From Solidesulfovibrio carbinoliphilus subsp. oakridgensis (GTDB taxonomy: Bacteria; Desulfobacterota; Desulfovibrionia; Desulfovibrionales; Desulfovibrionaceae): a DNA stretch of 64,000 nucleotides. Position numbers and translations under genes: made by a program. The stretch covers positions 496,001 through 560,000 of the forward strand of contig NZ_CM001368.1 of NCBI RefSeq assembly GCF_000177215.2. The letters run 5' to 3'. Each line of letters begins with the position of its first letter. Within the stretch, counting starts at the first letter, position 1. The notes under the pieces were generated by a model that was not told the origin of the DNA, made no database searches, and worked only from the letters and a program-made list of their open reading frames with translations. Positions 1 to 64,000 of the stretch are shown piece by piece.

Positions 1-1
1 T

Positions 2-547
2 GGCGGCGTGGCCACCTTGCCGGCCGACGTGCGGGTCATTGCCGCCACCAACCGGGATCTCGGCAAAATGGTCGCCGACGGGGCCTTTCGCCAGGACCTC
101 TTTTATCGCCTGAGCGTGGTGGTCATCCGCATCCCGCCGCTGCGCGAGCGGCCGGGCGACGTGCCGCTCCTGGTCGACCGGGTCCTTGGCCGCTGCCGCA
201 TGGCTGTCACCAAGCGCATCGAGGCCATAAGCCCCGAGGCCATGGAGCGCCTGCTGGCCCACGACTATCCCGGCAACATCCGGGAACTCGAAAACATCCT
301 CGAATACGCGGCCATCCTCAGTCCCGGCCGTACCATCGAGCTGTGCCACCTGCCCGAGCACCTGCGCGGCCCGGCCCCGGCCTGTCCGTTCAAAAACGGC
401 CGCACCATGGCCGAGATCCGCTTCCTCGCCGCCCGCGAGGCGGTCGCGCGGTGCGGCGGCAACCGCAACGCCGCCTGCCGCGAACTCGGCATCTCCAAGG
501 ACACCCTGCGCCGCATCCTCGGCCGGCGCGACGAGGAAAGAGGATAA
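2..547 (+). CDS. Sigma-54-dependent transcriptional activator, C-terminal part (5' end outside the window)
   Basis: The reading frame is already open at base 2, so the N-terminal sensor domain and Walker A motif lie upstream of the window. What is visible is the second half of the AAA+ domain of an NtrC-type enhancer-binding protein: ADVRVIAATNRDL (sensor I region), FRQDLFYRLSVV and IPPLRERPGDV, then the sensor II region PGNIRELEN. About 40 residues before the stop there is a Fis-type helix-turn-helix (GGNRNAACRELGISKDTLRRIL) that would bind an upstream activating sequence. Such proteins use ATP hydrolysis to open sigma-54 promoters. The input signal cannot be judged without the missing N-terminus. 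The stop is followed 6 bases later by a copy of the dispersed intergenic palindrome. Confidence 0.93.
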   Translation, partial: GGVATLPADVRVIAATNRDLGKMVADGAFRQDLFYRLSVVVIRIPPLRERPGDVPLLVDRVLGRCRMAVTKRIEAISPEAMERLLAHDYPGNIRELENILEYAAILSPGRTIELCHLPEHLRGPAPACPFKNGRTMAEIRFLAAREAVARCGGNRNAACRELGISKDTLRRILGRRDEERG

Positions 548-553
548 AGAAAG

Positions 554-600
554 GAAGATGCCTCCGGCGGCCGGGGGGAATGATTCCCCCCGGCCCCCCC
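554..600 (+). repeat. Dispersed intergenic palindromic repeat, copy 1
   Basis: Begins with ATGCCTCCGGCGGCC and continues into a near-perfect 23-bp palindrome (arms 571-581 and 583-593, reading CCGGGGGGAAT and its complement). The same 5' half and G-run/C-run palindrome occur seven more times in the window. This copy lies just behind the stop of the sigma-54 regulator and points the same way as that gene, so in RNA it would form a very stable hairpin at the 3' end. There is no T-run, so factor-independent termination is not assured. Confidence 0.85.
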
Positions 601-693
601 CGATGGGGAGGGACGGGCGATGGGACGCGGAGTGCGTCTTTTGGGGGAGTAGTCGGACGCGAAACGCGTCTGGTGGAGTGGGGAAGGAAGAGG

Positions 694-1464
694 ATGGCCA
701 AGGAAAAATTTCGGGCGGACCGCCTGGTCTTCGAGCAAGGGCTGGCCGAATCCCAGGAAGCGGCCCTGCGGCTGGTCATGGCCGGCCTGGTCCGGGTGGA
801 GCAGAAGGGGAAGCTCGCGGCCGTGGACAAGCCCGGCCGGATGTTTCCGGCCGACGCGGCCTTTTCCCTGGCCGCGACCGACCCCTACGTCAGCCGGGGC
901 GGCGGCAAGCTGGCCACGGCGTTGGACGCCTTCGGCCTCGACGTTTCGGGCGTGACGGCCCTGGACGCCGGCGCCTCGACCGGCGGCTTCACGGACTGCC
1001 TGCTCCAGCACGGGGCGGTCAAGGTCTACGCCGTGGACGTGGGCACGGCCCAGCTCCACGAGAAGCTCCGGGCCGATCCCCGGGTGGTGTCCATGGAAAA
1101 CTGCAACCTGCGCCACGCCCCGGCCGACCTCCTCCCTGAACCCGTGGACCTTGTGGTGGCCGATGTTTCGTTTATTTCCCTGACCAAGGTCCTGCCGGCC
1201 TGCCTGCAGTTCCTGCGTCCCGGCGGCCGGGTGGTGGCGCTGGTGAAGCCCCAGTTCGAGCTGCCGCCGGAAAAGGTGGGGCACGGCGGGGTGGTCCGCG
1301 AGGAGGCCTGGCGCCAGGAGGCCGTGGACAGGGTCACGGACTTCGCCCGGGAGGCGCTGGGATTGACGCTTGCCGGCGTGGTGCCGTCCAAGGTCAAGGG
1401 ACCCAAGGGCAACCAGGAATACCTGGTGGTCTTTGCCGCGCCGGCCGCCGAAACGGGGCAGTAG
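694..1464 (+). CDS. tlyA: TlyA family rRNA (cytidine-2'-O)-methyltransferase
   Basis: A 256-residue protein with an N-terminal S4-type RNA-binding segment (RADRLVFEQGLAESQEAALR, residues about 6-25) followed by an FtsJ-like Rossmann methyltransferase. The SAM motif is LDAGASTGGFTDCLL, and VDLVVADVSFISL and LVKPQFELPPEKVG are typical of the TlyA/hemolysin family. Characterised TlyA enzymes 2'-O-methylate cytidines in 16S and 23S rRNA; the older name hemolysin is probably misleading. The ATG at 694 was chosen because the S4 homology starts directly after it and GGAAGAGG lies just upstream; the frame stays open further upstream but across the repeat element, which looks noncoding. Confidence 0.9.
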   Translation: MAKEKFRADRLVFEQGLAESQEAALRLVMAGLVRVEQKGKLAAVDKPGRMFPADAAFSLAATDPYVSRGGGKLATALDAFGLDVSGVTALDAGASTGGFTDCLLQHGAVKVYAVDVGTAQLHEKLRADPRVVSMENCNLRHAPADLLPEPVDLVVADVSFISLTKVLPACLQFLRPGGRVVALVKPQFELPPEKVGHGGVVREEAWRQEAVDRVTDFAREALGLTLAGVVPSKVKGPKGNQEYLVVFAAPAAETGQ

Positions 1465-1486
1465 CCCCGCGGCGCGAAAGCCGGCT

Positions 1487-1521
1487 CCTCCCGGAGCGGG
1501 AAGAGGCAGGCCTCCGGGAGG
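1487..1521. other. 10-bp inverted repeat (hairpin) behind tlyA
   Basis: CCTCCCGGAG (1487-1496) and CTCCGGGAGG (1512-1521) are perfect complements separated by 15 bases. The hairpin lies in the 155-bp gap between tlyA and the nitroreductase gene and has no T-run. It could mark the 3' end of the tlyA message or be part of the next leader; its role is unproven. Confidence 0.4.
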
Positions 1522-1619
1522 ATCGGCCTTGTGCCCCGGCCGGGCCGGAGAGAAGAAGGTTTTTGGCGACGGACAGCCCGTCCGGCGCGTCACCCACGAA
1601 ACCACAGGAGAGGCACACC

Positions 1620-2240
1620 ATGTCCATGGGCGTGAAAGAAGCCATTGCCGCGCGCCACAGCGTGCGCGCCTTTGCCAGGAAACCGTTGACCGAGGGGCAG
1701 ATCACCGAATTGCTCGAAGCCGCGAGAAACGCGCCGTCGAGCCTCAACAGCCAGCCCTGGCGGTTTCGGGTCGTCACCGACGCGGCCGATATCGCCTGGT
1801 TCGGCACGAGCGAAGCCTCCCGCAAGCAAAGCTGGCTGTCCGGCGCGGCCGCGATCTTCCTCTGCTGCGCCGACCTCGAGCATTACGTGAAGGATTCCCA
1901 GGCGGCCGCCTTTTTCTACCGCGACAACGACATCATAACGGGCGAGCCCATGGACGGCATCGACGCCTACGTGGCCCGGGAGGCGGCTGCGGTCGAGCAG
2001 GCCAAATTCGGGGCCTGCGCCATGAACGTGGCCCTGGCGGAAGCGTTTCTGATGCTGCGGGCCGTGGAAATGGGCCTTGGCGCCTGCTGGGTCGGCATGT
2101 TCGACGAGGCCAACATCAAGGCCCGCTTCGGTATTCCGGCCGGCTGGCGCATCGTCAACATCCTGGCCGTCGGCACCCCGGACGAGCCGACGGTCTACCC
2201 CAGAAAGCGCAAGAGTTTGGAGGAGATCGTCCTCAAATAG
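1620..2240 (+). CDS. Nitroreductase family protein
   Basis: A 206-residue flavin-dependent nitroreductase-fold protein. The N-terminus [21 protein letters not shown] has the RxSxR FMN-phosphate contact of the family, [16 protein letters not shown] is the conserved FMN-binding loop, and [24 protein letters not shown] is the usual C-terminal block. Members use NAD(P)H to reduce nitro-aromatics, quinones or other electrophiles; the physiological substrate here is not predictable. The ATG at 1620 follows CAGGAG at good spacing. It stands alone between tlyA and malate synthase, with gaps of about 150 bp on both sides. Confidence 0.9.
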
Positions 2241-2385
2241 TTGGCTTGCGCCGCGTTTGGGGGCAACGGACGGCCGCCTGCGTCCGCCCGTTGCCCTTTC
2301 CCCTTTCCGCTTCTCCCCAAATTCCGTACACTCCCGACAATTCCGCCCCATCGGGCGCCGAGCCAGTTCTGCAAGGAGTGCCGCC

Positions 2386-4557
2386 ATGCCCAAGCGTGTC
2401 GTTGTCGCCGGCCTTTCCGTGGAAAAGACCCTCCACGACGTCATCGTCAACGAAATCCTGCCCGACACAAGCCTTGCGGCCGAGGCGTTCTTCGCCTCGC
2501 TGGCCGCCATCGTGGCCGACCTCGGTCCCCGGAACCGCGAACTCTTGGCCAAGCGCGACGCCTATCAAGCCGCCATCGACGTCTGGCACAACGAGCGCAG
2601 GGGACAGCCCCACGAGGCCGAGGCCTACAAGTGCTTCCTGGTCGGCCTCGGCTATCTGCTGCCCGAAGGCCCGGACTTCGCCATCGAAACCGTGGGCGTG
2701 GACCCGGAAATCGCGCTCGTGTCCGGCCCCCAGCTCGTGGTGCCGGCCACCAACGCCCGCTTTGCCGTCAATGCCGCCAACGCCCGGTGGGGCAGCCTCT
2801 ACGATGCCCTCTACGGCACGGATGTCATCCCGGAGACCGGCGGCGCGGCCAAGGGACCGGGCTACAACCCGGTGCGCGGCGCGGCCGTCGTGGCCTACGG
2901 CGCCGCCTTCCTGGACATGGCCGTCCCCCTGGCCGCGGGCAGCCACGCCGACGCGGCCGGCTACGCCGTCACAGACGCGGGCCTCACCGTCAGCCTGGCC
3001 GACGGCCAGGCCACGGCCCTGGCCCGGCCGGACCAGTTCGTCGGCTTTGTCGGCGGCAGGCAAACGCCCAAGGCCGTGCTCCTTCGCAACAATGGCCTCC
3101 ACGTGGAGCTCCTTTTCGACCGGGCCCATCCGGTGGGCGCGGCCAGTCCATGCGGCATGAAGGACGTGGTCCTGGAAGCGGCCCTGACCACCATCCTCGA
3201 CTGCGAGGATTCCGTGGCCGTGGTCGACGGCCCGGACAAGGCGGCCGCCTACCGCAACCTGCTCGGCCTTTTCCGGGGCGATCTGACCGCCCGGTTCGAG
3301 AAGGCGGGGCGTACGGTCGATCGGGGTCCGGCCCCGGACCGGACCTTCACCACCCCGGACGGCTCGGCGCTGACGCTCCCCGGCCGAAGCCTGCTTCTGG
3401 TGCGAAACGTCGGGCATCTCATGACCACGGACGCGGTCCTCGACGCCTCGGGCGAGGAGATCCCGGAAGGCATGTTCGACGCCATGGTCACGGGGCTGGT
3501 CGGCCTCCACGACCTGCGGGGCAAGGGGCCCCTTCGCAACAGCCGGGCCGGGGCCATCTACATCGTCAAGCCAAAAATGCACGGACCCGAGGAAGTGGCC
3601 TTCGCCTGCGAGCTTTTCGACCGGGTGGAGGACGCCCTGGGCCTTTCCCGCCACACGATGAAGATCGGGGTCATGGACGAGGAACGGCGCACGTCGCTCA
3701 ATCTTAAGGAGTGCGTGCGCGCGGCCAGGGACCGGATCATTTTCATCAATACCGGCTTTCTCGACCGCACGGGCGACGAGATCCACACCGTCATGGAGGC
3801 CGGGCCCGTGGTCGGGAAAAACGACATGCGGCGCGAGCCCTGGATGACGACCTACGAGGATCGGAACGTGGATGTGGGCCTGGCCTGCGGCTTTTCCGGC
3901 CGGGCGCAGATCGGCAAGGGCATGTGGGCCAAACCCGACCGCATGGCCGAGATGGTGGCGGAGAAGATCGGCCACCCGCGCGCCGGGGCCAACTGCGCCT
4001 GGGTGCCGTCGCCGACGGCCGCCACCCTCCACGCCATGCACTACCACGCCGTGGACGTCTTCGAGCGCCAGCGGGAACTTGCCGTCACGGTCCGGCACGA
4101 CCGCGAAACCCTGCTCGTTCCGCCGCTCCTCGGCGAGGCGCGCCCCACGGCCGCAGCCGTGGCCCATGAGCTCGAAACCAATGTCCAGAGCATCCTCGGC
4201 TACGTGTCGCGTTGGGTGGACCAGGGCATCGGCTGCTCCAAGGTGCCGGACCTGGACGACGTCGGGCTCATGGAGGACCGGGCCACGCTGCGCATCTCGA
4301 GCCAGCACATCGCCAACTGGCTGCGCCACGGCCTCTGCACCGAGGGGCAGGTCCGCGAAGTGCTCGGCCGCATGGCCGCCGTGGTCGACCGCCAAAATGC
4401 CCTGGACGCGGCCTACCGGCCCATGGCCACGGATTTCGAGGCCAGCGTCGCCTTTGCCGCGGCCTGCGACCTCATTTTCGAGGGCCGCACCCAGCCAAAC
4501 GGCTACACCGAACCGATCCTGACCGCCCGCCGCCGGCAGGCCAAGGCCCGGGGCTAA
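2386..4557 (+). CDS. glcB: Malate synthase G
   Basis: A 723-residue protein, the usual length of the monomeric G-form. Family signatures are clear: [61 protein letters not shown] and [22 protein letters not shown]. The enzyme condenses glyoxylate with acetyl-CoA to give malate. The ATG at 2386 has AAGGAG eight bases upstream and matches the expected N-terminus. No isocitrate lyase or glycolate oxidase is adjacent, so the glyoxylate source is not shown here. A pair of overlapping hairpins follows at 4586-4628. Confidence 0.95.
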
Positions 4558-4585
4558 GGCCCGGCCCCGGCGGCAACGGTTCCAA

Positions 4586-4628
4586 GGCGGCGGGGCGGCC
4601 CGGCTCTTTTGCCCCGCTTCCCGCCGCC
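4586..4628 (+). terminator. Possible transcript end behind malate synthase (competing hairpins, no T-run)
   Basis: GGCGGCGGG (4586-4594) can pair with CCCGCCGCC (4620-4628); alternatively GCGGGGC (4590-4596) pairs with GCCCCGC (4611-4617). Both are strong, but there is no poly-T, so a factor-independent terminator is uncertain. Confidence 0.3.
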
Positions 4629-4692
4629 CGAACCCCGAGCCCCGAATCCTGGCCCCGGGACCTCGGATTTGGGGACGAGAGGAATATTCGCC

Positions 4693-5142
4693 ATGCACCA
4701 TCTTCTCAAAATCGGCCTGCTCCTGCTCGCCTTTCTGCTGGTGCCGCCGGCAACCGGCCGGCTCGACGCCTCTTCCGAAGGCGGGCACGGCGGGGATTCC
4801 AAGAAGAGCGAGAAAAAGGGCGACAAAAAGGAGGCGGGCAAGGCCGTGGACGGCGTCATCGACCTCGGGCCGGTGACCGTCAATGTGCTGAGCAACCGGG
4901 GATTCAGGTTCCTGCGCCTGTCCATGCAGGTCCAGTGCGAGACCAACGAGGAGGCCGAACGGCTCACCCTGCCCGACGCCAAGGAGGATCTGGTCTTTTT
5001 CCTCTCCTCGAAAATGGCCGAGGATCTGCTCGGCAATCCCGGTAAAATGATCTTGCGCCGTGACCTGACCGAGCTTTTTTCCAAGTACGCCGGTGCGGGC
5101 AAGGTGAAAAACATCTTTTTCACGGAGTTCGTTTTTCAGTAG
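4693..5142 (+). CDS. FliL-like flagellar basal-body-associated protein
   Basis: A 149-residue protein with an N-terminal hydrophobic segment (residues about 4-20, KIGLLLLAFLLVPPA) that could be a signal anchor, a Lys/Glu/Asp-rich linker (SKKSEKKGDKKEAGK), and a C-terminal FliL-type domain ending in LVFFLSSKMAEDLL and KNIFFTEFVFQ. FliL proteins sit around the stator and support torque or stator function. No other flagellar genes are adjacent, so this may be a FliL paralogue with a related envelope role. The ATG at 4693 precedes the hydrophobic stretch. The gene precedes the LysM-MscS gene on the same strand. Confidence 0.75.
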   Translation: MHHLLKIGLLLLAFLLVPPATGRLDASSEGGHGGDSKKSEKKGDKKEAGKAVDGVIDLGPVTVNVLSNRGFRFLRLSMQVQCETNEEAERLTLPDAKEDLVFFLSSKMAEDLLGNPGKMILRRDLTELFSKYAGAGKVKNIFFTEFVFQ

Positions 5143-5310
5143 GAAACGGGAACGGCCCCGAAACGCCGTGCCGGCCCTATGGCCGGGAAAACGAGGCCCT
5201 CTGTTGCATGGCTTCGACGCCGACGCCCGCGCCGCCTGTGGCGGTCCACGGCCGTGGCCGGTCGGCGGGTGCCCGAAAAAGAGACCGGTATGGAATCAGG
5301 GAGGTTGACG

Positions 5311-6459
5311 ATGATGGGTGATGCGGCGAAAATTTTCGGGCTGTCGGTGGTGCTGGCCCTGTGCGTCCTGGCGACCGACGCCGGCCCCTGCTTTTCCCGG
5401 ACCGGCCAGCCCGCGCCGGTCCTGGTGCTGGCGGCCGGACCGGCCAGGCACGCCATCAAGGCCGGCGACACCCTGAGCCTTCTGGCCCAACGTTACGGCG
5501 TGCCGGCGGCGGCCATCCTCAAGGCCAACCCGGGCCTCGATCCGGCCCGGTTGCAGCTCGGCAAGGAAATCGTCATTCCGGCCGCCGGCCGCGCCGCCCC
5601 GGAGCCGGCGCCCCCCGCCGTTTCCGCCGCCCCGGCCCCGGGCGGCCTGGAACTGCGGCCGCAAAAGGCCCCGCAAGCCACGGAGCCGGTCGGGCACGAC
5701 CTGCCCGACGCGCCGGCCCGGACCGCTTCGCCCCCCGAAACCATCCCGCCAACCCGTGGGACAACCCCACCCCCGGCCGAAACGCCGCCAGCACCGCCCG
5801 TGGCGACTGCGGCCGACGCCAAGGCTGCTGAAACGGCGGCCGTGCGGGAGACCGCGCCGCTGTCGCCGGTCCCGTCCGTGGCCGTGGAAAAAGTTGGAGA
5901 GCGCACCCGGATCGCCCTCGGGGGAAAGGCATTTTTCGCGGACCAGATCCTTCCCTGGGCCCTCGATCTGGGAAGCCGGCTCCTGTCGGCCGCCGTGATG
6001 TTCGTCGTGGGCCTGTGGCTGGCCAGCCGGGTGGGCAGGCTTCTGGCCCGGGTGCTCCTTGGCCGGGGCGTGCCTCAGGAGGTCGTGTCCTTTGCTGGCA
6101 GCCTTACCCGCTACAGTCTTTACCTCGTGGTGCTCATCGCCTGCCTGGGGCAGCTCGGGCTCAACATCACGTCCCTTCTGGCCCTTTTCGGCGCGGCGGG
6201 CCTCGCGGTCAGTCTGGCCCTCAAGGACACGCTGGCCAACTTCGCCTCGGGCATCATGCTGCTCCTCTTCCGGTTTTTCCGCGTGGGCGACCGGGTCAGT
6301 CTGCCCGGCGTGGCCGGGGCCACGGGTGTCGTGGCCTCCATCGACGTCTTCAGCACCATCATCCGTTCCGACACCGGCGACACCATCATCGTCCCCAACT
6401 CCAAGATCGCCGGGAACATCATCGTGGTCGGCGCGGCCCAGACGCCGGTCGGGGAGTAG
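5311..6459 (+). CDS. LysM domain - mechanosensitive (MscS-type) channel fusion protein
   Basis: A 382-residue envelope protein. Residues 1-30 look like a signal peptide (IFGLSVVLALCVLATDAG). A LysM module follows (HAIKAGDTLSLLAQRYGV, ILKANPGLDPARLQLGKEI), then about 120 residues of Pro/Ala-rich linker, then two hydrophobic helices and the MscS pore and beta domains (LIACLGQLGLNITSLLALFG, SLALKDTLANFASGIML, FRVGDRVSLPG, IIVPNSKIAGNII). The usual C-terminal alpha/beta cage domain is absent; the protein stops right after the beta domain. LysM would tether the channel to peptidoglycan. The ATG at 5311 has GGGAGG six bases upstream; an ATG at 5290 is the alternative. It converges on the ABC gene with only three bases between the stops. 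Confidence 0.85.
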   Translation: MMGDAAKIFGLSVVLALCVLATDAGPCFSRTGQPAPVLVLAAGPARHAIKAGDTLSLLAQRYGVPAAAILKANPGLDPARLQLGKEIVIPAAGRAAPEPAPPAVSAAPAPGGLELRPQKAPQATEPVGHDLPDAPARTASPPETIPPTRGTTPPPAETPPAPPVATAADAKAAETAAVRETAPLSPVPSVAVEKVGERTRIALGGKAFFADQILPWALDLGSRLLSAAVMFVVGLWLASRVGRLLARVLLGRGVPQEVVSFAGSLTRYSLYLVVLIACLGQLGLNITSLLALFGAAGLAVSLALKDTLANFASGIMLLLFRFFRVGDRVSLPGVAGATGVVASIDVFSTIIRSDTGDTIIVPNSKIAGNIIVVGAAQTPVGE

Positions 6460-6462
6460 CGG

Positions 6463-7971
6463 TCAGGCCGGGGGCTCCGGTTCGAGGCGGCCCCGCACGA
6501 GCCGCAGCACGGTCTGGATTTCCGGGATGACGTCCCCTCGGCGATGGACGACGGTCAGGACCGTGACGCCCGAGCGGGCCGCGGCCGAGACCGCCGCCAT
6601 GGCCAGGCGCCGCGAGGCCGCATCGAGCCCGGAAAACGGTTCGTCCAGCAGCAAGAGCCGGGGCTGGCCGACCATGGCCCGGGCCAGGAAGAGGCGCCGG
6701 GTCTGGCCGGCCGAAAGCTGGCCCAACCGGCGTCCGGCCAGATCGGCCACGCCGAAAAATTCCAGCCACCGCCGGGCCTTGGCCACATCGCGGGCGGACG
6801 GCTCGGCATAGAGTCCCACCGTGGCCGCGATCCCGGACAGGACCAGCTCCAGGGCCGGCAGCTCCTTGTCGTAGTCCGCTTCCAGCTCGAACGACACCAT
6901 GCCGATGCGCCGCCGGATGTCGCGCAGATCCGTCAGCCCCTCGGGCGCGGCCAGCCCCGGCCGCACGGCCCGCCCGCCCAGGGCCGGATGGTGCTCCCCG
7001 GCCACAAGTTTTAACAGCGTCGACTTCCCCGCGCCGTTGGCCCCGAGGATGGCCAGGTGGCCGCCCGGGGGTACGGTCAGGTTGATGTCGCGCAGGATCT
7101 CGCGCCGCTCCAGGAAGACCGAGGCATGCTCCAGCACCACCAGCGGCGGTCCCTGCGGATCGGGCGCGTCCGGCCAGGCCTCGGTCGGACGCGGGGCCGG
7201 GACGGCGCTCCCCACGGCCGGCCCGGAGGCCGTGGCCTCCCGGTAGCGGGCCAGCACCGACGCGGCCGGGCCGGTGTCCACGATCCGGCCGCCGGCCAGG
7301 GTCAGGCCCTTGGCCGGCCCGGGGGGCAGGGGTGCGCCCAGGTGGCTGGTGACGAGCACGGCCGCGCCGAACCCGGACGCCTCGGCCACGGCCCGGTCGG
7401 CCGTGGCCCGGGCCGCGTCGTCCAGGCCGTCCAGGAACTCGTCGAGGAAAAGGAAAAGCGGCTTGCCGGCCAGGGCCCGGGCCAGAAGCACGGCCCGGAT
7501 CTGGCCGTTGGACAGGGCTTCGACCTTGGTGTCGGCCAGATGGGCGATGCCGAGCCGGTCGAGGACCGTGTCCAGCATGGCCAGTTCGGCCTTGGACGGC
7601 CGGCCCTGGACGTAGACCGCGTCGCGGGGGCCGGCCAGGATGACCGTCCGGGCCGGCAGGTGGCCGCACAGGCGTTTGGTGGCCCGCTGGACCTCGGGCG
7701 AGACCATGCCGAACCGGGGCCGAAGCCCTATGGGCGAGGCCCGGCCCGGCCCGTCGCCGGACTGGTAGAGCCGGGCGCCCCGGCCGTCGTCGTCGGGCCA
7801 GATGTCGCCGCGCAACAGGCGCAGGAGCGTGGATTTGCCCGAGCCGTTGCTCCCGAGCACAAGCCAGGTCTCGCCCTGGGCAATGGTGACGGAAATATCG
7901 GACAGGGCCGGCTTGCCACCGAGCGTGACCGAGGCATGTTCCAGGGTGATGCGAAAGGGTGTTTCGAGCAT
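6463..7971 (-). CDS. Duplicated-ABC ATP-binding protein (ModF-like)
   Basis: A 502-residue soluble protein with two complete ABC ATPase domains. The first has Walker A GSNGSGKST, signature LSNGQIRAVLLARAL and Walker B LFLFLDEFLDGLD. The second has GANGAGKST, LSAGQTRRLFLARAM and LLLLDEPFSGLD. There is no transmembrane segment. The architecture resembles E. coli ModF, which lies near molybdate transport genes, but no permease or molybdate-binding gene is adjacent, so the transport assignment is weak and a non-transport role is possible. An interdomain linker rich in Pro and Ala spans about residues 235-270. Confidence 0.85.
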   Translation of the reverse strand: MLETPFRITLEHASVTLGGKPALSDISVTIAQGETWLVLGSNGSGKSTLLRLLRGDIWPDDDGRGARLYQSGDGPGRASPIGLRPRFGMVSPEVQRATKRLCGHLPARTVILAGPRDAVYVQGRPSKAELAMLDTVLDRLGIAHLADTKVEALSNGQIRAVLLARALAGKPLFLFLDEFLDGLDDAARATADRAVAEASGFGAAVLVTSHLGAPLPPGPAKGLTLAGGRIVDTGPAASVLARYREATASGPAVGSAVPAPRPTEAWPDAPDPQGPPLVVLEHASVFLERREILRDINLTVPPGGHLAILGANGAGKSTLLKLVAGEHHPALGGRAVRPGLAAPEGLTDLRDIRRRIGMVSFELEADYDKELPALELVLSGIAATVGLYAEPSARDVAKARRWLEFFGVADLAGRRLGQLSAGQTRRLFLARAMVGQPRLLLLDEPFSGLDAASRRLAMAAVSAAARSGVTVLTVVHRRGDVIPEIQTVLRLVRGRLEPEPPA

Positions 7972-7979
7972 GGTGATAC

Positions 7980-8014
7980 AAACGGAAAACGGGCCTCCCC
8001 ACCGGAAGGCCCGT
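7980..8014 (-). terminator. Rho-independent terminator downstream of dapA
   Basis: On the minus strand ACGGGCCT (8014-8007) and AGGCCCGT (7996-7989) form a perfect 8-bp stem with a 10-base loop, followed directly by TTTTCCGTTT. It lies 27 bases beyond the dapA stop and just before the ABC gene start. Confidence 0.85.
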
Positions 8015-8040
8015 CAGGCGTGGCTTGAGGTTCGGCCGGT

Positions 8041-8919
8041 TCAGACCAGTTTGGCCTCGGTGAGGGCGGCCTTCAGCTTCTCCAGGTTCTGGGGCTGCAA
8101 GGGCACCATGGGCAGGCGCGTTTCGAACGGGAACCGGCCCATCAAATCCAGGGCCATTTTCGCGGGCACCGGGTTGGTTTCGAGAAAGGCCGCCCGGAAA
8201 AGCGGGCTCATGGCGTAGTGGAGCGCCTTGGCTTTGGTCAGGTCGCCCGCGGCCACGGCCTCGCACATGGCCGACATCTGGTGCGGCATAAAGTTCGAGA
8301 CCACGGAAATGACGCCCCGGCCGCCGATGGCCATGGTCGGCAGGGCCGTGAAATCGTCGCCGGAAAGGACCATGAAGTCCTCGCCGCAAAATTCCAGCAC
8401 CCGGGACACCTGGTTGAGGTCGCCGGTCGCCTCCTTGACCCCGACCACCTGCCGGATCTCCTTCTTGAGGATGGCCAGCGTCTCGGGCAGGAGGTTGACG
8501 GCCGTGCGGCCCGGCACGTTGTAAACGATAAAGGGCATGTCCACCCGCTCGCCGATGGCCTTGAAATGGGCCACCAGCCCGGCCTGGGTGGGTTTGTTAT
8601 AGTAGGGCGTGATCAGAAGCGCACCGTCGGCCTTGGCGTCCTTGGCGTCCTGGGTCAGCTCTATGGCCTCGCGGGTATTGTTGGACCCGGCCCCGGCCAG
8701 GACCGGCACGCGGCCCTTGACCTGGTCCACGCAGATCCGGATCACCCGTTTGTGCTCGTCGTGGGAAAGCGTGGCGGATTCGCCCGTCGTGCCGCAGGGA
8801 ACAAGGCCATGGATGCCCTGCTCGATCTGCCATTCGATAAAGGCGCGGTACGCCTCTTCATCCACCTCGCCGTTTCGAAATGGCGTCACTAGTGCGGTGA
8901 TTGCGCCCCGAAACTCCAT
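8041..8919 (-). CDS. dapA: 4-hydroxy-tetrahydrodipicolinate synthase
   Basis: A 292-residue class I aldolase of lysine/diaminopimelate biosynthesis, condensing pyruvate with aspartate semialdehyde. The N-terminus MEFRGAITALVTPFRNGEVD, the substrate loop PCGTTGESATLSHDEH, the tyrosine block ITPYYNKPTQAG, FIVYNVPGRTAVN, and the Schiff-base lysine in QVVGVKEATGDL are all present. The start has AGGAGGT just upstream. The gene appears monocistronic: a terminator follows it and a noncoding stretch with two palindromic repeats precedes it. Confidence 0.96.
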   Translation of the reverse strand: MEFRGAITALVTPFRNGEVDEEAYRAFIEWQIEQGIHGLVPCGTTGESATLSHDEHKRVIRICVDQVKGRVPVLAGAGSNNTREAIELTQDAKDAKADGALLITPYYNKPTQAGLVAHFKAIGERVDMPFIVYNVPGRTAVNLLPETLAILKKEIRQVVGVKEATGDLNQVSRVLEFCGEDFMVLSGDDFTALPTMAIGGRGVISVVSNFMPHQMSAMCEAVAAGDLTKAKALHYAMSPLFRAAFLETNPVPAKMALDLMGRFPFETRLPMVPLQPQNLEKLKAALTEAKLV

Positions 8920-9020
8920 ACGGACCTCCTTGGAAGAATAAACCCCGCCATTTCCTAGAATGTTTTTCGCCGCCCGGCAAGCGCCACGCGCCAGAGGAGG
9001 GTGACGGGGAGAAAGTCAGG

Positions 9021-9070
9021 GAGGATGCCTCCGGCGGCCGGGAGGGGATGATCCCCTCCCGGACCCTCCC
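9021..9070 (+). repeat. Dispersed intergenic palindromic repeat, copy 2
   Basis: GATGCCTCCGGCGGCC followed by the palindrome GGGAGGGGAT-G-ATCCCCTCCC and GGACCCTCCC. It lies in the 348-bp gene-free gap between dapA and the UshA-like selenoprotein gene, facing copy 3, and is one of two copies not co-oriented with an upstream gene. Between copies 2 and 3 (9071-9214) no gene or other feature is visible. Confidence 0.8.
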
Positions 9071-9214
9071 CAACGGTGATGGACGAGTGGAAGGGACGGC
9101 GAAGTCGGGCGGACTGTCGGCCGCTAAACCCGCCCCGTCTTCGGGGCGACGGGCCACACCGACGCACATCCGCCCACGACCACACCCACACCCGATTACC
9201 CAGAATCCCCGCCC

Positions 9215-9256
9215 AGGGGGTCCGGGGGGGATGATCCCCCCCGGCCGCCGGAGGCC
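9215..9256 (-). repeat. Dispersed intergenic palindromic repeat, copy 3
   Basis: On the minus strand it reads GGCCTCCGGCGGCC, then a palindrome of seven G and seven C around ATCAT, then GGACCCCCT. It begins 11 bases behind the stop of the UshA-like selenoprotein gene and points the same way as that gene, like most copies. Confidence 0.8.
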
Positions 9257-9267
9257 TCTTCCCCTCT

Positions 9268-10152
9268 CTACTGGAACATCTGCTGGATGGCCGGGTCGGC
9301 GGGGTACTGGTCGTCGAGGCTGACGACGTCGGCGATGAAGTCGGTTCCGGATTTCCAGACGAAGCCGGGCGTGCCGGGCAGGGTCAGGATGTCGAGGCGG
9401 TTTAGGGTCTTGCCTTTGATGTAGGCCCGGGACCACAGCGTCTTGCCGCTGGCCGAGGTGCGGCCGGCGGTGCCGGCGTTGGGGCCGCTGCCAAGGAGCA
9501 GGTCCAGGGCGTCGGGGTGGCTGTCGAGGAAGGCCTGCTCGTCGCCCATGCCCCAGCCGCTGATGCCGAGGACCAGTTTGACCTTTGGCCGCAGGCTCTT
9601 GGCGGCCGCGTCCACGGCGGTGGCCAGTTCGGGCGGCACGGCGGTTTTGGGGTCGGGCGAGACCGGAAAAAAGACGATGCCCACGGGCAGGCCGCCGGCC
9701 TGGACGATGGCGATCTCAGGCTTTTGGCCAAGGACGGTGAAGCCGGCCGGCAACGGCGCGTCGGCCTTTTTCAAATAGGCCGCCTCGTCCGGGTTCAGGG
9801 CCCCGGCGGTGTAGCCGAGCAGCGTCATGGCCTGGCTGAGGGCGGGCAGGCGTTTGGGATCGGGCTTTTGTTCCGGCCCGTCGGGCAGGACTTCAAAGGG
9901 GCCGGACAGGAGCAGCACCTTGTCCTTGAGGGAGGGGGCGTCGCGAAGGGTCTTGATGAAGGCGGCCCGCCGGGCCAACCCGCCGATCAGCTTGCCGCCT
10001 CAGGAGGGGCACGGCGCGAAGTTGCCGTAGGTGTTGCCGGTAAAAAGGACGGTGAGAAGCGGTTCGGCCGCCCGGGCCGGCAGGGCGGCCAGGGCCAGGA
10101 CGAAAGCGGAGGCGAGGGCGGCCGTTACGGCGCGTGAAAACGTCTGTTGCAC
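9268..10152 (-). CDS. UshA-like periplasmic selenoprotein with CxxU motif (in-frame UGA at 10002-10000)
   Basis: Read through an in-frame TGA this is a 294-residue protein: signal peptide (QQTFSRAVTAALASAFVLAL...ARA), then LLTVLFTGNTYGNFAPCPS-U-GGKLIGGLARR, ending DPAIQQMFQ. Residue 51 (UGA) aligns exactly with Cys46 of the neighbouring paralogue (CPTC), giving C48-P-S-U51, and a SECIS-like hairpin follows the UGA. Both flanks are collinear with the paralogue, so a nonsense mutation is less likely. The fold resembles the N-terminal part of UshA-type 5'-nucleotidases, but the metal-binding NDxHG is GNTYG and the later metal-site residues are not evident, so a thiol/selenol redox role is more likely than phosphatase activity. 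The start is GTG at 10152, with GAGG upstream. An annotator ignoring Sec would call only 9268..9978. Confidence 0.85.
9961..10002 (-). promoter_or_regulatory. Candidate bacterial SECIS element with its UGA codon
   Basis: Directly after the UGA (10002-10000) the mRNA can fold: GGCGGC (9999-9994) pairs with GCCGCC (9966-9961), and inside it GGC (9984-9982) pairs with GCC (9975-9973), closing the six-base loop GGGUUG. The loop starts 18 bases after the UGA with two G residues, which fits published bacterial SECIS rules. The Cys paralogue keeps the inner GGCGGGTTGGCC (it encodes GGLA) but lacks the outer stem. Confidence 0.65.
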
Positions 10153-10211
10153 CTTGAAAAGCCTCGGAGGAAAGGTTGGGCATTGGGGGCAGGGACAGTG
10201 GGGGAGTGCGC

Positions 10212-11078
10212 CTAGAAGAGCTGCTCCACGGCCGGGTCCTGGGTGACGGTCTCGTCCAGGGGATCGACCTTGGCGACGAAGTTCTCGCCCACTTTCCAGG
10301 CGAAACCGGGCTGTCCGGGCAGGGCCAGCAGGTCCAGACGGTTCACGGTCTTGCCCTTGATGTAGGCCCGGGTCCACAGTGTCTTGCCGTCTTTGGAGGT
10401 CCGGGAGGAGAAGCCCGAGCCGCCGCCGCTGCCAAGCAGCACGTCCACGGCGCCCCCGCGGGTGTTGACAAAGGTTTCCTCGTCCAGGGCACCCCAGGGG
10501 CTTATGCCGACAACCAGGGCGACCTTGCCGCGCAGTTCGGATGCGGCCCTGGCCGTCTGGTCCATGAGCTTGTCCGGCACCGGGGCGCTGACGTCTCTTG
10601 GCATGGGGAAAAAGACCAGTCCCACGGCCTTGCCGCCGATGGTGACGATTTTGGCGGTCGGGGCCTGGTCGAGGACCACCGCGCCCTTGGGCGGGGCGGC
10701 CTTCTTGTCGGCGAGGAGCTTCACCTCGTCCGGGGTGACGGCCATGACGTCGTAGCCGAGGGCCTCGTGGGCCTTGACCACGGCCGGCATTTTCTCGGGC
10801 TCCGGCGGCGCGGACGAGACTTCGGGCAGGAATTCCCAGGCGCCGGCCACGGCCAGGATCTTGCCGGCGGTGGCCGGATTCTGCCGCAGGGCCTTCAGAT
10901 AGGTGGAGCGTTTGGCCAACCCGCCGAGCTTCTGGGCCCCGCAGGTCGGGCAGGGGTCGTAGTAGCCGTAGGTGTTGCCGGCGAAAACGATGGTCAGGGC
11001 CGGGTCGGCGGCGAAAGCCTGGGAAACGGTCATGGCCAGCGCGGCCATGACCCCGAAGAGGATGGAGGATGTGCGCAT
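10212..11078 (-). CDS. UshA-like periplasmic protein, cysteine (CxxC) paralogue
   Basis: A 288-residue protein with a signal peptide (ILFGVMAALAMTVSQAFAAD) and mature start LTIVFAGNTYGYYDPCPTCG. It is collinear with the downstream selenoprotein: GGLAKR, GKTLWTRAYIKGKTVNRLDLLALPG and a C-terminal DPAVEQLF are shared. Cys43 and Cys46 form the CPTC motif where the neighbour has CPSU. As there, the phosphoesterase metal-site motif is degenerate (GNTYG for NDTHG). Its stop is 59 bases before the next start, and its start is only 8 bases behind the HU stop, suggesting an HU-UshA(Cys)-UshA(Sec) transcript. Function is not established; a redox or thiol-relay role is inferred from the motif. Confidence 0.85.
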   Translation of the reverse strand: MRTSSILFGVMAALAMTVSQAFAADPALTIVFAGNTYGYYDPCPTCGAQKLGGLAKRSTYLKALRQNPATAGKILAVAGAWEFLPEVSSAPPEPEKMPAVVKAHEALGYDVMAVTPDEVKLLADKKAAPPKGAVVLDQAPTAKIVTIGGKAVGLVFFPMPRDVSAPVPDKLMDQTARAASELRGKVALVVGISPWGALDEETFVNTRGGAVDVLLGSGGGSGFSSRTSKDGKTLWTRAYIKGKTVNRLDLLALPGQPGFAWKVGENFVAKVDPLDETVTQDPAVEQLF

Positions 11079-11086
11079 AGGCGTTC

Positions 11087-11362
11087 TTATTTGTTAAGGT
11101 ATTCCTTGAGTTCTTTGCCGGGGCGGAAAAAGGGCAGCTTTTTGGGAGCCACGGTGACCACGTCCCCGGACTTGGGGTTGCGGCCGGTGTAGCCTTTGTA
11201 GCCTTTGATCTTGAAGCTGCCGAATCCCCGGATTTCCACCCGGTCTTCGTTGATAAGCGCCTGTTTGACGGAATCGACAAAGGCGTTGACGATGTCGGCC
11301 GCCTCGTCGATATGCAGGTCCTTGGTTTCGGCCAGGGTTTTGATGAGTTCGCTTTTGTTCAT
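11087..11362 (-). CDS. HU/IHF family DNA-binding protein
   Basis: A 91-residue histone-like protein: NKSELIKTLAETKDLHIDEA, then the conserved RVEIRGFGSFKIKGYKGYTGRNPKSGDVV arm region and FFRPGKELKEYLNK at the end. The RNPKSGD segment is the beta-ribbon arm that inserts into the minor groove and bends DNA. The ATG at 11362 with GAGGA upstream gives the normal family length; a longer in-frame extension upstream has no homology. Whether it is HU or an IHF subunit cannot be decided from sequence alone. Confidence 0.93.
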   Translation of the reverse strand: MNKSELIKTLAETKDLHIDEAADIVNAFVDSVKQALINEDRVEIRGFGSFKIKGYKGYTGRNPKSGDVVTVAPKKLPFFRPGKELKEYLNK

Positions 11363-11470
11363 GGCGGGTCCTCGGTGTTGACGGTTGGCCGGAAGCCGCC
11401 TGCGGCGGCGGGCAAGCAATCGTCCATCTATTTCATACCATTGCCGAAAAAAGCGCCCATCCGTCAAGGG

Positions 11471-12301
11471 TTACTTGCGAACCGGGGGAATTTTCCCGAG
11501 CACCGGCATCTCCAGGAGCGTTTCCTGGCGTTGCTGCCGGATGCGGTGGAGTTTCACGGCGCCGGCCAGGATGTCCTGGGCGGCCGGACTGCGCGGGGCG
11601 TGGCGCAGGAGCGGAATCTGGCGGCGCACGGCGTCCGGCAGGGCCGGATCGGCCCGCACCCCGCCAAGGAGCGTGGGCGAAAATCCCAGGAAATGCTGGC
11701 AGGCGGCCGCCAGCCGGCCGAAGGTGGCCTTGGTGTCGTCCGGCCCTGCGACCTGATTGACCAGAATGTGAAAGTCCGTGATGCCGTACTGGGTGTGGAG
11801 CACCTTGATGACGGCGTAAGAGTCGGTCAGGGACGTGGGCTCCGGCGTGACCACGAGCACGCGCAGATGGCTCATGGCGGCCACGGACAGGACGGTCTGG
11901 GAGATGCCGGCCCCGAGGTCGAGCATGAGGTAGTCGTAGTTGCCAAAAGCGGTATTGAGCTTCTGGAAAAGGATTTCGCGCATGTCGTCGTCCATTTCCA
12001 GGAGTTCCGGCACGCCGCTGGCTGCCGGCAGGAAGTCGAAACCGTCGGGTTCCACGGCCAGCATGACGTCCTCGGCCATGACGCCCGGCCGGAAGAGGTC
12101 CTGCAGGTTTTTTTCCGGAGACAGGCCGAGGAGCACGTCGATATTGGCCAGGCCCACGTCGAAGTCCATGACCAGGACGCGGTGGCTGGCCCGGTAGAGG
12201 GCGTAGCTCAGGTTCAGCGCCAGATTCGTTTTCCCCACGCCGCCCTTGCCGCTCAGGATGGCGATGGACAGGGAGGCCCGGGGATTGACGGTGTGGGACA
12301 T
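11471..12301 (-). CDS. MinD/ParA-family ATPase, FlhG-like
   Basis: A 276-residue deviant-Walker ATPase: SGKGGVGKTNLALNLS is the Walker A with the signature lysine, VLVMDFDVGLANIDVLLG the switch I region, and YDYLMLDLGAGISQTVLSV the Walker B. The sequence is closer to FlhG/YlxH, which control flagellar number, than to chromosomal MinD, because it keeps DVGLANID and lacks an obvious C-terminal amphipathic MinD helix. The start lies 8 bases behind the stop of the upstream diguanylate cyclase, so the two are probably cotranscribed. No flhF or fliA is adjacent, so the flagellar role is an inference. Confidence 0.85.
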   Translation of the reverse strand: MSHTVNPRASLSIAILSGKGGVGKTNLALNLSYALYRASHRVLVMDFDVGLANIDVLLGLSPEKNLQDLFRPGVMAEDVMLAVEPDGFDFLPAASGVPELLEMDDDMREILFQKLNTAFGNYDYLMLDLGAGISQTVLSVAAMSHLRVLVVTPEPTSLTDSYAVIKVLHTQYGITDFHILVNQVAGPDDTKATFGRLAAACQHFLGFSPTLLGGVRADPALPDAVRRQIPLLRHAPRSPAAQDILAGAVKLHRIRQQRQETLLEMPVLGKIPPVRK

Positions 12302-12309
12302 ACGTCGCC

Positions 12310-13176
12310 TTATCCTTTGGTTAAGCCTGTGAAGAGAAATCTTTTTTCATCGGAGCGGACGAGCGTTCGCTCGGGCGGGGAGGTCAGGTCGGCGATGGGG
12401 GCGGCAACGATGCGGTCCTTGCCGCCGGATTTGGCCTCATAGAGGGCCCCGTCGGCCAGGGCGTAAAGCTTGTCGAGGGTGGTGGCCATCTTGCCCTTGG
12501 TGATGGCCAGACCCGCGGAGATGGTGATGCAAAGCGGCGTGTCCACGCCGTCGCAAACGATCTTGAGCGAGCGGACGGCGGCGACGATCCGCTCGATGAC
12601 CATCGCGGCCCGGACCAGGCCGACACTTGGCAAAATCAGCGCGAATTCCTCGCCTCCGACCCGGGCCGCCGTGTCGTAGGTCCGCTTTTCGGCCAAAAGG
12701 AGGGCCCCGATGGTTTCGAGGACCCGGTCGCCGCAGGGGTGGCCGTAGGTGTCGTTTATGGCTTTGAAGTCGTCGAGGTCGAAAAGGACCAGGGCCAGGG
12801 ATTGGCCGGCCCGGGAGGACCGGATGAGTTCGGCGGACAGGATCCGCTCGAAGGCCCCCCGGTTGTAGAGCTTGGTCAGAGGATCGTGCTCGGACAGAAA
12901 GACCAGCTCCTTGAGCGTCTCCTGGATGCGGGAGAGATACGGCAGCGGATTGGCCGACAGGGGTAGGGCCAGCCAGTCGCGCAGGTCCTGGTGGTTGCAA
13001 AGCGCCTCCCACCCGGCCAGGCTCAGGCCCGAACACAGGCGCATGATGACCACCCCGTCGCCATCGGTGGCGCAGTCCGGCTTTTCCATCTCGGCCAGCA
13101 TGCCACGAAGCGTCTCCAACTCCGCCAGCATCTCCTCATGGGACGCGTCGATGAGGGGGGGGACGTCAGGCTTCAT
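12310..13176 (-). CDS. Diguanylate cyclase (GGDEF domain)
   Basis: A 288-residue protein with about 90 N-terminal residues of no recognised domain and a C-terminal GGDEF domain. The active-site motif is GGEEF (residues 174-178). An RxxD inhibitory site (RTYD, 165-168) is spaced five residues before it, the canonical c-di-GMP feedback site, so the enzyme should be active and product-inhibited. HDPLTKLYNRGAFERIL and LFDLDDFKAINDTYGH are also family-typical. There is no transmembrane segment. The ATG overlaps the prfB stop (ATGA), so it is translationally coupled to release factor 2, an unusual partner for a signalling enzyme. Confidence 0.93.
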   Translation of the reverse strand: MKPDVPPLIDASHEEMLAELETLRGMLAEMEKPDCATDGDGVVIMRLCSGLSLAGWEALCNHQDLRDWLALPLSANPLPYLSRIQETLKELVFLSEHDPLTKLYNRGAFERILSAELIRSSRAGQSLALVLFDLDDFKAINDTYGHPCGDRVLETIGALLLAEKRTYDTAARVGGEEFALILPSVGLVRAAMVIERIVAAVRSLKIVCDGVDTPLCITISAGLAITKGKMATTLDKLYALADGALYEAKSGGKDRIVAAPIADLTSPPERTLVRSDEKRFLFTGLTKG

Positions 13177-14274
13177 TGCCGGCCCGCGAGCAGGTAGCCG
13201 CGGATGAACTTGTCGAGTTCGCCGTCCATCACGGCTCCGACGTCTCCCACTTCGACGCCGGTGCGATGGTCCTTGACCAGTTGATAGGGCTGCATGGTGT
13301 AGGTCCTTATCTGGGAACCGAAGCCGATGGCGTTTTTGGAATCGTAGTTTTCCTGCTTTTCGGCCTGGATCTTTTTGAGTTCCAGGTCGTAGAGCCGGGC
13401 TTTCAAGACCTTCATGGCCGACTCGCGGTTTCGGTGCTGGGACTTCTCGTTCTGGCACTGGACCACGATGCCCGTCGGCAGGTGGGTGATGCGGATGGCC
13501 GAGGAGGTCTTGTTGACGTGCTGGCCGCCGGGGCCAGACGCCCGGAACACGTCCACCCGCAGGTCTTCCTCCTTGACGTCGATGTCGATGTCGAGGCCGG
13601 CGTCGGGATAGACATCCACCGAGGCGAAGGAGGTGTGGCGGCGTCCCGAGGAATCGAACGGCGAGATGCGGATCAGGCGGTGGATGCCTTTTTCCGCGTC
13701 GAGCAGTCCGTAGGCGTAGGGGCCGGAGATTTGCAAGGTGACGCTTTTGACGCCCGCCTCGTCGCCGGGCAGGAAGTCCAGGACCTTGATCCCGAACTGC
13801 TTGCGTTCGGCCCAGCGGCGGTACATCCGCAGGAGCATCTCGGCCCAGTCCTGGGCCTCGGTGCCGCCCGCGCCGGGGTGGATTTCGAGGATGGCGTCGG
13901 CGTTGTCCTCGGGGCCGAAAAAGGCGGCCAGCTCCGCGTCGGCCAGTTCGCTGCCAAGGGAAACGATCTGTTCGGCCAGGGCGTCGAGGATTTCCGGGCT
14001 GTTATCGTCCTTGGCCAGGCTCATCCATTCGTCAAGGTCGGCCTTGGCGGCGAGCAGCTTCTCCCCGCCGGTGACTTTGGCCGTCAGCACGCTTTTTTCC
14101 CGGAGAATCGGGGTCATGCGTTCGGGATTGTCCCAGGCGCCTTCCTTGGACAGTTCCGCCTCGATTTCGGCGAGGCGATGCCGGCTCTGGTCGAGGTCAA
14201 AGACGCCTCCAGAACTCTTCGAATTTGCTGGAAAGTTCCGTACCCTGGGTCCGCAGTTCCGAATATTGCAACAT
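13173..14274 (-). CDS. prfB: Peptide chain release factor 2, with programmed +1 frameshift
   Basis: The gene is split between two frames: 14274-14200 encodes 25 residues starting [14 protein letters not shown] and ending WRRL, then an in-frame UGA; after a +1 shift 14198-13173 encodes the rest, 366 residues in total. RF2 recognises UGA and UAA; the SPF tripeptide ([11 protein letters not shown]) reads the codon and GGQ ([11 protein letters not shown]) triggers peptidyl-tRNA hydrolysis. The start is 12 bases behind the lnt stop, and the 3' end overlaps the diguanylate cyclase start. A naive annotation would call a truncated protein or an artificial upstream start. Confidence 0.95.
14196..14210 (-). 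promoter_or_regulatory. prfB programmed frameshift site
   Basis: On the minus strand the sequence is GGAGG-CGT-CTT-TGA-C. The Shine-Dalgarno-like GGAGG lies three bases before the CUU slippery codon and the in-frame UGA, the classical arrangement by which low RF2 levels promote the +1 shift and raise RF2 synthesis. Confidence 0.95.
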
Positions 14275-14286
14275 GGTTGGGCTCGC

Positions 14287-15813
14287 TTAATGGATTTTGC
14301 CGCGTCCGGCCGGGCCGGACGGGCGGTCGGGCAACAGGGCGCAGGCCAGGCATAGGGCCAGAAACAGGACCGGCATGGCCCAGGTGACAAGGGTGTAGTG
14401 GCGGTGAAACCAAGTCGTTTCCGACACGATGGGCACCTCCGGACAGGGAAGGGACAGGGCGGTGAACAGTCCGCCCTGGGCCATGATATGTCCCCTGGGG
14501 TCGATCACGGCGGAAATGCCCGAGTTGGTGCCCCGGATGATGGCCCGTCCCTGCTCCACGGCCCGAAGCAGGGCCAGATCGAGGTGTTGGCGCGGGGCGG
14601 CGGAATCGCCGAACCAGGAGTCGTTGGAGATGTTGACCAGGATGTTGGCTCCGGCCTCCACACGCTGCTGCGCCAGTTCCGGAAAGATGGCTTCATAACA
14701 AATGAGGAGCCCCAGGGCAAGACGGCCGTCGGCCAGGGGCGCCTCGGAGCGCCCGGGCTTGAAGTCGCCCACCCCTTCCACCAGCTTGTGGATAAACGGC
14801 AGGTATTCCCCGAAGGGCACGTATTCGCCGAAGGGCACCAGGTGCTCCTTGTCGTAGGAGGATTCCGTTCCCGAGGGCAAAAGCAGGTAGGCCCGGTTGA
14901 AAAGGGCGTGGCCGCCGAGCGTCCGCTCGTAGGCCGGGGCCCCGAAAATGATCGGGACCTTGGCCGCAGCCGCGAAATCGGCCAGATGTTTGGCCAGGGG
15001 CCCGCCGTCCTGGTAATAAAAGGGCATGCTCGTCTCGGGCCACACGAGGAGATCGGTCGGCGCGTCCTTGATGGCCTGGGTGGCCATGTCCAGGTACTTC
15101 TCCACGGTCTCCTGCTGGGCGGCCGGGTCCCACTTGCGGCTTTGGTCCACATTGCCCTGGATGATGGTGGCGTGGATGGCGGCGTCCTTGGGGGCCGGTT
15201 CGCCGGCCCGGCTGTTGCCGAGGAAAAAGAGGGCCGCGCCGAGGACCAGGGCGGCAAGGCCCGGCCGGCTGAGCGGCCCGGGCACCACCAGCCAGGCGGC
15301 CAGTCCTGCCAGGACCCCGGACAGGCCGTAGGCGCCGACAAAGGCCGCGCCCTGGATGGCGGCCGGCCAGGGCGAGAAGGCGGCGGCCAGGGTCAGCCAG
15401 GGAAATCCCGACAGGAACGCGCCCCGGGCCATCTCCATGGAGGCCCAGGCCACGGCGCAAAACGGGCCGAAGAGCCACGGGGAAAAACGGCGGGCGGCCA
15501 GCCGCGCCATCAGGGCCAGGGCCATGGTGTAGAGCCCGAGGACCAGGCCCATGAGCATCGGCACGGGCAGGGCCAGACCCCAGGCCAGATTGCCGTAGTC
15601 GTGGATCGGCAGGGCCGTCCAATAGAGGTTGCCGCCGGCGGCCAAGGCCCCGATCCAGTACCCGGCCTTGGCCGCGGCCCGGGCCGAGGGGGCGCGCGCG
15701 GCGGCCAGGAACAGGCCCATGGGCAAAAGGAGGGCCAGGAGCGGCAGACGGTAGACCGGGTTGGCAAAGCCGAGCCAAGCCCCGAGCACGGCCAGAAGGG
15801 ATGCTGTTGTCAC
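14287..15813 (-). CDS. lnt: Apolipoprotein N-acyltransferase
   Basis: A 508-residue inner-membrane enzyme that adds the third acyl chain to lipoproteins. The N-terminal half is hydrophobic with several membrane segments, the C-terminal half is a nitrilase-type domain, and a final membrane helix follows (TWAMPVLFLALCLACALL). The catalytic triad is visible: Glu in WPETSMPF, Lys in YDKEHLVPFGEY and Cys in LLICYEAIFPE. The start is GTG at 15813 with a weak ribosome site. corC upstream and lnt form the conserved ybeX-lnt pair known from E. coli, and prfB follows closely. Confidence 0.95.
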   Translation of the reverse strand: MTTASLLAVLGAWLGFANPVYRLPLLALLLPMGLFLAAARAPSARAAAKAGYWIGALAAGGNLYWTALPIHDYGNLAWGLALPVPMLMGLVLGLYTMALALMARLAARRFSPWLFGPFCAVAWASMEMARGAFLSGFPWLTLAAAFSPWPAAIQGAAFVGAYGLSGVLAGLAAWLVVPGPLSRPGLAALVLGAALFFLGNSRAGEPAPKDAAIHATIIQGNVDQSRKWDPAAQQETVEKYLDMATQAIKDAPTDLLVWPETSMPFYYQDGGPLAKHLADFAAAAKVPIIFGAPAYERTLGGHALFNRAYLLLPSGTESSYDKEHLVPFGEYVPFGEYLPFIHKLVEGVGDFKPGRSEAPLADGRLALGLLICYEAIFPELAQQRVEAGANILVNISNDSWFGDSAAPRQHLDLALLRAVEQGRAIIRGTNSGISAVIDPRGHIMAQGGLFTALSLPCPEVPIVSETTWFHRHYTLVTWAMPVLFLALCLACALLPDRPSGPAGRGKIH

Positions 15814-15906
15814 GGTGGTTCTTTGGAGGACGCCTGAAGGTTGCGTGGCGATGCGCCGGCCCGGGCGGAAGGCATGCCGTCCGGGGCCCTGGACGCCGAA
15901 GCCCTG

Positions 15907-16722
15907 TTACGCGGCCGGCTCGATGACGATCCAGCGGATCTGGCGGCGGTCGGCTTCCCGGATGGTGAAGCGCCGGCCGGCCAGGGTGAAGGCGTCGCCC
16001 TGGCGCGGCACCCGGCCGGCGAGTTCGGTCAGGAAGCCGCCGATGGTTTCCACCTGTTCCGATTCCAGGTCGAGGCCGAGGGAGGCGTTCAGGTCCTCCA
16101 GGGGAAACCGGCCCGAGACGAGAAAGACGCCGGGCTTTGTTTCCTGGATTTCCTCGGGCTTGCTCGGGTCGTGCTCGTCCTCGATCTCGCCGACGATCTC
16201 CTCGAGCACGTCCTCCAGGGTGACGAGCCCCGAGGTGCCGCCGTATTCGTCCAGAGCCACGGCCATGTGCTTTTTCTGGCTGCGAAATTCCAGGAGCATC
16301 TTTTTGAGGTTCAGGGTTTCCGGAATGAAAAGCGGGGCCCGCATGATGGACCGGGGGTCCGGGTACTCGCCGCAGGCGCCGACCAGATGGGCGAGCAGGT
16401 CCTTGGCGTAGACCACGCCGAGGATGTTGTCCCGGTTGCCCTCGTAGATGGGGATGCGGGAGTGGCCGTGGGCCTTTATCAGGTCGCAGATGGCCGGAAT
16501 GCCGTCGTCGGCCTCGGCGCACACGATATCGGGCCGGGGGATCATGATGTCGAAGACCTGTTTTTTCTCCAGCCGCAGGATATTGAGCAGCATGGAGGCA
16601 TCCTCCTGGATCAGGCTGCCGTCCGCCCGGGCCTCCAGGATCAGGTCCTCGATGGAAACGCTTTTCTGGCCAAAAAATTTGCCCAGCACATTCCAGAATC
16701 GACTGTCAGAATCGTCGTCCAA
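15907..16722 (-). CDS. corC: CorC/HlyC family CBS-domain protein
   Basis: A 271-residue cytosolic protein with two CBS domains (VFDIMIPRPDIVCAEAD..., HSRIPIYEGNRDNILGVVYAKDLL and MLLEFRSQKKHMAVALDEYGGTSGLVTLEDVLEEIVGEI) and a C-terminal CorC/HlyC transporter-associated domain. It lacks the DUF21 membrane domain. Related YbeX/CorC proteins are linked to Mg/Co efflux and to ribosome maturation. TTG at 16722 was chosen because AAGGAGG precedes it at good spacing; an ATG at 16782 would add 20 residues without homology. The 233 bp upstream contain no gene. Confidence 0.88.
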   Translation of the reverse strand: MDDDSDSRFWNVLGKFFGQKSVSIEDLILEARADGSLIQEDASMLLNILRLEKKQVFDIMIPRPDIVCAEADDGIPAICDLIKAHGHSRIPIYEGNRDNILGVVYAKDLLAHLVGACGEYPDPRSIMRAPLFIPETLNLKKMLLEFRSQKKHMAVALDEYGGTSGLVTLEDVLEEIVGEIEDEHDPSKPEEIQETKPGVFLVSGRFPLEDLNASLGLDLESEQVETIGGFLTELAGRVPRQGDAFTLAGRRFTIREADRRQIRWIVIEPAA

Positions 16723-16955
16723 CCTCGTCCTCCTTGACGGGCCCGTCCCGGGCCGCGCCGTCGTCCGCACCATAGGCCACAATGCGTTTCATGTCGTTGA
16801 CGAAACGCGAAAAACGGGGCCCGGATATCAAAATCGTTGCCGTCCGTCCACGGTGGGCCGGATTCTTCCCGGCGGCCCGGAGACGCGCCGGGCCGACCGG
16901 CCATGCCGCCGGTCCGAGGCCGGCCGGCGGGAGAAGGACCGCCGGGCTGCGGCCG

Positions 16956-18038
16956 TCATTCCCCCCGGGACCGGTAGATGGCCAGATGCCGCCGGAAGGC
17001 CCAGTCGTCGAGGGCCGGCACGCCGGAGGCGGCGGTCTTCCACGACAGGCTGTCGCCCGGGGCGTCGGAGGGTACGCCGAAGCTCAGGAACCGGAAGCCG
17101 TAGGCCTTTTGCCCGAGGCTTCCCGGATCGCCGTAGGCGTTTTGCAGGCGAAGGGCCAGATGGAATTCCATGGGCTGGTCGGCTTCGGGTTCGGCCAGGA
17201 CCAGACGCATGAGAAACCGGCTGGCCGGCTCGAAGAGTCCGTGGTCGCGCCGGATGGAATCGGCATGGATCTCCAGGCGCAGGCCGCCGCCGGAAATGTT
17301 GCGCACCTCCACGTCCGGGACCTCCCGCCTGGGGTCCAGACGCACGAGCGGCTGTCCCCAGGTGGCGGGTTCCCCGAAGCGGCCGCGGCTGTTTTTGATC
17401 GTGCTTTCATGCCACAGCTCGAGTTCGAGGACAAAGGTCCGGGGCGGATCCACCCGCAGGAAACCGCGTTTTTGCTCCAGTTCGAGGCGCGTCGGCCAGG
17501 CCACGGCCATGCGGATGAACTCGTCGCCGGCCTTTTGCACCGTGAGGATCGGGGCCACGAAATTATAGTAGGTGTGGTAGTCCTTTTTCGGGTCCAGGCG
17601 CAGGCGGAAGTCGCAGGCCACGAGCTTGCCGGCCCAGGACGGATGGGCCCGGACCAGGGCCGTCATCTCGAGTTCGATGCCCCGGCGCGGATCGGCCGAG
17701 AGGATGGTGGCGTCGGTGGACCGGGTCCCGGGATCGTCACGCACGAAGCTGACCCGGACTTTGCTTCGCTGGGTCAGGGCCGTGTCGAGGAGGGCCCGGA
17801 TTTCGCCCGGCCGGACGATCCAGGTCGTCGGCGGAACGTCCTGGCGGCCGATGCGGATTTTGATGAACAGGCCGCCCGCGATGCAGATCCCGGCGGTGGC
17901 GAAGATGGCGGCGGTCAGGATGAGGGCTTCGGGCGAAGCATGGCCCGAGGTGGTGGAATCGAGCATGCGGTTCCACCAGCCCGGATCGAACAGGCTCACA
18001 AAAGCCGGCAGTTCGCCGAAGCCCCTGAAAAAAACCAT
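16956..18038 (-). CDS. Membrane-anchored PilZ-domain protein (putative c-di-GMP receptor)
   Basis: A 360-residue protein with one N-terminal membrane helix (ALILTAAIFATAGICIAGGLFI, about residues 37-58), a YcgR-N-like domain (IRALLDTALTQRSKVRVSFV... with LVACDFRLRLD), and a C-terminal PilZ domain. The two PilZ c-di-GMP contacts are present: RxxxR in KRGFLRVDPP and the N-x-S-x-x-G motif in VRNISGGGLRLE. This predicts c-di-GMP binding at the membrane, possibly modulating motility or exopolysaccharide. It lies between mnmG and corC on the same strand with gaps on both sides. Confidence 0.85.
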   Translation of the reverse strand: MVFFRGFGELPAFVSLFDPGWWNRMLDSTTSGHASPEALILTAAIFATAGICIAGGLFIKIRIGRQDVPPTTWIVRPGEIRALLDTALTQRSKVRVSFVRDDPGTRSTDATILSADPRRGIELEMTALVRAHPSWAGKLVACDFRLRLDPKKDYHTYYNFVAPILTVQKAGDEFIRMAVAWPTRLELEQKRGFLRVDPPRTFVLELELWHESTIKNSRGRFGEPATWGQPLVRLDPRREVPDVEVRNISGGGLRLEIHADSIRRDHGLFEPASRFLMRLVLAEPEADQPMEFHLALRLQNAYGDPGSLGQKAYGFRFLSFGVPSDAPGDSLSWKTAASGVPALDDWAFRRHLAIYRSRGE

Positions 18039-18083
18039 GAATGTTTCTTAAGCGAACATCATTGCGGGCACAAGCCCCGGCTC

Positions 18084-19940
<1,857 letters not shown>

Positions 19941-19948
19941 GGTGAGAG

Positions 19949-20002
19949 AAGATGCCTCCGGCGGCCGGGGGGGATTTTCCAGCCCCCCGGGACCCCCTGA
20001 AA
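19949..20002 (+). repeat. Dispersed intergenic palindromic repeat, copy 4
   Basis: GAAGATGCCTCCGGCGGCC followed by an imperfect GGGGGGG/CCCCCC palindrome and GGGACCCCCTGAAAGG. It lies between two minus-strand genes (methyltransferase and mnmG) but is oriented plus, so it is an exception to the co-orientation seen for most copies. Confidence 0.8.
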
Positions 20003-20034
20003 GGTTTACGATGATGGAGCGGGTGGAAGTGGTT

Positions 20035-20709
20035 TCAGTCGGCCGCGGCAGGTGGGCCGGGAGGCAAGGGCTTGCGGCCGACGCAGCAGAGCCAACCCTG
20101 GTCGGGCTCCTCATCCATGACGATGTCCGTGAAGCCGGCGGCGGCAAAAAGGCTTCGGAATTCATCCATGCCAAGGTAAGTCATGGGGGTCAGCGCCAGC
20201 CATTCCCGGTTGCGGGCATCGAATTTTTCACAGTGGTAGACTTCCGCGATCAGCAGGAGCCGGCCGCCGGGCCGCAGCACCCGCAAGACCTCGCGCAGGT
20301 CCGAGGCCATGTCCGGCCAGAAATAGTGGGTCTCCACGGCGGTCGCAAGCCTGAACGTGTCGTCGGGAAAGGGCAGCCGGGACACCGAGGCCTGCCGGAT
20401 GGCCACGCGGCCTTCCCAAATGGCCCGCAGGCTCGCGCGACGCGAGATGGCCACGCTTTTTGCCGACACGTCGATGCCGCAGACCAGACCCTCCGGGGCC
20501 ATGGCCGCCAGCCGGGCCACGGTGCGCCCGCCGCCGCAGCCGATATCGAGCAGAAAATCGTTTGCCCCCACGTCCACATGGGACAGGCCCCAGGTCGTCA
20601 GCCCCAGGTGGCTCCGATTCATCCGCCGGGCCACATATTCGCCCAACAGTCCGGCCGGCTTCCGGCACTGCCGGATGAGCAACTCTTTGACCGTGCGTCC
20701 GATATCCAT
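20035..20709 (-). CDS. Class I SAM-dependent methyltransferase
   Basis: A 224-residue protein with a complete Rossmann SAM site: [19 protein letters not shown] (motif I), [15 protein letters not shown] (motif II), [27 protein letters not shown] (motif III region) and [16 protein letters not shown]. The closest general type is a ubiquinone/sterol-like methyltransferase (Methyltransf_11), but the substrate cannot be deduced. It lies downstream of the M20 peptidase gene on the same strand, separated by a palindromic repeat. Confidence 0.85.
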
Positions 20710-20717
20710 GGCTTTTT

Positions 20718-20795
20718 GAAAACCTTTCCCCGCCGAGGGGGTCCGGGGGAAATCATTTCCCCCGGCGGGGTTTGGGGCAGAGCCCCAATTTCTTC
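20718..20795 (-). repeat. Dispersed intergenic palindromic repeat, variant copy 5
   Basis: On the minus strand it reads TTGGGGCTCTGCCCCAA, then CCCCGCCGGGGGAAATGATTTCCCCCGG ACCCCCT and AAAGG. Two hairpins are possible, GGGGC/GCCCC and GGGGGAAAT/ATTTCCCCC. It begins four bases behind the M20 peptidase stop and points the same way. The core resembles the other copies but the first half differs, so it may be a subfamily. Confidence 0.7.
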
Positions 20796-20798
20796 TTC

Positions 20799-22022
20799 CT
20801 ACTCGAAGAGCACCCGGGCCATGACTTTGGCGTCGCCGATGGTCTTGGCGATGCTCGAACGCTCGTTGGGCTGGTGGGCGTTGTGCTCGAGGGTGGCCCA
20901 GACCACCGCCGGATAGCCACGCCGACGGAGATAGGCGGCGACGGTGCCGCCGCCGATGCCCATGGGACGCGGGTTGCCGCCGTAGACCGCCTTGATGCCG
21001 GCCATGACGCGGCCGACGATGGGAGCGTCCTCCGGGGTGGCCGGTGCGGCCTGCTCTTTCTGGACGACCTCGTAGTCGATGGTCACGCCGCAGATGGATT
21101 CCACTTCCTTGCCGAACTCCCGGATGGCGGCCACCACCTCGTCGAGGGAATATTCGGGCAGCACCCGGCAATCGACGTAAAAGACGTCGCGGCCGGGGAT
21201 GGTGTTGATGTTGTCGACGTTGGCTTCCTTCTTGGTCGGCTCGAAGGTGGAATTGGCCGGGTGGAACAGGGGGTTTCTGGCCGGGAAACGGTCGTGGAGC
21301 TTGTGGATCTTGAGGATGAAAAGGGCAGCGGCCGAGAGCGAATTGATGCCGTCTTCCGGGGTGGAGGCGTGGCACTGGCGGCCGGTGACGATGATTTTGA
21401 GCCACAGCATGCTTTTTTCGGCCACCTCGACCATCTCGCTGGTCGGCAGGCCGAAGTCGGGCACGAGAAAGAGGTCGTCGGGGCCGAAAAGCCCACCGTG
21501 GTTGGCGGCCACATAATCCAGACCGAACTTGCTGCCGGTTTCCTCGTCGGCCACGAAGAGCATGCCGTAGTTGATCGGCGGCGTGGTTGCAGTGGCGACA
21601 AGCGCCTTGCCGAGGAGGATGGAGCTGACCACGGCCTGCTGGTTGTCTTCCACGCCCCGGCCGTAGACAAGGTCGCCGTCGACGGCGAGCTGGTAGGGGT
21701 CGGTGCGCCACAGGGACCGGTCGCCCGGCGGCACGATGTCGAGATGCGAGATGACCCAGAAGGTACGCGAGGTGTCGGCGCCGGGAAGGACGACGGCCAG
21801 GTTCGGCCGGTGGCCGCAGGGGACGCGCGGATCGGGGGCGTTTATTTCGCGGGGCGCGGGAAAGCCGAGGCCGGCGAGCAGGGCGGTCAGGCGGTCGGCT
21901 TTTTCCCGTTCGCCGGGACCGCCGTTGTCCGGGCCAAGGGCCGGGATGGCGGTCAGTTCGCGCTGGAGGTCGATGACGGCGTCGCGTTCGTTTTCGAGAT
22001 ACGGAAGCAGGGCGTCAAGCAT
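20799..22022 (-). CDS. M20 family metallopeptidase
   Basis: A 407-residue di-zinc hydrolase of the ArgE/DapE/CPG2 family. Metal ligands are recognisable: His and Asp in VISHLDIVPPG, Asp in YGRGVEDNQQ, the Glu pair in VADEETGSK, Asp in LVPDFGLP, and the C-terminal His in LEHNAHQPNE. IIVTGRQCHASTPEDGINSL starts the dimerisation lid. It likely hydrolyses a peptide or N-acyl amino acid; nothing in the context fixes the substrate. The ATG at 22022 has GGAG upstream. The methyltransferase gene follows after a repeat element. Confidence 0.88.
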   Translation of the reverse strand: MLDALLPYLENERDAVIDLQRELTAIPALGPDNGGPGEREKADRLTALLAGLGFPAPREINAPDPRVPCGHRPNLAVVLPGADTSRTFWVISHLDIVPPGDRSLWRTDPYQLAVDGDLVYGRGVEDNQQAVVSSILLGKALVATATTPPINYGMLFVADEETGSKFGLDYVAANHGGLFGPDDLFLVPDFGLPTSEMVEVAEKSMLWLKIIVTGRQCHASTPEDGINSLSAAALFILKIHKLHDRFPARNPLFHPANSTFEPTKKEANVDNINTIPGRDVFYVDCRVLPEYSLDEVVAAIREFGKEVESICGVTIDYEVVQKEQAAPATPEDAPIVGRVMAGIKAVYGGNPRPMGIGGGTVAAYLRRRGYPAVVWATLEHNAHQPNERSSIAKTIGDAKVMARVLFE

Positions 22023-22130
22023 ACGGGCTCCGGACGGTTGTATGAATGGGGCGAATCAGCCTTCGATCTTAGATCATAGCGGTTCGGGAAAGGCTTGGCA
22101 AACCGGGGCCGGCGGCCGGACGGGCAACGC

Positions 22131-22159
22131 AAAAAGCCGGGAGGCAGAGGCCTCCCGGC
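22131..22159 (-). terminator. Rho-independent terminator downstream of the PxxKW gene
   Basis: On the minus strand GCCGGGAGGC (22159-22150) and GCCTCCCGGC (22145-22136) form a perfect 10-bp stem with a four-base loop, followed directly by TTTTT. It lies 30 bases past the stop at 22189. Confidence 0.92.
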
Positions 22160-22188
22160 ACGGTTGCGGCAGAAAAGTCGGGCCTGTC

Positions 22189-22431
22189 CTAACGGCCGCG
22201 GGCGGCGCGCTTGGAGGCTTTGAGGGGGTTGATGTTGACCTTGCCGCCCTTGTCGACTTCGAGCTTCACGTGGGTGGCGAAGTTGCAGACCTTTTGCGCC
22301 CACTTGCGTTCGGGCAGGGGATAGCTCTTGCAGTATTTGACCCCATCCTGCTCCATGGTGCGCTCGCAGCCCACGCATTTTTCCACGATGGGATGGCATT
22401 CGACGCCGTTGACGGTGATGACCTGGGACAT
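22189..22431 (-). CDS. PxxKW family cysteine-rich protein
   Basis: An 80-residue protein with the cysteine pattern of the family: ECHPIVEKCVGCERTM, KYCKSYPLPERKWAQKVCNFATH, five cysteines in a CxxC-like arrangement around the PERKW motif that names it. The C-terminus is basic (NPLKASKRAARGR). It probably binds a metal or FeS cluster, but no function is established. It is a standalone gene: its own terminator follows, and the upstream gap to the antitoxin gene is about 130 bp. The ATG at 22431 has GGAGG about eight bases upstream. Confidence 0.85.
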   Translation of the reverse strand: MSQVITVNGVECHPIVEKCVGCERTMEQDGVKYCKSYPLPERKWAQKVCNFATHVKLEVDKGGKVNINPLKASKRAARGR

Positions 22432-22559
22432 TGGGATAACCTCCGGGCCGCGCGGGATGGGGCGCGGGATTGATTTCAGCGCAAAGCCAGCCTTTATTAT
22501 GGACAAGGGCGGGATTGTCAAGGCCTCGGGCGCCCCAGGCGGGCGGACGGACCTGCGGC

Positions 22560-22919
22560 CTATACGATCTCCCGCACCGTGATCTTTCCGACTCCGGCCT
22601 GATCGGGCCGCGGGCGGATCATGATCTCCACATCCTGGTCGAAGGCGGTGAGAAATTCCAGGAGCCGTTCCACGGAAAAGCCGTCGAGCCGGTAGTTTAC
22701 GAGCGCGGAAACCCTGGGCTGGGGGATGCCCAGCCGGGCCGCGACCTCGATCTGCTTGAGCTTTCGGCGTTTGATGCACTCGTTTAGCACGGCGGCTAGG
22801 CGCGTCTTGGTCCGCAACGCGTCGGCGTCGGCAAAACCCAGGTCCGCGAAAACGTTGGCCGTCCCTTCGGTGATGTCCGCATCAGTCCCGGCGGGCGGGT
22901 TCGGTGTGGCGTTTGGCAT
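22560..22919 (-). CDS. HigA-type antitoxin, XRE-family helix-turn-helix protein
   Basis: A 119-residue antitoxin. TEGTANVFADLGFADADALRTKTRLAA is the typical N-terminal block of HigA2-like proteins, followed by the HTH (LKQIEVAARLGIPQPRVSALV) and GFSVERLLEFLTAFDQDVEIMI. In such systems it neutralises the toxin and represses the operon through a palindrome. It overlaps the toxin gene by 38 bases, toxin first, the order expected for HigBA. The ATG at 22919 lies inside the toxin gene. Confidence 0.88.
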   Translation of the reverse strand: MPNATPNPPAGTDADITEGTANVFADLGFADADALRTKTRLAAVLNECIKRRKLKQIEVAARLGIPQPRVSALVNYRLDGFSVERLLEFLTAFDQDVEIMIRPRPDQAGVGKITVREIV

Positions 22920-23277
22920 AGTGTTCCGTTGCGCTTCGCAGACGTCTGGCGATCAAGTCCACATCGTCTTTCGGGGTCTTGATCCCTGTCTTGGATTTTT
23001 TCTGAAAAGCGTGCAGGACGTAAACCGCTGCGGCAAACCGGATGGTGTACACCATCCGGTATGTGTCGCCGTCGTCATCCTCCACGACCTCGAACACGCC
23101 CGTGCCAAGCCCCTTCCAGGGTTTCGCCCGGGGATGCTTGCCGCCGATCTGGGCCAGACCCAGGGCATAGCCCATGTGGCGTTGCGCTGTCTCGGGAAAG
23201 GCGAGGTAGTCCTTCTTGGCCGAACCGACCCAGTGCACGGGCTTTTCCGCGAAGTGGCCGGGCTGGAAGCGCGTCAC
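22882..23277 (-). CDS. RelE/HigB-type toxin (Gp49-like)
   Basis: Up to 131 residues of a RelE-superfamily mRNA interferase of the phage Gp49 type: KPVHWVGSAKKDYLAFPETAQ, GYALGLAQIGGKHPRAKPWKG, VFEVVEDDDGDTYRMVYTIRF and YVLHAFQKKSKTGIKTP are signatures. It would cleave mRNA when free. The GTG at 23277 is the first start but abuts a palindrome three bases upstream and lacks a Shine-Dalgarno site; GTG at 23238 (VHWVGS) is an alternative that matches the usual family N-terminus. The system is likely autoregulated. Neighbours are unrelated, as is common for mobile TA modules. Confidence 0.85.
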   Translation of the reverse strand: MTRFQPGHFAEKPVHWVGSAKKDYLAFPETAQRHMGYALGLAQIGGKHPRAKPWKGLGTGVFEVVEDDDGDTYRMVYTIRFAAAVYVLHAFQKKSKTGIKTPKDDVDLIARRLRSATEHYAKRHTEPARRD

Positions 23278-23279
23278 AA

Positions 23280-23303
23280 AAATATACTCATTTTAGTATA
23301 TTT
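23280..23303. promoter_or_regulatory. AT-rich palindromic operator of the toxin-antitoxin pair
   Basis: AAATATACT (23280-23288) and AGTATATTT (23295-23303) are perfect complements around CATTTT. The element lies directly upstream of the toxin start in otherwise GC-rich DNA and suits an operator bound by the XRE antitoxin, overlapping the promoter. Confidence 0.7.
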
Positions 23304-23339
23304 GGCAAGGCCGGCCGCCTGTCCGGGCGTTGCATCGGG

Positions 23340-24665
23340 TCATGAGCGCCTCTTCAGGGACCGGGTCATGGCGCACATGCGCCGGCGCAGCTCCGGATAG
23401 TCGAAGCCCGTGAATTCCCCGTCGCGGTAGAGCACCTTGCCCGCCACCATGGTGCAGACCACCTCGCCGCCCGAGGCCGCGTACACGGCGTCCGAGACCG
23501 GATCGAAGGCCGGGCAAAGTTGCGGGCGGGAGAGGTCCAGGGCGCAGAGGTCGGCCGGCCCGCCGACCGTCAATCGGCCGAGTTCCGGCCAGCCCAGGGC
23601 GGCCGCGCCGTCCCGGGTGGCCATGTCCAGGGCCGCGCCCGCGCCAAGGGCGGTCGGATCGCCGGTGGCGACCTTTTGGAGCAGGGCGGCCACGTTCATT
23701 TCGGAAAAGAGGTTCAGCGCATTGTTGCTGGCCGCGCCGTCCGTGCCGAGCCCGACCGTGACTCCGGCGGCGCGCAGGGCCTGGACCGGGGCGATGCCGC
23801 TTGCCAGCTTCATGTTGCTTTTCGGACAGTGGGCCACGCAGGCGCCGGATACGGCGACCGTCTCGATGTCGGCCGCGTCCAGGGCCACGCCGTGGGCCAG
23901 GAGGGTTTGGGGGCCGAGGAGCCCGAGATCCTTGAGATAGGGAATGACGCGCCGGCCATTGGTCTTTTGGCAGTCGTCGTTTTCCCGGGCCGTCTCGGCG
24001 GCGTGGGTGGACAGGAGCAGGCCGCGGTCCCGGGCGAAATCGGCGCAGCGGGCCAGCGTCTCGGCCGAGCAGGTGTAGACGGCGTGGGGAAAGATGGCCG
24101 GCCGCAGCCGGTCGTGCCCGGCCAGCCGGTCGGCGAGCCGGCTGGCCGAGGCCAGGGCCGCGTCCGTGGTCTTGAAATTGGCGTTGGCGATGTCGAACAC
24201 GCCCTGGCACAGGACGGCCCGCAGGCCTGCCGTGTCCACGGCATCGGCAATGGCGTCCACGTACAGGTAGGCGTCGAGAAAGCAGGTGGTGCCTGAGGCC
24301 AGCATCTCGGCGCAGGCGAGTTCGGTGCCAGCGCGTACGGCCTCGGACGTGAGCTTCGCCTCGGCCGGCCAGATGTGCTCGGTAAGCCAGACGGCAAGCG
24401 GCGCGTCGTCGCAAAGGCCGCGAAAAAGGGTCATGGCCGCGTGGGTGTGGGTGTTGACGAGGCCGGGCAGGACCAGGCAGCCGGAGAGGTCGAGGGTCTC
24501 GGCCGGGGCAAAGGCCCGGACGAGATCGGCAGCCGACCCCACGGCCGCGATGTGGCCGCCGGTGACGGCCAGGGCGGCCTGGCGCAGGATGTCCCGGGCC
24601 TCGTTTTGGGTGGCGAGGATGCCGGCCGTGACGAGCAGGTCGCAGGGAAGGGGCTTGGTTTGCAT
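23340..24665 (-). CDS. mtaD: 5-methylthioadenosine / S-adenosylhomocysteine deaminase
   Basis: A 441-residue amidohydrolase. Metal ligands are visible: NTHTHAAMTLFRG (HxH), AVYTCSAE preceded by HA, THAAETARENDDC, LAHGVALD and VGLGTDGAASNNALN. The last is typical of the MtaD/SAH deaminase subfamily, which converts MTA or SAH to the inosine form. It is divergently arranged with apt and mtnP, so all three handle MTA or its adenine product. The ATG at 24665 lies 109 bp from the apt start. Related guanine or cytosine deaminase-like activity cannot be excluded, but the context supports MTA/SAH. Confidence 0.88.
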   Translation of the reverse strand: MQTKPLPCDLLVTAGILATQNEARDILRQAALAVTGGHIAAVGSAADLVRAFAPAETLDLSGCLVLPGLVNTHTHAAMTLFRGLCDDAPLAVWLTEHIWPAEAKLTSEAVRAGTELACAEMLASGTTCFLDAYLYVDAIADAVDTAGLRAVLCQGVFDIANANFKTTDAALASASRLADRLAGHDRLRPAIFPHAVYTCSAETLARCADFARDRGLLLSTHAAETARENDDCQKTNGRRVIPYLKDLGLLGPQTLLAHGVALDAADIETVAVSGACVAHCPKSNMKLASGIAPVQALRAAGVTVGLGTDGAASNNALNLFSEMNVAALLQKVATGDPTALGAGAALDMATRDGAAALGWPELGRLTVGGPADLCALDLSRPQLCPAFDPVSDAVYAASGGEVVCTMVAGKVLYRDGEFTGFDYPELRRRMCAMTRSLKRRS

Positions 24666-24708
24666 GGCCGGTCTCTTACCGCACGTCTCCCCGCCGGCCA
24701 AGCCCGGC

Positions 24709-24737
24709 TTGACCCCTTGGCCTAAACTCCCTATCCG
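24709..24737 (+). promoter_or_regulatory. Candidate sigma-70 promoter for apt-mtnP
   Basis: TTGACC (24709-24714) and TATCCG (24732-24737) are separated by 17 bases, and apt starts 37 bases downstream. The -35 matches well; the -10 is weak at its last positions. Confidence 0.4.
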
Positions 24738-24774
24738 ACTTCGGTTACCAGACCGCATTTTCAAGGAGACGGCC

Positions 24775-25290
24775 ATGGATCTGCGCAAGCTCATTCGCGA
24801 CATCCCGGACTACCCCAAGGAAGGCATCCTCTTTTTCGACATCACGCCCCTTCTGGGCGATGCCGAAGGATTCCGCAAGGCCATCGACCTGCTCGCCGAG
24901 CGGTTTGCCGAGGCCAAGGCCACCAAGATCGTGGCGGCCGAGGCCCGGGGGTTCATATTCGGCGCGGCCCTGGCCTACAAGATGGGCCTCGGGTTCGTGC
25001 CGGTGCGAAAGCCCGGCAAGCTGCCCTACAAGACCAAATCCGTGTCGTATGACCTGGAATACGGCTCCGACACCCTGTGCATGCACGAGGACGCCCTGCT
25101 TCGGGGCGAGAAGGTGCTGGTCATCGACGACCTGCTCGCCACGGGCGGCACGCTCTCCGGCGTCATCGACCTGGTCGAGGCCTTTGGCGCGGAAATCGCC
25201 GGCATCGGCGTGGTCATCGAGCTGTCCTTTCTAAACGGCAAGGAGCAGCTCCATTCCTACGGCTGCGAAAGCATCCTGCAGATCGCCTAA
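24775..25290 (+). CDS. apt: Adenine phosphoribosyltransferase
   Basis: A 171-residue protein of normal family length. RDIPDYPKEGILFFDITPLLGD is the N-terminus, AAEARGFIFGAALAYKMGLGFVPVRKPGKLP the substrate hood, and VLVIDDLLATGGTL the PRPP-binding motif. It converts adenine plus PRPP to AMP. The start is preceded by AAGGAGA. mtnP follows after 34 bases, so the pair is probably cotranscribed: MtnP releases adenine from methylthioadenosine and Apt salvages it. Confidence 0.97.
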   Translation: MDLRKLIRDIPDYPKEGILFFDITPLLGDAEGFRKAIDLLAERFAEAKATKIVAAEARGFIFGAALAYKMGLGFVPVRKPGKLPYKTKSVSYDLEYGSDTLCMHEDALLRGEKVLVIDDLLATGGTLSGVIDLVEAFGAEIAGIGVVIELSFLNGKEQLHSYGCESILQIA

Positions 25291-25324
25291 CCGACCCGGA
25301 ACCCACGAGGGAGACGCGACCATC

Positions 25325-26068
25325 ATGAAGATCGGCATCATCGGCGGCAGCGGCCTGGACGATCCCGAAATCATCGACAATCCGACCGATATCGAGGTGG
25401 ACACGCCCTACGGCCCGCCCAACTCGACCCTGCGCCAGGGCCGGATCGCGGGCAAGGACGTGGTGCTCCTGGCCCGGCACGGCCGGGCCCACACGGCCAC
25501 CCCCAGCCACGTCAACTACCGGGCCAACATCCACGCCTTGCGCAAGGTCGGCTGCGCCGCCATCCTGTCGACCACGGCGGTCGGGTCCCTGCGCCAGGAG
25601 ATCGGCCGGGGGGACCTGGTCATCCTCGACCAGTTCATCGACTTCACCCGCCATCGGGCCGCGACGTTCCACGACCGTTTCGAACCGCACAACCCGGCCC
25701 ACACGCCCATGGCCGACCCGTTTTCCGAGCCCTTGCGCGAACTTCTGGTCGCCGCCTGCCGCACCTTCGGCTACCGCCACCACGACAAGGGGACGGTGGT
25801 GACCATCGAGGGACCGCGTTTTTCGACCCGGGCCGAGTCGAACATGTTCCGGGCCTGGGGCGCGGACGTCATCAACATGAGCGTAGCCACGGAATGCATC
25901 CTGGCCGTGGAGGCCGGGGTGCCGTACGCCACCGTGGCCATGAGCACGGACTACGACTGCTGGAAGACCGACGAGCCGCCGGTCAACTGGGAGGAGATCG
26001 TGACGATTTTCAAGGAAAACGCCGAGAAGGTGACGAGCGTCCTGGTCGAGGTCATCCGACGGATGTGA
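25325..26068 (+). CDS. mtnP: S-methyl-5'-thioadenosine phosphorylase
   Basis: A 247-residue purine nucleoside phosphorylase-family protein. KIGIIGGSGLDDPEI, VLLARHGRAHTATPSHVNYRANI, TIEGPRFSTRAESNMFRAWGADVINMS and VAMSTDYDCWK identify it; the STDYDCW segment separates MTAP from guanosine/inosine PNP enzymes. It cleaves MTA with phosphate to adenine and methylthioribose-1-phosphate. The substrate comes from polyamine synthesis or SAM breakdown. Together with mtaD the region has two routes for MTA removal. A strong terminator follows. Confidence 0.94.
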   Translation: MKIGIIGGSGLDDPEIIDNPTDIEVDTPYGPPNSTLRQGRIAGKDVVLLARHGRAHTATPSHVNYRANIHALRKVGCAAILSTTAVGSLRQEIGRGDLVILDQFIDFTRHRAATFHDRFEPHNPAHTPMADPFSEPLRELLVAACRTFGYRHHDKGTVVTIEGPRFSTRAESNMFRAWGADVINMSVATECILAVEAGVPYATVAMSTDYDCWKTDEPPVNWEEIVTIFKENAEKVTSVLVEVIRRM

Positions 26069-26096
26069 GCCGGTCCCGGCGGCCGGTGAAAAAGCG

Positions 26097-26127
26097 AAAG
26101 GCGTCCTTGCGGGGACGCCTTTTTTTG
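26097..26127 (+). terminator. Rho-independent terminator downstream of mtnP (possibly bidirectional)
   Basis: AAAGGCGTCC (26097-26106) pairs perfectly with GGACGCCTTT (26113-26122) around TTGCGG, and the T-run continues to 26127. On the minus strand the same stem is followed by CGCTTTTT, so it can also stop the opposing DUF5343-like gene. Confidence 0.93.
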
Positions 26128-26189
26128 TCGGCCCGGCCGGTCCGGTCGCGTTTGCCGCGGGAAGGGCGCGGCCCGGCCGGGCCGGCGGG

Positions 26190-27554
26190 CTAGAGGAAGT
26201 TGTTTTTGAGGCTCGTGAAGATGGCGTCGTAGACGTCCGGATCCCGGCTTTCCGGCAACACCAGCATGATGCGCCGCAACAACAAATCTTCCGGGACGTC
26301 TTGGCCGGCCTCTGGGCCGGCATTCCGGCGCGCCTGCCCGGGGTCTCCGGCATCGGGGCCGGTTGCGGCGGCTGCGTCCCCCGGCGTGCCGGCATCAGGC
26401 TCCGGGGTGGCCCTGGCCCGTACGTCGCGGAGGAGCGCGAGCAGCGTTTCGCCGGCAAGCGTGTTTTCCGGCGTGTCGTCGGCCGGAAGCGGGGGCAGAA
26501 GTCGGGCGGCCGGTCCGGCCGGAAGTTCCGTGGCCGGGGCCGGACCGGCTTCGGCCAGGTCCGGGACCAGGCCCTCCGGGGCAGCCGAGGCCGGGGCGAC
26601 AGCCGCAAGGAGAAGGGCTTTCTCCGTTTTTTTCCGCTGTGGCCAAGCGTCCGCCGGGGATGCGGCCGCGGCCATGGCCGTCGCCACGACGTCCAGGCGC
26701 GGCGTGGCGACGGCCGCCGGCACGGGAGCGGACAGGACGCGCGTCAGACCCTGTCCCGGAGACGAGGCCTGGGCCGCATCGTCCAAAAAGGCCAACTCCT
26801 CGCGCAGGGCCTGCTCCTCCAAGGCGTCGTCGAGATCCAGGACAAAGGATTCCTCCGGCTCGGCCGCGGCCAGGCCGGGGCCGCCCGCAGCTTCCGGGGC
26901 TTCCGGCGGGCCGAGGGGCCGAGCGAGAGCGGCCGGCGGTCCGGCAGGGGGCGGTGCTGGTTCGGAAAAAGCCGTCTGGTCCGGGGGCTGGCGCGTGCCT
27001 TGAACCTCGATGGTGAAAACCGCCGCCGGCCCGGACTGCGGTGCGTCCGCCACGGGCGGCAAGGCGTGGCCGGCCGGGGAGGCTGGTTCCGGCGGCAGGG
27101 CGGCGGCCGGCTCGTCTTCGGTCCCGGCCTCCCGGCCAAGGCCGGCGTATTGGCACAGGGCCAGAAATGTCTTGGCGATGCCAGCGATCATGATGTCGTT
27201 TTTGTTGTCGGCATACAGGGCCTTGAGCTTTTCGAAAATCTCGTCCGCGCTTGAGGCGTACGCGTCGGCGCAGAGGCTGAAAAGGTCCTGGTAGGCGTCG
27301 GCGATGCACTGGGCCAGGGTCTGCTTTTTCTCCCCCGCATGGAAGGCGTGATACCGTCCGGTCGGCGTGCCGTCGCTGGTAAGGAATCCCAGTTCCCGGA
27401 GGATGTCCACGAACGGCCGGTCGATGGCAAAGCGGAAACCGAGTTGGGCCAGGAAGGCGGCGTCGAATTTTTCCGGGATGGAAGCCTGGGCCATGGCCTG
27501 GAAGTAGCGGGGAAGCGCACTGGTCTTCAAGGAGTAAGCACTCGGAAGCGACAT
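26190..27554 (-). CDS. DUF5343-like protein with long low-complexity linker
   Basis: A 454-residue protein. The first about 145 residues form a compact domain: KTSALPRYFQAMAQASIPEKF, FLAQLGFRFAIDRPFVDILRELGFLTSDGTPTGRYHAF and CIADAYQDLFSLC, resembling DUF5343, a family of unknown function with a winged-helix-like character (my recollection of the family). About 250 residues of Ala/Pro/Glu-rich low complexity follow, then a conserved-looking C-terminal tail (EDLLLRRIMLVLPESRDPDVYDAIFTSLKNNFL). The ATG at 27554 was chosen because the domain begins there. No functional partners are adjacent. Confidence 0.65.
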   Translation of the reverse strand: MSLPSAYSLKTSALPRYFQAMAQASIPEKFDAAFLAQLGFRFAIDRPFVDILRELGFLTSDGTPTGRYHAFHAGEKKQTLAQCIADAYQDLFSLCADAYASSADEIFEKLKALYADNKNDIMIAGIAKTFLALCQYAGLGREAGTEDEPAAALPPEPASPAGHALPPVADAPQSGPAAVFTIEVQGTRQPPDQTAFSEPAPPPAGPPAALARPLGPPEAPEAAGGPGLAAAEPEESFVLDLDDALEEQALREELAFLDDAAQASSPGQGLTRVLSAPVPAAVATPRLDVVATAMAAAASPADAWPQRKKTEKALLLAAVAPASAAPEGLVPDLAEAGPAPATELPAGPAARLLPPLPADDTPENTLAGETLLALLRDVRARATPEPDAGTPGDAAAATGPDAGDPGQARRNAGPEAGQDVPEDLLLRRIMLVLPESRDPDVYDAIFTSLKNNFL

Positions 27555-28005
27555 ATTTTTTCCCAACAGCTTTCGAACGTAAGAGTATGGCAGTCGCGGA
27601 AGAGGACACGGCCGGGAACGCTGCGGTGAACGTGGCCCGCAAAGCGGGTTGCAGCAGCTTTTTTTGCCGGAACAGTCCCTGGCGGCGGTTGCCCGCCCCA
27701 CGCACCGGTCTGGTGCCTGCGCGCTGCCGCCGGCCGGCCATTGCGGCGCCTGCCATTGATGGCCGGAGGGGACGGTTGCGCGTGAAGCCGTCGCTGGCCA
27801 CGGGCCAAAACCTGCTCTCAGCATAAAAACTAGCGCATACGTAGTCTATTGCAACCCCCTTTCCGTTTCAAGCCGGTAATCGTTTTTTCCTGTGGTCCGT
27901 TCTCGCCGTTCCCGGTTCCCCTGTTCCGCATTGCCCGATTCTCCCAAATCATGGCATAAGAGGTTCGTCCATTTTCCTACGCGCCGCATCCAGGAGGGCA
28001 CCGAC
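27555..28005. other. 451-bp intergenic region between two divergent genes
   Basis: No credible gene is seen. Both divergent promoters should lie here: DUF5343-like (minus) and the lactate dehydrogenase-like gene (plus). 27820-27900 is less GC-rich than its surroundings. A run of GTTC motifs occurs at 27899-27927 but is not evenly spaced, unlike the 11-nt arrays at 35.3-35.9 kb. No terminator or operator could be called with confidence. Confidence 0.5.
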
Positions 28006-30855
28006 ATGTCCCAAGTCAGCCACGCCGGCAACCTGCCGCCGGCCCATCAGGCCTTTTTCGAGCGCATAAGCGCCTTCATTCCGGCCGAGCGCATCTTTCT
28101 CGGTCCGTTCCACAATCTGGCCCTCGGCGATGACGCCAGTTTCTACCGCCTGGTGCCCAAGATCGTGGTCAAGGCCAAGACCGCCGACGAGGTTGGGCAT
28201 CTCTTGCGGGCCGCCTCGGCCGAGCAGGTGGCCGTCACCTTCCGCACGGCCGGCACGAGCCTGTCCGGACAGGCCCTGTCCGATTCGGTCCTCGTCTACT
28301 TGGCCGGGCACTTCAAGGGGCTGCGCGTCCACGCCGGCGCCTCCCATGTCAGCCTGGAGCCCGGCGTCATCGGGGCCGAGGCCAATTTCCACCTCGCCCC
28401 CCACGGCCGCAAGATCGGCCCGGACCCGGCCTCCATCGGCGCCTGCATGGTCGGCGGCATCGCGGCCAACAATTCGTCCGGCATGTGTTGCGGCACGGCG
28501 GAAAACAGTTACAAGACTGTGGAATCCATGAAGCTTGTCTTTGTGGACGGCGACGCCCTGGATACGGCCGATCCGGTGTCGCGCCGACGGTTCGTGGAAG
28601 GCCACCCGGAGCTTGTGGCCGAACTGGCCGCCATCCGGGCCGAGATCCTGGCCGATCCCGAACTGGCCGACCGGATCCGGCGCAAGTTCAAGATCAAGAA
28701 CACCACCGGCTACGGCCTCAATTCCTTTCTCGACTTCGAAGACCCCATCGATATCCTGCTCCACCTGATCGTCGGTTCCGAAGGGACCCTGGCCTTTATC
28801 AGCGAAGTCACCTACCGCACCGTGGTCGAGCATCCCTTCAAGGCCTCCTCGCTCATGATCTACCCGACCATCGACGCCGCCTGCCGGGCCGCGGTGGCGC
28901 TCAAGGCCGGCACGGTCGCGGCCGTGGAGCTCATGGACCGGGCCTCCCTGCGTTCGGTCGAGGACAAGCCCGGCATGCCGGCTTATCTCAAAGAACTCGG
29001 CGAGGACGCGGCCGCCATCCTGGTCGAGGTCCGGGCGGCGGACAAGCCGGGCCTGCTCTCCCTGATCGAGGCCGCCCTGGCCCGGGTGGAGGGCATCGAG
29101 CCGGTCTTTCCGGTCCTGTTCATGGATGCCAAGGACGACTACGAAAAACTCTGGAACATCCGGCGCGGCCTTTTCACCTCCGTTGGCGGAGCGCGCAAGC
29201 CCGGCAGCGCGGTCATCATCGAGGACGTGGTCTTCCCCATCGAAAACCTGGCCGAGGGGGCCCTGGAGCTTCAGCGCCTCATGGCCGTCCACGGCTTTCC
29301 CGAAGGCATCATTTTCGGCCACGCCCTGGAAGGCAACCTCCACTTCGTCTTCTGCCCGGACTTCGCCGACCCCGAGGCCGTGGCCCGCTACCAGAAGCTC
29401 ATGGACGACGTGGCCGCCATGGTCGTCGGCCGTTACGACGGCTCCCTCAAGGGCGAGCACGGCACGGGCCGCAATATGGCCCCGTTTGTCGAAATGGAGT
29501 GGGGCAGGACCGCCTATCTGTTCATGAAACGCTTGAAAAGCGCTTTTGACCCGCAAAACCTGCTGAATCCCGGCGTCATTTTAAACGATGACCCCGAGGT
29601 CCATATGAAGGACCTCAAATCCCTGACCCAGGTCAACCCGGTCATCGACCCCTGCATCGAATGCGGCTACTGCGAATCCGTCTGTCCCTCGCGAAACGTC
29701 ACCTCCACGCCGCGTCAGCGCATCACCCTCCAGCGCTACATGGCCCTCTTGCGCAACCAGGGCAGGGCGTCCGAATATCAGGCGTTTCACGACGGCTACG
29801 AATATTTCGGCAACCAGACCTGCGCCGCCGACGGCCTGTGCGCCACGGTCTGTCCGGTCTCCGTCGACACCGGCGTCTTCACCAAGGACTACCGCCGCCG
29901 GGAGTCCACCGAGCGCGGCCGGAAAATCGGCCGATGGGTGGCCGACCACTACGGCCTGGTCACGGCCATCTCCCGCCAGGGCCTCGGCCTGTCCCACGCC
30001 GTCCACCAGGTGCTCGGCACCAAGGCCATGGCCGTCATGACCCGGACGCTGCGCAAACTCTCCGGCGGGTTGGTTCCCTTCTGGACACCCTACGCGCCCA
30101 AGGCCGCGCCGAAGATGGAATTTCGGTCCACTTGCCATGGCAAGGGACGGTCGGTGGTCTACTTCCCGAGCTGCACCACCCGGTCCATGGGGCCCTCCGC
30201 CCTGGACCCGGACCAGCGGGGGCTCTACGAGGCCACCCTGTCCGTCCTGGCCAAGGCCGGCTACGATGTCATCTTCCCGGAGGGCCTGCGCGAACTGTGC
30301 TGCGGCCTGACCCTCGAATCCAAAGGCAAGCGCGAGGACGCCGACCGCAAGTCCAGGGAGCTGGAGACCGTTCTCAGAAAGGCGAGCAACGACGGGGCCA
30401 TTCCCATCCTGTGCGACGCCAGCCCCTGCCTCTACACCATGCGTTCGAAAATGGAGCCGGGCCTCAAACTCCACGAACCCGTGGAATTTATCACCGAATA
30501 CTGCCTGCCCCATCTCGACATCACGCCCGTGCCCGAGACCGTGGCCGTGCACGTGTCCTGCTCGTCGGTCAAGATGGGCCTGTCGGCCAAGTTCGCGGCC
30601 CTGGCCAGGCTGTGCGCCGTCGAGGTGGTGGTGCCGCGCGGCATCCACTGCTGCGGCTTTGCCGGGGACCGGGGCTTTTTCTACCCCGAGGTCAACGCCG
30701 CCGCCCTGGCGGATTTGAAGCCCCAACTCCCGGCCATCACCACCTCCGGCTACTCGAACAGCCGGACCTGCGAGATCGGCCTGTCCTTCCACGGCGGCGT
30801 GCCCTACCAGTCCATCGTCTACCTCGTGGACCGGGCCAGCCGGCCGGCGGCGTAG
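28006..30855 (+). CDS. FAD-binding / iron-sulfur oxidoreductase, D-lactate dehydrogenase type
   Basis: A 949-residue fusion. The N-terminal half is a PCMH-type FAD domain with C-terminal FAD-oxidase cap (VAVTFRTAGTSLSGQALSDSV, GGIAANNSSGMCCGTAENSY, EHGTGRNMAPFVEMEWG). The C-terminal half carries two 4Fe-4S motifs (CIECGYCESVCPSRN and CAADGLCATVCPV) and a CCG-type domain (HCCGFAGDRGFF). This is the architecture of bacterial D-lactate or 2-hydroxyacid dehydrogenases that feed electrons to the membrane pool; lactate oxidation is central in sulfate reducers. The ATG at 28006 follows AGGAGGG. The neighbours are not lactate genes, so D-2-hydroxyglutarate or another hydroxyacid remains possible. Confidence 0.88.
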   Translation: MSQVSHAGNLPPAHQAFFERISAFIPAERIFLGPFHNLALGDDASFYRLVPKIVVKAKTADEVGHLLRAASAEQVAVTFRTAGTSLSGQALSDSVLVYLAGHFKGLRVHAGASHVSLEPGVIGAEANFHLAPHGRKIGPDPASIGACMVGGIAANNSSGMCCGTAENSYKTVESMKLVFVDGDALDTADPVSRRRFVEGHPELVAELAAIRAEILADPELADRIRRKFKIKNTTGYGLNSFLDFEDPIDILLHLIVGSEGTLAFISEVTYRTVVEHPFKASSLMIYPTIDAACRAAVALKAGTVAAVELMDRASLRSVEDKPGMPAYLKELGEDAAAILVEVRAADKPGLLSLIEAALARVEGIEPVFPVLFMDAKDDYEKLWNIRRGLFTSVGGARKPGSAVIIEDVVFPIENLAEGALELQRLMAVHGFPEGIIFGHALEGNLHFVFCPDFADPEAVARYQKLMDDVAAMVVGRYDGSLKGEHGTGRNMAPFVEMEWGRTAYLFMKRLKSAFDPQNLLNPGVILNDDPEVHMKDLKSLTQVNPVIDPCIECGYCESVCPSRNVTSTPRQRITLQRYMALLRNQGRASEYQAFHDGYEYFGNQTCAADGLCATVCPVSVDTGVFTKDYRRRESTERGRKIGRWVADHYGLVTAISRQGLGLSHAVHQVLGTKAMAVMTRTLRKLSGGLVPFWTPYAPKAAPKMEFRSTCHGKGRSVVYFPSCTTRSMGPSALDPDQRGLYEATLSVLAKAGYDVIFPEGLRELCCGLTLESKGKREDADRKSRELETVLRKASNDGAIPILCDASPCLYTMRSKMEPGLKLHEPVEFITEYCLPHLDITPVPETVAVHVSCSSVKMGLSAKFAALARLCAVEVVVPRGIHCCGFAGDRGFFYPEVNAAALADLKPQLPAITTSGYSNSRTCEIGLSFHGGVPYQSIVYLVDRASRPAA

Positions 30856-30860
30856 CCGGG

Positions 30861-30915
30861 AGAACGCCTCCGGCGGCCGGGAGGGGGAATTTCCCCCTCC
30901 CGGCTCCCCCGGGAG
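30861..30915 (+). repeat. Dispersed intergenic palindromic repeat, copy 6
   Basis: GAACGCCTCCGGCGGCC followed by GGGAGGGGGAA/TTTCCCCCTCCC palindromic arms and CCCCCGGGAG. It begins five bases behind the stop of the D-lactate dehydrogenase-like gene, in the same orientation. Confidence 0.82.
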
Positions 30916-31002
30916 GCGAGGCTGCAGATTTCATCTTTTGTTTAGAATCGCGCAAGCGCCCGCCGGCCGTGGCTTGGCGCACCGCCGGGGCCGGAGGGCC
31001 CC

Positions 31003-31031
31003 TTGACGCAAAGGTTCGCCGGGACAAGAAT
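31003..31031 (+). promoter_or_regulatory. Candidate sigma-70 promoter of the WD40-caspase gene
   Basis: TTGACG (31003-31008) and AAGAAT (31026-31031) are 17 bases apart; transcription would start near 31038, ahead of the ATG at 31066. The -35 agrees with five of six consensus bases, the -10 with four. Confidence 0.5.
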
Positions 31032-31065
31032 GCGCGCCGCCCGTGACCGGGCGAGGAGTGAGCGT

Positions 31066-33945
31066 ATGCGCTTTCGCGTTGTTGTCCTGACCATCCTGTT
31101 GACCCTTTCCGCCCTGTGCCGCGCCACGGCCGCCCCGGCCGGTACGCCGCCCGCCGAACCGATCCTTCGCATCGAAACCGGCATGCACACCGCACTTATC
31201 AAGCGCATCGCCGTGGACGGCCTTGGCCGCTACCTGGCCACGGCCTCGGACGACAAGACCTGCCGGGTCTGGGACATCAAGACCGGCGAGCAACTCCGGG
31301 TCCTTCGGCCCCCCATCGGCCACGACTACGAGGGCCGGCTGTACAGCGTGGCCATGAGCCCGGACGGGCGCTACGTTTTTTGCGGCGGCTGGACCGGCTA
31401 CGGCTGGGACAAGACCCACAGCGTCTACATCTTCGAGCGCGAGTCCGGCCGGCTGGTGCGCCGCCTGAACGGGCTGCCGAGCGTGGTCAACCACTTGGCC
31501 GTGTCCCACGACGGCAACTACCTGGCCGCGGCCCTGGGCGAGGGCGGGGTGCGGGTCTGGCGGCTGTCCGACCTGGCCCTGGTCGGTGGGGACAAGGACT
31601 ATGCCGGCGAATCCTACGGCGCGGCCTTCGACAACAAGGGCCATCTGGCCACCTCCTGCTACGACGGCATGATCCGCCTCTACCGGGTCACGGACACCGG
31701 CATCTCGCTTATTGCCAAGACCAGGACCCAGGGCGGTACGCGTCCTTTTTCCCTGGCTTTTTCCCCGGACAACACCCAGCTTGCCGTGGGATTCACCGAC
31801 ACCACGGCTGTGACCGTCCTTGACGCCGAAACCCTTTCCCTGCTCGGTGCCCCGAACCTGACCGGCGTGGACAACGGCAATCTGGCCTCGGTGGCCTTTG
31901 CCGCCGACGGGTCGCTTTTGGCCGCCGGCCGGTGGGTCACGGACCGGGGCTGTCCGGTCCGCCGGTTCAAGCCGTCGGATTTCGTGGCCTACCAGGACCT
32001 CGACACCGGCAAGTCGGCCGTGGTCACCCTGTGCCCCCTGCCCGACGGCGGCCTGGCCTACGGCACGGTGGCCCCGCGCTGGGGCGTGCTGCGCCCGGAC
32101 GGTTCCTTTGGCATGACCCGGTCGCCGGCCATCCGCGACTACCGCTCCTCGGCCCGCACCTTCTACCTCGACCGGACCGGCGAATCCGTCGCTTACGGCG
32201 CGACCCCGAAGAAGGGGTTTTTTCGCTTCGCCCTGCCCGGCCGGGACCTGCGCCAGATCGACGCCCCGAGTTCGGACCTCGTCGCCCCGCGCATCCAGGC
32301 CCCGGGCCTGGCCGTGACCGGCTGGGAAGGCGGCCGGGCCCCGGCCGTGAACGGCCAGCCGCTCAAGCTCAAGGAATTCGAAACCGCCTTCTCCCTGGCC
32401 ATCTCCCCGGATGCCCGTCGCTTCATCCTCGGCACTTCCTGGAACGTCCGGGCCTTTTCCGCCAGCGGCGAGTCCCTGTGGCAGACCCCGGCCCCGGACG
32501 CCGTCTGGGCCGTCAATGTCAGCGGCGACGGCAAGGTGGCGGCCGCGGCCATCGGCGACGGCTCCATCCGCTGGTACCGCATGGAGGACGGCCGGGAGAT
32601 CCTGTCCTATTTCCCCAATGCCGACGGCAAGCGCTGGGTGCTGTGGACCCCGAACGGCTACTATGACGCCTCGTCCGGCGGCGAGGACATGATCGGCTGG
32701 AACGTCAACAACGGCCCGGAGCAGGCCGCCGACTTCTTCCCGGCTTCGCGCTTCCGCGACGCTTTCCACCGGCCCGACGTGGTGGACTTGTCCCTTCGCA
32801 CCCTGGACGAGGACCGGGCCCTCGCCGCGGCCAATGCCGCCCGGGGCGGCGACGTCCGCTCGCCCTCGGTCCTGACCGCCCGGCCGCCGGTGGTCGAGAT
32901 CCTGTCCCCGGCCGCCGGCCAAGCCTTTGCCTCGCCGGACATGACCGTCAAATTCGCGGTCAGGAGCCCCGGCGGCGAGGACGTGACCGCCGTGCGCCTG
33001 CTCGTCGACGGCGCGCGTGTGGCCGAGGACCATCCGACCCTGTCCGGACGCGGTTTCGAGCCGAGTGTGCTCCAGTCGAAGATCACCCTGCCCGAGCGCG
33101 ATGTGGTCCTGTCCGTGGCGGCGGATAATAAAAACGGTCCCTCCGCTCCGGCCACCGTGCGCCTCAAATGGGCCGGCAAGGCCGCCCCGGCCGCCCCGCC
33201 GGCCTCCAGGCTCTATGTTCTGGCCATCGGCGTCGGCCAGTACGCCGACAAGTCCCTGGCCCTCCAGTACCCGGCCAAGGACGCCCGCGACTTCGCCGAG
33301 GCCATGGGCATGCAGAAAGGCAAGCTCTACGGCGACGTCACCATCCGGGTGCTGACCGACGCCGCCGCCACCAAGGACGCCATCCTCGACGGGCTCGACT
33401 GGATCGAACGCCAGACCACCCAACACGATGTGGCCATGATCTTTTTGGCCGGCCACGGCGTGAACGACAAAAACGGGGACTACTACTTCCTGCCGAGCGC
33501 CGTGGACCTGGAAAAGCTCCGGGCCACGGGCCTGCCCTTCATGGAAGTGCAGAAATCCATCCGCAACATCGCCGGCAAGACGCTTTTTTTCGTTGACACC
33601 TGCCACAGCGGCTCCGTCATGGGCGACGTGAAGCGCCGTGGCATGAGCGACTTGAACGGCGTCATCAACGAACTGGCCAGCGCCGGCAACGGCGCGGTCG
33701 TCTTCGCCGCCTCCACCGGCCGCCAGTACTCGCTGGAAAAGCCGGAATGGGAAAACGGCGCCTTCACCAAGGCCCTCGTCGAAGGCGTGCTCGGCAAGGC
33801 GGATGGCCGCCGCACCGGCCGCGTCACCTTCAAGATGCTCGATCTCTACATCTCCGAACGCGTCAAGGAACTCACCCGGGGCGAACAGACCCCGACCACC
33901 GGCGTGCCCGGCACGGTCGAAGACTTCCCCATCGCGGCGTATTGA
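31066..33945 (+). CDS. Secreted WD40 repeat - caspase-family protease (bacterial orthocaspase)
   Basis: A 959-residue protein with an N-terminal signal peptide (VVLTILLTLSALCRATA). About residues 30-600 are beta-propeller WD40-like repeats (LATASDDKTCRVWDIKTGEQL, VAMSPDGRYVFCGG, FSPDNTQLAVGFTD). About 640-710 is an Ig-like spacer, and from about 714 a caspase p20 domain runs to the end (YVLAIGVGQYADKSLALQYPAKDA). The catalytic dyad is intact: His797 in FLAGHGVND and Cys846 in FFVDTCHSGS. Such proteins are rare and poorly understood cysteine proteases in bacteria, usually specific for Arg/Lys. Predicted export to the periplasm is notable. The ATG at 31066 has GAGGAG upstream. Confidence 0.87.
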   Translation: MRFRVVVLTILLTLSALCRATAAPAGTPPAEPILRIETGMHTALIKRIAVDGLGRYLATASDDKTCRVWDIKTGEQLRVLRPPIGHDYEGRLYSVAMSPDGRYVFCGGWTGYGWDKTHSVYIFERESGRLVRRLNGLPSVVNHLAVSHDGNYLAAALGEGGVRVWRLSDLALVGGDKDYAGESYGAAFDNKGHLATSCYDGMIRLYRVTDTGISLIAKTRTQGGTRPFSLAFSPDNTQLAVGFTDTTAVTVLDAETLSLLGAPNLTGVDNGNLASVAFAADGSLLAAGRWVTDRGCPVRRFKPSDFVAYQDLDTGKSAVVTLCPLPDGGLAYGTVAPRWGVLRPDGSFGMTRSPAIRDYRSSARTFYLDRTGESVAYGATPKKGFFRFALPGRDLRQIDAPSSDLVAPRIQAPGLAVTGWEGGRAPAVNGQPLKLKEFETAFSLAISPDARRFILGTSWNVRAFSASGESLWQTPAPDAVWAVNVSGDGKVAAAAIGDGSIRWYRMEDGREILSYFPNADGKRWVLWTPNGYYDASSGGEDMIGWNVNNGPEQAADFFPASRFRDAFHRPDVVDLSLRTLDEDRALAAANAARGGDVRSPSVLTARPPVVEILSPAAGQAFASPDMTVKFAVRSPGGEDVTAVRLLVDGARVAEDHPTLSGRGFEPSVLQSKITLPERDVVLSVAADNKNGPSAPATVRLKWAGKAAPAAPPASRLYVLAIGVGQYADKSLALQYPAKDARDFAEAMGMQKGKLYGDVTIRVLTDAAATKDAILDGLDWIERQTTQHDVAMIFLAGHGVNDKNGDYYFLPSAVDLEKLRATGLPFMEVQKSIRNIAGKTLFFVDTCHSGSVMGDVKRRGMSDLNGVINELASAGNGAVVFAASTGRQYSLEKPEWENGAFTKALVEGVLGKADGRRTGRVTFKMLDLYISERVKELTRGEQTPTTGVPGTVEDFPIAAY

Positions 33946-33952
33946 AAGAGAT

Positions 33953-34046
33953 GAAGATGCCTCCGGCGGCCAGGAGAGGCTCTGCCTCTCCTGGACCTCT
34001 CCGCCGGGGGGGATCATCCCCCCCGGACCCCCTGAAAGGGGGGGCC
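33953..34046 (+). repeat. Dispersed intergenic palindromic repeat, composite copy 7
   Basis: GAAGATGCCTCCGGCGGCC leads into two hairpins: CCAGGAGAGGC/GCCTCTCCTGG around TCT, then CCGGGGGGGAT/ATCCCCCCCGG around C, ending ACCCCCTGAAAGG. It begins seven bases behind the caspase stop, in the same orientation. It joins the TCT-loop type seen in copy 5 with the A/T-centred type, linking the subfamilies. Confidence 0.82.
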
Positions 34047-34175
34047 TAGCCGCTGGCGCCGAAGTTCGCGGGGAGAGTCTTCCTTTTCGAGTGTCCTTGC
34101 GAAGCTGTTTCAACGCCGGGGGACTCTGGCGCGCGGCACCGTGAACGCGGATCAGGGAGCCGGGAGAACACACCT

Positions 34176-34994
34176 ATGGAAACGCCTGACGTGGCAAAGG
34201 GCGCCAATGCCGCCCGGTTCGACGGGCTGGCCGATGTGTACGATGCCAGCCGGCCGGCCCCGCCGTCCGCCATCGCGGACGTGCTGTGCCGGTATGCCGG
34301 GGTGCGCTGGCCGAAGCTCGTGGTGGACATCGGCTGCGGCACGGGCCTGGCCACCCGGCTGTGGCTCGGCCGGGCCGCGGCCGTGGTCGGCGTGGAGCCG
34401 GGGGACGACATGCGGCGTCGGGCCATGGCCTGCGCGGCCGGGCTGCCCGGCGGGGAGGCCATGGCCTTTCGCAAGGGCACGGGCGAGGCCACGGGCCTTG
34501 CCGACGGGTGCGCGGATATCGTGACGGCCAGCCAGAGCCTCCACTGGATGGACCCGGAGCCGACCTTTGCCGAGGTGGCCCGCATCCTGCGCCCGGGCGG
34601 GGTGTTCGCGGCCCTTGACGCGGACATGACGCCGTCGTTCGGCGGCCCGGCCGAGGAGGCGCTTTTCGCCATGCGCCGCAAGGCCCGGGCCCTGGAGGAG
34701 AAGCTGCGCCTGACGGGGGTCAGGCGGTGGGACAAGGCCGGGCATCTGGAACGGATGACGGCTTCGGGCCGGTTTCGCTTCACGCGCCAGATTCTCGCCC
34801 ACCGGGTGGAGCCCGGGAGCGGCGAGCGGCTTGTCGGGCTGGCCCTGTCCTTTGGCGGCGTGGCCGCCCTGCTGGCCCACGGCGTGGACGAGGCCGCCTT
34901 TGGCCTCGATGCGGTGCGGCGCGAGGCGGCGACCATGGGACCGGACCCGGTGCCGTTTCACTGGAGCTACACCGTGCGCCTGGGCGTGCGGTAG
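34176..34994 (+). CDS. Class I SAM-dependent methyltransferase
   Basis: A 272-residue protein of the Methyltransf_11 type: FDGLADVYDASRPAPP near the N-terminus, KLVVDIGCGTGLATRLWLG (motif I), VVGVEPGDDMRRRA (motif II), TASQSLHWMDPEPTFAEVARILRPGGVFAALD (motifs III and post III). The acceptor is unknown. The ATG at 34176 is in a good position before the conserved start and follows GGGAG. It is followed after 11 bases by a small gene of unknown function, so a two-gene unit is likely. Confidence 0.85.
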   Translation: METPDVAKGANAARFDGLADVYDASRPAPPSAIADVLCRYAGVRWPKLVVDIGCGTGLATRLWLGRAAAVVGVEPGDDMRRRAMACAAGLPGGEAMAFRKGTGEATGLADGCADIVTASQSLHWMDPEPTFAEVARILRPGGVFAALDADMTPSFGGPAEEALFAMRRKARALEEKLRLTGVRRWDKAGHLERMTASGRFRFTRQILAHRVEPGSGERLVGLALSFGGVAALLAHGVDEAAFGLDAVRREAATMGPDPVPFHWSYTVRLGVR

Positions 34995-35005
34995 GGATAG
35001 TAGCC

Positions 35006-35278
35006 ATGCCGGAGCGTCCGCGCTGGTGGGTGCTGGCCCTTGGCGGTCCCTACGACCCCGATGATTTCGACCAGCGGGAGGCGGTGCGGGTCCGCTTGCG
35101 CCAGGAGCTCCTGCTGCAGGCCATCGTTCCGGACGAGTACGTCTGGGTCTGGGACGAGGAGAACCGGGCCCAGCTCGTGCTTCGGGTCTGCCCGACCCGG
35201 GCGGCGGCCGAGTCGTACGCCGCCTACCTGACCGGACGCGGGGTCGAGGTCCGGGTCTGCCGCATGCAGCGGGAGTAG
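35006..35278 (+). CDS. Small conserved-looking protein of unknown function
   Basis: A 90-residue protein beginning MPERPRWWVLALGGPYDPDDFDQ, with VRLRQELLLQAIVPDEYVWVWDEENRAQLVLRVCPTRAAAESYAAYL in the middle. It looks like a compact alpha/beta protein and has no signal peptide or membrane helix. I do not recognise the family. The start lies 11 bases behind the methyltransferase stop, with a TAGGGATAG stretch between, so translation is likely coupled. Codon use resembles its neighbours. Confidence 0.6.
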   Translation: MPERPRWWVLALGGPYDPDDFDQREAVRVRLRQELLLQAIVPDEYVWVWDEENRAQLVLRVCPTRAAAESYAAYLTGRGVEVRVCRMQRE

Positions 35279-35332
35279 GGGACCGGCCCACCTCGTGACG
35301 CACCTCTTTCCCCGGTTCCGATTGCCGGGATT

Positions 35333-35516
35333 TGATCCTTCCCTGTTCCTTTCCTGTTCCTAACTCGTACGGGCCTGTTCAAAACTTCCTCGTCTGTGGC
35401 TTTTTTTGTTCCTCGCCTGTTCCCAGGCTGTTCGCAGGTCGTCACCAGCCTGTTCCTGGTCTGTGCGTAACGGCCTTTTCGGCTGTCGCTTCCCTGTTCT
35501 CAATTATGTTTAGATA
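35333..35516 (+). repeat. Array A of a degenerate 11-nt repeat, consensus TGTTCCTnnCC
   Basis: TGTTC occurs at 35344, 35355, 35376, 35407, 35418, 35429, 35451 and 35495. From 35407 to 35516 ten consecutive units of exactly 11 bases can be read, for example TGTTCCTCGCC, TGTTCCCAGGC, TGTTCGCAGGT and TGTTCTCAATT; earlier units show small indels. The array ends in ATGTTTAGATA and an AT-rich patch (35517-35538). The period is not a multiple of three, so it is not coding. It lies in a 701-bp gene-free region before lhr. Confidence 0.8.
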
Positions 35517-35711
35517 CTGAAATAATAACATTTTTTAAGTAGCATCCTCCCCGATGCCAAGCCGCGCCCGTGTCCCGAAGGCCAGGCCGCCCGGCCGGGA
35601 GCCCCACGGCCGGGAAACAGGCTCCCAGGACCGGCAGCGGAGCCCGCAGCCAGACGGGAAACGGCGCCGCACCGCCAGGAGAATGCCCCAGTACCGGTCG
35701 AGGCCGTTCCT

Positions 35712-35897
35712 TGTTCGCAACCTGTGCCTTCCGCCGCCAAAACTGTTCCTTTTGTGTGCGGAACCTGTTCCTGACCGCCCTCCAGGCAGGGCCTCGTCTG
35801 TTCCTTACCTGCCTCGGCGGTGAATATTCCGTGTTCCTTTCACGGGTCAAAAGTGTTCTAAAACTGTTCCCTTTATGTTCTTAATTATGTTAATTAG
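35712..35897 (+). repeat. Array B of the 11-nt repeat, same orientation, ending like array A
   Basis: TGTTC occurs at 35712, 35744, 35766, 35799, 35832, 35854, 35865 and 35876. From 35744 to 35897 fourteen consecutive 11-base units are in one register; clear ones are TGTTCCTTTTG, TGTTCCTGACC, TGTTCCTTACC, TGTTCCTTTCA and TGTTCTTAATT. It ends with ATGTTAATTAG and a long AT-rich patch (35898-35930), mirroring array A. The 195 bases between the arrays are GC-rich without a convincing gene. Confidence 0.8.
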
Positions 35898-35979
35898 ATG
35901 ATATAATTGTAATTATTTTCAAAAGAAGCGAGCGGGAAAAGTTTTGCCATCCCCGGCCCGGCAATCGTATCCTTCTTCC

Positions 35980-38900
35980 ATGCTGTCCCTGTTTCATCCC
36001 CTCGTTGCCCGCTGGTTTTCGGAACATGTTGGAAAACCGACCGATATCCAGGAATTGGCCTGGCCGAGGATCGCGGCCGGCGAGCATGTCCTGGCCGTGG
36101 CCCCGACCGGGTCCGGCAAGACGCTGACCGCCTTTTTAAGCGCCCTAAACAGTCTGGCCACCGGCGCCTGGCCGACCGGCCGGGTGTCCGTGGTCTACGT
36201 CTCGCCGCTCAAAGCCCTCGGCACCGACGTGCGGGCCAACCTGCTCACCCCCCTGGCCGGCCTGCGCCGGGCCTTTGCCGCAGCCGGGGAGGACTTTCCC
36301 GCCTTGCGGGCCGAGATCCGAAGCGGCGACACCCCGTCCGAGGACCGCCGCCGCATGTTGCGCCAGCCTCCGGAAATTCTCATCACCACGCCGGAATCCC
36401 TGAACCTCCTTTTGAGTTCCCAGGGCGGGCGGGGCATGCTCACTGCCGTTCGGCTGGTCATCCTGGACGAAATCCACGCCGTGGCCGGTTCCAAGCGGGG
36501 GGTGTTCCTGCTTTCGGCCGTGGAGCGGCTGGCCGGTCTGGCCGGGGAGTTCCAGCGGGTGGCCCTGTCGGCCACAGTCTCTCCCCTGGAAACCGTGGCG
36601 GCCATGGTCGGCGGCTTTGTCCCCTCGGGCGACCTGTCCGATCCGGTCCTGACGCCGCGCCCGGTGGCCATTGTCCAAAGCCGGGCCGAGAAACGGATGG
36701 ATGTGCGCGTGCATTTCGCGCCGTGGCCAGACGACCGGCCCCCGAGGGCGTCTTTCATCCAGATCCTGGCCGACGACGTTCGCCGTCGCATCCTGGCCAA
36801 CCGGTCGACCCTGGTTTTCGTCAACAGCCGCAAGTTCTGCGAAAAGCTGGCCCGGCTCATAAACGACGACCAGCCCGAAATCCTGGCCTATGCCCACCAT
36901 GGGTCCCTGTCCCGGGAACTGCGCCAGACCGTGGAGTCCCGACTCAAGGCCGGGGAGCTGAAGGCGGTCGTGGCCACCAATTCCCTGGAGCTTGGCATCG
37001 ACATCGGCGCGGTGGACGAGGTCCTCCTGGTCGAGTGTCCGCCCACGGTCAGCGCGGCGGTCCAGCGCATCGGCCGGTCCGGCCACCGGGTGGGCGAGGT
37101 CAGCCGGGCGGTCTTTTTGCCGACCACGGAAAAGGACCTGCTCGAAGCGGCCGTCATGGCCCGGGCCGCCCATGAGCGCGACATCGAACCCATCCGTCCG
37201 GTGTCCGCACCCCTGGACGTCCTGGCTCAGACGTTGGTCGCCATGTGCGGGGTCGAGGCCTGGGACGTGGACGCCTTCTACCAGGCCGTGCGCCAGGCCT
37301 GGCCGTACCGCGACCTTTCCCGGCGGGCCTTCGACCTGACGCTCGCCATGCTGACCGGCCGCTACGCCGCCACCCGCATTCGCGAACTGGCCCCGCTTCT
37401 GGCCGTGGACGCCCTGGACGGCACGGTCGCGGCCAGAAAGGGGGCGCTCTTGCGCCTCTATGCCTCGGGGGGAGTCATCGCCGACCGGGGCTATTATGCC
37501 CTTCGCCGCCAGGATTCGGACGGGCGCCTGGGTGAGCTCGACGAGGTCTTCGTCTGGGAGGCGCGCCTTGGCCAGGTCTTCGCCTTCGGGGCCCAGAACT
37601 GGCGCATTGAGCGGATTACCGACGCGGACGTGTTCGTGTCGCCGGCCCCGGCCGGCAGTGTCCCGGCCCCGTTCTGGCTCGGCGACGCCCGGTCCCGGGA
37701 CCGTCATTTCTCGGACCTTCTGGCCCATTTTCTGGAAGAGGCTGACGTTCGGCTGGACGATCCGGCCTTTGGCGAAGAGCTCATCCGCGACCATTGCCTG
37801 GAACCCGGGGCGGCCGAAGCGCTCCTCGGCTACCTGCGCCGGCAAAAGGAGGCGACCGGCTCCGGCCTGCCCCACGCCCGGCACCTGCTGGTCGAGGTGA
37901 CCGCCACGGGCCCGGGCGGGGCTCCCGGCAACCAGGTCATCCTCCACGCGCCGCTTGGCCTTTCGCGCACGGCCCCGTTGGCCCTGGTCCTGGAGGCGGC
38001 CCTGTCGCGAAAATACGGCCACGCCATTCCGGTTTTCGCGGGCAACGACTGCGTGGCCGCGACCCTGCCCGGGGAGATCGATCCCCTGGACATGCTGGAG
38101 GCCGTGCCGGGGCGTGCTGTGGCGGGCCTCCTGCGGGAGCGGCTCGAAGGCTCGGGCTCCTTTGGCGCGGCCTTTCGCGAGGCCGCCGGCCGGGCCCTGC
38201 TCCTGCCCCGGGATGGGTTCGGCAAGCGCCAGCCGCTGTGGATCACCCGGCTTCGGGCCAGAAAGCTCCTGGCCGCCGTGGCTTCCCACGGCGATTTTCC
38301 CATGGTGCTCGAAGCCTGGCGGGCCTGCCTGGTCGACATCTTCGACCCGGCCGGGCTTGAGGAGTTCCTGGCCGGGGCCAGGAGCGGGGCCGTGGCCGTG
38401 ACCGTGGCCCACACCCGCGTCCAGAGTCCCTTTGCCGCGGATCTCGTCTGGCGCCACGTCAACGAATACATGTACCTGACCGACGCCGGTACTGTCGCCG
38501 GCCCAAGCGGTGTGCGGCCCGACCTCGTGGCCGAGGTGGCCCGGGGGCCGTCGCGGCCGGCCGTGCCGCAAGCCGTGGTCGAGGCCTACGTGGCCAAGCG
38601 GCAGCGCCTTTTTCCGGGCTACGCCCCAAGTGGTCCGGCCGAGCTGCTCGAATGGCTGAAGGAACGGGTGGTGGTGGCCGGGGACCAGTGGCAGGCCATC
38701 CTGGCCGCCGTGGCCCGGGACCACGGGGAGGAGCCGGCCGTTCTCGAGTCCGCCCTGGCCCCGAAGCTGGCCCGCCTCCGCGTGCCCGGGCTGGCCGAAC
38801 CGCTCGTTGCGGCCCTGGAGCGGGCCCCGGACATCGCCCGGGCCTTGTACGGCGATCCGGCCCTGGCCGCGCCGGTCGATCCCAAGGCCAAAGTGCCGCG

Positions 38901-40398
38901 TCTTGCCGCAGCCACGGCCGAGGAAACAGCCGCCGCCCGCGAGGCCTTGCTCGTGGAGTGGCTGGCCTTTTACGGCCCGCTCTCCATGGACGAAATGGCC
39001 GGGTTCCTGGGAATGCCGGAAACGCTTCTGGCCGCCGTGGCCGACGATCTGGCCGTTGCCGGCCGGTGGGTGTCGGGAGAACTGGTTTCCGGCCGGGAGG
39101 GGACCCTGTGGTGCGATGCCGGCAGCTTCGAGACCCTGCTCCGCCTGGCCCGGGCCGCCCGACGGCCCGGACTCGCCGCCCTGCCGGCCAGCCGGCTGCC
39201 GTATTTCCTGGCCCGGTGGCAGGGGCTGGCCCGGCCGGCCGGGGACGCCGAGGGGTTGGCCGAACACCTGGAGCGCCTGGCCTGCCTGCCCCTGGCCGCC
39301 GGCCTGTGGGAGGCCGACGTGCTGCCGGCCCGCTGCCGGGCCTACGACCCCGCCTGGCTCGACGCGGCCCTGGAGACGACGGGACTGGCTTGGTTCGGGG
39401 CCGGCCCGAAAAAAGTGCTCTTCGCCCGGCCGGACGACCTGGATCTGGCCGGCTTTTCCCCGCCCGCCCCGGACCCGGGGCTTTTTCCCGATCCCCGGGC
39501 CGGCTACGACTTTTCCACGCTCCTGGACATTACGGGCCTTTCGCCCACGGCCCTGGCCGAACGGCTGTGGCAGGCGGCCTGGAAGGGCCAGGCCACGTGC
39601 AATTCCCTGGCCGTGCTGCGCCGGGGCGTGGCCACGGATTTCACGCCCGAGGCCGCCTCGTACGAAGCCTCGCGCCAGGGCAGGCGAAGCCTTCGCCGCA
39701 CCAACCCGGCCCGGTACGCCGCCGCCTTGCCCCTGGCCGGCTCCTGGCGGCAGCCCCGGGTTCCCGAGCCGCCGGACGATCCGGTTGCCCGCGAGGAGCT
39801 GGCCATGGACCGGGCCCGGCTGCTGCTGGCCCGCTACGGCGTGGTCTGCCGCGACGTCATCGGTCGCGAGGCCGCGCCCTTCGCCTGGGCGGGCATCTTC
39901 CGGGCCTTGCGACGCATGGAGCTTTCCGGCGAAGTCGTGTCCGGGGAATTTTTCGCCGGCTTGTCCGGGCCACAGTTCGCGACCGGCCGGGCCGTGCGGC
40001 TTCTGGCCGAGGGACTTCCCGGAACCGACGCCTGGTGGTGCGCCGGCCGGGACCCGGCCGCCCTGTGGGGCCTCGGTCCGGCCGGAGAGGGCTTGCCGTT
40101 GCCGCGCCGGGCCGCCGGCAGCTACGTCGCCTTTGCCGGCAGCAGTCCGGTGTTGGCCCTCGAAGCCGGGGGCGGCCGCCTGTCCACGGTCCTGCCGCCG
40201 GACGCCGCCGCGCTCCCGGAGGCCCTCGCCCCGCTGGTCCATCTGCTGACCCGGCGGGTCCGGCCCGAGGCCCGGGTGGCCGTGTTGACGATCAATGGCG
40301 GTCCCGCCGGGGAGAGCCCCTACGTGCCGGTGCTGCGCCAGGTCTTCGAAGTGGTGCGGGAGCGGCGCGGGCTGACGCTTTTTCGCGGGAGGGGGTGA
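35980..40398 (+). CDS. lhr: Lhr-type ATP-dependent helicase (full-length, with C-terminal extension)
   Basis: A 1472-residue superfamily 2 helicase. Motifs: FHPLVARWFSEHVGKPTDIQELAWPRIAAGEHV (Q-like), APTGSGKT (motif I), VVYVSPLKALGTDVRANL, TTPESLNLLL, VILDEIHAVAG (motif II, DEIH), ALSATVSPLETVA (motif III), VFVNSRKFCEKLARL, ATNSLELGIDIG and QRIGRSGHRVG (motif VI). The core is followed by long winged-helix/DUF regions as in large Lhr proteins (about 1500 residues). Lhr enzymes are DNA/RNA-DNA translocases linked to repair. The ATG at 35980 fits the homology; TTG at 35944 is an alternative. The region just upstream holds the 11-nt arrays. Confidence 0.92.
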   Translation: MLSLFHPLVARWFSEHVGKPTDIQELAWPRIAAGEHVLAVAPTGSGKTLTAFLSALNSLATGAWPTGRVSVVYVSPLKALGTDVRANLLTPLAGLRRAFAAAGEDFPALRAEIRSGDTPSEDRRRMLRQPPEILITTPESLNLLLSSQGGRGMLTAVRLVILDEIHAVAGSKRGVFLLSAVERLAGLAGEFQRVALSATVSPLETVAAMVGGFVPSGDLSDPVLTPRPVAIVQSRAEKRMDVRVHFAPWPDDRPPRASFIQILADDVRRRILANRSTLVFVNSRKFCEKLARLINDDQPEILAYAHHGSLSRELRQTVESRLKAGELKAVVATNSLELGIDIGAVDEVLLVECPPTVSAAVQRIGRSGHRVGEVSRAVFLPTTEKDLLEAAVMARAAHERDIEPIRPVSAPLDVLAQTLVAMCGVEAWDVDAFYQAVRQAWPYRDLSRRAFDLTLAMLTGRYAATRIRELAPLLAVDALDGTVAARKGALLRLYASGGVIADRGYYALRRQDSDGRLGELDEVFVWEARLGQVFAFGAQNWRIERITDADVFVSPAPAGSVPAPFWLGDARSRDRHFSDLLAHFLEEADVRLDDPAFGEELIRDHCLEPGAAEALLGYLRRQKEATGSGLPHARHLLVEVTATGPGGAPGNQVILHAPLGLSRTAPLALVLEAALSRKYGHAIPVFAGNDCVAATLPGEIDPLDMLEAVPGRAVAGLLRERLEGSGSFGAAFREAAGRALLLPRDGFGKRQPLWITRLRARKLLAAVASHGDFPMVLEAWRACLVDIFDPAGLEEFLAGARSGAVAVTVAHTRVQSPFAADLVWRHVNEYMYLTDAGTVAGPSGVRPDLVAEVARGPSRPAVPQAVVEAYVAKRQRLFPGYAPSGPAELLEWLKERVVVAGDQWQAILAAVARDHGEEPAVLESALAPKLARLRVPGLAEPLVAALERAPDIARALYGDPALAAPVDPKAKVPRLAAATAEETAAAREALLVEWLAFYGPLSMDEMAGFLGMPETLLAAVADDLAVAGRWVSGELVSGREGTLWCDAGSFETLLRLARAARRPGLAALPASRLPYFLARWQGLARPAGDAEGLAEHLERLACLPLAAGLWEADVLPARCRAYDPAWLDAALETTGLAWFGAGPKKVLFARPDDLDLAGFSPPAPDPGLFPDPRAGYDFSTLLDITGLSPTALAERLWQAAWKGQATCNSLAVLRRGVATDFTPEAASYEASRQGRRSLRRTNPARYAAALPLAGSWRQPRVPEPPDDPVAREELAMDRARLLLARYGVVCRDVIGREAAPFAWAGIFRALRRMELSGEVVSGEFFAGLSGPQFATGRAVRLLAEGLPGTDAWWCAGRDPAALWGLGPAGEGLPLPRRAAGSYVAFAGSSPVLALEAGGGRLSTVLPPDAAALPEALAPLVHLLTRRVRPEARVAVLTINGGPAGESPYVPVLRQVFEVVRERRGLTLFRGRG

Positions 40399-40424
40399 TG
40401 GGGGAGCGGGGAAGCGAGAGAAAA

Positions 40425-40470
40425 GAGCCTCCGGCGGCCGGGGGGAATGATTCCCCCCGGATCCCCTCGA
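40425..40470 (+). repeat. Dispersed intergenic palindromic repeat, copy 8
   Basis: GAGCCTCCGGCGGCC followed by CCGGGGGGAAT-G-ATTCCCCCCGG and ATCCCCTCGATGG. It lies behind the lhr stop, in the same orientation, and its palindrome is identical to copy 1. Confidence 0.85.
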
Positions 40471-40519
40471 TGGAAAACAGGCGGGGGCGTGCGCGCCGGA
40501 GCGAGAGTGGTGGGGAAGG

Positions 40520-40912
40520 TCAGCGGGCCGCCCGGCCCGTGCCGTGGTACATTTTGGCTTCGGTCTTTTCCGGCTTCTTGGCCAGGTAGTGGTACTGCCG
40601 GGTGGCCACCTCGGCGAACCGGGACAGGATGGCCGGCAGGTCCGATTCCTTCATGATGGCCGCAAGCGGGGCATGTCCGGCCAGGCGCGGCGAAAAGACG
40701 TAGGCCGGCGTCTCGCCCGGGGCCAGGGAAATGTCTTCGTAGGCCAGCTCGAAATCTGTCGTGCCATCGGACAGGACGTTGTTGAGCAGGTCGAGCATCG
40801 TATAGACGAAGAATTTCTGCACATCGGCCGTGGATTCGGCCAGATTCATGCTTTCCCGGAAGCGGGGGAGCAGGCCGTTCTCGATCTTGGTGTAAGACGC
40901 GACTTTCGTCAT
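40520..40912 (-). CDS. Hypothetical protein, 130 residues
   Basis: Starts MTKVASYTKIENGLLPRFRE, continues STADVQKFFVYTMLDLLNNVLSDGTTDFELAYEDISLAP, and ends with YHYLAKKPEKTEAKMYHGTGRAAR. It looks like a soluble, mostly helical protein with a basic tail. I do not recognise the family. AAGGAGG sits four bases before the ATG, a strong ribosome site, which supports a real and well-translated gene. It is divergent from the NAD-glutamate dehydrogenase gene (140 bp between starts) and convergent on lhr. Confidence 0.7.
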   Translation of the reverse strand: MTKVASYTKIENGLLPRFRESMNLAESTADVQKFFVYTMLDLLNNVLSDGTTDFELAYEDISLAPGETPAYVFSPRLAGHAPLAAIMKESDLPAILSRFAEVATRQYHYLAKKPEKTEAKMYHGTGRAAR

Positions 40913-41052
40913 GGTGCCTCCTTGGTTGGGGGTCTGGCCGACCATACCGGATTCCTGTCGGCAAGGGTAGGGCGGCTTGCCATTTTTCCCGCCTTTGTCC
41001 AAGACTGGTTTCCTGGCGCGGCCCCGGCCCGCCGCAAACCAAGGAGCCGCCC

Positions 41053-44000
41053 ATGCCCCTGCCCGAGCGTCCCGAATCCGGGGCCTTTCTGGCCGCCGTC
41101 AGCCGGGATCTGCGTCGCGATGCCGAAAGCCTCGTTCCCTGGTTTCTGCACAACATGCCGGACTACTATTTCCGGACCCACGGCCCGGACGAGCAGGCCC
41201 GCCATATCCGGACCGTCATCTCCGGCCGGGTCCTTTCCGGCGGCCAGTCGGCCACCCTGTGGAACCCGGCCCGCACCCGCGTCACCCGCATCGCTCCCAA
41301 CGGCGCCCCCTCCCTGCTCGAGCACCTCCGCGAGCTGACCACGGCCAACATCCGCACCTCCCGGCTCTACGCCACCCTTGACGGCCGCCTGCGCCTGGAC
41401 ACCTTTCTCCTGGAGCCGCAGCCGCCGGTCGGGGCCGGCAGCCGGGCCCTGCGCGAGGCCGTGGCCCTGATGTTGGCGGGCGGGCATCTGCCGCCGGGCC
41501 GGGAAAAGGAGTTCATCGCCTTTTTGCGGGGGGCTCCGGCCGATTACGTGGAAAAGTTCGATCCCTTGCGGGCCGCCCGGCACTTCGCCCTGGCCCGGGA
41601 CCTGGCCGGCCGGGACGCGGTGCGGGTGGAACTCCACCTCCTGCCGGGACAGGCCGAAAGCCGGGTGGTGGTGGCCATGCGCGAGGCCCCGGAGACGGGG
41701 CTGCTCTTGCGGGTGGCCCAGACCGTGCTGGCCGAGGGCCTGCTCGCCATCCCGCGCGGCTATTCCGACCGCTTCAGCCTGCCGGGCGGCGACTTGTCGG
41801 TCATCAGCCTCTACGTCACACGGGAAGGCGGGGTGCTGACGCCGGACGATCCGCTGTGGGCGCGCCTCAAACGCCGGCTCAAGCGGGTGAAGTGGACGGC
41901 CGCCCACGGTCTGGACGTGCTGGTGGCGCGGGAGGGCTTCGCCCCGGAAGCCGTGGAACTGCTTTCGGCCGCCTGCGAGTGCGTCCACCAGCTCCTGGTC
42001 CGCCAAAACCTCCATGCCTTCACCTCGGAAAACATCGTGCGCGCGGTCCTGGCCCATGTTCGCCAAGTCAGGGCCTGCCTGGCCTTTTTCGAGGCCCGCT
42101 TCGATCCGGCCCTTTTTGCCGGGCGCAAGGAGGCCGCGGCCCGGGCCCTGGCCGAGGCCGGGTCCCTGGCCAGCGGCCTCGAGGACGAAGTGGCCCGGGG
42201 CGTGTTCGGCGGGGTGCTGGCCTTTTTCGGCCAGACCCTTCGGACCAACTACTACCTGCCGGACCGGTTCGGGCTGGCCTTCCGCCTGGACCCGGCCGTG
42301 CTGACCGCCGTGCCGGCCGGGGTTCCGGCGCCAGCCGGGGAGCGGCCCTTTGGCCTCTTTTTCCTCCACGGTCCGGGGGGCCAAGGATTTCACGTCCGCT
42401 ACCGGGAGATGGCCCGGGGTGGCGTGCGGCTGGTGCGCACGCGCAGCCAGGAGCAGTTCGAGCTCGAATCCAACCGTCTTTTCACCGAGGCCAAAAACCT
42501 GGCCCTGTCCCAGCAGTACAAGAACAAGGACATCCCCGAAGGCGGGGCCAAGGCTGTGCTGCTCCTCGGTCCCGGGGCCGATCCGACCCTGGCCCTTAAA
42601 AGCGCGGTGGACGGCCTCCTCGACTGCACGCTTAGCGGGCCGGACGGGGCCATGCCGGCCGAGGTCGTCGACTACCTCGGCCGGGAGGAACTCCTCTACC
42701 TCGGCCCGGACGAGGGTATCACCCCGGACCACATCCGCTGGATCGTGGCCCGGGCGGCTCGGCGCGGGGCCAAGTGGCCGGCCGCCTTCATGAGCTCCAA
42801 GCCCGAGTCCGGCATCAACCACAAACGCTACGGCGTCACGAGCCTCGGGGTCCTCGAATTCGCGGACGCGTTTTTGCGCGAGGCCGGCATCGACCCGGAC
42901 GCCGAGCCCTTCACGGTCAAGATCACGGGCGGCCCGGCCGGGGACGTGGCCGGCAACGCCATCCTCCAGCTCATCGCCCGCTATGGCGGGCGGGCCAGGA
43001 TCGTGGCCGTCAGCGATGGCCACGGCGCGGCCTTCGACCCCCGGGGCCTGGACCACCGGGAACTGACGCGGCTGGTGCGCGAGGAACGCAACATGGCGGC
43101 CTTTTCTCCGGAGCGTCTCGTCGGGCCGGGGAGTTTCGCGGTCCGGGCCGACACCCCGGACGGGGCCAAGGTCCGGGCCTCGCTCCACAATACCGTCCCG
43201 GCCGACCTCTTCATCCCGGCCGGCGGCCGGCCCGACACCCTAAACGCCGGCAACTGGCGGGACTTCTGCGATGCCGACGGCCGGCCCTCGGCCCGGGTGA
43301 TCATCGAAGGCGCGAATCTCTTCCTGACGTCCGAGGCCAGGCTCCATCTGGAAGCGGCCGGGGCCCTCATCGCCCCCGGACCCTCGGCCAACAAGGCCGG
43401 GGTCATCTGCTCCTCGTATGAAATCCTGGCCGGCCTGGTCATGACCGAGGCCGAATTCGCGGCCGTGCGCCGCCGCTATATCAGGGAAGTGCTGGCCATC
43501 CTTGGCCGCAAGGCCCGGGCCGAGGCGGCGCTGCTCCTGCGCGAGCGGCGGCGAAGCGGCGGCCGGGTCGGGCTTGTGGCCCTAAGCCGCGAGGCGTCGC
43601 AGGAGATAACGGCCGTCAAGGACGCCATCATCGCCGCCCTGGCCGACGCCCCGCCCGTGGCCGACGATCCGCTTCTGGCCCGGCTCGTGGCCGACCACTG
43701 CCCGCCGGTGCTGGTGACAAAGTATTTCGACCGGCTCCTGGCCACGGTCCCGGCCAGCTACCTCCAGGCCGTGGTGGCGGCCCAGGCCGCTTCGACCATC
43801 GTCTATGCCGAGGGCCTTGGCTGGCTGTCGCGCCTGTCCGGCTTGCGGGACCTGCTGGCGGTGGTGCAGACCTACTACGCCGAGGCCGACGCCGTGGCCG
43901 CCCATGTGGCCGCCATCCGCAAAAGCCGCCTGCCGGGCCGGGCGGCCATCGAGCGGATCTGCCTGCGGGCCGGCCGCCGGTTATTGTCGGAGGAGGCGCT

Positions 44001-44088
44001 CGGGCTGGACGTGCCCGGGCCGAGCCGCGAGGACGAGTCGATAGTGGTGGAGGGAAACGATAGGGACAAGGGGAAGAAAGACAAGTAA
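41053..44088 (+). CDS. Large NAD-dependent glutamate dehydrogenase
   Basis: A 1011-residue protein of the high-molecular-weight NAD-GDH class (not the 450-residue hexameric type). The catalytic part carries GFHVRYREMARGGVRLVRTR, NKDIPEGGAKAVLLLGPGAD (GGAK lysine motif), MSSKPESGINHKRYGVTSLGVLEFAD and TVKITGGPAGDVAGNAILQ (NAD-domain glycine motif). The first about 300 residues are a regulatory-like region without a clear named domain. The enzyme deaminates glutamate to 2-oxoglutarate. The ATG at 41053 follows AAGGAG. The small protein upstream is divergently transcribed. Confidence 0.9.
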   Translation: MPLPERPESGAFLAAVSRDLRRDAESLVPWFLHNMPDYYFRTHGPDEQARHIRTVISGRVLSGGQSATLWNPARTRVTRIAPNGAPSLLEHLRELTTANIRTSRLYATLDGRLRLDTFLLEPQPPVGAGSRALREAVALMLAGGHLPPGREKEFIAFLRGAPADYVEKFDPLRAARHFALARDLAGRDAVRVELHLLPGQAESRVVVAMREAPETGLLLRVAQTVLAEGLLAIPRGYSDRFSLPGGDLSVISLYVTREGGVLTPDDPLWARLKRRLKRVKWTAAHGLDVLVAREGFAPEAVELLSAACECVHQLLVRQNLHAFTSENIVRAVLAHVRQVRACLAFFEARFDPALFAGRKEAAARALAEAGSLASGLEDEVARGVFGGVLAFFGQTLRTNYYLPDRFGLAFRLDPAVLTAVPAGVPAPAGERPFGLFFLHGPGGQGFHVRYREMARGGVRLVRTRSQEQFELESNRLFTEAKNLALSQQYKNKDIPEGGAKAVLLLGPGADPTLALKSAVDGLLDCTLSGPDGAMPAEVVDYLGREELLYLGPDEGITPDHIRWIVARAARRGAKWPAAFMSSKPESGINHKRYGVTSLGVLEFADAFLREAGIDPDAEPFTVKITGGPAGDVAGNAILQLIARYGGRARIVAVSDGHGAAFDPRGLDHRELTRLVREERNMAAFSPERLVGPGSFAVRADTPDGAKVRASLHNTVPADLFIPAGGRPDTLNAGNWRDFCDADGRPSARVIIEGANLFLTSEARLHLEAAGALIAPGPSANKAGVICSSYEILAGLVMTEAEFAAVRRRYIREVLAILGRKARAEAALLLRERRRSGGRVGLVALSREASQEITAVKDAIIAALADAPPVADDPLLARLVADHCPPVLVTKYFDRLLATVPASYLQAVVAAQAASTIVYAEGLGWLSRLSGLRDLLAVVQTYYAEADAVAAHVAAIRKSRLPGRAAIERICLRAGRRLLSEEALGLDVPGPSREDESIVVEGNDRDKGKKDK

Positions 44089-44109
44089 ACACCGTGGAGG
44101 GGACAATAT

Positions 44110-44844
44110 TTAAATGTCCGGCAGCGGTTCCTCGCGGCGGGGGCCGTCCCAGATGCGGGTAAGCAGGCGCCGGGCCTCGGCCAGGTCCGGGTTCAGGGCC
44201 AGGGCTTCGCGGGCGGCGGCTTCGGCCTCGGGCAGGCGGTTTTGCTCGAAGTAGACCCGGGCGATGTTGAGCAGCAGGTGGTCGTCGTCGGGCGAGAGTT
44301 CGCGGGCCCGTGAATAGTACTTGTGGGCCTCGTCAAAGAGCCTCTTTTTGCGCAGGCTGATGCCGAACTCATTGAAGAGGTGCTTGTGCCGGGGCTCGAA
44401 GGCTTCTTCCAGGCGGACCAGCCGGTCGAAGATGTAGGTGGCCTTGTCGGTCTTGTCGAGCGCCAGGTAGACCAGCCCCAGGCCGAAGTTGGCCCGGATG
44501 TTGTCCTCGTCGATGCGCCTTATTTTGTGGTATTCCTGCTCCGCGTTGGCCGGCTTGTTGGTGGCCCGGTAATGGTCGCCGACAAGCAGCGGCTGGCTGA
44601 GAAGCCGGTAGCTCAGGTCCGGCTCCAGGTGGTAGTCCTCGAAAAGCTTCTCCCGACTGATCTCGAAAGGCTGGCCCTGTCGCTTGAAGTCCATGTCCAG
44701 GCTCTGCACCTGCATGCGGCCCGTCTCCAGTTCCTTGACGAACCAGTAGGTTTCCGACAGCGCGGCCTGCTTGGTCGTGCCAAAACCGACCTTGATGGTG
44801 GTTTTGCAGGAAAAGATGCCGGAAATGCGGGTTTCTTGCCCCAT
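44110..44844 (-). CDS. Tetratricopeptide repeat protein
   Basis: A 244-residue protein. The N-terminal third (ETRISGIFSCKTTIKVGFGTTKQAALSETYWF) is unlike TPR and may be a small beta domain. Then TPR units follow: ANAEQEYHKIRRIDEDNIRANFGLGLVYLAL, KATYIFDRLVRLEEAFEPRHKHLFNEFGISL, FDEAHKYYSRARELSPDDDHLLLNIARVYF and LPEAEAAAREALALNPDLAEARRLL. It is the gene just downstream of the receiver-TPR gene, 19 bases apart, so they are probably cotranscribed. TPR arrays bind partner proteins; the partner is unknown. Confidence 0.78.
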   Translation of the reverse strand: MGQETRISGIFSCKTTIKVGFGTTKQAALSETYWFVKELETGRMQVQSLDMDFKRQGQPFEISREKLFEDYHLEPDLSYRLLSQPLLVGDHYRATNKPANAEQEYHKIRRIDEDNIRANFGLGLVYLALDKTDKATYIFDRLVRLEEAFEPRHKHLFNEFGISLRKKRLFDEAHKYYSRARELSPDDDHLLLNIARVYFEQNRLPEAEAAAREALALNPDLAEARRLLTRIWDGPRREEPLPDI

Positions 44845-44863
44845 GGTGCTCCGATGGCCCGGA

Positions 44864-45943
44864 TCAGGCGTCAAGGGCCAAGCCGGCCGGACCCGGCGCG
44901 GCGGGGCCGGCCGCGCCGGGTCCGGAAAGCCCGTCGTATTGCTTGGCCCGCAGCTTGGCCAGGAGCCTGCGGGCTTCCTGGAAATCCTCGCGCAGGGACG
45001 CGGCCGTTTCCAGGTGGGCCATGGCCGCCTCGTAGTCGTTGGCGAAGATGCAGGCCTTGGCGATGTTGTAGTGGAGGTTTTCGTCGTTGGGCGTCAGGTG
45101 CAGGGCCTGGGTGTAGGCGTGGAGTGCCCCCGGGTAGTCGCCCTTTTTGCGCAAGTCGATGCCCAGGGCGTTGTAAGGGTTGATGGCTTCGGGATTGGCT
45201 TGCAGGATCTCGACGAAGAGTTCCTTCAGTTCGTCGAGGCGGTCCTGGAGGGCCAGGATGGCGGCGGACTTGTCGAGGCAGGCCCGGAAAGCCTCGTCGT
45301 CGCCCTTGCCCTGGTAGGCGTGGGCCATGCCTTTATAGGCTTCGGCGTAGAGGGCGTTTAGCGCCACGGCCTTGTTGAAGGCCACGATGGCCTTGCCGAA
45401 CTTCCGCCGGTGCAGCGCGTCCATGCCCTTGTTGAAATACTCCACGGCCTCGTTTTGCTCTTCCACGAGCTCGGAAAATTCCTCGATGGCCTCGTCGAAG
45501 CGGCCTTGCTCGATCAACTCCCGGGCCACCTCCAACTGGGCCGTCTCGATCTCGTCCCCGGCCGTGGTTTCAAAGGCCATGTCGAGGTGCCGCTCGAAGG
45601 TCTCCATGGAATAGGGGCGGATGACGTAGCCGTTGCAGCCGGCGGCGATGGCTCCGAGCACGGTCTGCAGGTTGCTCTCCGGCGTCACCATGATCGCCGG
45701 CACAAGCGGCGTGCGCCTGGCCTTGCGCAGCGCCTTGAGGCAGGCGCTCCCCTCCATGTCCTTTACCGCCGCGTCGATAAGGAGCAGGTGCACCTCCTGT
45801 CGCCGGACCGGTTCCAGGGCGTCTTCCAGCGTGTCGTAGACCTGCGCGCTTTTGACGCGTAGCTTGATGCAACACTGTTTGTCCCGAGCCGCATGGTGCA
45901 GGTTGTTGGTCAGGATGGCGACGGTGATTTCTTGGCGATCCAT
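44864..45943 (-). CDS. Degenerate receiver domain - TPR protein
   Basis: A 359-residue protein. Residues 1-125 form a CheY-like receiver (VAILTNNLHHAARDK, VHLLLIDAAVKDMEGSACLKAL, AIMVTPESNLQTVLGAIAAGCNGYVIRPYSM), with the phosphoacceptor-like Asp in LLIDAAV. The acidic pair (usually DD) is replaced by NN and the conserved Lys by Arg, so normal phosphorylation is doubtful. TPR repeats follow (AVEYFNKGMDALHRRKFGKAIVAFNKAVALNALYAEAYKGMAHAYQ and more). The two-gene arrangement with the next TPR gene suggests one complex. Confidence 0.82.
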   Translation of the reverse strand: MDRQEITVAILTNNLHHAARDKQCCIKLRVKSAQVYDTLEDALEPVRRQEVHLLLIDAAVKDMEGSACLKALRKARRTPLVPAIMVTPESNLQTVLGAIAAGCNGYVIRPYSMETFERHLDMAFETTAGDEIETAQLEVARELIEQGRFDEAIEEFSELVEEQNEAVEYFNKGMDALHRRKFGKAIVAFNKAVALNALYAEAYKGMAHAYQGKGDDEAFRACLDKSAAILALQDRLDELKELFVEILQANPEAINPYNALGIDLRKKGDYPGALHAYTQALHLTPNDENLHYNIAKACIFANDYEAAMAHLETAASLREDFQEARRLLAKLRAKQYDGLSGPGAAGPAAPGPAGLALDA

Positions 45944-46198
45944 GGTCTCTCGCAGTGCCGGACCGGGCGCGCATCGGTCGCAAGAGGCCGGGCGGACGGT
46001 CGGCAGAATGCGTGTGCAAAAAGTGTGGCGTTTCACGGCGCGGGACGGCCCGGCTGCAACGGCCGATAAAGCGTCCGGCCGACCGGCGGCAATCCTGTAC
46101 ACGCCATTCCAGCCTCCTTGCGGAGAGAGAACCTGCGTGGCGCAGGGCTGCAGCACGGGATGACGGGGGTGTCGGAATTCCCCGTTAGGCCCGGGCCT

Positions 46199-46378
46199 TC
46201 ATAAGACGACATGCCAGGACGTTTTTCCTGTCCTACCACGGCCCCGGGCCAAATCCAAGGGCAATTCGAAGCGTAAAGCCAAGGCCTCGGCGGTTTCGGC
46301 ATCTTGACGGCATGTCGTCACTGTGGCCGCTTTGCGTGCGACGTCCGGGCCGAGGGGCGGCAGCCTCTTTTTTAACAT
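46199..46378 (-). pseudogene. Possible small or decayed reading frame of 59 residues
   Basis: An open frame from ATG 46378 to the stop at 46199 reads MLKKRLPPLGPDVARK and then AETAEALALRFELPLDLARG. The second stretch looks protein-like (Ala/Leu-rich, regular), but no ribosome site is good and no family is recognised. It overlaps an 11-bp inverted repeat. It may be a remnant, a small gene or chance. Confidence 0.2.
46205..46319. other. Long-range inverted repeat in the 865-bp gene-free region
   Basis: GACGACATGCC (46205-46215) and GGCATGTCGTC (46309-46319) are perfect 11-bp complements 93 bases apart, with the smaller hairpin AGGAC...GTCCT between. The region 45944-46808 contains no confident gene; this repeat and the RNA candidate at 46494-46615 are its main features. 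Confidence 0.5.
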
Positions 46379-46493
46379 CCTGCAATAGCGCATTTTTTTT
46401 GAGAATCCTGCAGGCACGCCCCCTGCAATGAAGGAAGCGTCGCAGTTCCGTACAGGGAACAAGTCGGAGAACGAAGTGCAGGAGTCGGGGAGA

Positions 46494-46615
46494 GGCGCGG
46501 CCGGGTGGCTGCGCCAGGACTGCAAGGGACTGCGACAGCCGCGCCCGGGGCAGGGTACGCTTGGACGTATCGGTGCGCGGCGGGTTTCCGGGGGACGCTC
46601 GCGGTCCCCCTTTTT
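46494..46615 (+). ncRNA. Candidate structured/attenuator RNA with competing stems
   Basis: GCCGCGCC (46538-46545) can pair with GGCGCGGC (46494-46501) or, as GCCGCGC, with GCGCGGC (46575-46581). Inside the second option GGTACG/CGTATC (46554-46559, 46566-46571) adds a stem, and a terminator follows at 46590-46615. Mutually exclusive pairing before a terminator is typical of attenuators and riboswitches. The next gene, a histidine kinase, starts about 195 bases downstream. No known riboswitch consensus could be matched by eye. Confidence 0.4.
46590..46615 (+). terminator. Rho-independent terminator in the histidine kinase upstream region
   Basis: GGGGGAC (46590-46596) pairs with GTCCCCC (46604-46610) around GCTCGCG, followed by TTTTT. 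Because no confident gene precedes it on this strand, it implies a short transcript. Confidence 0.8.
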
Positions 46616-46808
46616 GCGTTCGGGTCCGGACCTGTGGCCGGAAAACGGCCACAGGGGGGAAGGGACTTGCGAACGAGCCCGGATCGTGCCTTAAAGGGGG
46701 AAACGGCTTTTCCAGGCGTCATGCGGGGAGTGCCTTCGGTTTTCCCGGGAATCCTCCGGTTTGTCCCGCCGGACCCGGAGGCGCGTCTTCTGTCTGGCGG
46801 GGGGTGAC

Positions 46809-48827
46809 ATGAAGGTTTTCGGGCTGTGGCTTGAGGATGCGGCGGCGCGGTTCGCGCCGGCCCTGGCGGCGGGATACGCCCTGGAGCGGATCGGGAGCGA
46901 GGCGGACCTGCCTGCGGCCCGGGACGGCCTGCTCGTGGACGCGGCCGTGCTGTTGCGCCATGCGGCGGCGGTGGCCGCGCGCAAGGCCGCATTCGGGCAA
47001 AGGCTTTATCCGGTGGTGGCTCTCCTCCCTGCCGACGCCGACGAGGCGGCCGTGGACCAGGCCCTGGCCGTGGCCGACGAAACGGCCCGGCTGCCCCTCG
47101 TCCCCGCCGCGCTGGCCCGGCGGCTGGACCTGCTTGTGGCCCTTGGCCGATCGTCCGAAAACGCCCGGGACCCCGATGCCTGCCGGCTGCGTACCGACGC
47201 CGCCCTGCGGACGGCCACCGCCGACTTGTCCTCCCGGATCAAGGCTCTCACCTGCCTCTCCGAGGTCCACGGCGCCATCCAGCGGTTCAATCAGCCCCGC
47301 GAAGACCTCTTCCGGGCCGTGGCGGCCCTCCTGCCGCCGGCTTTCGCCCGGCCGCAGCGGATCCAGGCCCGCGTGGTGGCCGATGGCGGGGAGTTCGCCT
47401 CGCCGGGGTTTCGGCCTGGGCCCTGGCGGCTGGTCTTTTCCCTGGCCGGATCGGGCCAGCCGGACGCGGTCCTCGAAGTCCATCATGACGGGGAGGGCGG
47501 CGGTACCGAGGCCGAGGCCTTTTCCGACGGGGAGCGGGAGCTGACGCGTCTTGTGGCCGAGCGCCTGGAGCGGACCATGGCCCGGCTGCGCGACGACGCC
47601 GCGCTTGGCCGTGAGCGCGAATTCTCCACCCGGCTCATGGAGACGCTGCCGGGCGGCGTGGTGCGCCTCGACAGAAGCGGAAACATCGTCTTTTGCAATC
47701 CCAGGGCGGCGGACATCCTGGAACGCGAGGTGCGGGCCGGGGAGGCGGCGGCCTTTGCCGGCCCGCAATTCGATGCCACGGCTCTGGACGGCCGGCGTCT
47801 GGCCCCGGACGAGCATCCCGTGTCCCTGGTCCTGGCCACGGGCCGGCCCGTGTACGATACGGTCCTTTCCATTGCCCGGCCGGGCGGCGGCCGCCGGTTC
47901 TTGTCGGTCAGCGCCGCGGCCCTTGTCGGCCCGGACGGGACCATCGAGGAGGTGGTGGCGAGTGTGACCGACATCACCCGGCAAAAAGACATGGAACGCC
48001 AACTGGCCCATGCCCTGAAGATGGAGTCGCTTGGCCAGCTGGCCTCGGGCATCGCCCACGAGATCAACACCCCGATCCAGTATGTGGGCGGCAATCTGGA
48101 ATTTCTGGCCACCACCTTCGGCCGGCTGGTGGCGCTCCTCAACAGCCTCGGCGCGGCCGCCCTGCGGCCCGAATCAAAGGAATGTCTGGCCGCCGAACTG
48201 GCCGGCCTGATCGGGGACGAGGAGTTGCGTTTCCTTCTGGAAGAGACGCCGGACGCCCTGCGCGAGTCCCGGGAGGGCCTCGACCGGGTGGCTTCCATCG
48301 TCTTGTCCATGAAGCGGTTCGCCCACCCGGACCAGGAGGCGCCCCGGCCCGTGGACGTGGGCGAGGCCATCTGCGACACGCTGGCCGTGTCGCGCAGCGC
48401 CTGGAAATACGTGGCCGACGTCGTAACCGACATCGAGCCCGATCTGCCGGCCGTGTCCTTTGTGCCAGGGGATTTGAACCAGGTGCTTCTGAACATCCTG
48501 GTCAACGCGGCCCAGGCCATCGGAGAGAAAAACGCCGGCACGGGCGGAAAGGGCCGGATCCATATCGCGGCCGCACGGCGGGGCAACGCCGTGGAGGTGT
48601 CCGTCCGCGATACCGGGCCGGGCATTCCCGAGGCCCTGCGCTCCCGCATTTTCGATCCCTTTTTCACCACCAAGGCGGTGGGCAAGGGCACGGGCCAGGG
48701 ACTGGCCATCGTCCATGCGCTGATGGCCCGCCACCACGCGGGCCTTGATTTCCTCTCGGCCCCGGGGGAGGGGACGACCTTCGTCCTGACCCTGCCCCTG
48801 GCCGGGCCGGAACAGCTCACGGCGTGA
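46809..48827 (+). CDS. PAS-containing sensor histidine kinase
   Basis: A 672-residue protein without clear membrane helices. The N-terminal 230 residues are of unknown fold. About 280-400 is a PAS-like sensor (RLMETLPGGVVRLDRSGNIVFCNPRAADILE and RFLSVSAAALVGPDG). Then come a HisKA dimerisation segment with the phosphoacceptor His (ALKMESLGQLASGIAHEINTPIQYV) and the HATPase (NQVLLNILVNAAQAIGEKN, VRDTGPGIPEALRSRIFDPFF, GKGTGQGLAIVHALM). It would phosphorylate a response regulator, but none is adjacent. A molybdopterin oxidoreductase gene follows. Confidence 0.9.
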   Translation: MKVFGLWLEDAAARFAPALAAGYALERIGSEADLPAARDGLLVDAAVLLRHAAAVAARKAAFGQRLYPVVALLPADADEAAVDQALAVADETARLPLVPAALARRLDLLVALGRSSENARDPDACRLRTDAALRTATADLSSRIKALTCLSEVHGAIQRFNQPREDLFRAVAALLPPAFARPQRIQARVVADGGEFASPGFRPGPWRLVFSLAGSGQPDAVLEVHHDGEGGGTEAEAFSDGERELTRLVAERLERTMARLRDDAALGREREFSTRLMETLPGGVVRLDRSGNIVFCNPRAADILEREVRAGEAAAFAGPQFDATALDGRRLAPDEHPVSLVLATGRPVYDTVLSIARPGGGRRFLSVSAAALVGPDGTIEEVVASVTDITRQKDMERQLAHALKMESLGQLASGIAHEINTPIQYVGGNLEFLATTFGRLVALLNSLGAAALRPESKECLAAELAGLIGDEELRFLLEETPDALRESREGLDRVASIVLSMKRFAHPDQEAPRPVDVGEAICDTLAVSRSAWKYVADVVTDIEPDLPAVSFVPGDLNQVLLNILVNAAQAIGEKNAGTGGKGRIHIAAARRGNAVEVSVRDTGPGIPEALRSRIFDPFFTTKAVGKGTGQGLAIVHALMARHHAGLDFLSAPGEGTTFVLTLPLAGPEQLTA

Positions 48828-48918
48828 CCGCACGCCTGTTGCGCCGGGGGCCATCCCTCGGTATCCTCGGACGTTGGCGTCGCGGCATCCTGGATCACGC
48901 GCGGCGTCCGGAGGATCG

Positions 48919-50874
48919 ATGGCCCAGGAACAAAGGACCGTTGTCGCCACCTGCACCCGGGATTGCCCGAGCGCCTGCGGGTTGCTGGCCCATGTGGAAG
49001 GCGACCGGGTGGTCAGGCTCGTCGGCAATCCCGCCCATCCCGTGAACAAGGGCACGGCCTGCCGCAAGGTGCCGGCCTTTTTGCGCCGCATGTACAGCCC
49101 GGAACGGGTGCTGACCCCGCTGCGAAAACGCGACGGCGCCTGGGCCCCGGTTTCCTGGAAGGCGGCCCTGGACGAGATGGCCGACCGGCTGCAGGCCTGC
49201 CTGGCTGAAGACGGTCCGGAATCCATCCTCCACTACATGGGCTTTGGCGAGCGGACGGCCCTTAAAATTCTCAATGCCCGTTTTTTCGCCCTGCTCGGCG
49301 GGGTGACGACGCTCGCCGGCACGCTTTGCGGCGGCACGGGCTACGCCGCCCAGAGCCTCGATTTCGGGCCCCGGGTGTCCCACGATCCCCTGGACCTCGA
49401 AAACGCCCGGACCATCGTCTTTTGGGGCCGAAACCCCGTGGCCACCCAGCACGGCCTGCTGCCGCACGTGCATGCCGCCAAAAAGCGGGGCGCGAAAATC
49501 ATCCTGATCGATCCGCGCGCCAGCGAATCCGCCGCCCTGGCCGACGTCCACCTGCGCCCCAAACCCGGCCGAGACGCCTTCCTGGCCCTGGCCGCCGCCA
49601 AGCGGATCGTGGAAAAGGGCTGGGAGGACCGGGAGTTTCTCTCCCGCCACTGCGACGGCCTGGACGCCTACCTGGCCCTGCTCGGCCGCCACTCCCTGGA
49701 CGAGCTGGCAACGGCCTGCGACGTGGAGCCCGCCACCATCGACGACCTGGCCCGGGCCTATGTGGCCGGCCGGCCGACGGCGACCCTCCTTGGCTGGGGC
49801 CTGCACCGGTTCACCCATGGCCACGAGCTGGTCCGGGCCGTGGATGCCCTCGGCGCGGTGTCCGGCAATATCGGCCTCCCTGGCGGTGGCGTATCCCAGG
49901 GATTCGAGGAGTGGGGCCCCTACGACCAGGACCTGTGGGGCGAGGGGCTGCACCCGCCGCGCCGCAGGTTCCTCATGCCGCAGATCGGGCGGGAGATTCT
50001 CGAAGCCAAGGACCCGCCGGTCAAAATGGCGGTCATCACCGCCGCCAATCCGGTCTGCATGGCCCCGGATTCCGGTTTGGTCGCCAGGGCCTTCGACAGC
50101 GTGCCGTTCGTCGTCCACATGAACCTCTTTCTGGACGACACGGCCGACCATGCCGACCTTTTCCTGCCCTGCGCCGCCTTTTTCGAGCAGCGGGACCTGG
50201 TGGCGAGTTTTGGCCACAACCACGTCGGGCCGCTCGTGCCGGCCGCGCCGCCGCCGGGGGAGTGCCGGTCCCAGTTCGACATCTTCATGGACCTGGCCAC
50301 GCGGTTTCCCTTTGCCAAGGACTTCGTCAAGACGGACGAGGAGTGGCTGCGGCTTCTCGCAAGGCCGCTCTTGGAGAAGGGCGTGGCCTGGGACGACCTG
50401 CTGGCCGGGCCGGTGCGCATCCCGGACGCGCCCATGGTGCCCTGGGCCGGGAAGGTCTTTGCCACGCCGACCGGCCGGTTTCAGCTCGTTGCCGACATCA
50501 CCGACTGTTCGGACTGCCGGCTCGGGACCCGCTATCCCTACCATTTCCTGACCCCCGGCGGGGCGGAGCACCTGTGCTCGGAGCGGGTGCCCGGCGACCA
50601 CGGCGGCCCGGTGGTCGTGACCATGGCGACCGACGAGGCCATGCGCCTCGGCATCGCCGACGGCGGCCCGGCCCGGCTGGTCAGCGAACTGGGGACGCTC
50701 GCCGTCACCGTGCGCCACGACGCCAACGCCCGGCCGGACGTGGTGGCCTGCGAACGCGGCGGCTGGATCAAGGCCGGACAGGGGGTCAACCAGCTCATCC
50801 CGGACCTGGTCAGCGCCGTCGGCCAGGGAACGCCGTATTACGAGGCCCGGGTGGATGTGGAGAAGGTTCCATGA
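48919..50874 (+). CDS. Molybdopterin-dependent oxidoreductase (DMSO reductase superfamily)
   Basis: A 651-residue protein with an N-terminal 4Fe-4S binding motif (CTRDCPSACGLL...KGTACRK), typical of the superfamily. TIVFWGRNPVATQHGLLPHV, LLGWGLHRFTHGHELVRAVDAL, SGNIGLPGGGVSQGFEEWGPYDQD and DDTADHADLFLPCAAFFEQRDLV are cofactor-binding blocks. No twin-arginine signal is seen, so it is probably cytoplasmic. The substrate is unknown. Electron-transfer subunits are not adjacent. The ATG at 48919 follows GGAGGATCG. A terminator lies behind it, separating it from the nif operon on the other strand. Confidence 0.9.
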   Translation: MAQEQRTVVATCTRDCPSACGLLAHVEGDRVVRLVGNPAHPVNKGTACRKVPAFLRRMYSPERVLTPLRKRDGAWAPVSWKAALDEMADRLQACLAEDGPESILHYMGFGERTALKILNARFFALLGGVTTLAGTLCGGTGYAAQSLDFGPRVSHDPLDLENARTIVFWGRNPVATQHGLLPHVHAAKKRGAKIILIDPRASESAALADVHLRPKPGRDAFLALAAAKRIVEKGWEDREFLSRHCDGLDAYLALLGRHSLDELATACDVEPATIDDLARAYVAGRPTATLLGWGLHRFTHGHELVRAVDALGAVSGNIGLPGGGVSQGFEEWGPYDQDLWGEGLHPPRRRFLMPQIGREILEAKDPPVKMAVITAANPVCMAPDSGLVARAFDSVPFVVHMNLFLDDTADHADLFLPCAAFFEQRDLVASFGHNHVGPLVPAAPPPGECRSQFDIFMDLATRFPFAKDFVKTDEEWLRLLARPLLEKGVAWDDLLAGPVRIPDAPMVPWAGKVFATPTGRFQLVADITDCSDCRLGTRYPYHFLTPGGAEHLCSERVPGDHGGPVVVTMATDEAMRLGIADGGPARLVSELGTLAVTVRHDANARPDVVACERGGWIKAGQGVNQLIPDLVSAVGQGTPYYEARVDVEKVP

Positions 50875-50905
50875 TTGCCTGAGAGAGGCACATCGCGAAA
50901 ACAAA

Positions 50906-50938
50906 GCCGCCCCGCTGGGTCCGTGACAGCGGGGCGGC
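50906..50938. terminator. Bidirectional terminator between the molybdopterin gene and the nif operon
   Basis: GCCGCCCCGCTG (50906-50917) and CAGCGGGGCGGC (50927-50938) form a perfect 12-bp stem with a nine-base loop. On the plus strand it is followed by TCGTTTA and on the minus strand by TTTGTTTT, so both convergent transcripts can end here. Confidence 0.85.
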
Positions 50939-50983
50939 TCGTTTATGGGAATCCATCCAAGCGGTTGGCAAACCGGCATCTCT

Positions 50984-51295
50984 TTAGGGCAGCAGGTGGT
51001 CCTCGCAGGCTTCCCCATTTTCCAGGGCGTCGAGGAGCTCATCCACTTTGTCTTCGCTATCGATCCCTCTGTACCACCAGTTCTCGGGCATCACGACCAC
51101 AATCGGCCCCTCTTCGCATTGCTTCATGCAGCCGGTGCTGACCACTCGTGCGTCGATGTCCCGGTCGAGGATGCCTTCCTCGAAGTAGCCAAGCAGGTTG
51201 TGCGATCCTTTTTTATGGCAGATACCCTTGGCTTCGCCCTTGACGCGGAAACTCGCGCAGACGTTGATCAGGTATCGCGGCTTTTCAATGGGCAT
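50984..51295 (-). CDS. Thioredoxin-like [2Fe-2S] ferredoxin, nif-linked
   Basis: A 103-residue ferredoxin of the thioredoxin-fold [2Fe-2S] type. The four cysteines are in NVCASFRVKGEAKGICHKKG and STGCMKQCEEGPIVVVMPEN. NifK is 30 bases upstream on the same strand, and small ferredoxins of this type recur in nif clusters of anaerobes, so it probably belongs to the nif operon as an electron carrier or cofactor-assembly helper. It is the last gene before the terminator. Confidence 0.88.
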   Translation of the reverse strand: MPIEKPRYLINVCASFRVKGEAKGICHKKGSHNLLGYFEEGILDRDIDARVVSTGCMKQCEEGPIVVVMPENWWYRGIDSEDKVDELLDALENGEACEDHLLP

Positions 51296-51325
51296 GCGTC
51301 TCGTCTCCTTGCAGTTTCGGTTCCG

Positions 51326-52711
51326 CTACATCTGCAGTTCGAACTTGGTCTCGGGCGCGTCCCGGTCCTCGCGGTCCATGATGGCGCCGAGGAACTTCTC
51401 CATGAGCCGCATGGCGCCGGCGTAGCCGACCGTGGGGAAGTACTGGTGTCCCACCCGGTCGAGGATCGGGAAGCCGTGGCGAACGAGCGGCGTGTCTTCG
51501 TCGCGGGCGATGTACTTCAGGTAGGTGTTGCCGATGAGCAGGTCCACGGGATCATTCTTGATCCACTGGTGGAGCAGGTACATGTCGGCCTCGCCACCGC
51601 TCTTGAACTTGCAGTCGTAGGGCACGTCCTTCAGAAGCTCTTTCATGCGCTCGTCGAAGTATTTGCCCGAGGTGCCGGTGACCGTGTAGGCCGGGATCAT
51701 GCCCAGGGTGATGACGAATTCCACCAGGGCCAGGAGCTGGTCGGGATCGCCGGCCATGGTCACTTTCTTGCCGTAGAAGTACTGGCTGTAGTCGGAGATG
51801 ATGTCCACGACCTGGCCGCGCTCGAAGTTGATGGACTCGGGCACGTCCGTGCCGGACATGAGCCGCAGTTCGTTGACGAAGCGGTCCGTGGCCTTGAGCC
51901 CGATGGGCAGGCCGAGGACCTTGCCCGGCACCTTGAATTCCGAATCCAGGTAGTTGACCGCGTCGGTGGTGGCCCAGCGGCCAAGGCCGAGCGTGCCGAC
52001 GCTGTCGCCCATGGACGTGATCTCTTCCACCGTGGCCCCGCCCTTGGGGTACATCTGGTAGTGGCCGTCCAGGGGACCGTTGAGAACACCGTTGGTGTCC
52101 GGGGCCATGAGGATCTCGACGCCCATCTGTCCGGCGATGCGGCGGAATTCGGCCATGTCCGAGGGCTCGCAAAAGCCCGGGATGATGTTCACCTTGCCGT
52201 TTGGCGTGCCGGACTTCTTGGTGAAGCCCTTGACGATCCCCTTGACCATGTTGGCGTAGCCCGTGACATGGGTGCCGATGTAGCTCGGGGTGTTGGCGTA
52301 GACGATGTGCTTGCCGGCGGGCACCTTGCCGTCGTCGATGGCCTTCTGGGAGATCTGGCGCAGGTCGTCGCCGATGGTCTCCGAAAGGCAGGTGGTGTGG
52401 ATGGCGATGGTCTCGGGATCGTAGAGGGTGAAGATATTGTCGATGGCCGAGATCAGGTTCGACTGTCCGCCGAAGACCGAGGAGCCTTCGGTGAAAGACG
52501 AGGTGCCGGCCACGACGGGTTCCTTGTAGTGGCGGGTGAGCGCCGAACGGTGGTAGGCGCAGCAGCCCTGGGAGCCGTGGCTGTGGGGGAAGCAGCCGTG
52601 GACGCCAAGGGCCGCGTACATGGCGCCGACAGGCTGGCAGGTCTTGGCCGGGTTGACGGTGAGCGCGGACCGTTCCTTGATCTCGCCGGTGGTATGTCTG
52701 AGAAGAGCCAT
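51326..52711 (-). CDS. nifK: Nitrogenase molybdenum-iron protein beta chain
   Basis: A 461-residue MoFe beta subunit of the short, anaerobe type. P-cluster cysteines lie in KTCQPVGAMYAALGVHGCF and GSQGCCAYHRSALTRHY, plus IHTTCLSETIGDD. GGQSNLISAIDNIFTLYDPETIAIHTT and MAPDTNGVLNGPLDGHY are also family-typical. The alpha subunit is 30 bases upstream. It lacks the N-terminal extension of proteobacterial NifK. Together with NifD it forms the catalytic tetramer. Confidence 0.97.
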   Translation of the reverse strand: MALLRHTTGEIKERSALTVNPAKTCQPVGAMYAALGVHGCFPHSHGSQGCCAYHRSALTRHYKEPVVAGTSSFTEGSSVFGGQSNLISAIDNIFTLYDPETIAIHTTCLSETIGDDLRQISQKAIDDGKVPAGKHIVYANTPSYIGTHVTGYANMVKGIVKGFTKKSGTPNGKVNIIPGFCEPSDMAEFRRIAGQMGVEILMAPDTNGVLNGPLDGHYQMYPKGGATVEEITSMGDSVGTLGLGRWATTDAVNYLDSEFKVPGKVLGLPIGLKATDRFVNELRLMSGTDVPESINFERGQVVDIISDYSQYFYGKKVTMAGDPDQLLALVEFVITLGMIPAYTVTGTSGKYFDERMKELLKDVPYDCKFKSGGEADMYLLHQWIKNDPVDLLIGNTYLKYIARDEDTPLVRHGFPILDRVGHQYFPTVGYAGAMRLMEKFLGAIMDREDRDAPETKFELQM

Positions 52712-52741
52712 AGTGCGTTCCTTTCTCGCGAAATCCGTTCG

Positions 52742-54364
52742 TTATTCCGCCACGTAGCTGGCTTCGAGCTCGGGACCGGTGGACTGCCAGGGAGCCTTGA
52801 TCAGATCCCAGACCTTGGTGTTCACCATGCGGTCGATGTCGTTGTACCAGTTGATGGCGCCCTTGAATCCGGCGTAGGGGCCGCCCATGTCGTAGTTGTG
52901 GAGCTGCTTGAGCGGGATGCCCATCTTCTGGATGATGTACTTTTCCTTGATGCCGGCGCAGAAGATGTCGGGGCGCAGGAGTTCGATCAGCTTTTCGGTC
53001 TCGTAGTGGTTGATGTCGTCGATGATCATCGAATCCTTGCCCATGCCCTCGATCAACCCCTCGTAGCTGTTGAATTCCACGCCCTTGGCTTTCAAGGCTT
53101 CCATCTGTTCCGGGGTCTTGCGGGGATTGTAGCGGGTATCGTCCGGGCCGATCTCCAGGACCTCGATGTTGCGCGAGTCGGCGTCGATCTTGATGTCCGG
53201 CAGCACGTGGCGGCCTTCGTAGTCGTCGCGGTGGGCGAATTCGTACCCTGCGCCGAGGATCTTCATGCCCAGTTCCTTGAACAGCTCCTGGTAGTGGTGG
53301 GCCCGGGAGCCGCCGACGAAGAGCATGGCCGACTTGCCCTGGGTGCGGGGCCGGATGGCGGAAATGGATTTCTCGATGTCGAGCATCTCCTCGGCGATGA
53401 CGGCCTCGACCCGGTCGATGAGCTCCTGGTCCTCGAAGTAGGCGGCCATGCGGCGAAGCGACTTGGCGCTGGCTTCGGCCCCGATGAAGTTGACCTTGAT
53501 CCAGGGGATGCCGAACTTGCTTTCCATCATTTCGGCCACGTAGTTGAGGGAGCGGTGGCACATGACGGTGTTGAGGTCCGCGGCGTGGGCCAGGCGGAAG
53601 GAGTCCACGGTGGAGTTGCCGGAGAAGGTGGAGATCAGGGTGAAACCGCACTTCTCGAGGATCCGCTCGATCTCGAAGGCGTCGCCGCCGATGTTGTACT
53701 CGCCAAGGATGTTGACCTTGAATTTGCCTTCCACCGGCGTGTCGTCGGTGCCGATGATGTGCTTCATGATCTGGTTGTTGGCGATGTGGTGGCCGGCGGA
53801 CTGGGACACGCCCTTGTACCCTTCGCAGGAGTTGGCGAAGATGGTGATGCCGAGCTCTTCCTGCATCGTCCGGGCGACCGCGTGGATGTCGTCGCCAATG
53901 AGGCCCACCGGACAGGTGGAGAAGATGGAAATGGCCCGGGGATGGAAGTTGTCGTAGGCTTCCTTGATGGCGGCGCGCAGCTTCTTTTCCCCGCCGAACA
54001 CGATGTCGTGCTCGGTCATGTCCGTGGAGAAGGAGTAGGGGATGTAGTTCTCCCCGTCGGGACCGGCGTCGGTCTGGTTGCGCCGGGTCAGCCAGGAGTA
54101 GAAGCCGCAGCCGATGGGGCCGTGGGTCAGGTTGACGATGTCGCGGGAGGGGCCGAGAACGACGCCCTTGCAGCCGGCGTAGGTGCAGCCGCGCTGGGTG
54201 ATGATGCCCGGGATGGTGCGGACGTTGGCCTGGATTTCGGGAATCGCCTCGCCTGTCTCGGAGCCCGGGATCATGGCCTTGGCCCGCTTGCGCGCGACCT
54301 TGGTGGGCATCTTGGCGATCAATTCCTTCTTGATCTCTTCGGTATTCAGGGGCTTGGTGCTCAT
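52742..54364 (-). CDS. nifD: Nitrogenase molybdenum-iron protein alpha chain
   Basis: A 540-residue MoFe alpha subunit, longer than the roughly 490-residue aerobe form because of an internal insertion, as in clostridia, methanogens and Desulfovibrio. P-cluster Cys are in GCTYAGCKGV, HGPIGCGFYSWLTRR and STCPVGLIGDD. The FeMo-cofactor Cys is in VMCHRSLNYV; a His ligand is in LKQLHNYDMGGPYAG. This supports a Mo rather than V or Fe-only enzyme, where nifG-type small subunits would appear. It lies directly behind nifI2. Confidence 0.97.
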   Translation of the reverse strand: MSTKPLNTEEIKKELIAKMPTKVARKRAKAMIPGSETGEAIPEIQANVRTIPGIITQRGCTYAGCKGVVLGPSRDIVNLTHGPIGCGFYSWLTRRNQTDAGPDGENYIPYSFSTDMTEHDIVFGGEKKLRAAIKEAYDNFHPRAISIFSTCPVGLIGDDIHAVARTMQEELGITIFANSCEGYKGVSQSAGHHIANNQIMKHIIGTDDTPVEGKFKVNILGEYNIGGDAFEIERILEKCGFTLISTFSGNSTVDSFRLAHAADLNTVMCHRSLNYVAEMMESKFGIPWIKVNFIGAEASAKSLRRMAAYFEDQELIDRVEAVIAEEMLDIEKSISAIRPRTQGKSAMLFVGGSRAHHYQELFKELGMKILGAGYEFAHRDDYEGRHVLPDIKIDADSRNIEVLEIGPDDTRYNPRKTPEQMEALKAKGVEFNSYEGLIEGMGKDSMIIDDINHYETEKLIELLRPDIFCAGIKEKYIIQKMGIPLKQLHNYDMGGPYAGFKGAINWYNDIDRMVNTKVWDLIKAPWQSTGPELEASYVAE

Positions 54365-54417
54365 CTCGATGCTACCTCATTGGTCTTTATGGTCCGGGGA
54401 CGTCCGCCGCGCTCGCG

Positions 54418-54792
54418 CTACACGATGGCCGCGTCGCCGTCCTCGCCGGTCCTGACCCGGACGGAGTCGGAGACGGGCATGACGAAGATCTTGCCATCGC
54501 CGGCCTGGCCGGTTTTGTTGACGGACATAAGGACGGTCACCACATCCTTGACCTGGGCGTCTGGCACCACGATGGACACGATGCGCTTGGGATACAGGCG
54601 GCCCTTGGTGCCAAGCAGGGCGATGGCTTCCTCGTTTCCGGCGGCCGCGCCCTCGAGCACGGCCTGGTTGACCAGTCCCTTCCCCCGGCCGTAACCCTCG
54701 CGGGCCACGAAGGCCGGGATGCCGGCGTCGGCCAGGGCCTTTTTGGTCTGGTTCATCTTGTTCATGCGGATAACCGCCATGATTTCCTTCAT
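54418..54792 (-). CDS. nifI2: PII-family nitrogenase regulator NifI2
   Basis: A 124-residue GlnB-like protein (MKEIMAVIRMNKMNQTKKAL, REGYGRGKGLVNQ, LYPKRIVSIVVPDAQVKDVV, GQAGDGKIFVMPV). The insertion between GRGKG and the LYPKR block separates it from GlnB and places it with NifI2. With NifI1 it binds 2-oxoglutarate and ATP/ADP and switches off nitrogenase post-translationally upon ammonium. It lies between nifI1 and nifD, 11 and 53 bases away. Confidence 0.93.
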   Translation of the reverse strand: MKEIMAVIRMNKMNQTKKALADAGIPAFVAREGYGRGKGLVNQAVLEGAAAGNEEAIALLGTKGRLYPKRIVSIVVPDAQVKDVVTVLMSVNKTGQAGDGKIFVMPVSDSVRVRTGEDGDAAIV

Positions 54793-54803
54793 GATGCCCT
54801 CCC

Positions 54804-55133
54804 TTAGGATTCCTTCACGCCGGAGGAGATGGTGTACATTTCCTCAACCGGGCTCACGAAGATCTTGCCGTCGCCGAAGGCGCCCTTGGAACCGGTGCGC
54901 GCGCTTTCCATGATGGTCTTCAGCACGAATTCCTTGTCCTTGTCGTCCACGACGCAGATGAGCATGACTTTGGGAATCTCGTCGTACTGGATCTCGCCGA
55001 TTTTTATGCCGCGCTGCTTGCCGCGACCGGCCACGTTGAACTTGGTCACGGCCGGGAAACCGGCATCCATCAGGGCGGCCAGGACTTCATCGGTTTTCTC
55101 GGGACGAACGATGGCTCTCACCATGGTCTGCAT
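54804..55133 (-). CDS. nifI1: PII-family nitrogenase regulator NifI1
   Basis: A 109-residue GlnB-like protein: MVRAIVRPEKTDEVLAALMDAGFPAVTKFNVAGRGKQRGIKIGEIQYDE, VMLICVVDDKDKEFVLKTIME and GSKGAFGDGKIFVSPVEEMYTI. The GRGKQ T-loop region and position immediately behind nifH identify it as NifI1. The ATG at 55133 has AAGGAG upstream. It pairs with NifI2 to inhibit dinitrogenase in response to nitrogen status. Confidence 0.93.
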   Translation of the reverse strand: MQTMVRAIVRPEKTDEVLAALMDAGFPAVTKFNVAGRGKQRGIKIGEIQYDEIPKVMLICVVDDKDKEFVLKTIMESARTGSKGAFGDGKIFVSPVEEMYTISSGVKES

Positions 55134-55183
55134 AACGTGTTCTCCTTGCGTGCGTGCGGTGTGTGTCTGGGCGGCGCGGTTGG

Positions 55184-56208
<1,025 letters not shown>

Positions 56209-56521
56209 GCGCGGCCAGGGCAGGCGAGGGAATGGCAGATGGGCCCGAAGTGGCTGGAAGAGGTCCGGCCAGGCGCTCCGTGAAGGCATGGGAGGAAAGG
56301 CCCGGTCCGGGCCGACGACTGGGACGAGACGGATGGTTGCCGCCAGAAGCGGCGTCGGATTACGGAAATGTCAAAAGGGGAGGCGTGTCGGTGGGGGGGC
56401 CGGCGCGGACCGGGGGGAGCCCGGCAAGGGCTCGGCCCCATCCGGCCTCGGCGACAGCGGCACGGGGACCGGATTCGGTCCGGAAGGACAGGGGTTCACG
56501 GCCACGCCGGCCGGGAAACCC

Positions 56522-57925
56522 TCAGTACCGCACGAGGCCGTCGCGAATGACGGCCTGGACCGCGTCCACGGCCTCGGGGTCAAAGGCCGTGCCGCGCAGG
56601 CGCGCCACCTCGGCCAGGGCCACGTCCACGCCGAGGGCCGGGCGGTAGGGGCGGTTGGAGGCCATGGCGTCCAGCACGTCGGCCACGGCCAGGATGCGGG
56701 CCTCGATCCCGATATCCCCGGCGGTCAGGCCGCGCGGGTAGCCCGAGCCGTCCAGTCGCTCGTGGTGGGACAGGACGATTTCGGCCACCGGCCAGGGGAA
56801 GTCGATGTCTTTTAGGATTTCATAGCCCGTGGCCGCGTGCTGCTTCATGAATTCCCATTCGAGGCCGATCAGCTTTCCGGGTTTGCAGAGGTAACGCACG
56901 GGCACGCTGATCTTGCCGATGTCGTGGAGCTGTCCGGCCACGCGGATGCCGGCCACCGCATCCTCGGTGAGGCCCATGGCCCGGGCCATGGCCGAGGCGA
57001 GCTTGGCCACGTTGTCCTGGTGCCCGGCGGTGTAGGGGTCGCGGAAGCGCACGGTCTTGGACAGGGATTTGACGGTCTGGTGGAAAAGGGTGCGGGTGGC
57101 TTTGAGGCTTTTGCGCAACTGCTCCTGGGAGCGCCGCCGTTCGGTCACGTCCTCCATGGAGCCTTCGTAAAGGACCACCGCGCCCTGGCCGTCGCGAACG
57201 GCCCGGGCGTGGATGGACACCCAGATCCGCGCGCCGTCGCCACGGGCCAGTTCGGTCTCAAGGGCACGCACCACGCCGACCGCCTCCAGGGTGGCCCGCA
57301 GGAACTGCCGGTCCGCGGGGGCGACAAAGAGGGTTTCGGCCATGTCCGGCTGCCGGGTCAGGTCGGCCGGGGAGGCGTAGCCGAGCATGCGGGCCAGGGC
57401 GGCGTTGACCGTGACGAAGCGGCCGGTCGGAGTCATCTGGAAAAGCCCTTCCAGGGCGTGTTCGAAAATGGCCCGGTATTTTTCCTCGGCCTCGGTCAAG
57501 GCCCAACTCGTGCTCTTTTCGGCCGTCACATCGCGCAGATAGCCGAAATAGAAGACCTCGCCGGCCTGGGACACGACCCGGCGGGCCGATTCCTCCACCC
57601 ACAGCACGAAGCCGTCCCGGCAGATGGCCTGGTATTGGCGGCCGGCGACGAAGCCGTCCCGGGCCAGGTCGGCCAGGATGCCCTGGCGGGCTTCGGGGTC
57701 CAGGTAATACTGGTCCGGTATGGCGGCCATGGCTTCGAGGAAACCGGCGGGGGCCTCGTAGCCGAAAAGCGCGGCCATGGCGTTGTTGACTTCGAGCAGG
57801 ACACCGTTTTCCCCGCGCAGGTACACGGCCAGCGGCGCGTCGTGAAAGAGCAGGGCCGCCGGGTCCGTGGCCTCGGCGCCCGTGTCGCCAAGGGCGGTGG
57901 GGAGAATATGGATATCGGAATTCAT
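56522..57925 (-). CDS. Tandem PAS - HD-GYP phosphodiesterase
   Basis: A 467-residue protein. Two PAS domains (residues about 25-150, APLAVYLRGENGVLLEVNNAMAALFGYE; and 155-275, YRAIFEHALEGLFQMTPTGRFVTVNAALARMLGY) precede an HD-GYP domain: YTAGHQDNVAKLASAMARAMG, GQLHDIGKISVPVRYL, HHERLDGSGYPRGL and LAVADVLDAMASNRPYRPAL. These are the metal-binding HD and GYP signatures of c-di-GMP phosphodiesterases. The ATG at 57925 is 13 bases behind the stop of the CheY-like gene, so the two are one operon. Linked to the cyclase and PilZ genes, it closes a c-di-GMP circuit, although a common pathway is not proved. Confidence 0.9.
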   Translation of the reverse strand: MNSDIHILPTALGDTGAEATDPAALLFHDAPLAVYLRGENGVLLEVNNAMAALFGYEAPAGFLEAMAAIPDQYYLDPEARQGILADLARDGFVAGRQYQAICRDGFVLWVEESARRVVSQAGEVFYFGYLRDVTAEKSTSWALTEAEEKYRAIFEHALEGLFQMTPTGRFVTVNAALARMLGYASPADLTRQPDMAETLFVAPADRQFLRATLEAVGVVRALETELARGDGARIWVSIHARAVRDGQGAVVLYEGSMEDVTERRRSQEQLRKSLKATRTLFHQTVKSLSKTVRFRDPYTAGHQDNVAKLASAMARAMGLTEDAVAGIRVAGQLHDIGKISVPVRYLCKPGKLIGLEWEFMKQHAATGYEILKDIDFPWPVAEIVLSHHERLDGSGYPRGLTAGDIGIEARILAVADVLDAMASNRPYRPALGVDVALAEVARLRGTAFDPEAVDAVQAVIRDGLVRY

Positions 57926-57938
57926 GGGCCGGACGCGA

Positions 57939-58304
57939 TCAGGTAAGGAAACGGCGCACGAGGGCCACCAGGCTTGCGGGCGCAAAGGGCTTGACGATCC
58001 AACCCGTGGCTCCGGCCGCCACGGCCCGGTCGCGCAGGCCGCGCTGGGATTCGGTGGTCAGGACCAGGATGGGGATGAATTTGGTTTCGGGCCGGGCGCG
58101 CAGCCGGGCCAGGAGTTCGATTCCGCCCATGTTCGGCATATTGATGTCGGTGATGACGAGGTCCACGCCGTCCCCCACCTTCTCCAGGGCATCGGCGCCG
58201 TCCACGGCCTCGACGATGTCGAAACCGGCGTCGAGAAGCGTCCGGGAGACGAGCGAGCGCACGCTTCCCGAGTCGTCCACCGTCAAAATCCGCTTTTCGG
58301 CCAT
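57939..58304 (-). CDS. CheY-like single-domain response regulator
   Basis: A 121-residue receiver: KRILTVDDSGSVRSLVSRTLLDAGF, ADALEKVGDGVDLVITDINMPNMGGIELL, ILVLTTESQRGLRDRAVAAGATGWIVKPF. The Asp pair, phosphoacceptor Asp and Lys are canonical, so it should be phosphorylatable. It is the first gene of a two-gene operon with the HD-GYP protein, which it may control. The ATG at 58304 has AAGGAG upstream. It resembles chemotaxis CheY, but no chemotaxis genes are adjacent. Confidence 0.92.
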   Translation of the reverse strand: MAEKRILTVDDSGSVRSLVSRTLLDAGFDIVEAVDGADALEKVGDGVDLVITDINMPNMGGIELLARLRARPETKFIPILVLTTESQRGLRDRAVAAGATGWIVKPFAPASLVALVRRFLT

Positions 58305-58336
58305 TCCTGCTCCTTGCCGGTTGCGCCCTGGACGCT

Positions 58337-58376
58337 TATTGTTTGAAACAATATGAAGCATCGGAAGCCTTGGCAA
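58337..58376 (-). promoter_or_regulatory. Promoter and 17-bp palindrome upstream of the CheY-HD-GYP operon
   Basis: On the minus strand TTGCCA (58376-58371) and TATTGT (58353-58348) are 17 bases apart. The perfect palindrome TATTGTTTGAAACAATA (58337-58353) covers the -10 region, as expected for a repressor or autoregulator. It lies 33 bases upstream of the CheY-like start. Confidence 0.55.
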
Positions 58377-58411
58377 GCCTTGGACGGCTATTTCAACCGG
58401 GCCCGGCCTGT

Positions 58412-58452
58412 CCCCCGGAGTCTGTCCGCGCCGCGTGGACAGACTCCGGGGG
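58412..58452. other. 16-bp perfect inverted repeat upstream of ftsH
   Basis: CCCCCGGAGTCTGTCC (58412-58427) and its exact complement (58437-58452) enclose a nine-base loop. There is no T-run, so it is unlikely to be a simple terminator, although it could end the CheY transcript region or act in the ftsH leader. The right arm overlaps the -35 of the candidate ftsH promoter. Confidence 0.55.
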
Positions 58453-58465
58453 GCTATGCTATGAC
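58436..58465 (+). promoter_or_regulatory. Candidate ftsH promoter
   Basis: TGGACA (58436-58441) and TATGAC (58460-58465) are 18 bases apart, about 60 bases before the ftsH start. The -35 lies inside the right arm of the 16-bp inverted repeat. Confidence 0.4.
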
Positions 58466-58525
58466 TGACGCCTTTACAACAAGCGGGCCTACCCTCTCCG
58501 CGCCCGTCCCCTGGAGGACTCCAGT

Positions 58526-60601
58526 TTGAACAGTTTCGCGAAAAATCTCATGCTTTGGGCGGCCATTTCCCTGGTCATGGTCGTCCTTTTTAACTTGTTC
58601 AACCAGCCCCAGACCCAAAGCGCCAAATTCTCCTATTCTGACTTCATGCAGAAGGTGAACGCCGGTGAAGTGGTGTCGGTCAAGATCCAGGGGTCCAAAA
58701 TCTCCGGCGTGACCTCCGGCGGCGGCAAGTTTCTCACTTACGCCCCCGAGGATCCGACCCTGGTCTCCACCCTCATGCAGAAGAAAGTGGAGGTCATGGC
58801 CGAGCCGGACGAGGAATCGCCCTGGTACATGACGCTGCTTGTCTCCTGGTTCCCCATGCTCCTTCTGGTCGGCGTGTGGATTTTCTTCATGCGCCAGATG
58901 CAAAACGGCGGCGGCCGGGCCATGAATTTCGGCCGGTCCCGGGCCCGGATGATCACCCAGGAGTCGACCCGGGTGACCTTCGAGGACGTGGCCGGCGTGG
59001 ACGAAGCCAAGGAAGAGCTGACGGAAGTGGTGCAGTTCCTGTCCGACCCCAAGAAATTCACCCGGTTGGGCGGCCGCATCCCCAAGGGCGTGCTCCTGGT
59101 CGGCTCGCCGGGCACGGGCAAGACGCTGCTCGCCCGGGCCGTGGCCGGCGAGGCCGGGGTGCCCTTTTTCTCCATCTCGGGCTCGGATTTCGTGGAGATG
59201 TTCGTCGGCGTCGGCGCGGCCCGGGTCCGCGACCTCTTCCTTCAGGGCAAAAAGAACGCCCCGTGCCTTATTTTCATCGACGAGATCGACGCCGTGGGCC
59301 GCCAGCGCGGGGCCGGGCTCGGCGGCGGCCATGACGAGCGGGAGCAGACCCTAAACCAGCTCCTGGTCGAAATGGACGGCTTCGAGTCCAACGAAGGCGT
59401 CATCCTGATCGCCGCCACCAACCGCCCCGACGTCCTCGACCCGGCCCTTTTGCGCCCGGGCCGGTTCGACCGGCAGGTGGTGGTGCCGACGCCCGACGTG
59501 CGCGGCCGCCGCCGCATCCTCGAGGTCCACTCCCGGCGCTCGCCGCTTTCCCCGGACGTCAACCTCGACATCCTGGCCCGGGGAACGCCCGGCTTTTCCG
59601 GGGCGGACCTCGAGAACCTGGTCAACGAGGCCGCCCTGCAAGCCGCCAAGGTCAACAAGGACCGGGTGGACATGGCCGACTTCGAGCACGCCAAGGACAA
59701 GGTGCTGATGGGCAAGGAGCGCCGCAGCCTCATCCTGTCCGACGAGGAGAAACGGACCACCGCCTACCACGAGGCCGGACACGCGCTGGTGGCCAAGAAT
59801 CTGGCCGGCACCGATCCCATCCACAAGGTCTCCATCATTCCGCGCGGCATGGCCCTTGGCATCACCATGCAGCTGCCGGCCGACGACCGGCACAACTATT
59901 CGCGGGAGTACCTGCAAAACAATCTGGCCGTGCTCATGGGCGGCCGGGTGGCCGAGGAACTGGTCCTCAACCAGATGACCACGGGCGCCGGCAACGACAT
60001 CGAACGGGCCACGGCCATGGCCCGGAAGATGGTCTGCTCCTGGGGCATGAGCGAGGTGCTCGGACCCCTTTCCTACGGCGAGCGGGACAACGAGATATTC
60101 CTCGGCAAGGATCTCGTGCACCACAAGAACTTCAGCGAGGAGACCTCGCGCCAGATCGACGCCGAGGTGCGAAAGATCGTGGAATCGGCCTACCGCCGGG
60201 CCCGGTCCATCCTCGAAGGCGAGCGCGAAGCCCTGGAACTGGTGGCCAAGGCGCTCCTCGAGCGCGAAACCATCTCCGGCGAGGATATCGACCGCCTGCT
60301 GCGGGGCGAAACCCTCCCCCCTCCCGAGACCCCGGCCGGGGGAACCAACGGGACGGCCGGGGGCAACGCCTCCGGCACGCCGGCGAGCGCGCCCGCAGCC
60401 GCCACACCGCCCGTTACCGGCGATCCGGCCGCCGCAACCGCTGCGCCCGCTTCGGACGTCTCGTCCCCGTCCATGACCAGGGCGGCCGCGCCGGACGCGC
60501 CGGCAAACGCCGCGTCCCAGGGCTCGTCCGACGAGTTCACCCTGGAGCCGGACGATGCCGGACACCCGCAGAAACCCGCCGACGGCGGCCATGACCGGTA
60601 A
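58526..60601 (+). CDS. ftsH: Membrane-bound ATP-dependent zinc protease FtsH
   Basis: A 691-residue protein. Two membrane helices (residues about 6-22 and 104-124) flank a periplasmic domain; then come the AAA domain ([69 protein letters not shown]) and the zinc protease motif HEAGH starting at about residue 415. About 90 C-terminal residues are Pro/Ala-rich, an unusually long tail. The start is TTG at 58526 with GGAGG eight bases upstream. FtsH degrades misassembled membrane proteins and regulators. folP overlaps its 3' end. Confidence 0.97.
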
Positions 60602-61442
60602 AAGCGCCGATCTCTGGCGGCTTGGCCGGGGACTTGCCCTGGACTGCGCCACGGACCGCGTGGCCGGCATCGTCAACGTCACGCCGGACTCCTTCTCCGA
60701 CGGCGGCCGCCATGCCGACACGGCGGCCGCCGTGGCCCACGGCCGGCGGCTCGCCGCCGACGGCGCGGACATCCTGGACGTGGGCGGCGAATCCACCCGG
60801 CCCGGGGCCGCGCCCGTGCCGCTTGAGGCCGAACTGGCGCGGGTCGTGCCCGTGGTCGCCGCCCTGGCCGAGGCCCTGCCCGGGGTGGTCCTTTCGGTCG
60901 ATACCTACAAGGCCGGCTGCGCCGCCGCCGCCATCGAGGCCGGGGCGGCCATCATAAACGACGTCTCGGCCTGCGCCTTCGATCCCGGCCTCCTGGATGT
61001 CGTGTGCCACCACAAGCCCGGCTACGTCCTCATGCACAGCCTCGGCCGGCCCGAGACCATGCAGCGCGATCCCCGCTACGGCGACGTGGTCGAGGACATT
61101 CTGGCCTTTTTCGAGGAAAAGCTGGCCATGCTCTCCCGGGCCGGGCTGCCCGAGGACCGGGTGGTCGTGGACCCGGGCATCGGCTTTGGCAAACGGCCCG
61201 AACACAACCTGGAGATCCTGCGCCGGCTGGACCGGTTCCTGGTCCTTGGCCGGCCGGTCTTTCTCGGGCTGTCCAACAAGTCCGTGTTCGGCGCCTGCCT
61301 GAACCTGCCGGTCGGGGAGCGGGGGCTGGCCACGGCCGTGGCCTCGGCCCTGTGCTCCGGCCGGGGCGCCCGCATCCACAGGCTCCACGACGTGGCCCAG
61401 GGCCGGGTGGCCCTGGGCCTGGCCGCGGCCTTGGCCGCCTGA
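60555..61442 (+). CDS. folP: Dihydropteroate synthase
   Basis: A 295-residue protein of folate synthesis: [16 protein letters not shown] (pterin/pyrophosphate loop), [42 protein letters not shown] and [19 protein letters not shown] are diagnostic. The ATG at 60555 overlaps the end of ftsH by 47 bases and has GGAG upstream; the ATG at 60591 is the alternative, starting nearer the homology. Overlap implies translational coupling with ftsH, a common arrangement in bacteria. Confidence 0.95.
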
Positions 61443-61488
61443 TCCTCTTTTCCCGCTGCGTCACCGCCGTTTCGGAAAGCCGCCCGCC

Positions 61489-62259
61489 ATGTCGCTCGCT
61501 TTTTTCGACAATCTGCGCGTCTCCTGGATCGAGATCCTGGACATCAGCCTCGTCACCTTCATCTTTTACCGGGGACTCATCCTCATCCACGGCACCCGGG
61601 CCGTGTCCGTGCTCCACGGGTTTCTCCTCATCTGCATCCTCTATTACCTGTCCGGAGAGTTCGGCCTCAACACCCTGCACTGGCTTTTGACCAACTTTCT
61701 GGGCTCGGTCTTTCTGGTGCTGATCATCCTTTTCCAGGCCGATATCCGAAAGGGCCTGTCGAGCGTCGGGGCCGGGGGCTTTTTCCGGGCCAAGCGCCGG
61801 GAGGCCATGACCGAGGCCGCGCTTGACGCCTGCATCCTGGCCGTTTTCCAGATGGCCCGATCGAGGACCGGCGCGCTTCTCGTTTTCGAGCGCCGGGTGC
61901 CCCTTGGCGACTACATCGAGCGGGGGGTGGAGCTGTCCGCCCGGATGAGCCGGGAGCTCCTTGGCACCATCTTTTTTCCGGACACGCCGCTCCATGACGG
62001 CGCGGTCATCGTCCAGGGCGAGACCATAGCCGCGGCCGGCTGCATCCTGCCGCTCATTGCCGGCGTGACCCTCGACGCGAGCCTCGGCACCCGGCACCGG
62101 GCCGCCCTTGGCATCACCGAGGAGACCGACGCCCTGGCCGTGGTCGTGTCCGAAGAGCGGGGCGTGGTGTCCGTGGCCGAGGGCGGCCGGCTCATCTCCC
62201 CGGTGGACGAGCGCGCGCTCAAAAACATGCTGTGGAACCTTTTCGCCAAGCGCCTATGA
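61489..62259 (+). CDS. cdaA: Diadenylate cyclase CdaA
   Basis: A 256-residue protein with three N-terminal membrane helices (about residues 15-85) and a DAC domain: LLVFERRVPLGDYIERGVELS, TPLHDGAVIVQGETIAAAGCILP (DGA motif), LGTRHRAALGITEETDALAVVVSEE (RHR motif). It makes c-di-AMP, an essential second messenger for potassium and osmolyte homeostasis in many bacteria. The gene start is 46 bases behind folP. The cdaR ATG overlaps its stop (ATGA), and glmM follows, the conserved cdaA-cdaR-glmM order. Confidence 0.95.
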   Translation: MSLAFFDNLRVSWIEILDISLVTFIFYRGLILIHGTRAVSVLHGFLLICILYYLSGEFGLNTLHWLLTNFLGSVFLVLIILFQADIRKGLSSVGAGGFFRAKRREAMTEAALDACILAVFQMARSRTGALLVFERRVPLGDYIERGVELSARMSRELLGTIFFPDTPLHDGAVIVQGETIAAAGCILPLIAGVTLDASLGTRHRAALGITEETDALAVVVSEERGVVSVAEGGRLISPVDERALKNMLWNLFAKRL

Positions 62260-63152
62260 AACCGAACTGGCAATATCTGCTCCTTGCTTTCGCCATGTCG
62301 CTTTTCTGCTGGTATCTGGTCACCGGCCGGGAACGGGTGGACACCTGGATGACCATGCGGGTGGAGATGACCGGCGCGCCCGAAGGGCTCTACATCAAAA
62401 GCGGCATGCTGGGGTCGGTGGACGTGCTGGTGCGCGGCCCGCGCGGCGTGGCCCGCCGGATCGAGGACAGCCAGCTCGTCTACAGCCTGGGTCTCGGCAA
62501 GATCGTGCCCGGCAAGAACCTGATCGTTTTCGAGGCGAAAAACATTCCCCTGCCCAAGGTCTACGAGGTGGTCGAGATCCGCCCCTCGCGCCTGGAACTC
62601 GAAGTCGAGCGCCGGGCCGTCAAGACCGTGCCGGTCAAGGTGGTGCTGCGTGCGGCCGCGCCCGCCGGCTTTGCCATGTCCGGGGCCAGGGCCGTGCCCG
62701 ACAGCGTGCGCCTGACCGGTCCGGCCGGCAAGCTCGACGCCATAAGCGAGATCAAGACCCAGCCCATCACCCTGCCGAACCCGCCGCCGGCCCACTTCGA
62801 CGATCAGGTTCCCCTGGACGTGCCCGAGGAGACGGACGTGTCGCCGCCCACCGTCCAGGTGTCCATGAATTTCGCGGGCAAGGAATCGGAGGTGACGCTG
62901 CGGGCCCCCATTGCCGTCAAAAAGCCCAAGGGCCGGGACGTGGACGTTTCGCCCCCGGCCGTGACGCTCCGGGTCAAGGGGCCGGCCGCCATTCTGGCGG
63001 ACAAGGATTTTCCGGGGCTCATCGAAGCCTCGTTGGAGTTGAAGCCCGATATCGAACCGGGTAAGTATGTAGCGTCGTATCGGGTGAAGATGCCGCAAGG
63101 CTGCGAACTGATCGAAGCCCAACCCGACAAGGTGTCCTTGACCGTGAAATGA
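62256..63152 (+). CDS. cdaR: CdaR (YbbR-domain) regulator of the diadenylate cyclase
   Basis: A 298-residue membrane-anchored protein with one N-terminal helix ([18 protein letters not shown]) and several YbbR repeats outside ([58 protein letters not shown]). YbbR proteins bind and modulate CdaA. The start overlaps the cdaA stop, so both are made from one message. The repeats differ in length, with a shortened last one. Confidence 0.9.
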
Positions 63153-63183
63153 GGTCGGGTCCGGTCCCGGCCTGGGAGCATGC

Positions 63184-64000
63184 ATGGAAAAAAAACTGTT
63201 CGGAACCGACGGGCTGCGCGGCAAGGTCAACACCTATCCCATGACCCCGGAGGTCGTCATGCGCCTGGGGCTGGCCGCGGGCCAGGTCCTGCGGGACGGC
63301 GGCCGCCGCCACAAGGTGCTGATCGGCAAGGACACCCGCCTTTCCGGCTATATCTACGAATACGCCCTGACCTCCGGCTTTTGCGCCGCCGGCATGGACG
63401 TGATCCTGGTCGGCCCGCTGCCGACCCCGGCCATCTCGTTTCTCACCCGGGACATGCGCGTGGACGTGGGCGTGGTCATCTCCGCCTCGCACAATCCCTA
63501 TCATGACAACGGGATCAAGTTCTTCGACCACATGGGGTTCAAGCTGCCGGATGCCGTGGAAGCCGAGATCGCGGCCCTGGTCGACGGCTGCGGCCAGGAG
63601 TGGAACCTGCCGGCTCCGGAGGCCGTGGGCCGGGCCTCCAAGATCCAGGACAGCACGGGCCGCTACAACGTCTTTTTAAAGAACACGGTGCCGCTGGACG
63701 TCAGTTTCGAGGACATGAAGATCGTGCTCGACTGCGCCAACGGGGCGGCCTTTCGCGTGGCACCCATGGTCTTCGAGGAACTCGGGGCCAAGGTCTTTAA
63801 AATGGGCGTAGAGCCCGACGGCGTGAACATCAACCGGGGCGTGGGGTCGCTCTATCCCGAGCAGGTGGCCGCCAACGTGGTCGCCACCGGGGCCGACATC
63901 GGCATCGCCCTGGACGGCGACGCCGACCGGGTCATCGTGTCCGACGAAAAGGGCCGCATCCTCGACGGCGACCAGATCATGGCCATCTGCGCCCTGGACT
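63184..64000 (+). CDS. glmM: Phosphoglucosamine mutase, N-terminal part (3' end outside the window)
   Basis: The first 272 codons are visible. [61 protein letters not shown] (catalytic Ser in ASHNP) and [14 protein letters not shown] (metal loop DGDAD) identify GlmM rather than PGM. It converts glucosamine-6-phosphate to glucosamine-1-phosphate for peptidoglycan and LPS precursors. The ATG at 63184 has GGGAG upstream, 31 bases behind cdaR. CdaA inhibition of GlmM by complex formation is known in other bacteria, which fits the gene order. Confidence 0.95.

Follow-up and report, generated by a model that had tools for sequence, protein, structure and literature searches.

The 64,000-nt stretch of Solidesulfovibrio carbinoliphilus subsp. 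oakridgensis analyzed here (the window) carries on its minus strand, at positions 9268 to 10152, a gene of the UshA-like (seleno)protein family 2, with a GTG start and 294 residues. Its frame holds one TGA, at 10002-10000 (minus strand), and is otherwise open. An earlier note on this DNA had described the frame in this way and had added that the TGA faces Cys46 of the adjoining paralog, changing CPTC to CPSU; both statements are borne out by the sequence. With the TGA translated as U (residue 51, the putative Sec51), the region reads ...LFTGNTYGNFAPCPSUGGKLIGGLARRA..., and by eye the N terminus of the product looks like a signal peptide ending in ARA-AEP. When both strands of the window were scanned for in-frame TGA codons with at least 60 open codons on each side and coding-like composition, this TGA was the only one returned, although the thresholds were our own and the scan is blind to Sec codons closer to gene ends.

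Immediately upstream lies the tandem Cys paralog (10212 to 11078, minus strand; 288 residues, CPTC), with its Cys46 codon at 10943-10941. The pair is flanked by two conserved neighbors on the same strand, a gene for an HU/IHF-like DNA-binding protein upstream (11087 to 11362), named by its broad family only because its best model reaches 95.3 bits against a cut-off of 115, and dapA downstream (8041 to 8919; TIGR00674, 348.6 bits, cut-off 206.15). Among 72 loci of the family, the clusters of nearby open reading frames (ORFs) include HU-like (61 loci), MinD-like (50), dapA (44) and dapF (28) proteins, misses being due in part to short flanks, mostly of 1.5 or 3 kb. The cluster names come from one example each, which scored above the cut-off for dapA and below it for the HU-like, MinD-like and partial dapF proteins.

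The product of the TGA-bearing gene matches the NCBIfam model NF049981 over its entire length (positions 1 to 262 of 262) with 287.3 bits against a cut-off of 140 (E 1e-85), and the paralog does so with 284.1 bits. All 64 of the proteins that make up our alignment A3 match this model at an E value of 0.001 or better, and the CxxU/CxxC motif of the family is found in the product as CPSU. The curated UshA-like family with Cys or Sec that the earlier note mentioned is real: it is NF049981, which has a longer relative, NF041198. In a 2026 review, NF049981 is given as CxxU and as "GenBank annotated" (PMC13188914), and our gene product resembles the family described there in its full-length match and its CxxU motif. 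Nothing in the comparison is disqualifying; what sets Solidesulfovibrio apart is its tandem copies, one with Sec and one with Cys. NF041198 (PCGU/CxU) is alike in this region and, by eye, has Sec at the same position, but the match is weak and covers the first 66 to 104 residues, with scores of 34 bits for the gene product and 42.4 bits for the paralog against a cut-off of 275; its model has 519 positions and a CxU motif, compared with 294 residues and CxxU here. Proteins of the NF041198 type are described as UshA-like COG0737 in two papers (PMC2398784, PMC9312934). In the literature searched there was no functional description of NF049981, its accession occurring in PMC13188914 only, and neither a substrate nor a partner nor a phenotype came to light. 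The gene joins an already catalogued selenoprotein family, whose function is a matter of inference. Since NF049981 is already curated, novelty is limited, and what is added here is a reassigned SECIS, a Sec/Cys tandem pair and a degraded metal site.

We found a family match in 65 of 99 genomes (the present one included). By manual count, at least one TGA copy is present in 63 of these 65, and the other two, G021 and G040, have a Cys copy alone. Of the 86 aligned members, 3 of which come from named metagenome-assembled genomes beyond the 99, 64 have TGA at position 51 and 22 have Cys (TGC 21, TGT 1). An alignment of homologs had been proposed as a check on the gene, and it yields an exchange between Cys and Sec with no third residue. 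Pieces shorter than 150 residues are not counted (one is the short initial piece of a frameshifted G023 copy), while L057_p_2484 (a spurious second segment) and L098_m_2977 (the other G023 piece, extended into the wrong frame) were dropped from the 86, and L054 and L055 were omitted as repeats of L028 and L027. The part of the gene downstream of the TGA is under purifying selection in all seven close pairs compared (dN/dS about 0.14-0.37), whereas six of the seven have higher values, reaching about 1.2, in the upstream part that includes the signal peptide. A search of the plasmid collection found no relative.

The machinery for Sec decoding is complete in this genome. A search for selA, selB, selC and selD, also suggested at the outset, found all four: selA, selB and selD each gave one match over the curated cut-off (613.5, 358.2 and 331.2 bits, respectively), and tRNA-Sec (selC) scored 82.7 bits, has the anticodon UCA and is called tRNA-Sec by ARAGORN. 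The next two matches of the tRNA-Sec model, with 48.8 and 48.3 bits (cut-off 47), are tRNA-Ser. The selD gene of this genome (L021) has an in-frame TGA of its own within TAAGUAAK and is likely a selenoprotein gene; therefore, UGA very probably stands for Sec at other sites of the genome too. Across the family, selA is present in 57 of the 63 genomes with a TGA copy. The six without it (G010, G035, G039, G069, G077 and G096) are drafts of 67-96% completeness, and a tRNA-Sec match of 80-83 bits was found in five of them; the sixth, G035 (67% complete), has no such tRNA-Sec, its best match being a tRNA-Ser. As for the two genomes with a Cys copy alone, G021 is without selA and ARAGORN calls its best tRNA-Sec match (47.9 bits) a tRNA-Ser, so that the missing machinery agrees with Cys at position 51, yet G040 has both selA and tRNA-Sec. 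Hence, Cys at this position needs no loss of the machinery.

Two overlapping hairpins can be drawn after the UGA. The longer one (9961 to 9999, minus strand), with a GGGUUG loop starting 18 nt past the UGA, is the hairpin that the earlier note had described as fitting bacterial SECIS rules. It folds as stated, close to the lowest-energy structure, at -24.1 kcal/mol over 42 nt, a moderately unusual value (z -1.89) that 11 of 200 shuffled sequences equal or surpass. Its outer stem had been said to be absent from the Cys paralog and is largely so: of the 6 pairs, the 14 Cys copies of the genus have 1.93 on average and its 14 Sec copies 5.86. One SECIS-type hairpin is indeed under selection, but the best one for the family is the next hairpin 3', whose loop is GGC or GGA and not GGGUUG. 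This family-wide hairpin (9960 to 9981, minus strand) consists of a lower stem, an unpaired U (about 9977), an upper stem of 5 bp (GGCCC/GGGCC) and a GGC loop (9969-9971) located 28 nt past the UGA. In the 48 nt of our own sequence, the longer hairpin reaches -24.9 kcal/mol versus -13.5 kcal/mol for the family-wide one.

Of 63 Sec genes, 55 have all five pairs and the GG loop of GGCCC-GG(C/A)-GGGCC, and 8 do not have the full structure; in 2,000 shuffles of synonymous codons, complete hairpins numbered 4.2 on average and never more than 13, uncorrected for kinship. Among 21 Cys genes, 4 have the complete hairpin (shuffle mean 1.0; 28 of 2,000 shuffles reach 4), a faint remnant at best. Because of insertions, L089 and the L057 row with Cys are excluded from these counts. 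The same difference appears in the Arg codons that span the loop, the first of which ends in GG in 62 of 63 Sec genes versus 12 of 20 Cys genes, and the second in 55 of 63 versus 8 of 21; a control Arg eight codons further on shows no difference (10 of 45 versus 5 of 20). In 59 Sec sequences, 80.4% of the cells of the family hairpin (GG..U-GGCCC-GG(C/A)-GGGCC) are paired, compared with 39-57% when it is slid by 1-3 columns, and two-sided changes occur at four pairs; these figures apply to a hairpin that was picked after inspecting folds of the same sequences, and the tests ignore kinship. In 20 Cys sequences the family structure pairs 60.6% of the cells, no better than shuffles (232 of 500 reach it). 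Three other approaches were negative: RNAalifold did not recover the family hairpin from 59 Sec sequences (-0.21 kcal/mol, two other pairs), the minimum free energy of the 48 nt past the UGA, compared with synonymous shuffles after removal of identical stretches, hardly separates Sec (mean z -0.67) from Cys genes (-0.47), and no Rfam family matched the region.

In the 2026 review (PMC13188914), the bacterial SECIS is constrained to a loop of 3-9 nt with G at its first two positions, an upper stem of 4-16 bp, a spacing of 16-37 nt and an energy of -7.5 kcal/mol or lower. The family hairpin fits this model, with a 3-nt loop starting with GG, a 5-bp upper stem, a spacing of 28 nt and about -13 kcal/mol. 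Nothing on the bulge or apical loop of the SECIS was found in the literature searched. It is probable that the family-wide hairpin, GGCCC-GG(C/A)-GGGCC, is the SECIS, and the family would thereby gain a SECIS that can be tested.

It is possible, although we consider it a good deal less likely, that the longer hairpin, with its GGGUUG loop, serves as the SECIS in Solidesulfovibrio. Besides lying near the lowest-energy fold, this hairpin pairs 65.6% of its cells in the 59 Sec sequences of alignment A1 versus 22-52% for slid versions, and the 14 Sec copies of the genus retain more of its six outer pairs than any of 2,000 shuffles (5.86, shuffle mean 5.13). Outside the genus, however, the outer stem is not clearly favored (177 of 2,000 shuffles reach the observed value), and the upper stem of the family hairpin is complete in all 14 Sec copies of the genus. 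Furthermore, a ribosome with the UGA in its A site would extend over the first part of the outer stem. As a whole, the longer hairpin has a small excess of pairs, both in all Sec genes (8.62 of 13 versus 7.96 shuffled; reached by 0 of 2,000) and outside the genus (7.84 versus 7.28; 1 of 2,000), which may be explained by the constrained bases that the two structures share. The family-wide hairpin remains our preferred SECIS, and the longer one may be a genus-level extension.

Considering the machinery, the exchange between Cys and Sec, the selected SECIS-like hairpin and the curated family, the UGA at 10002-10000 is almost certainly decoded as Sec. This is what the earlier note had proposed, and the reading is very strongly supported, about as secure as evidence of this kind allows. 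Bacteria do read through UGA at a low level, and the codon could in principle be read as another residue, such as tryptophan, or by near-cognate suppression. We regard this as very improbable, since the position aligns with Cys alone (22 of 22 members without TGA), selection on the hairpin is strong in genes with TGA and, in those with Cys, faint at most, and G021, with its Cys copy alone, is without selA and has a tRNA-Ser as its best tRNA-Sec match (cut-off 47); tryptophan was rejected on the homologs. Least probable of all, to the point of being negligible, is that the TGA is a true stop (a nonsense mutation, a decaying pseudogene or a sequencing error at 10000-10002) followed by a mere gene remnant or an independent short ORF, because, although translation table 11 ends the frame at the TGA and an ORF with a TTG start begins at 9978, the same TGA is shared by 64 of 86 homologs, which span several families of the order, purifying selection acts on the part beyond the TGA, and Cys is the sole alternative at position 51.

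Sec and Cys appear to have been exchanged repeatedly at this position. The genus has 14 Sec/Cys pairs in 13 of its 14 genomes, two of them in G007 and none in G002 (69% complete). In a tree of the 86 members, calculated with position 51 masked and given a midpoint root for drawing only, the 14 Sec copies of the genus form one clade (100/99) and the 14 Cys copies another (100/100), and the two are sisters (joint support 99/96). The bootstrap had not converged completely, and support is weak for the forks immediately below the genus (87/52 and 85/87). Most simply, a tandem duplication preceded the radiation of the genus and one copy, the upstream one, swapped Sec for Cys. The Sec/Cys label changes five times on the tree, and the well-supported branches also force at least five changes; the direction from Sec to Cys is suggested by the higher frequency and wider distribution of Sec. 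A 2006 survey reports Sec-to-Cys conversions in only four families (PMC1794560), compared with at least five Sec/Cys changes in this single family. The tandem pair also makes a comparison of the Sec and Cys forms possible within one organism.

The partner Cys of the motif is not universal. Two members retain Sec without it (L059 with PIKAU and L091 with PEAGU) and have the hairpin, and in two more distant loci, L112 and L125, U is kept and the partner Cys is missing by eye. Sec may function without its usual partner Cys in these lineages.

An AlphaFold2 model built from 64 sequences, with Cys in place of Sec, has a mean pLDDT of 93. Its best PDB matches are the 5'-nucleotidases CD73 (E 1.4e-15, TM 0.66 by query) and those of snake venom; UshA (E 2.4e-12) is among the next ones, as is SoxB (E 1.3e-11). 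Sequence profiles weakly match the venom enzymes, SoxB and a Thermus 5'-nucleotidase (E 0.0006-0.008), and in one such weak profile alignment position 51 stands opposite a Cys of the venom 5'-nucleotidase. We take the ligand motifs of the dinuclear metal site of 5'-nucleotidases to be DxH, GD, GNHE, SHxG and GHxH, and the ligand columns are named from what we take to be these metal-binding residues. By the same weak alignments (E 0.0006-0.008), the column of the metal Asp has N in 71 and D in 6 of the 86 members, that of the first metal His has H in 4 of 86, that of the GD Asp has D in 3 of 86, and in three further ligand columns His is absent from the seven commonest residues. Pfam models of the metallophosphatase and nucleotidase C-terminal domains match 0 of the 64 members at E 0.01, the single Pfam match being to an unrelated glycosyltransferase model, and the C-terminal nucleotide-binding domain is absent from the 294-residue product, which has no Pfam match. 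The product would thus share the predicted N-terminal metallophosphatase fold of UshA, CD73 and SoxB and differ from them in having most aligned ligands replaced, no Pfam nucleotidase domain, and Sec or Cys instead. The name "UshA-like" used in the earlier note suits the predicted fold but not the metal site, given the replaced ligand positions and the lack of a Pfam nucleotidase domain.

The following picture is suggested by these observations. The gene product would be an NF049981 selenoprotein, probably exported, in which SelB with Sec-tRNA-Sec would read the UGA at 10002-10000 with the aid of the hairpin just downstream. Sec51 would lie about ten residues past the former first metal motif, normally paired with Cys48, and as most aligned ligands are replaced, it is the likely reactive group. 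From this we infer, together with Sec insertion itself and export, a role in periplasmic thiol/selenol redox chemistry or sulfur transfer. Chances are about even that in family 2 Sec, and not a metal, does the chemistry, and this offers a concrete mechanistic idea, that of Sec chemistry in a fold largely stripped of its metal ligands. More tentatively, and with the odds somewhat against it, family 2 may have turned the metallophosphatase fold into a metal-free selenoenzyme, with Sec, retained even where the partner Cys is lost, as the constant group beside a dead metal site; repeated replacement of Sec by Cys, in Solidesulfovibrio following the tandem duplication, would then have given rise to Sec/Cys pairs that divide roles between them.

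Improbable, in our opinion, is a product that has kept metal-dependent phosphohydrolase activity, or acts as a thiosulfohydrolase like SoxB, with Sec tuning or protecting the site. The fold does match CD73, UshA and SoxB, two of 64 members weakly match the SoxB family (best E 0.00031), and the first Asp is kept, by eye, in 16 of 40 more distant relatives. However, the ligand columns of family 2 keep few of these residues (Asp 6, first His 4 and GD Asp 3 of 86, and no common His in three more), and the Pfam metallophosphatase and nucleotidase C-terminal models have no match among the 64 at E 0.01. The SoxB literature contained no mention of selenocysteine among the matches listed.

Metal-free Sec chemistry is proposed here for family 2 and not for the wider group, because the Asp is kept in those 16 loci. 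The 40 distant loci were hand-picked, not drawn at random, from among the matches listed in the phylum, and by eye they have U at the matching position in 32 cases and C in 8, with the first-motif Asp in 16 and DxH in 2. The two with DxH just before the Sec position, L110 and L130 (by eye), bear a TGA and are possible intermediates between metalloenzyme and selenoprotein; if the metal-free reading is true, the wider relatives with Sec and the metal Asp may record steps away from a metalloenzyme. The NF049981 model matches 122 of 297 genomes of the phylum at an E value of 0.001 or better, and the family cut-off is passed in 4 of 297. Many of these phylum matches, among those listed, have one TGA, and candidates for UshA-like selenoproteins seem to be spread much more widely than family 2 alone.

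Some copies of the gene appear damaged or incomplete. A second copy in G023 (L098, G023:C2) is split over two frames, which could reflect either a decaying gene or a sequencing error, and the same genome has an unsplit copy elsewhere (L065). On a 21-kb contig (G000:C3), an ORF of 97 residues (L003:1516-1809) that resembles the C-terminal half of the family, with 41% identity to P0001, comes after a gene resembling, by eye, a methyl-accepting chemotaxis protein. This ORF looks like a truncated family copy, and matches to P0001 of equal extent and identity are present in G008 and G012.
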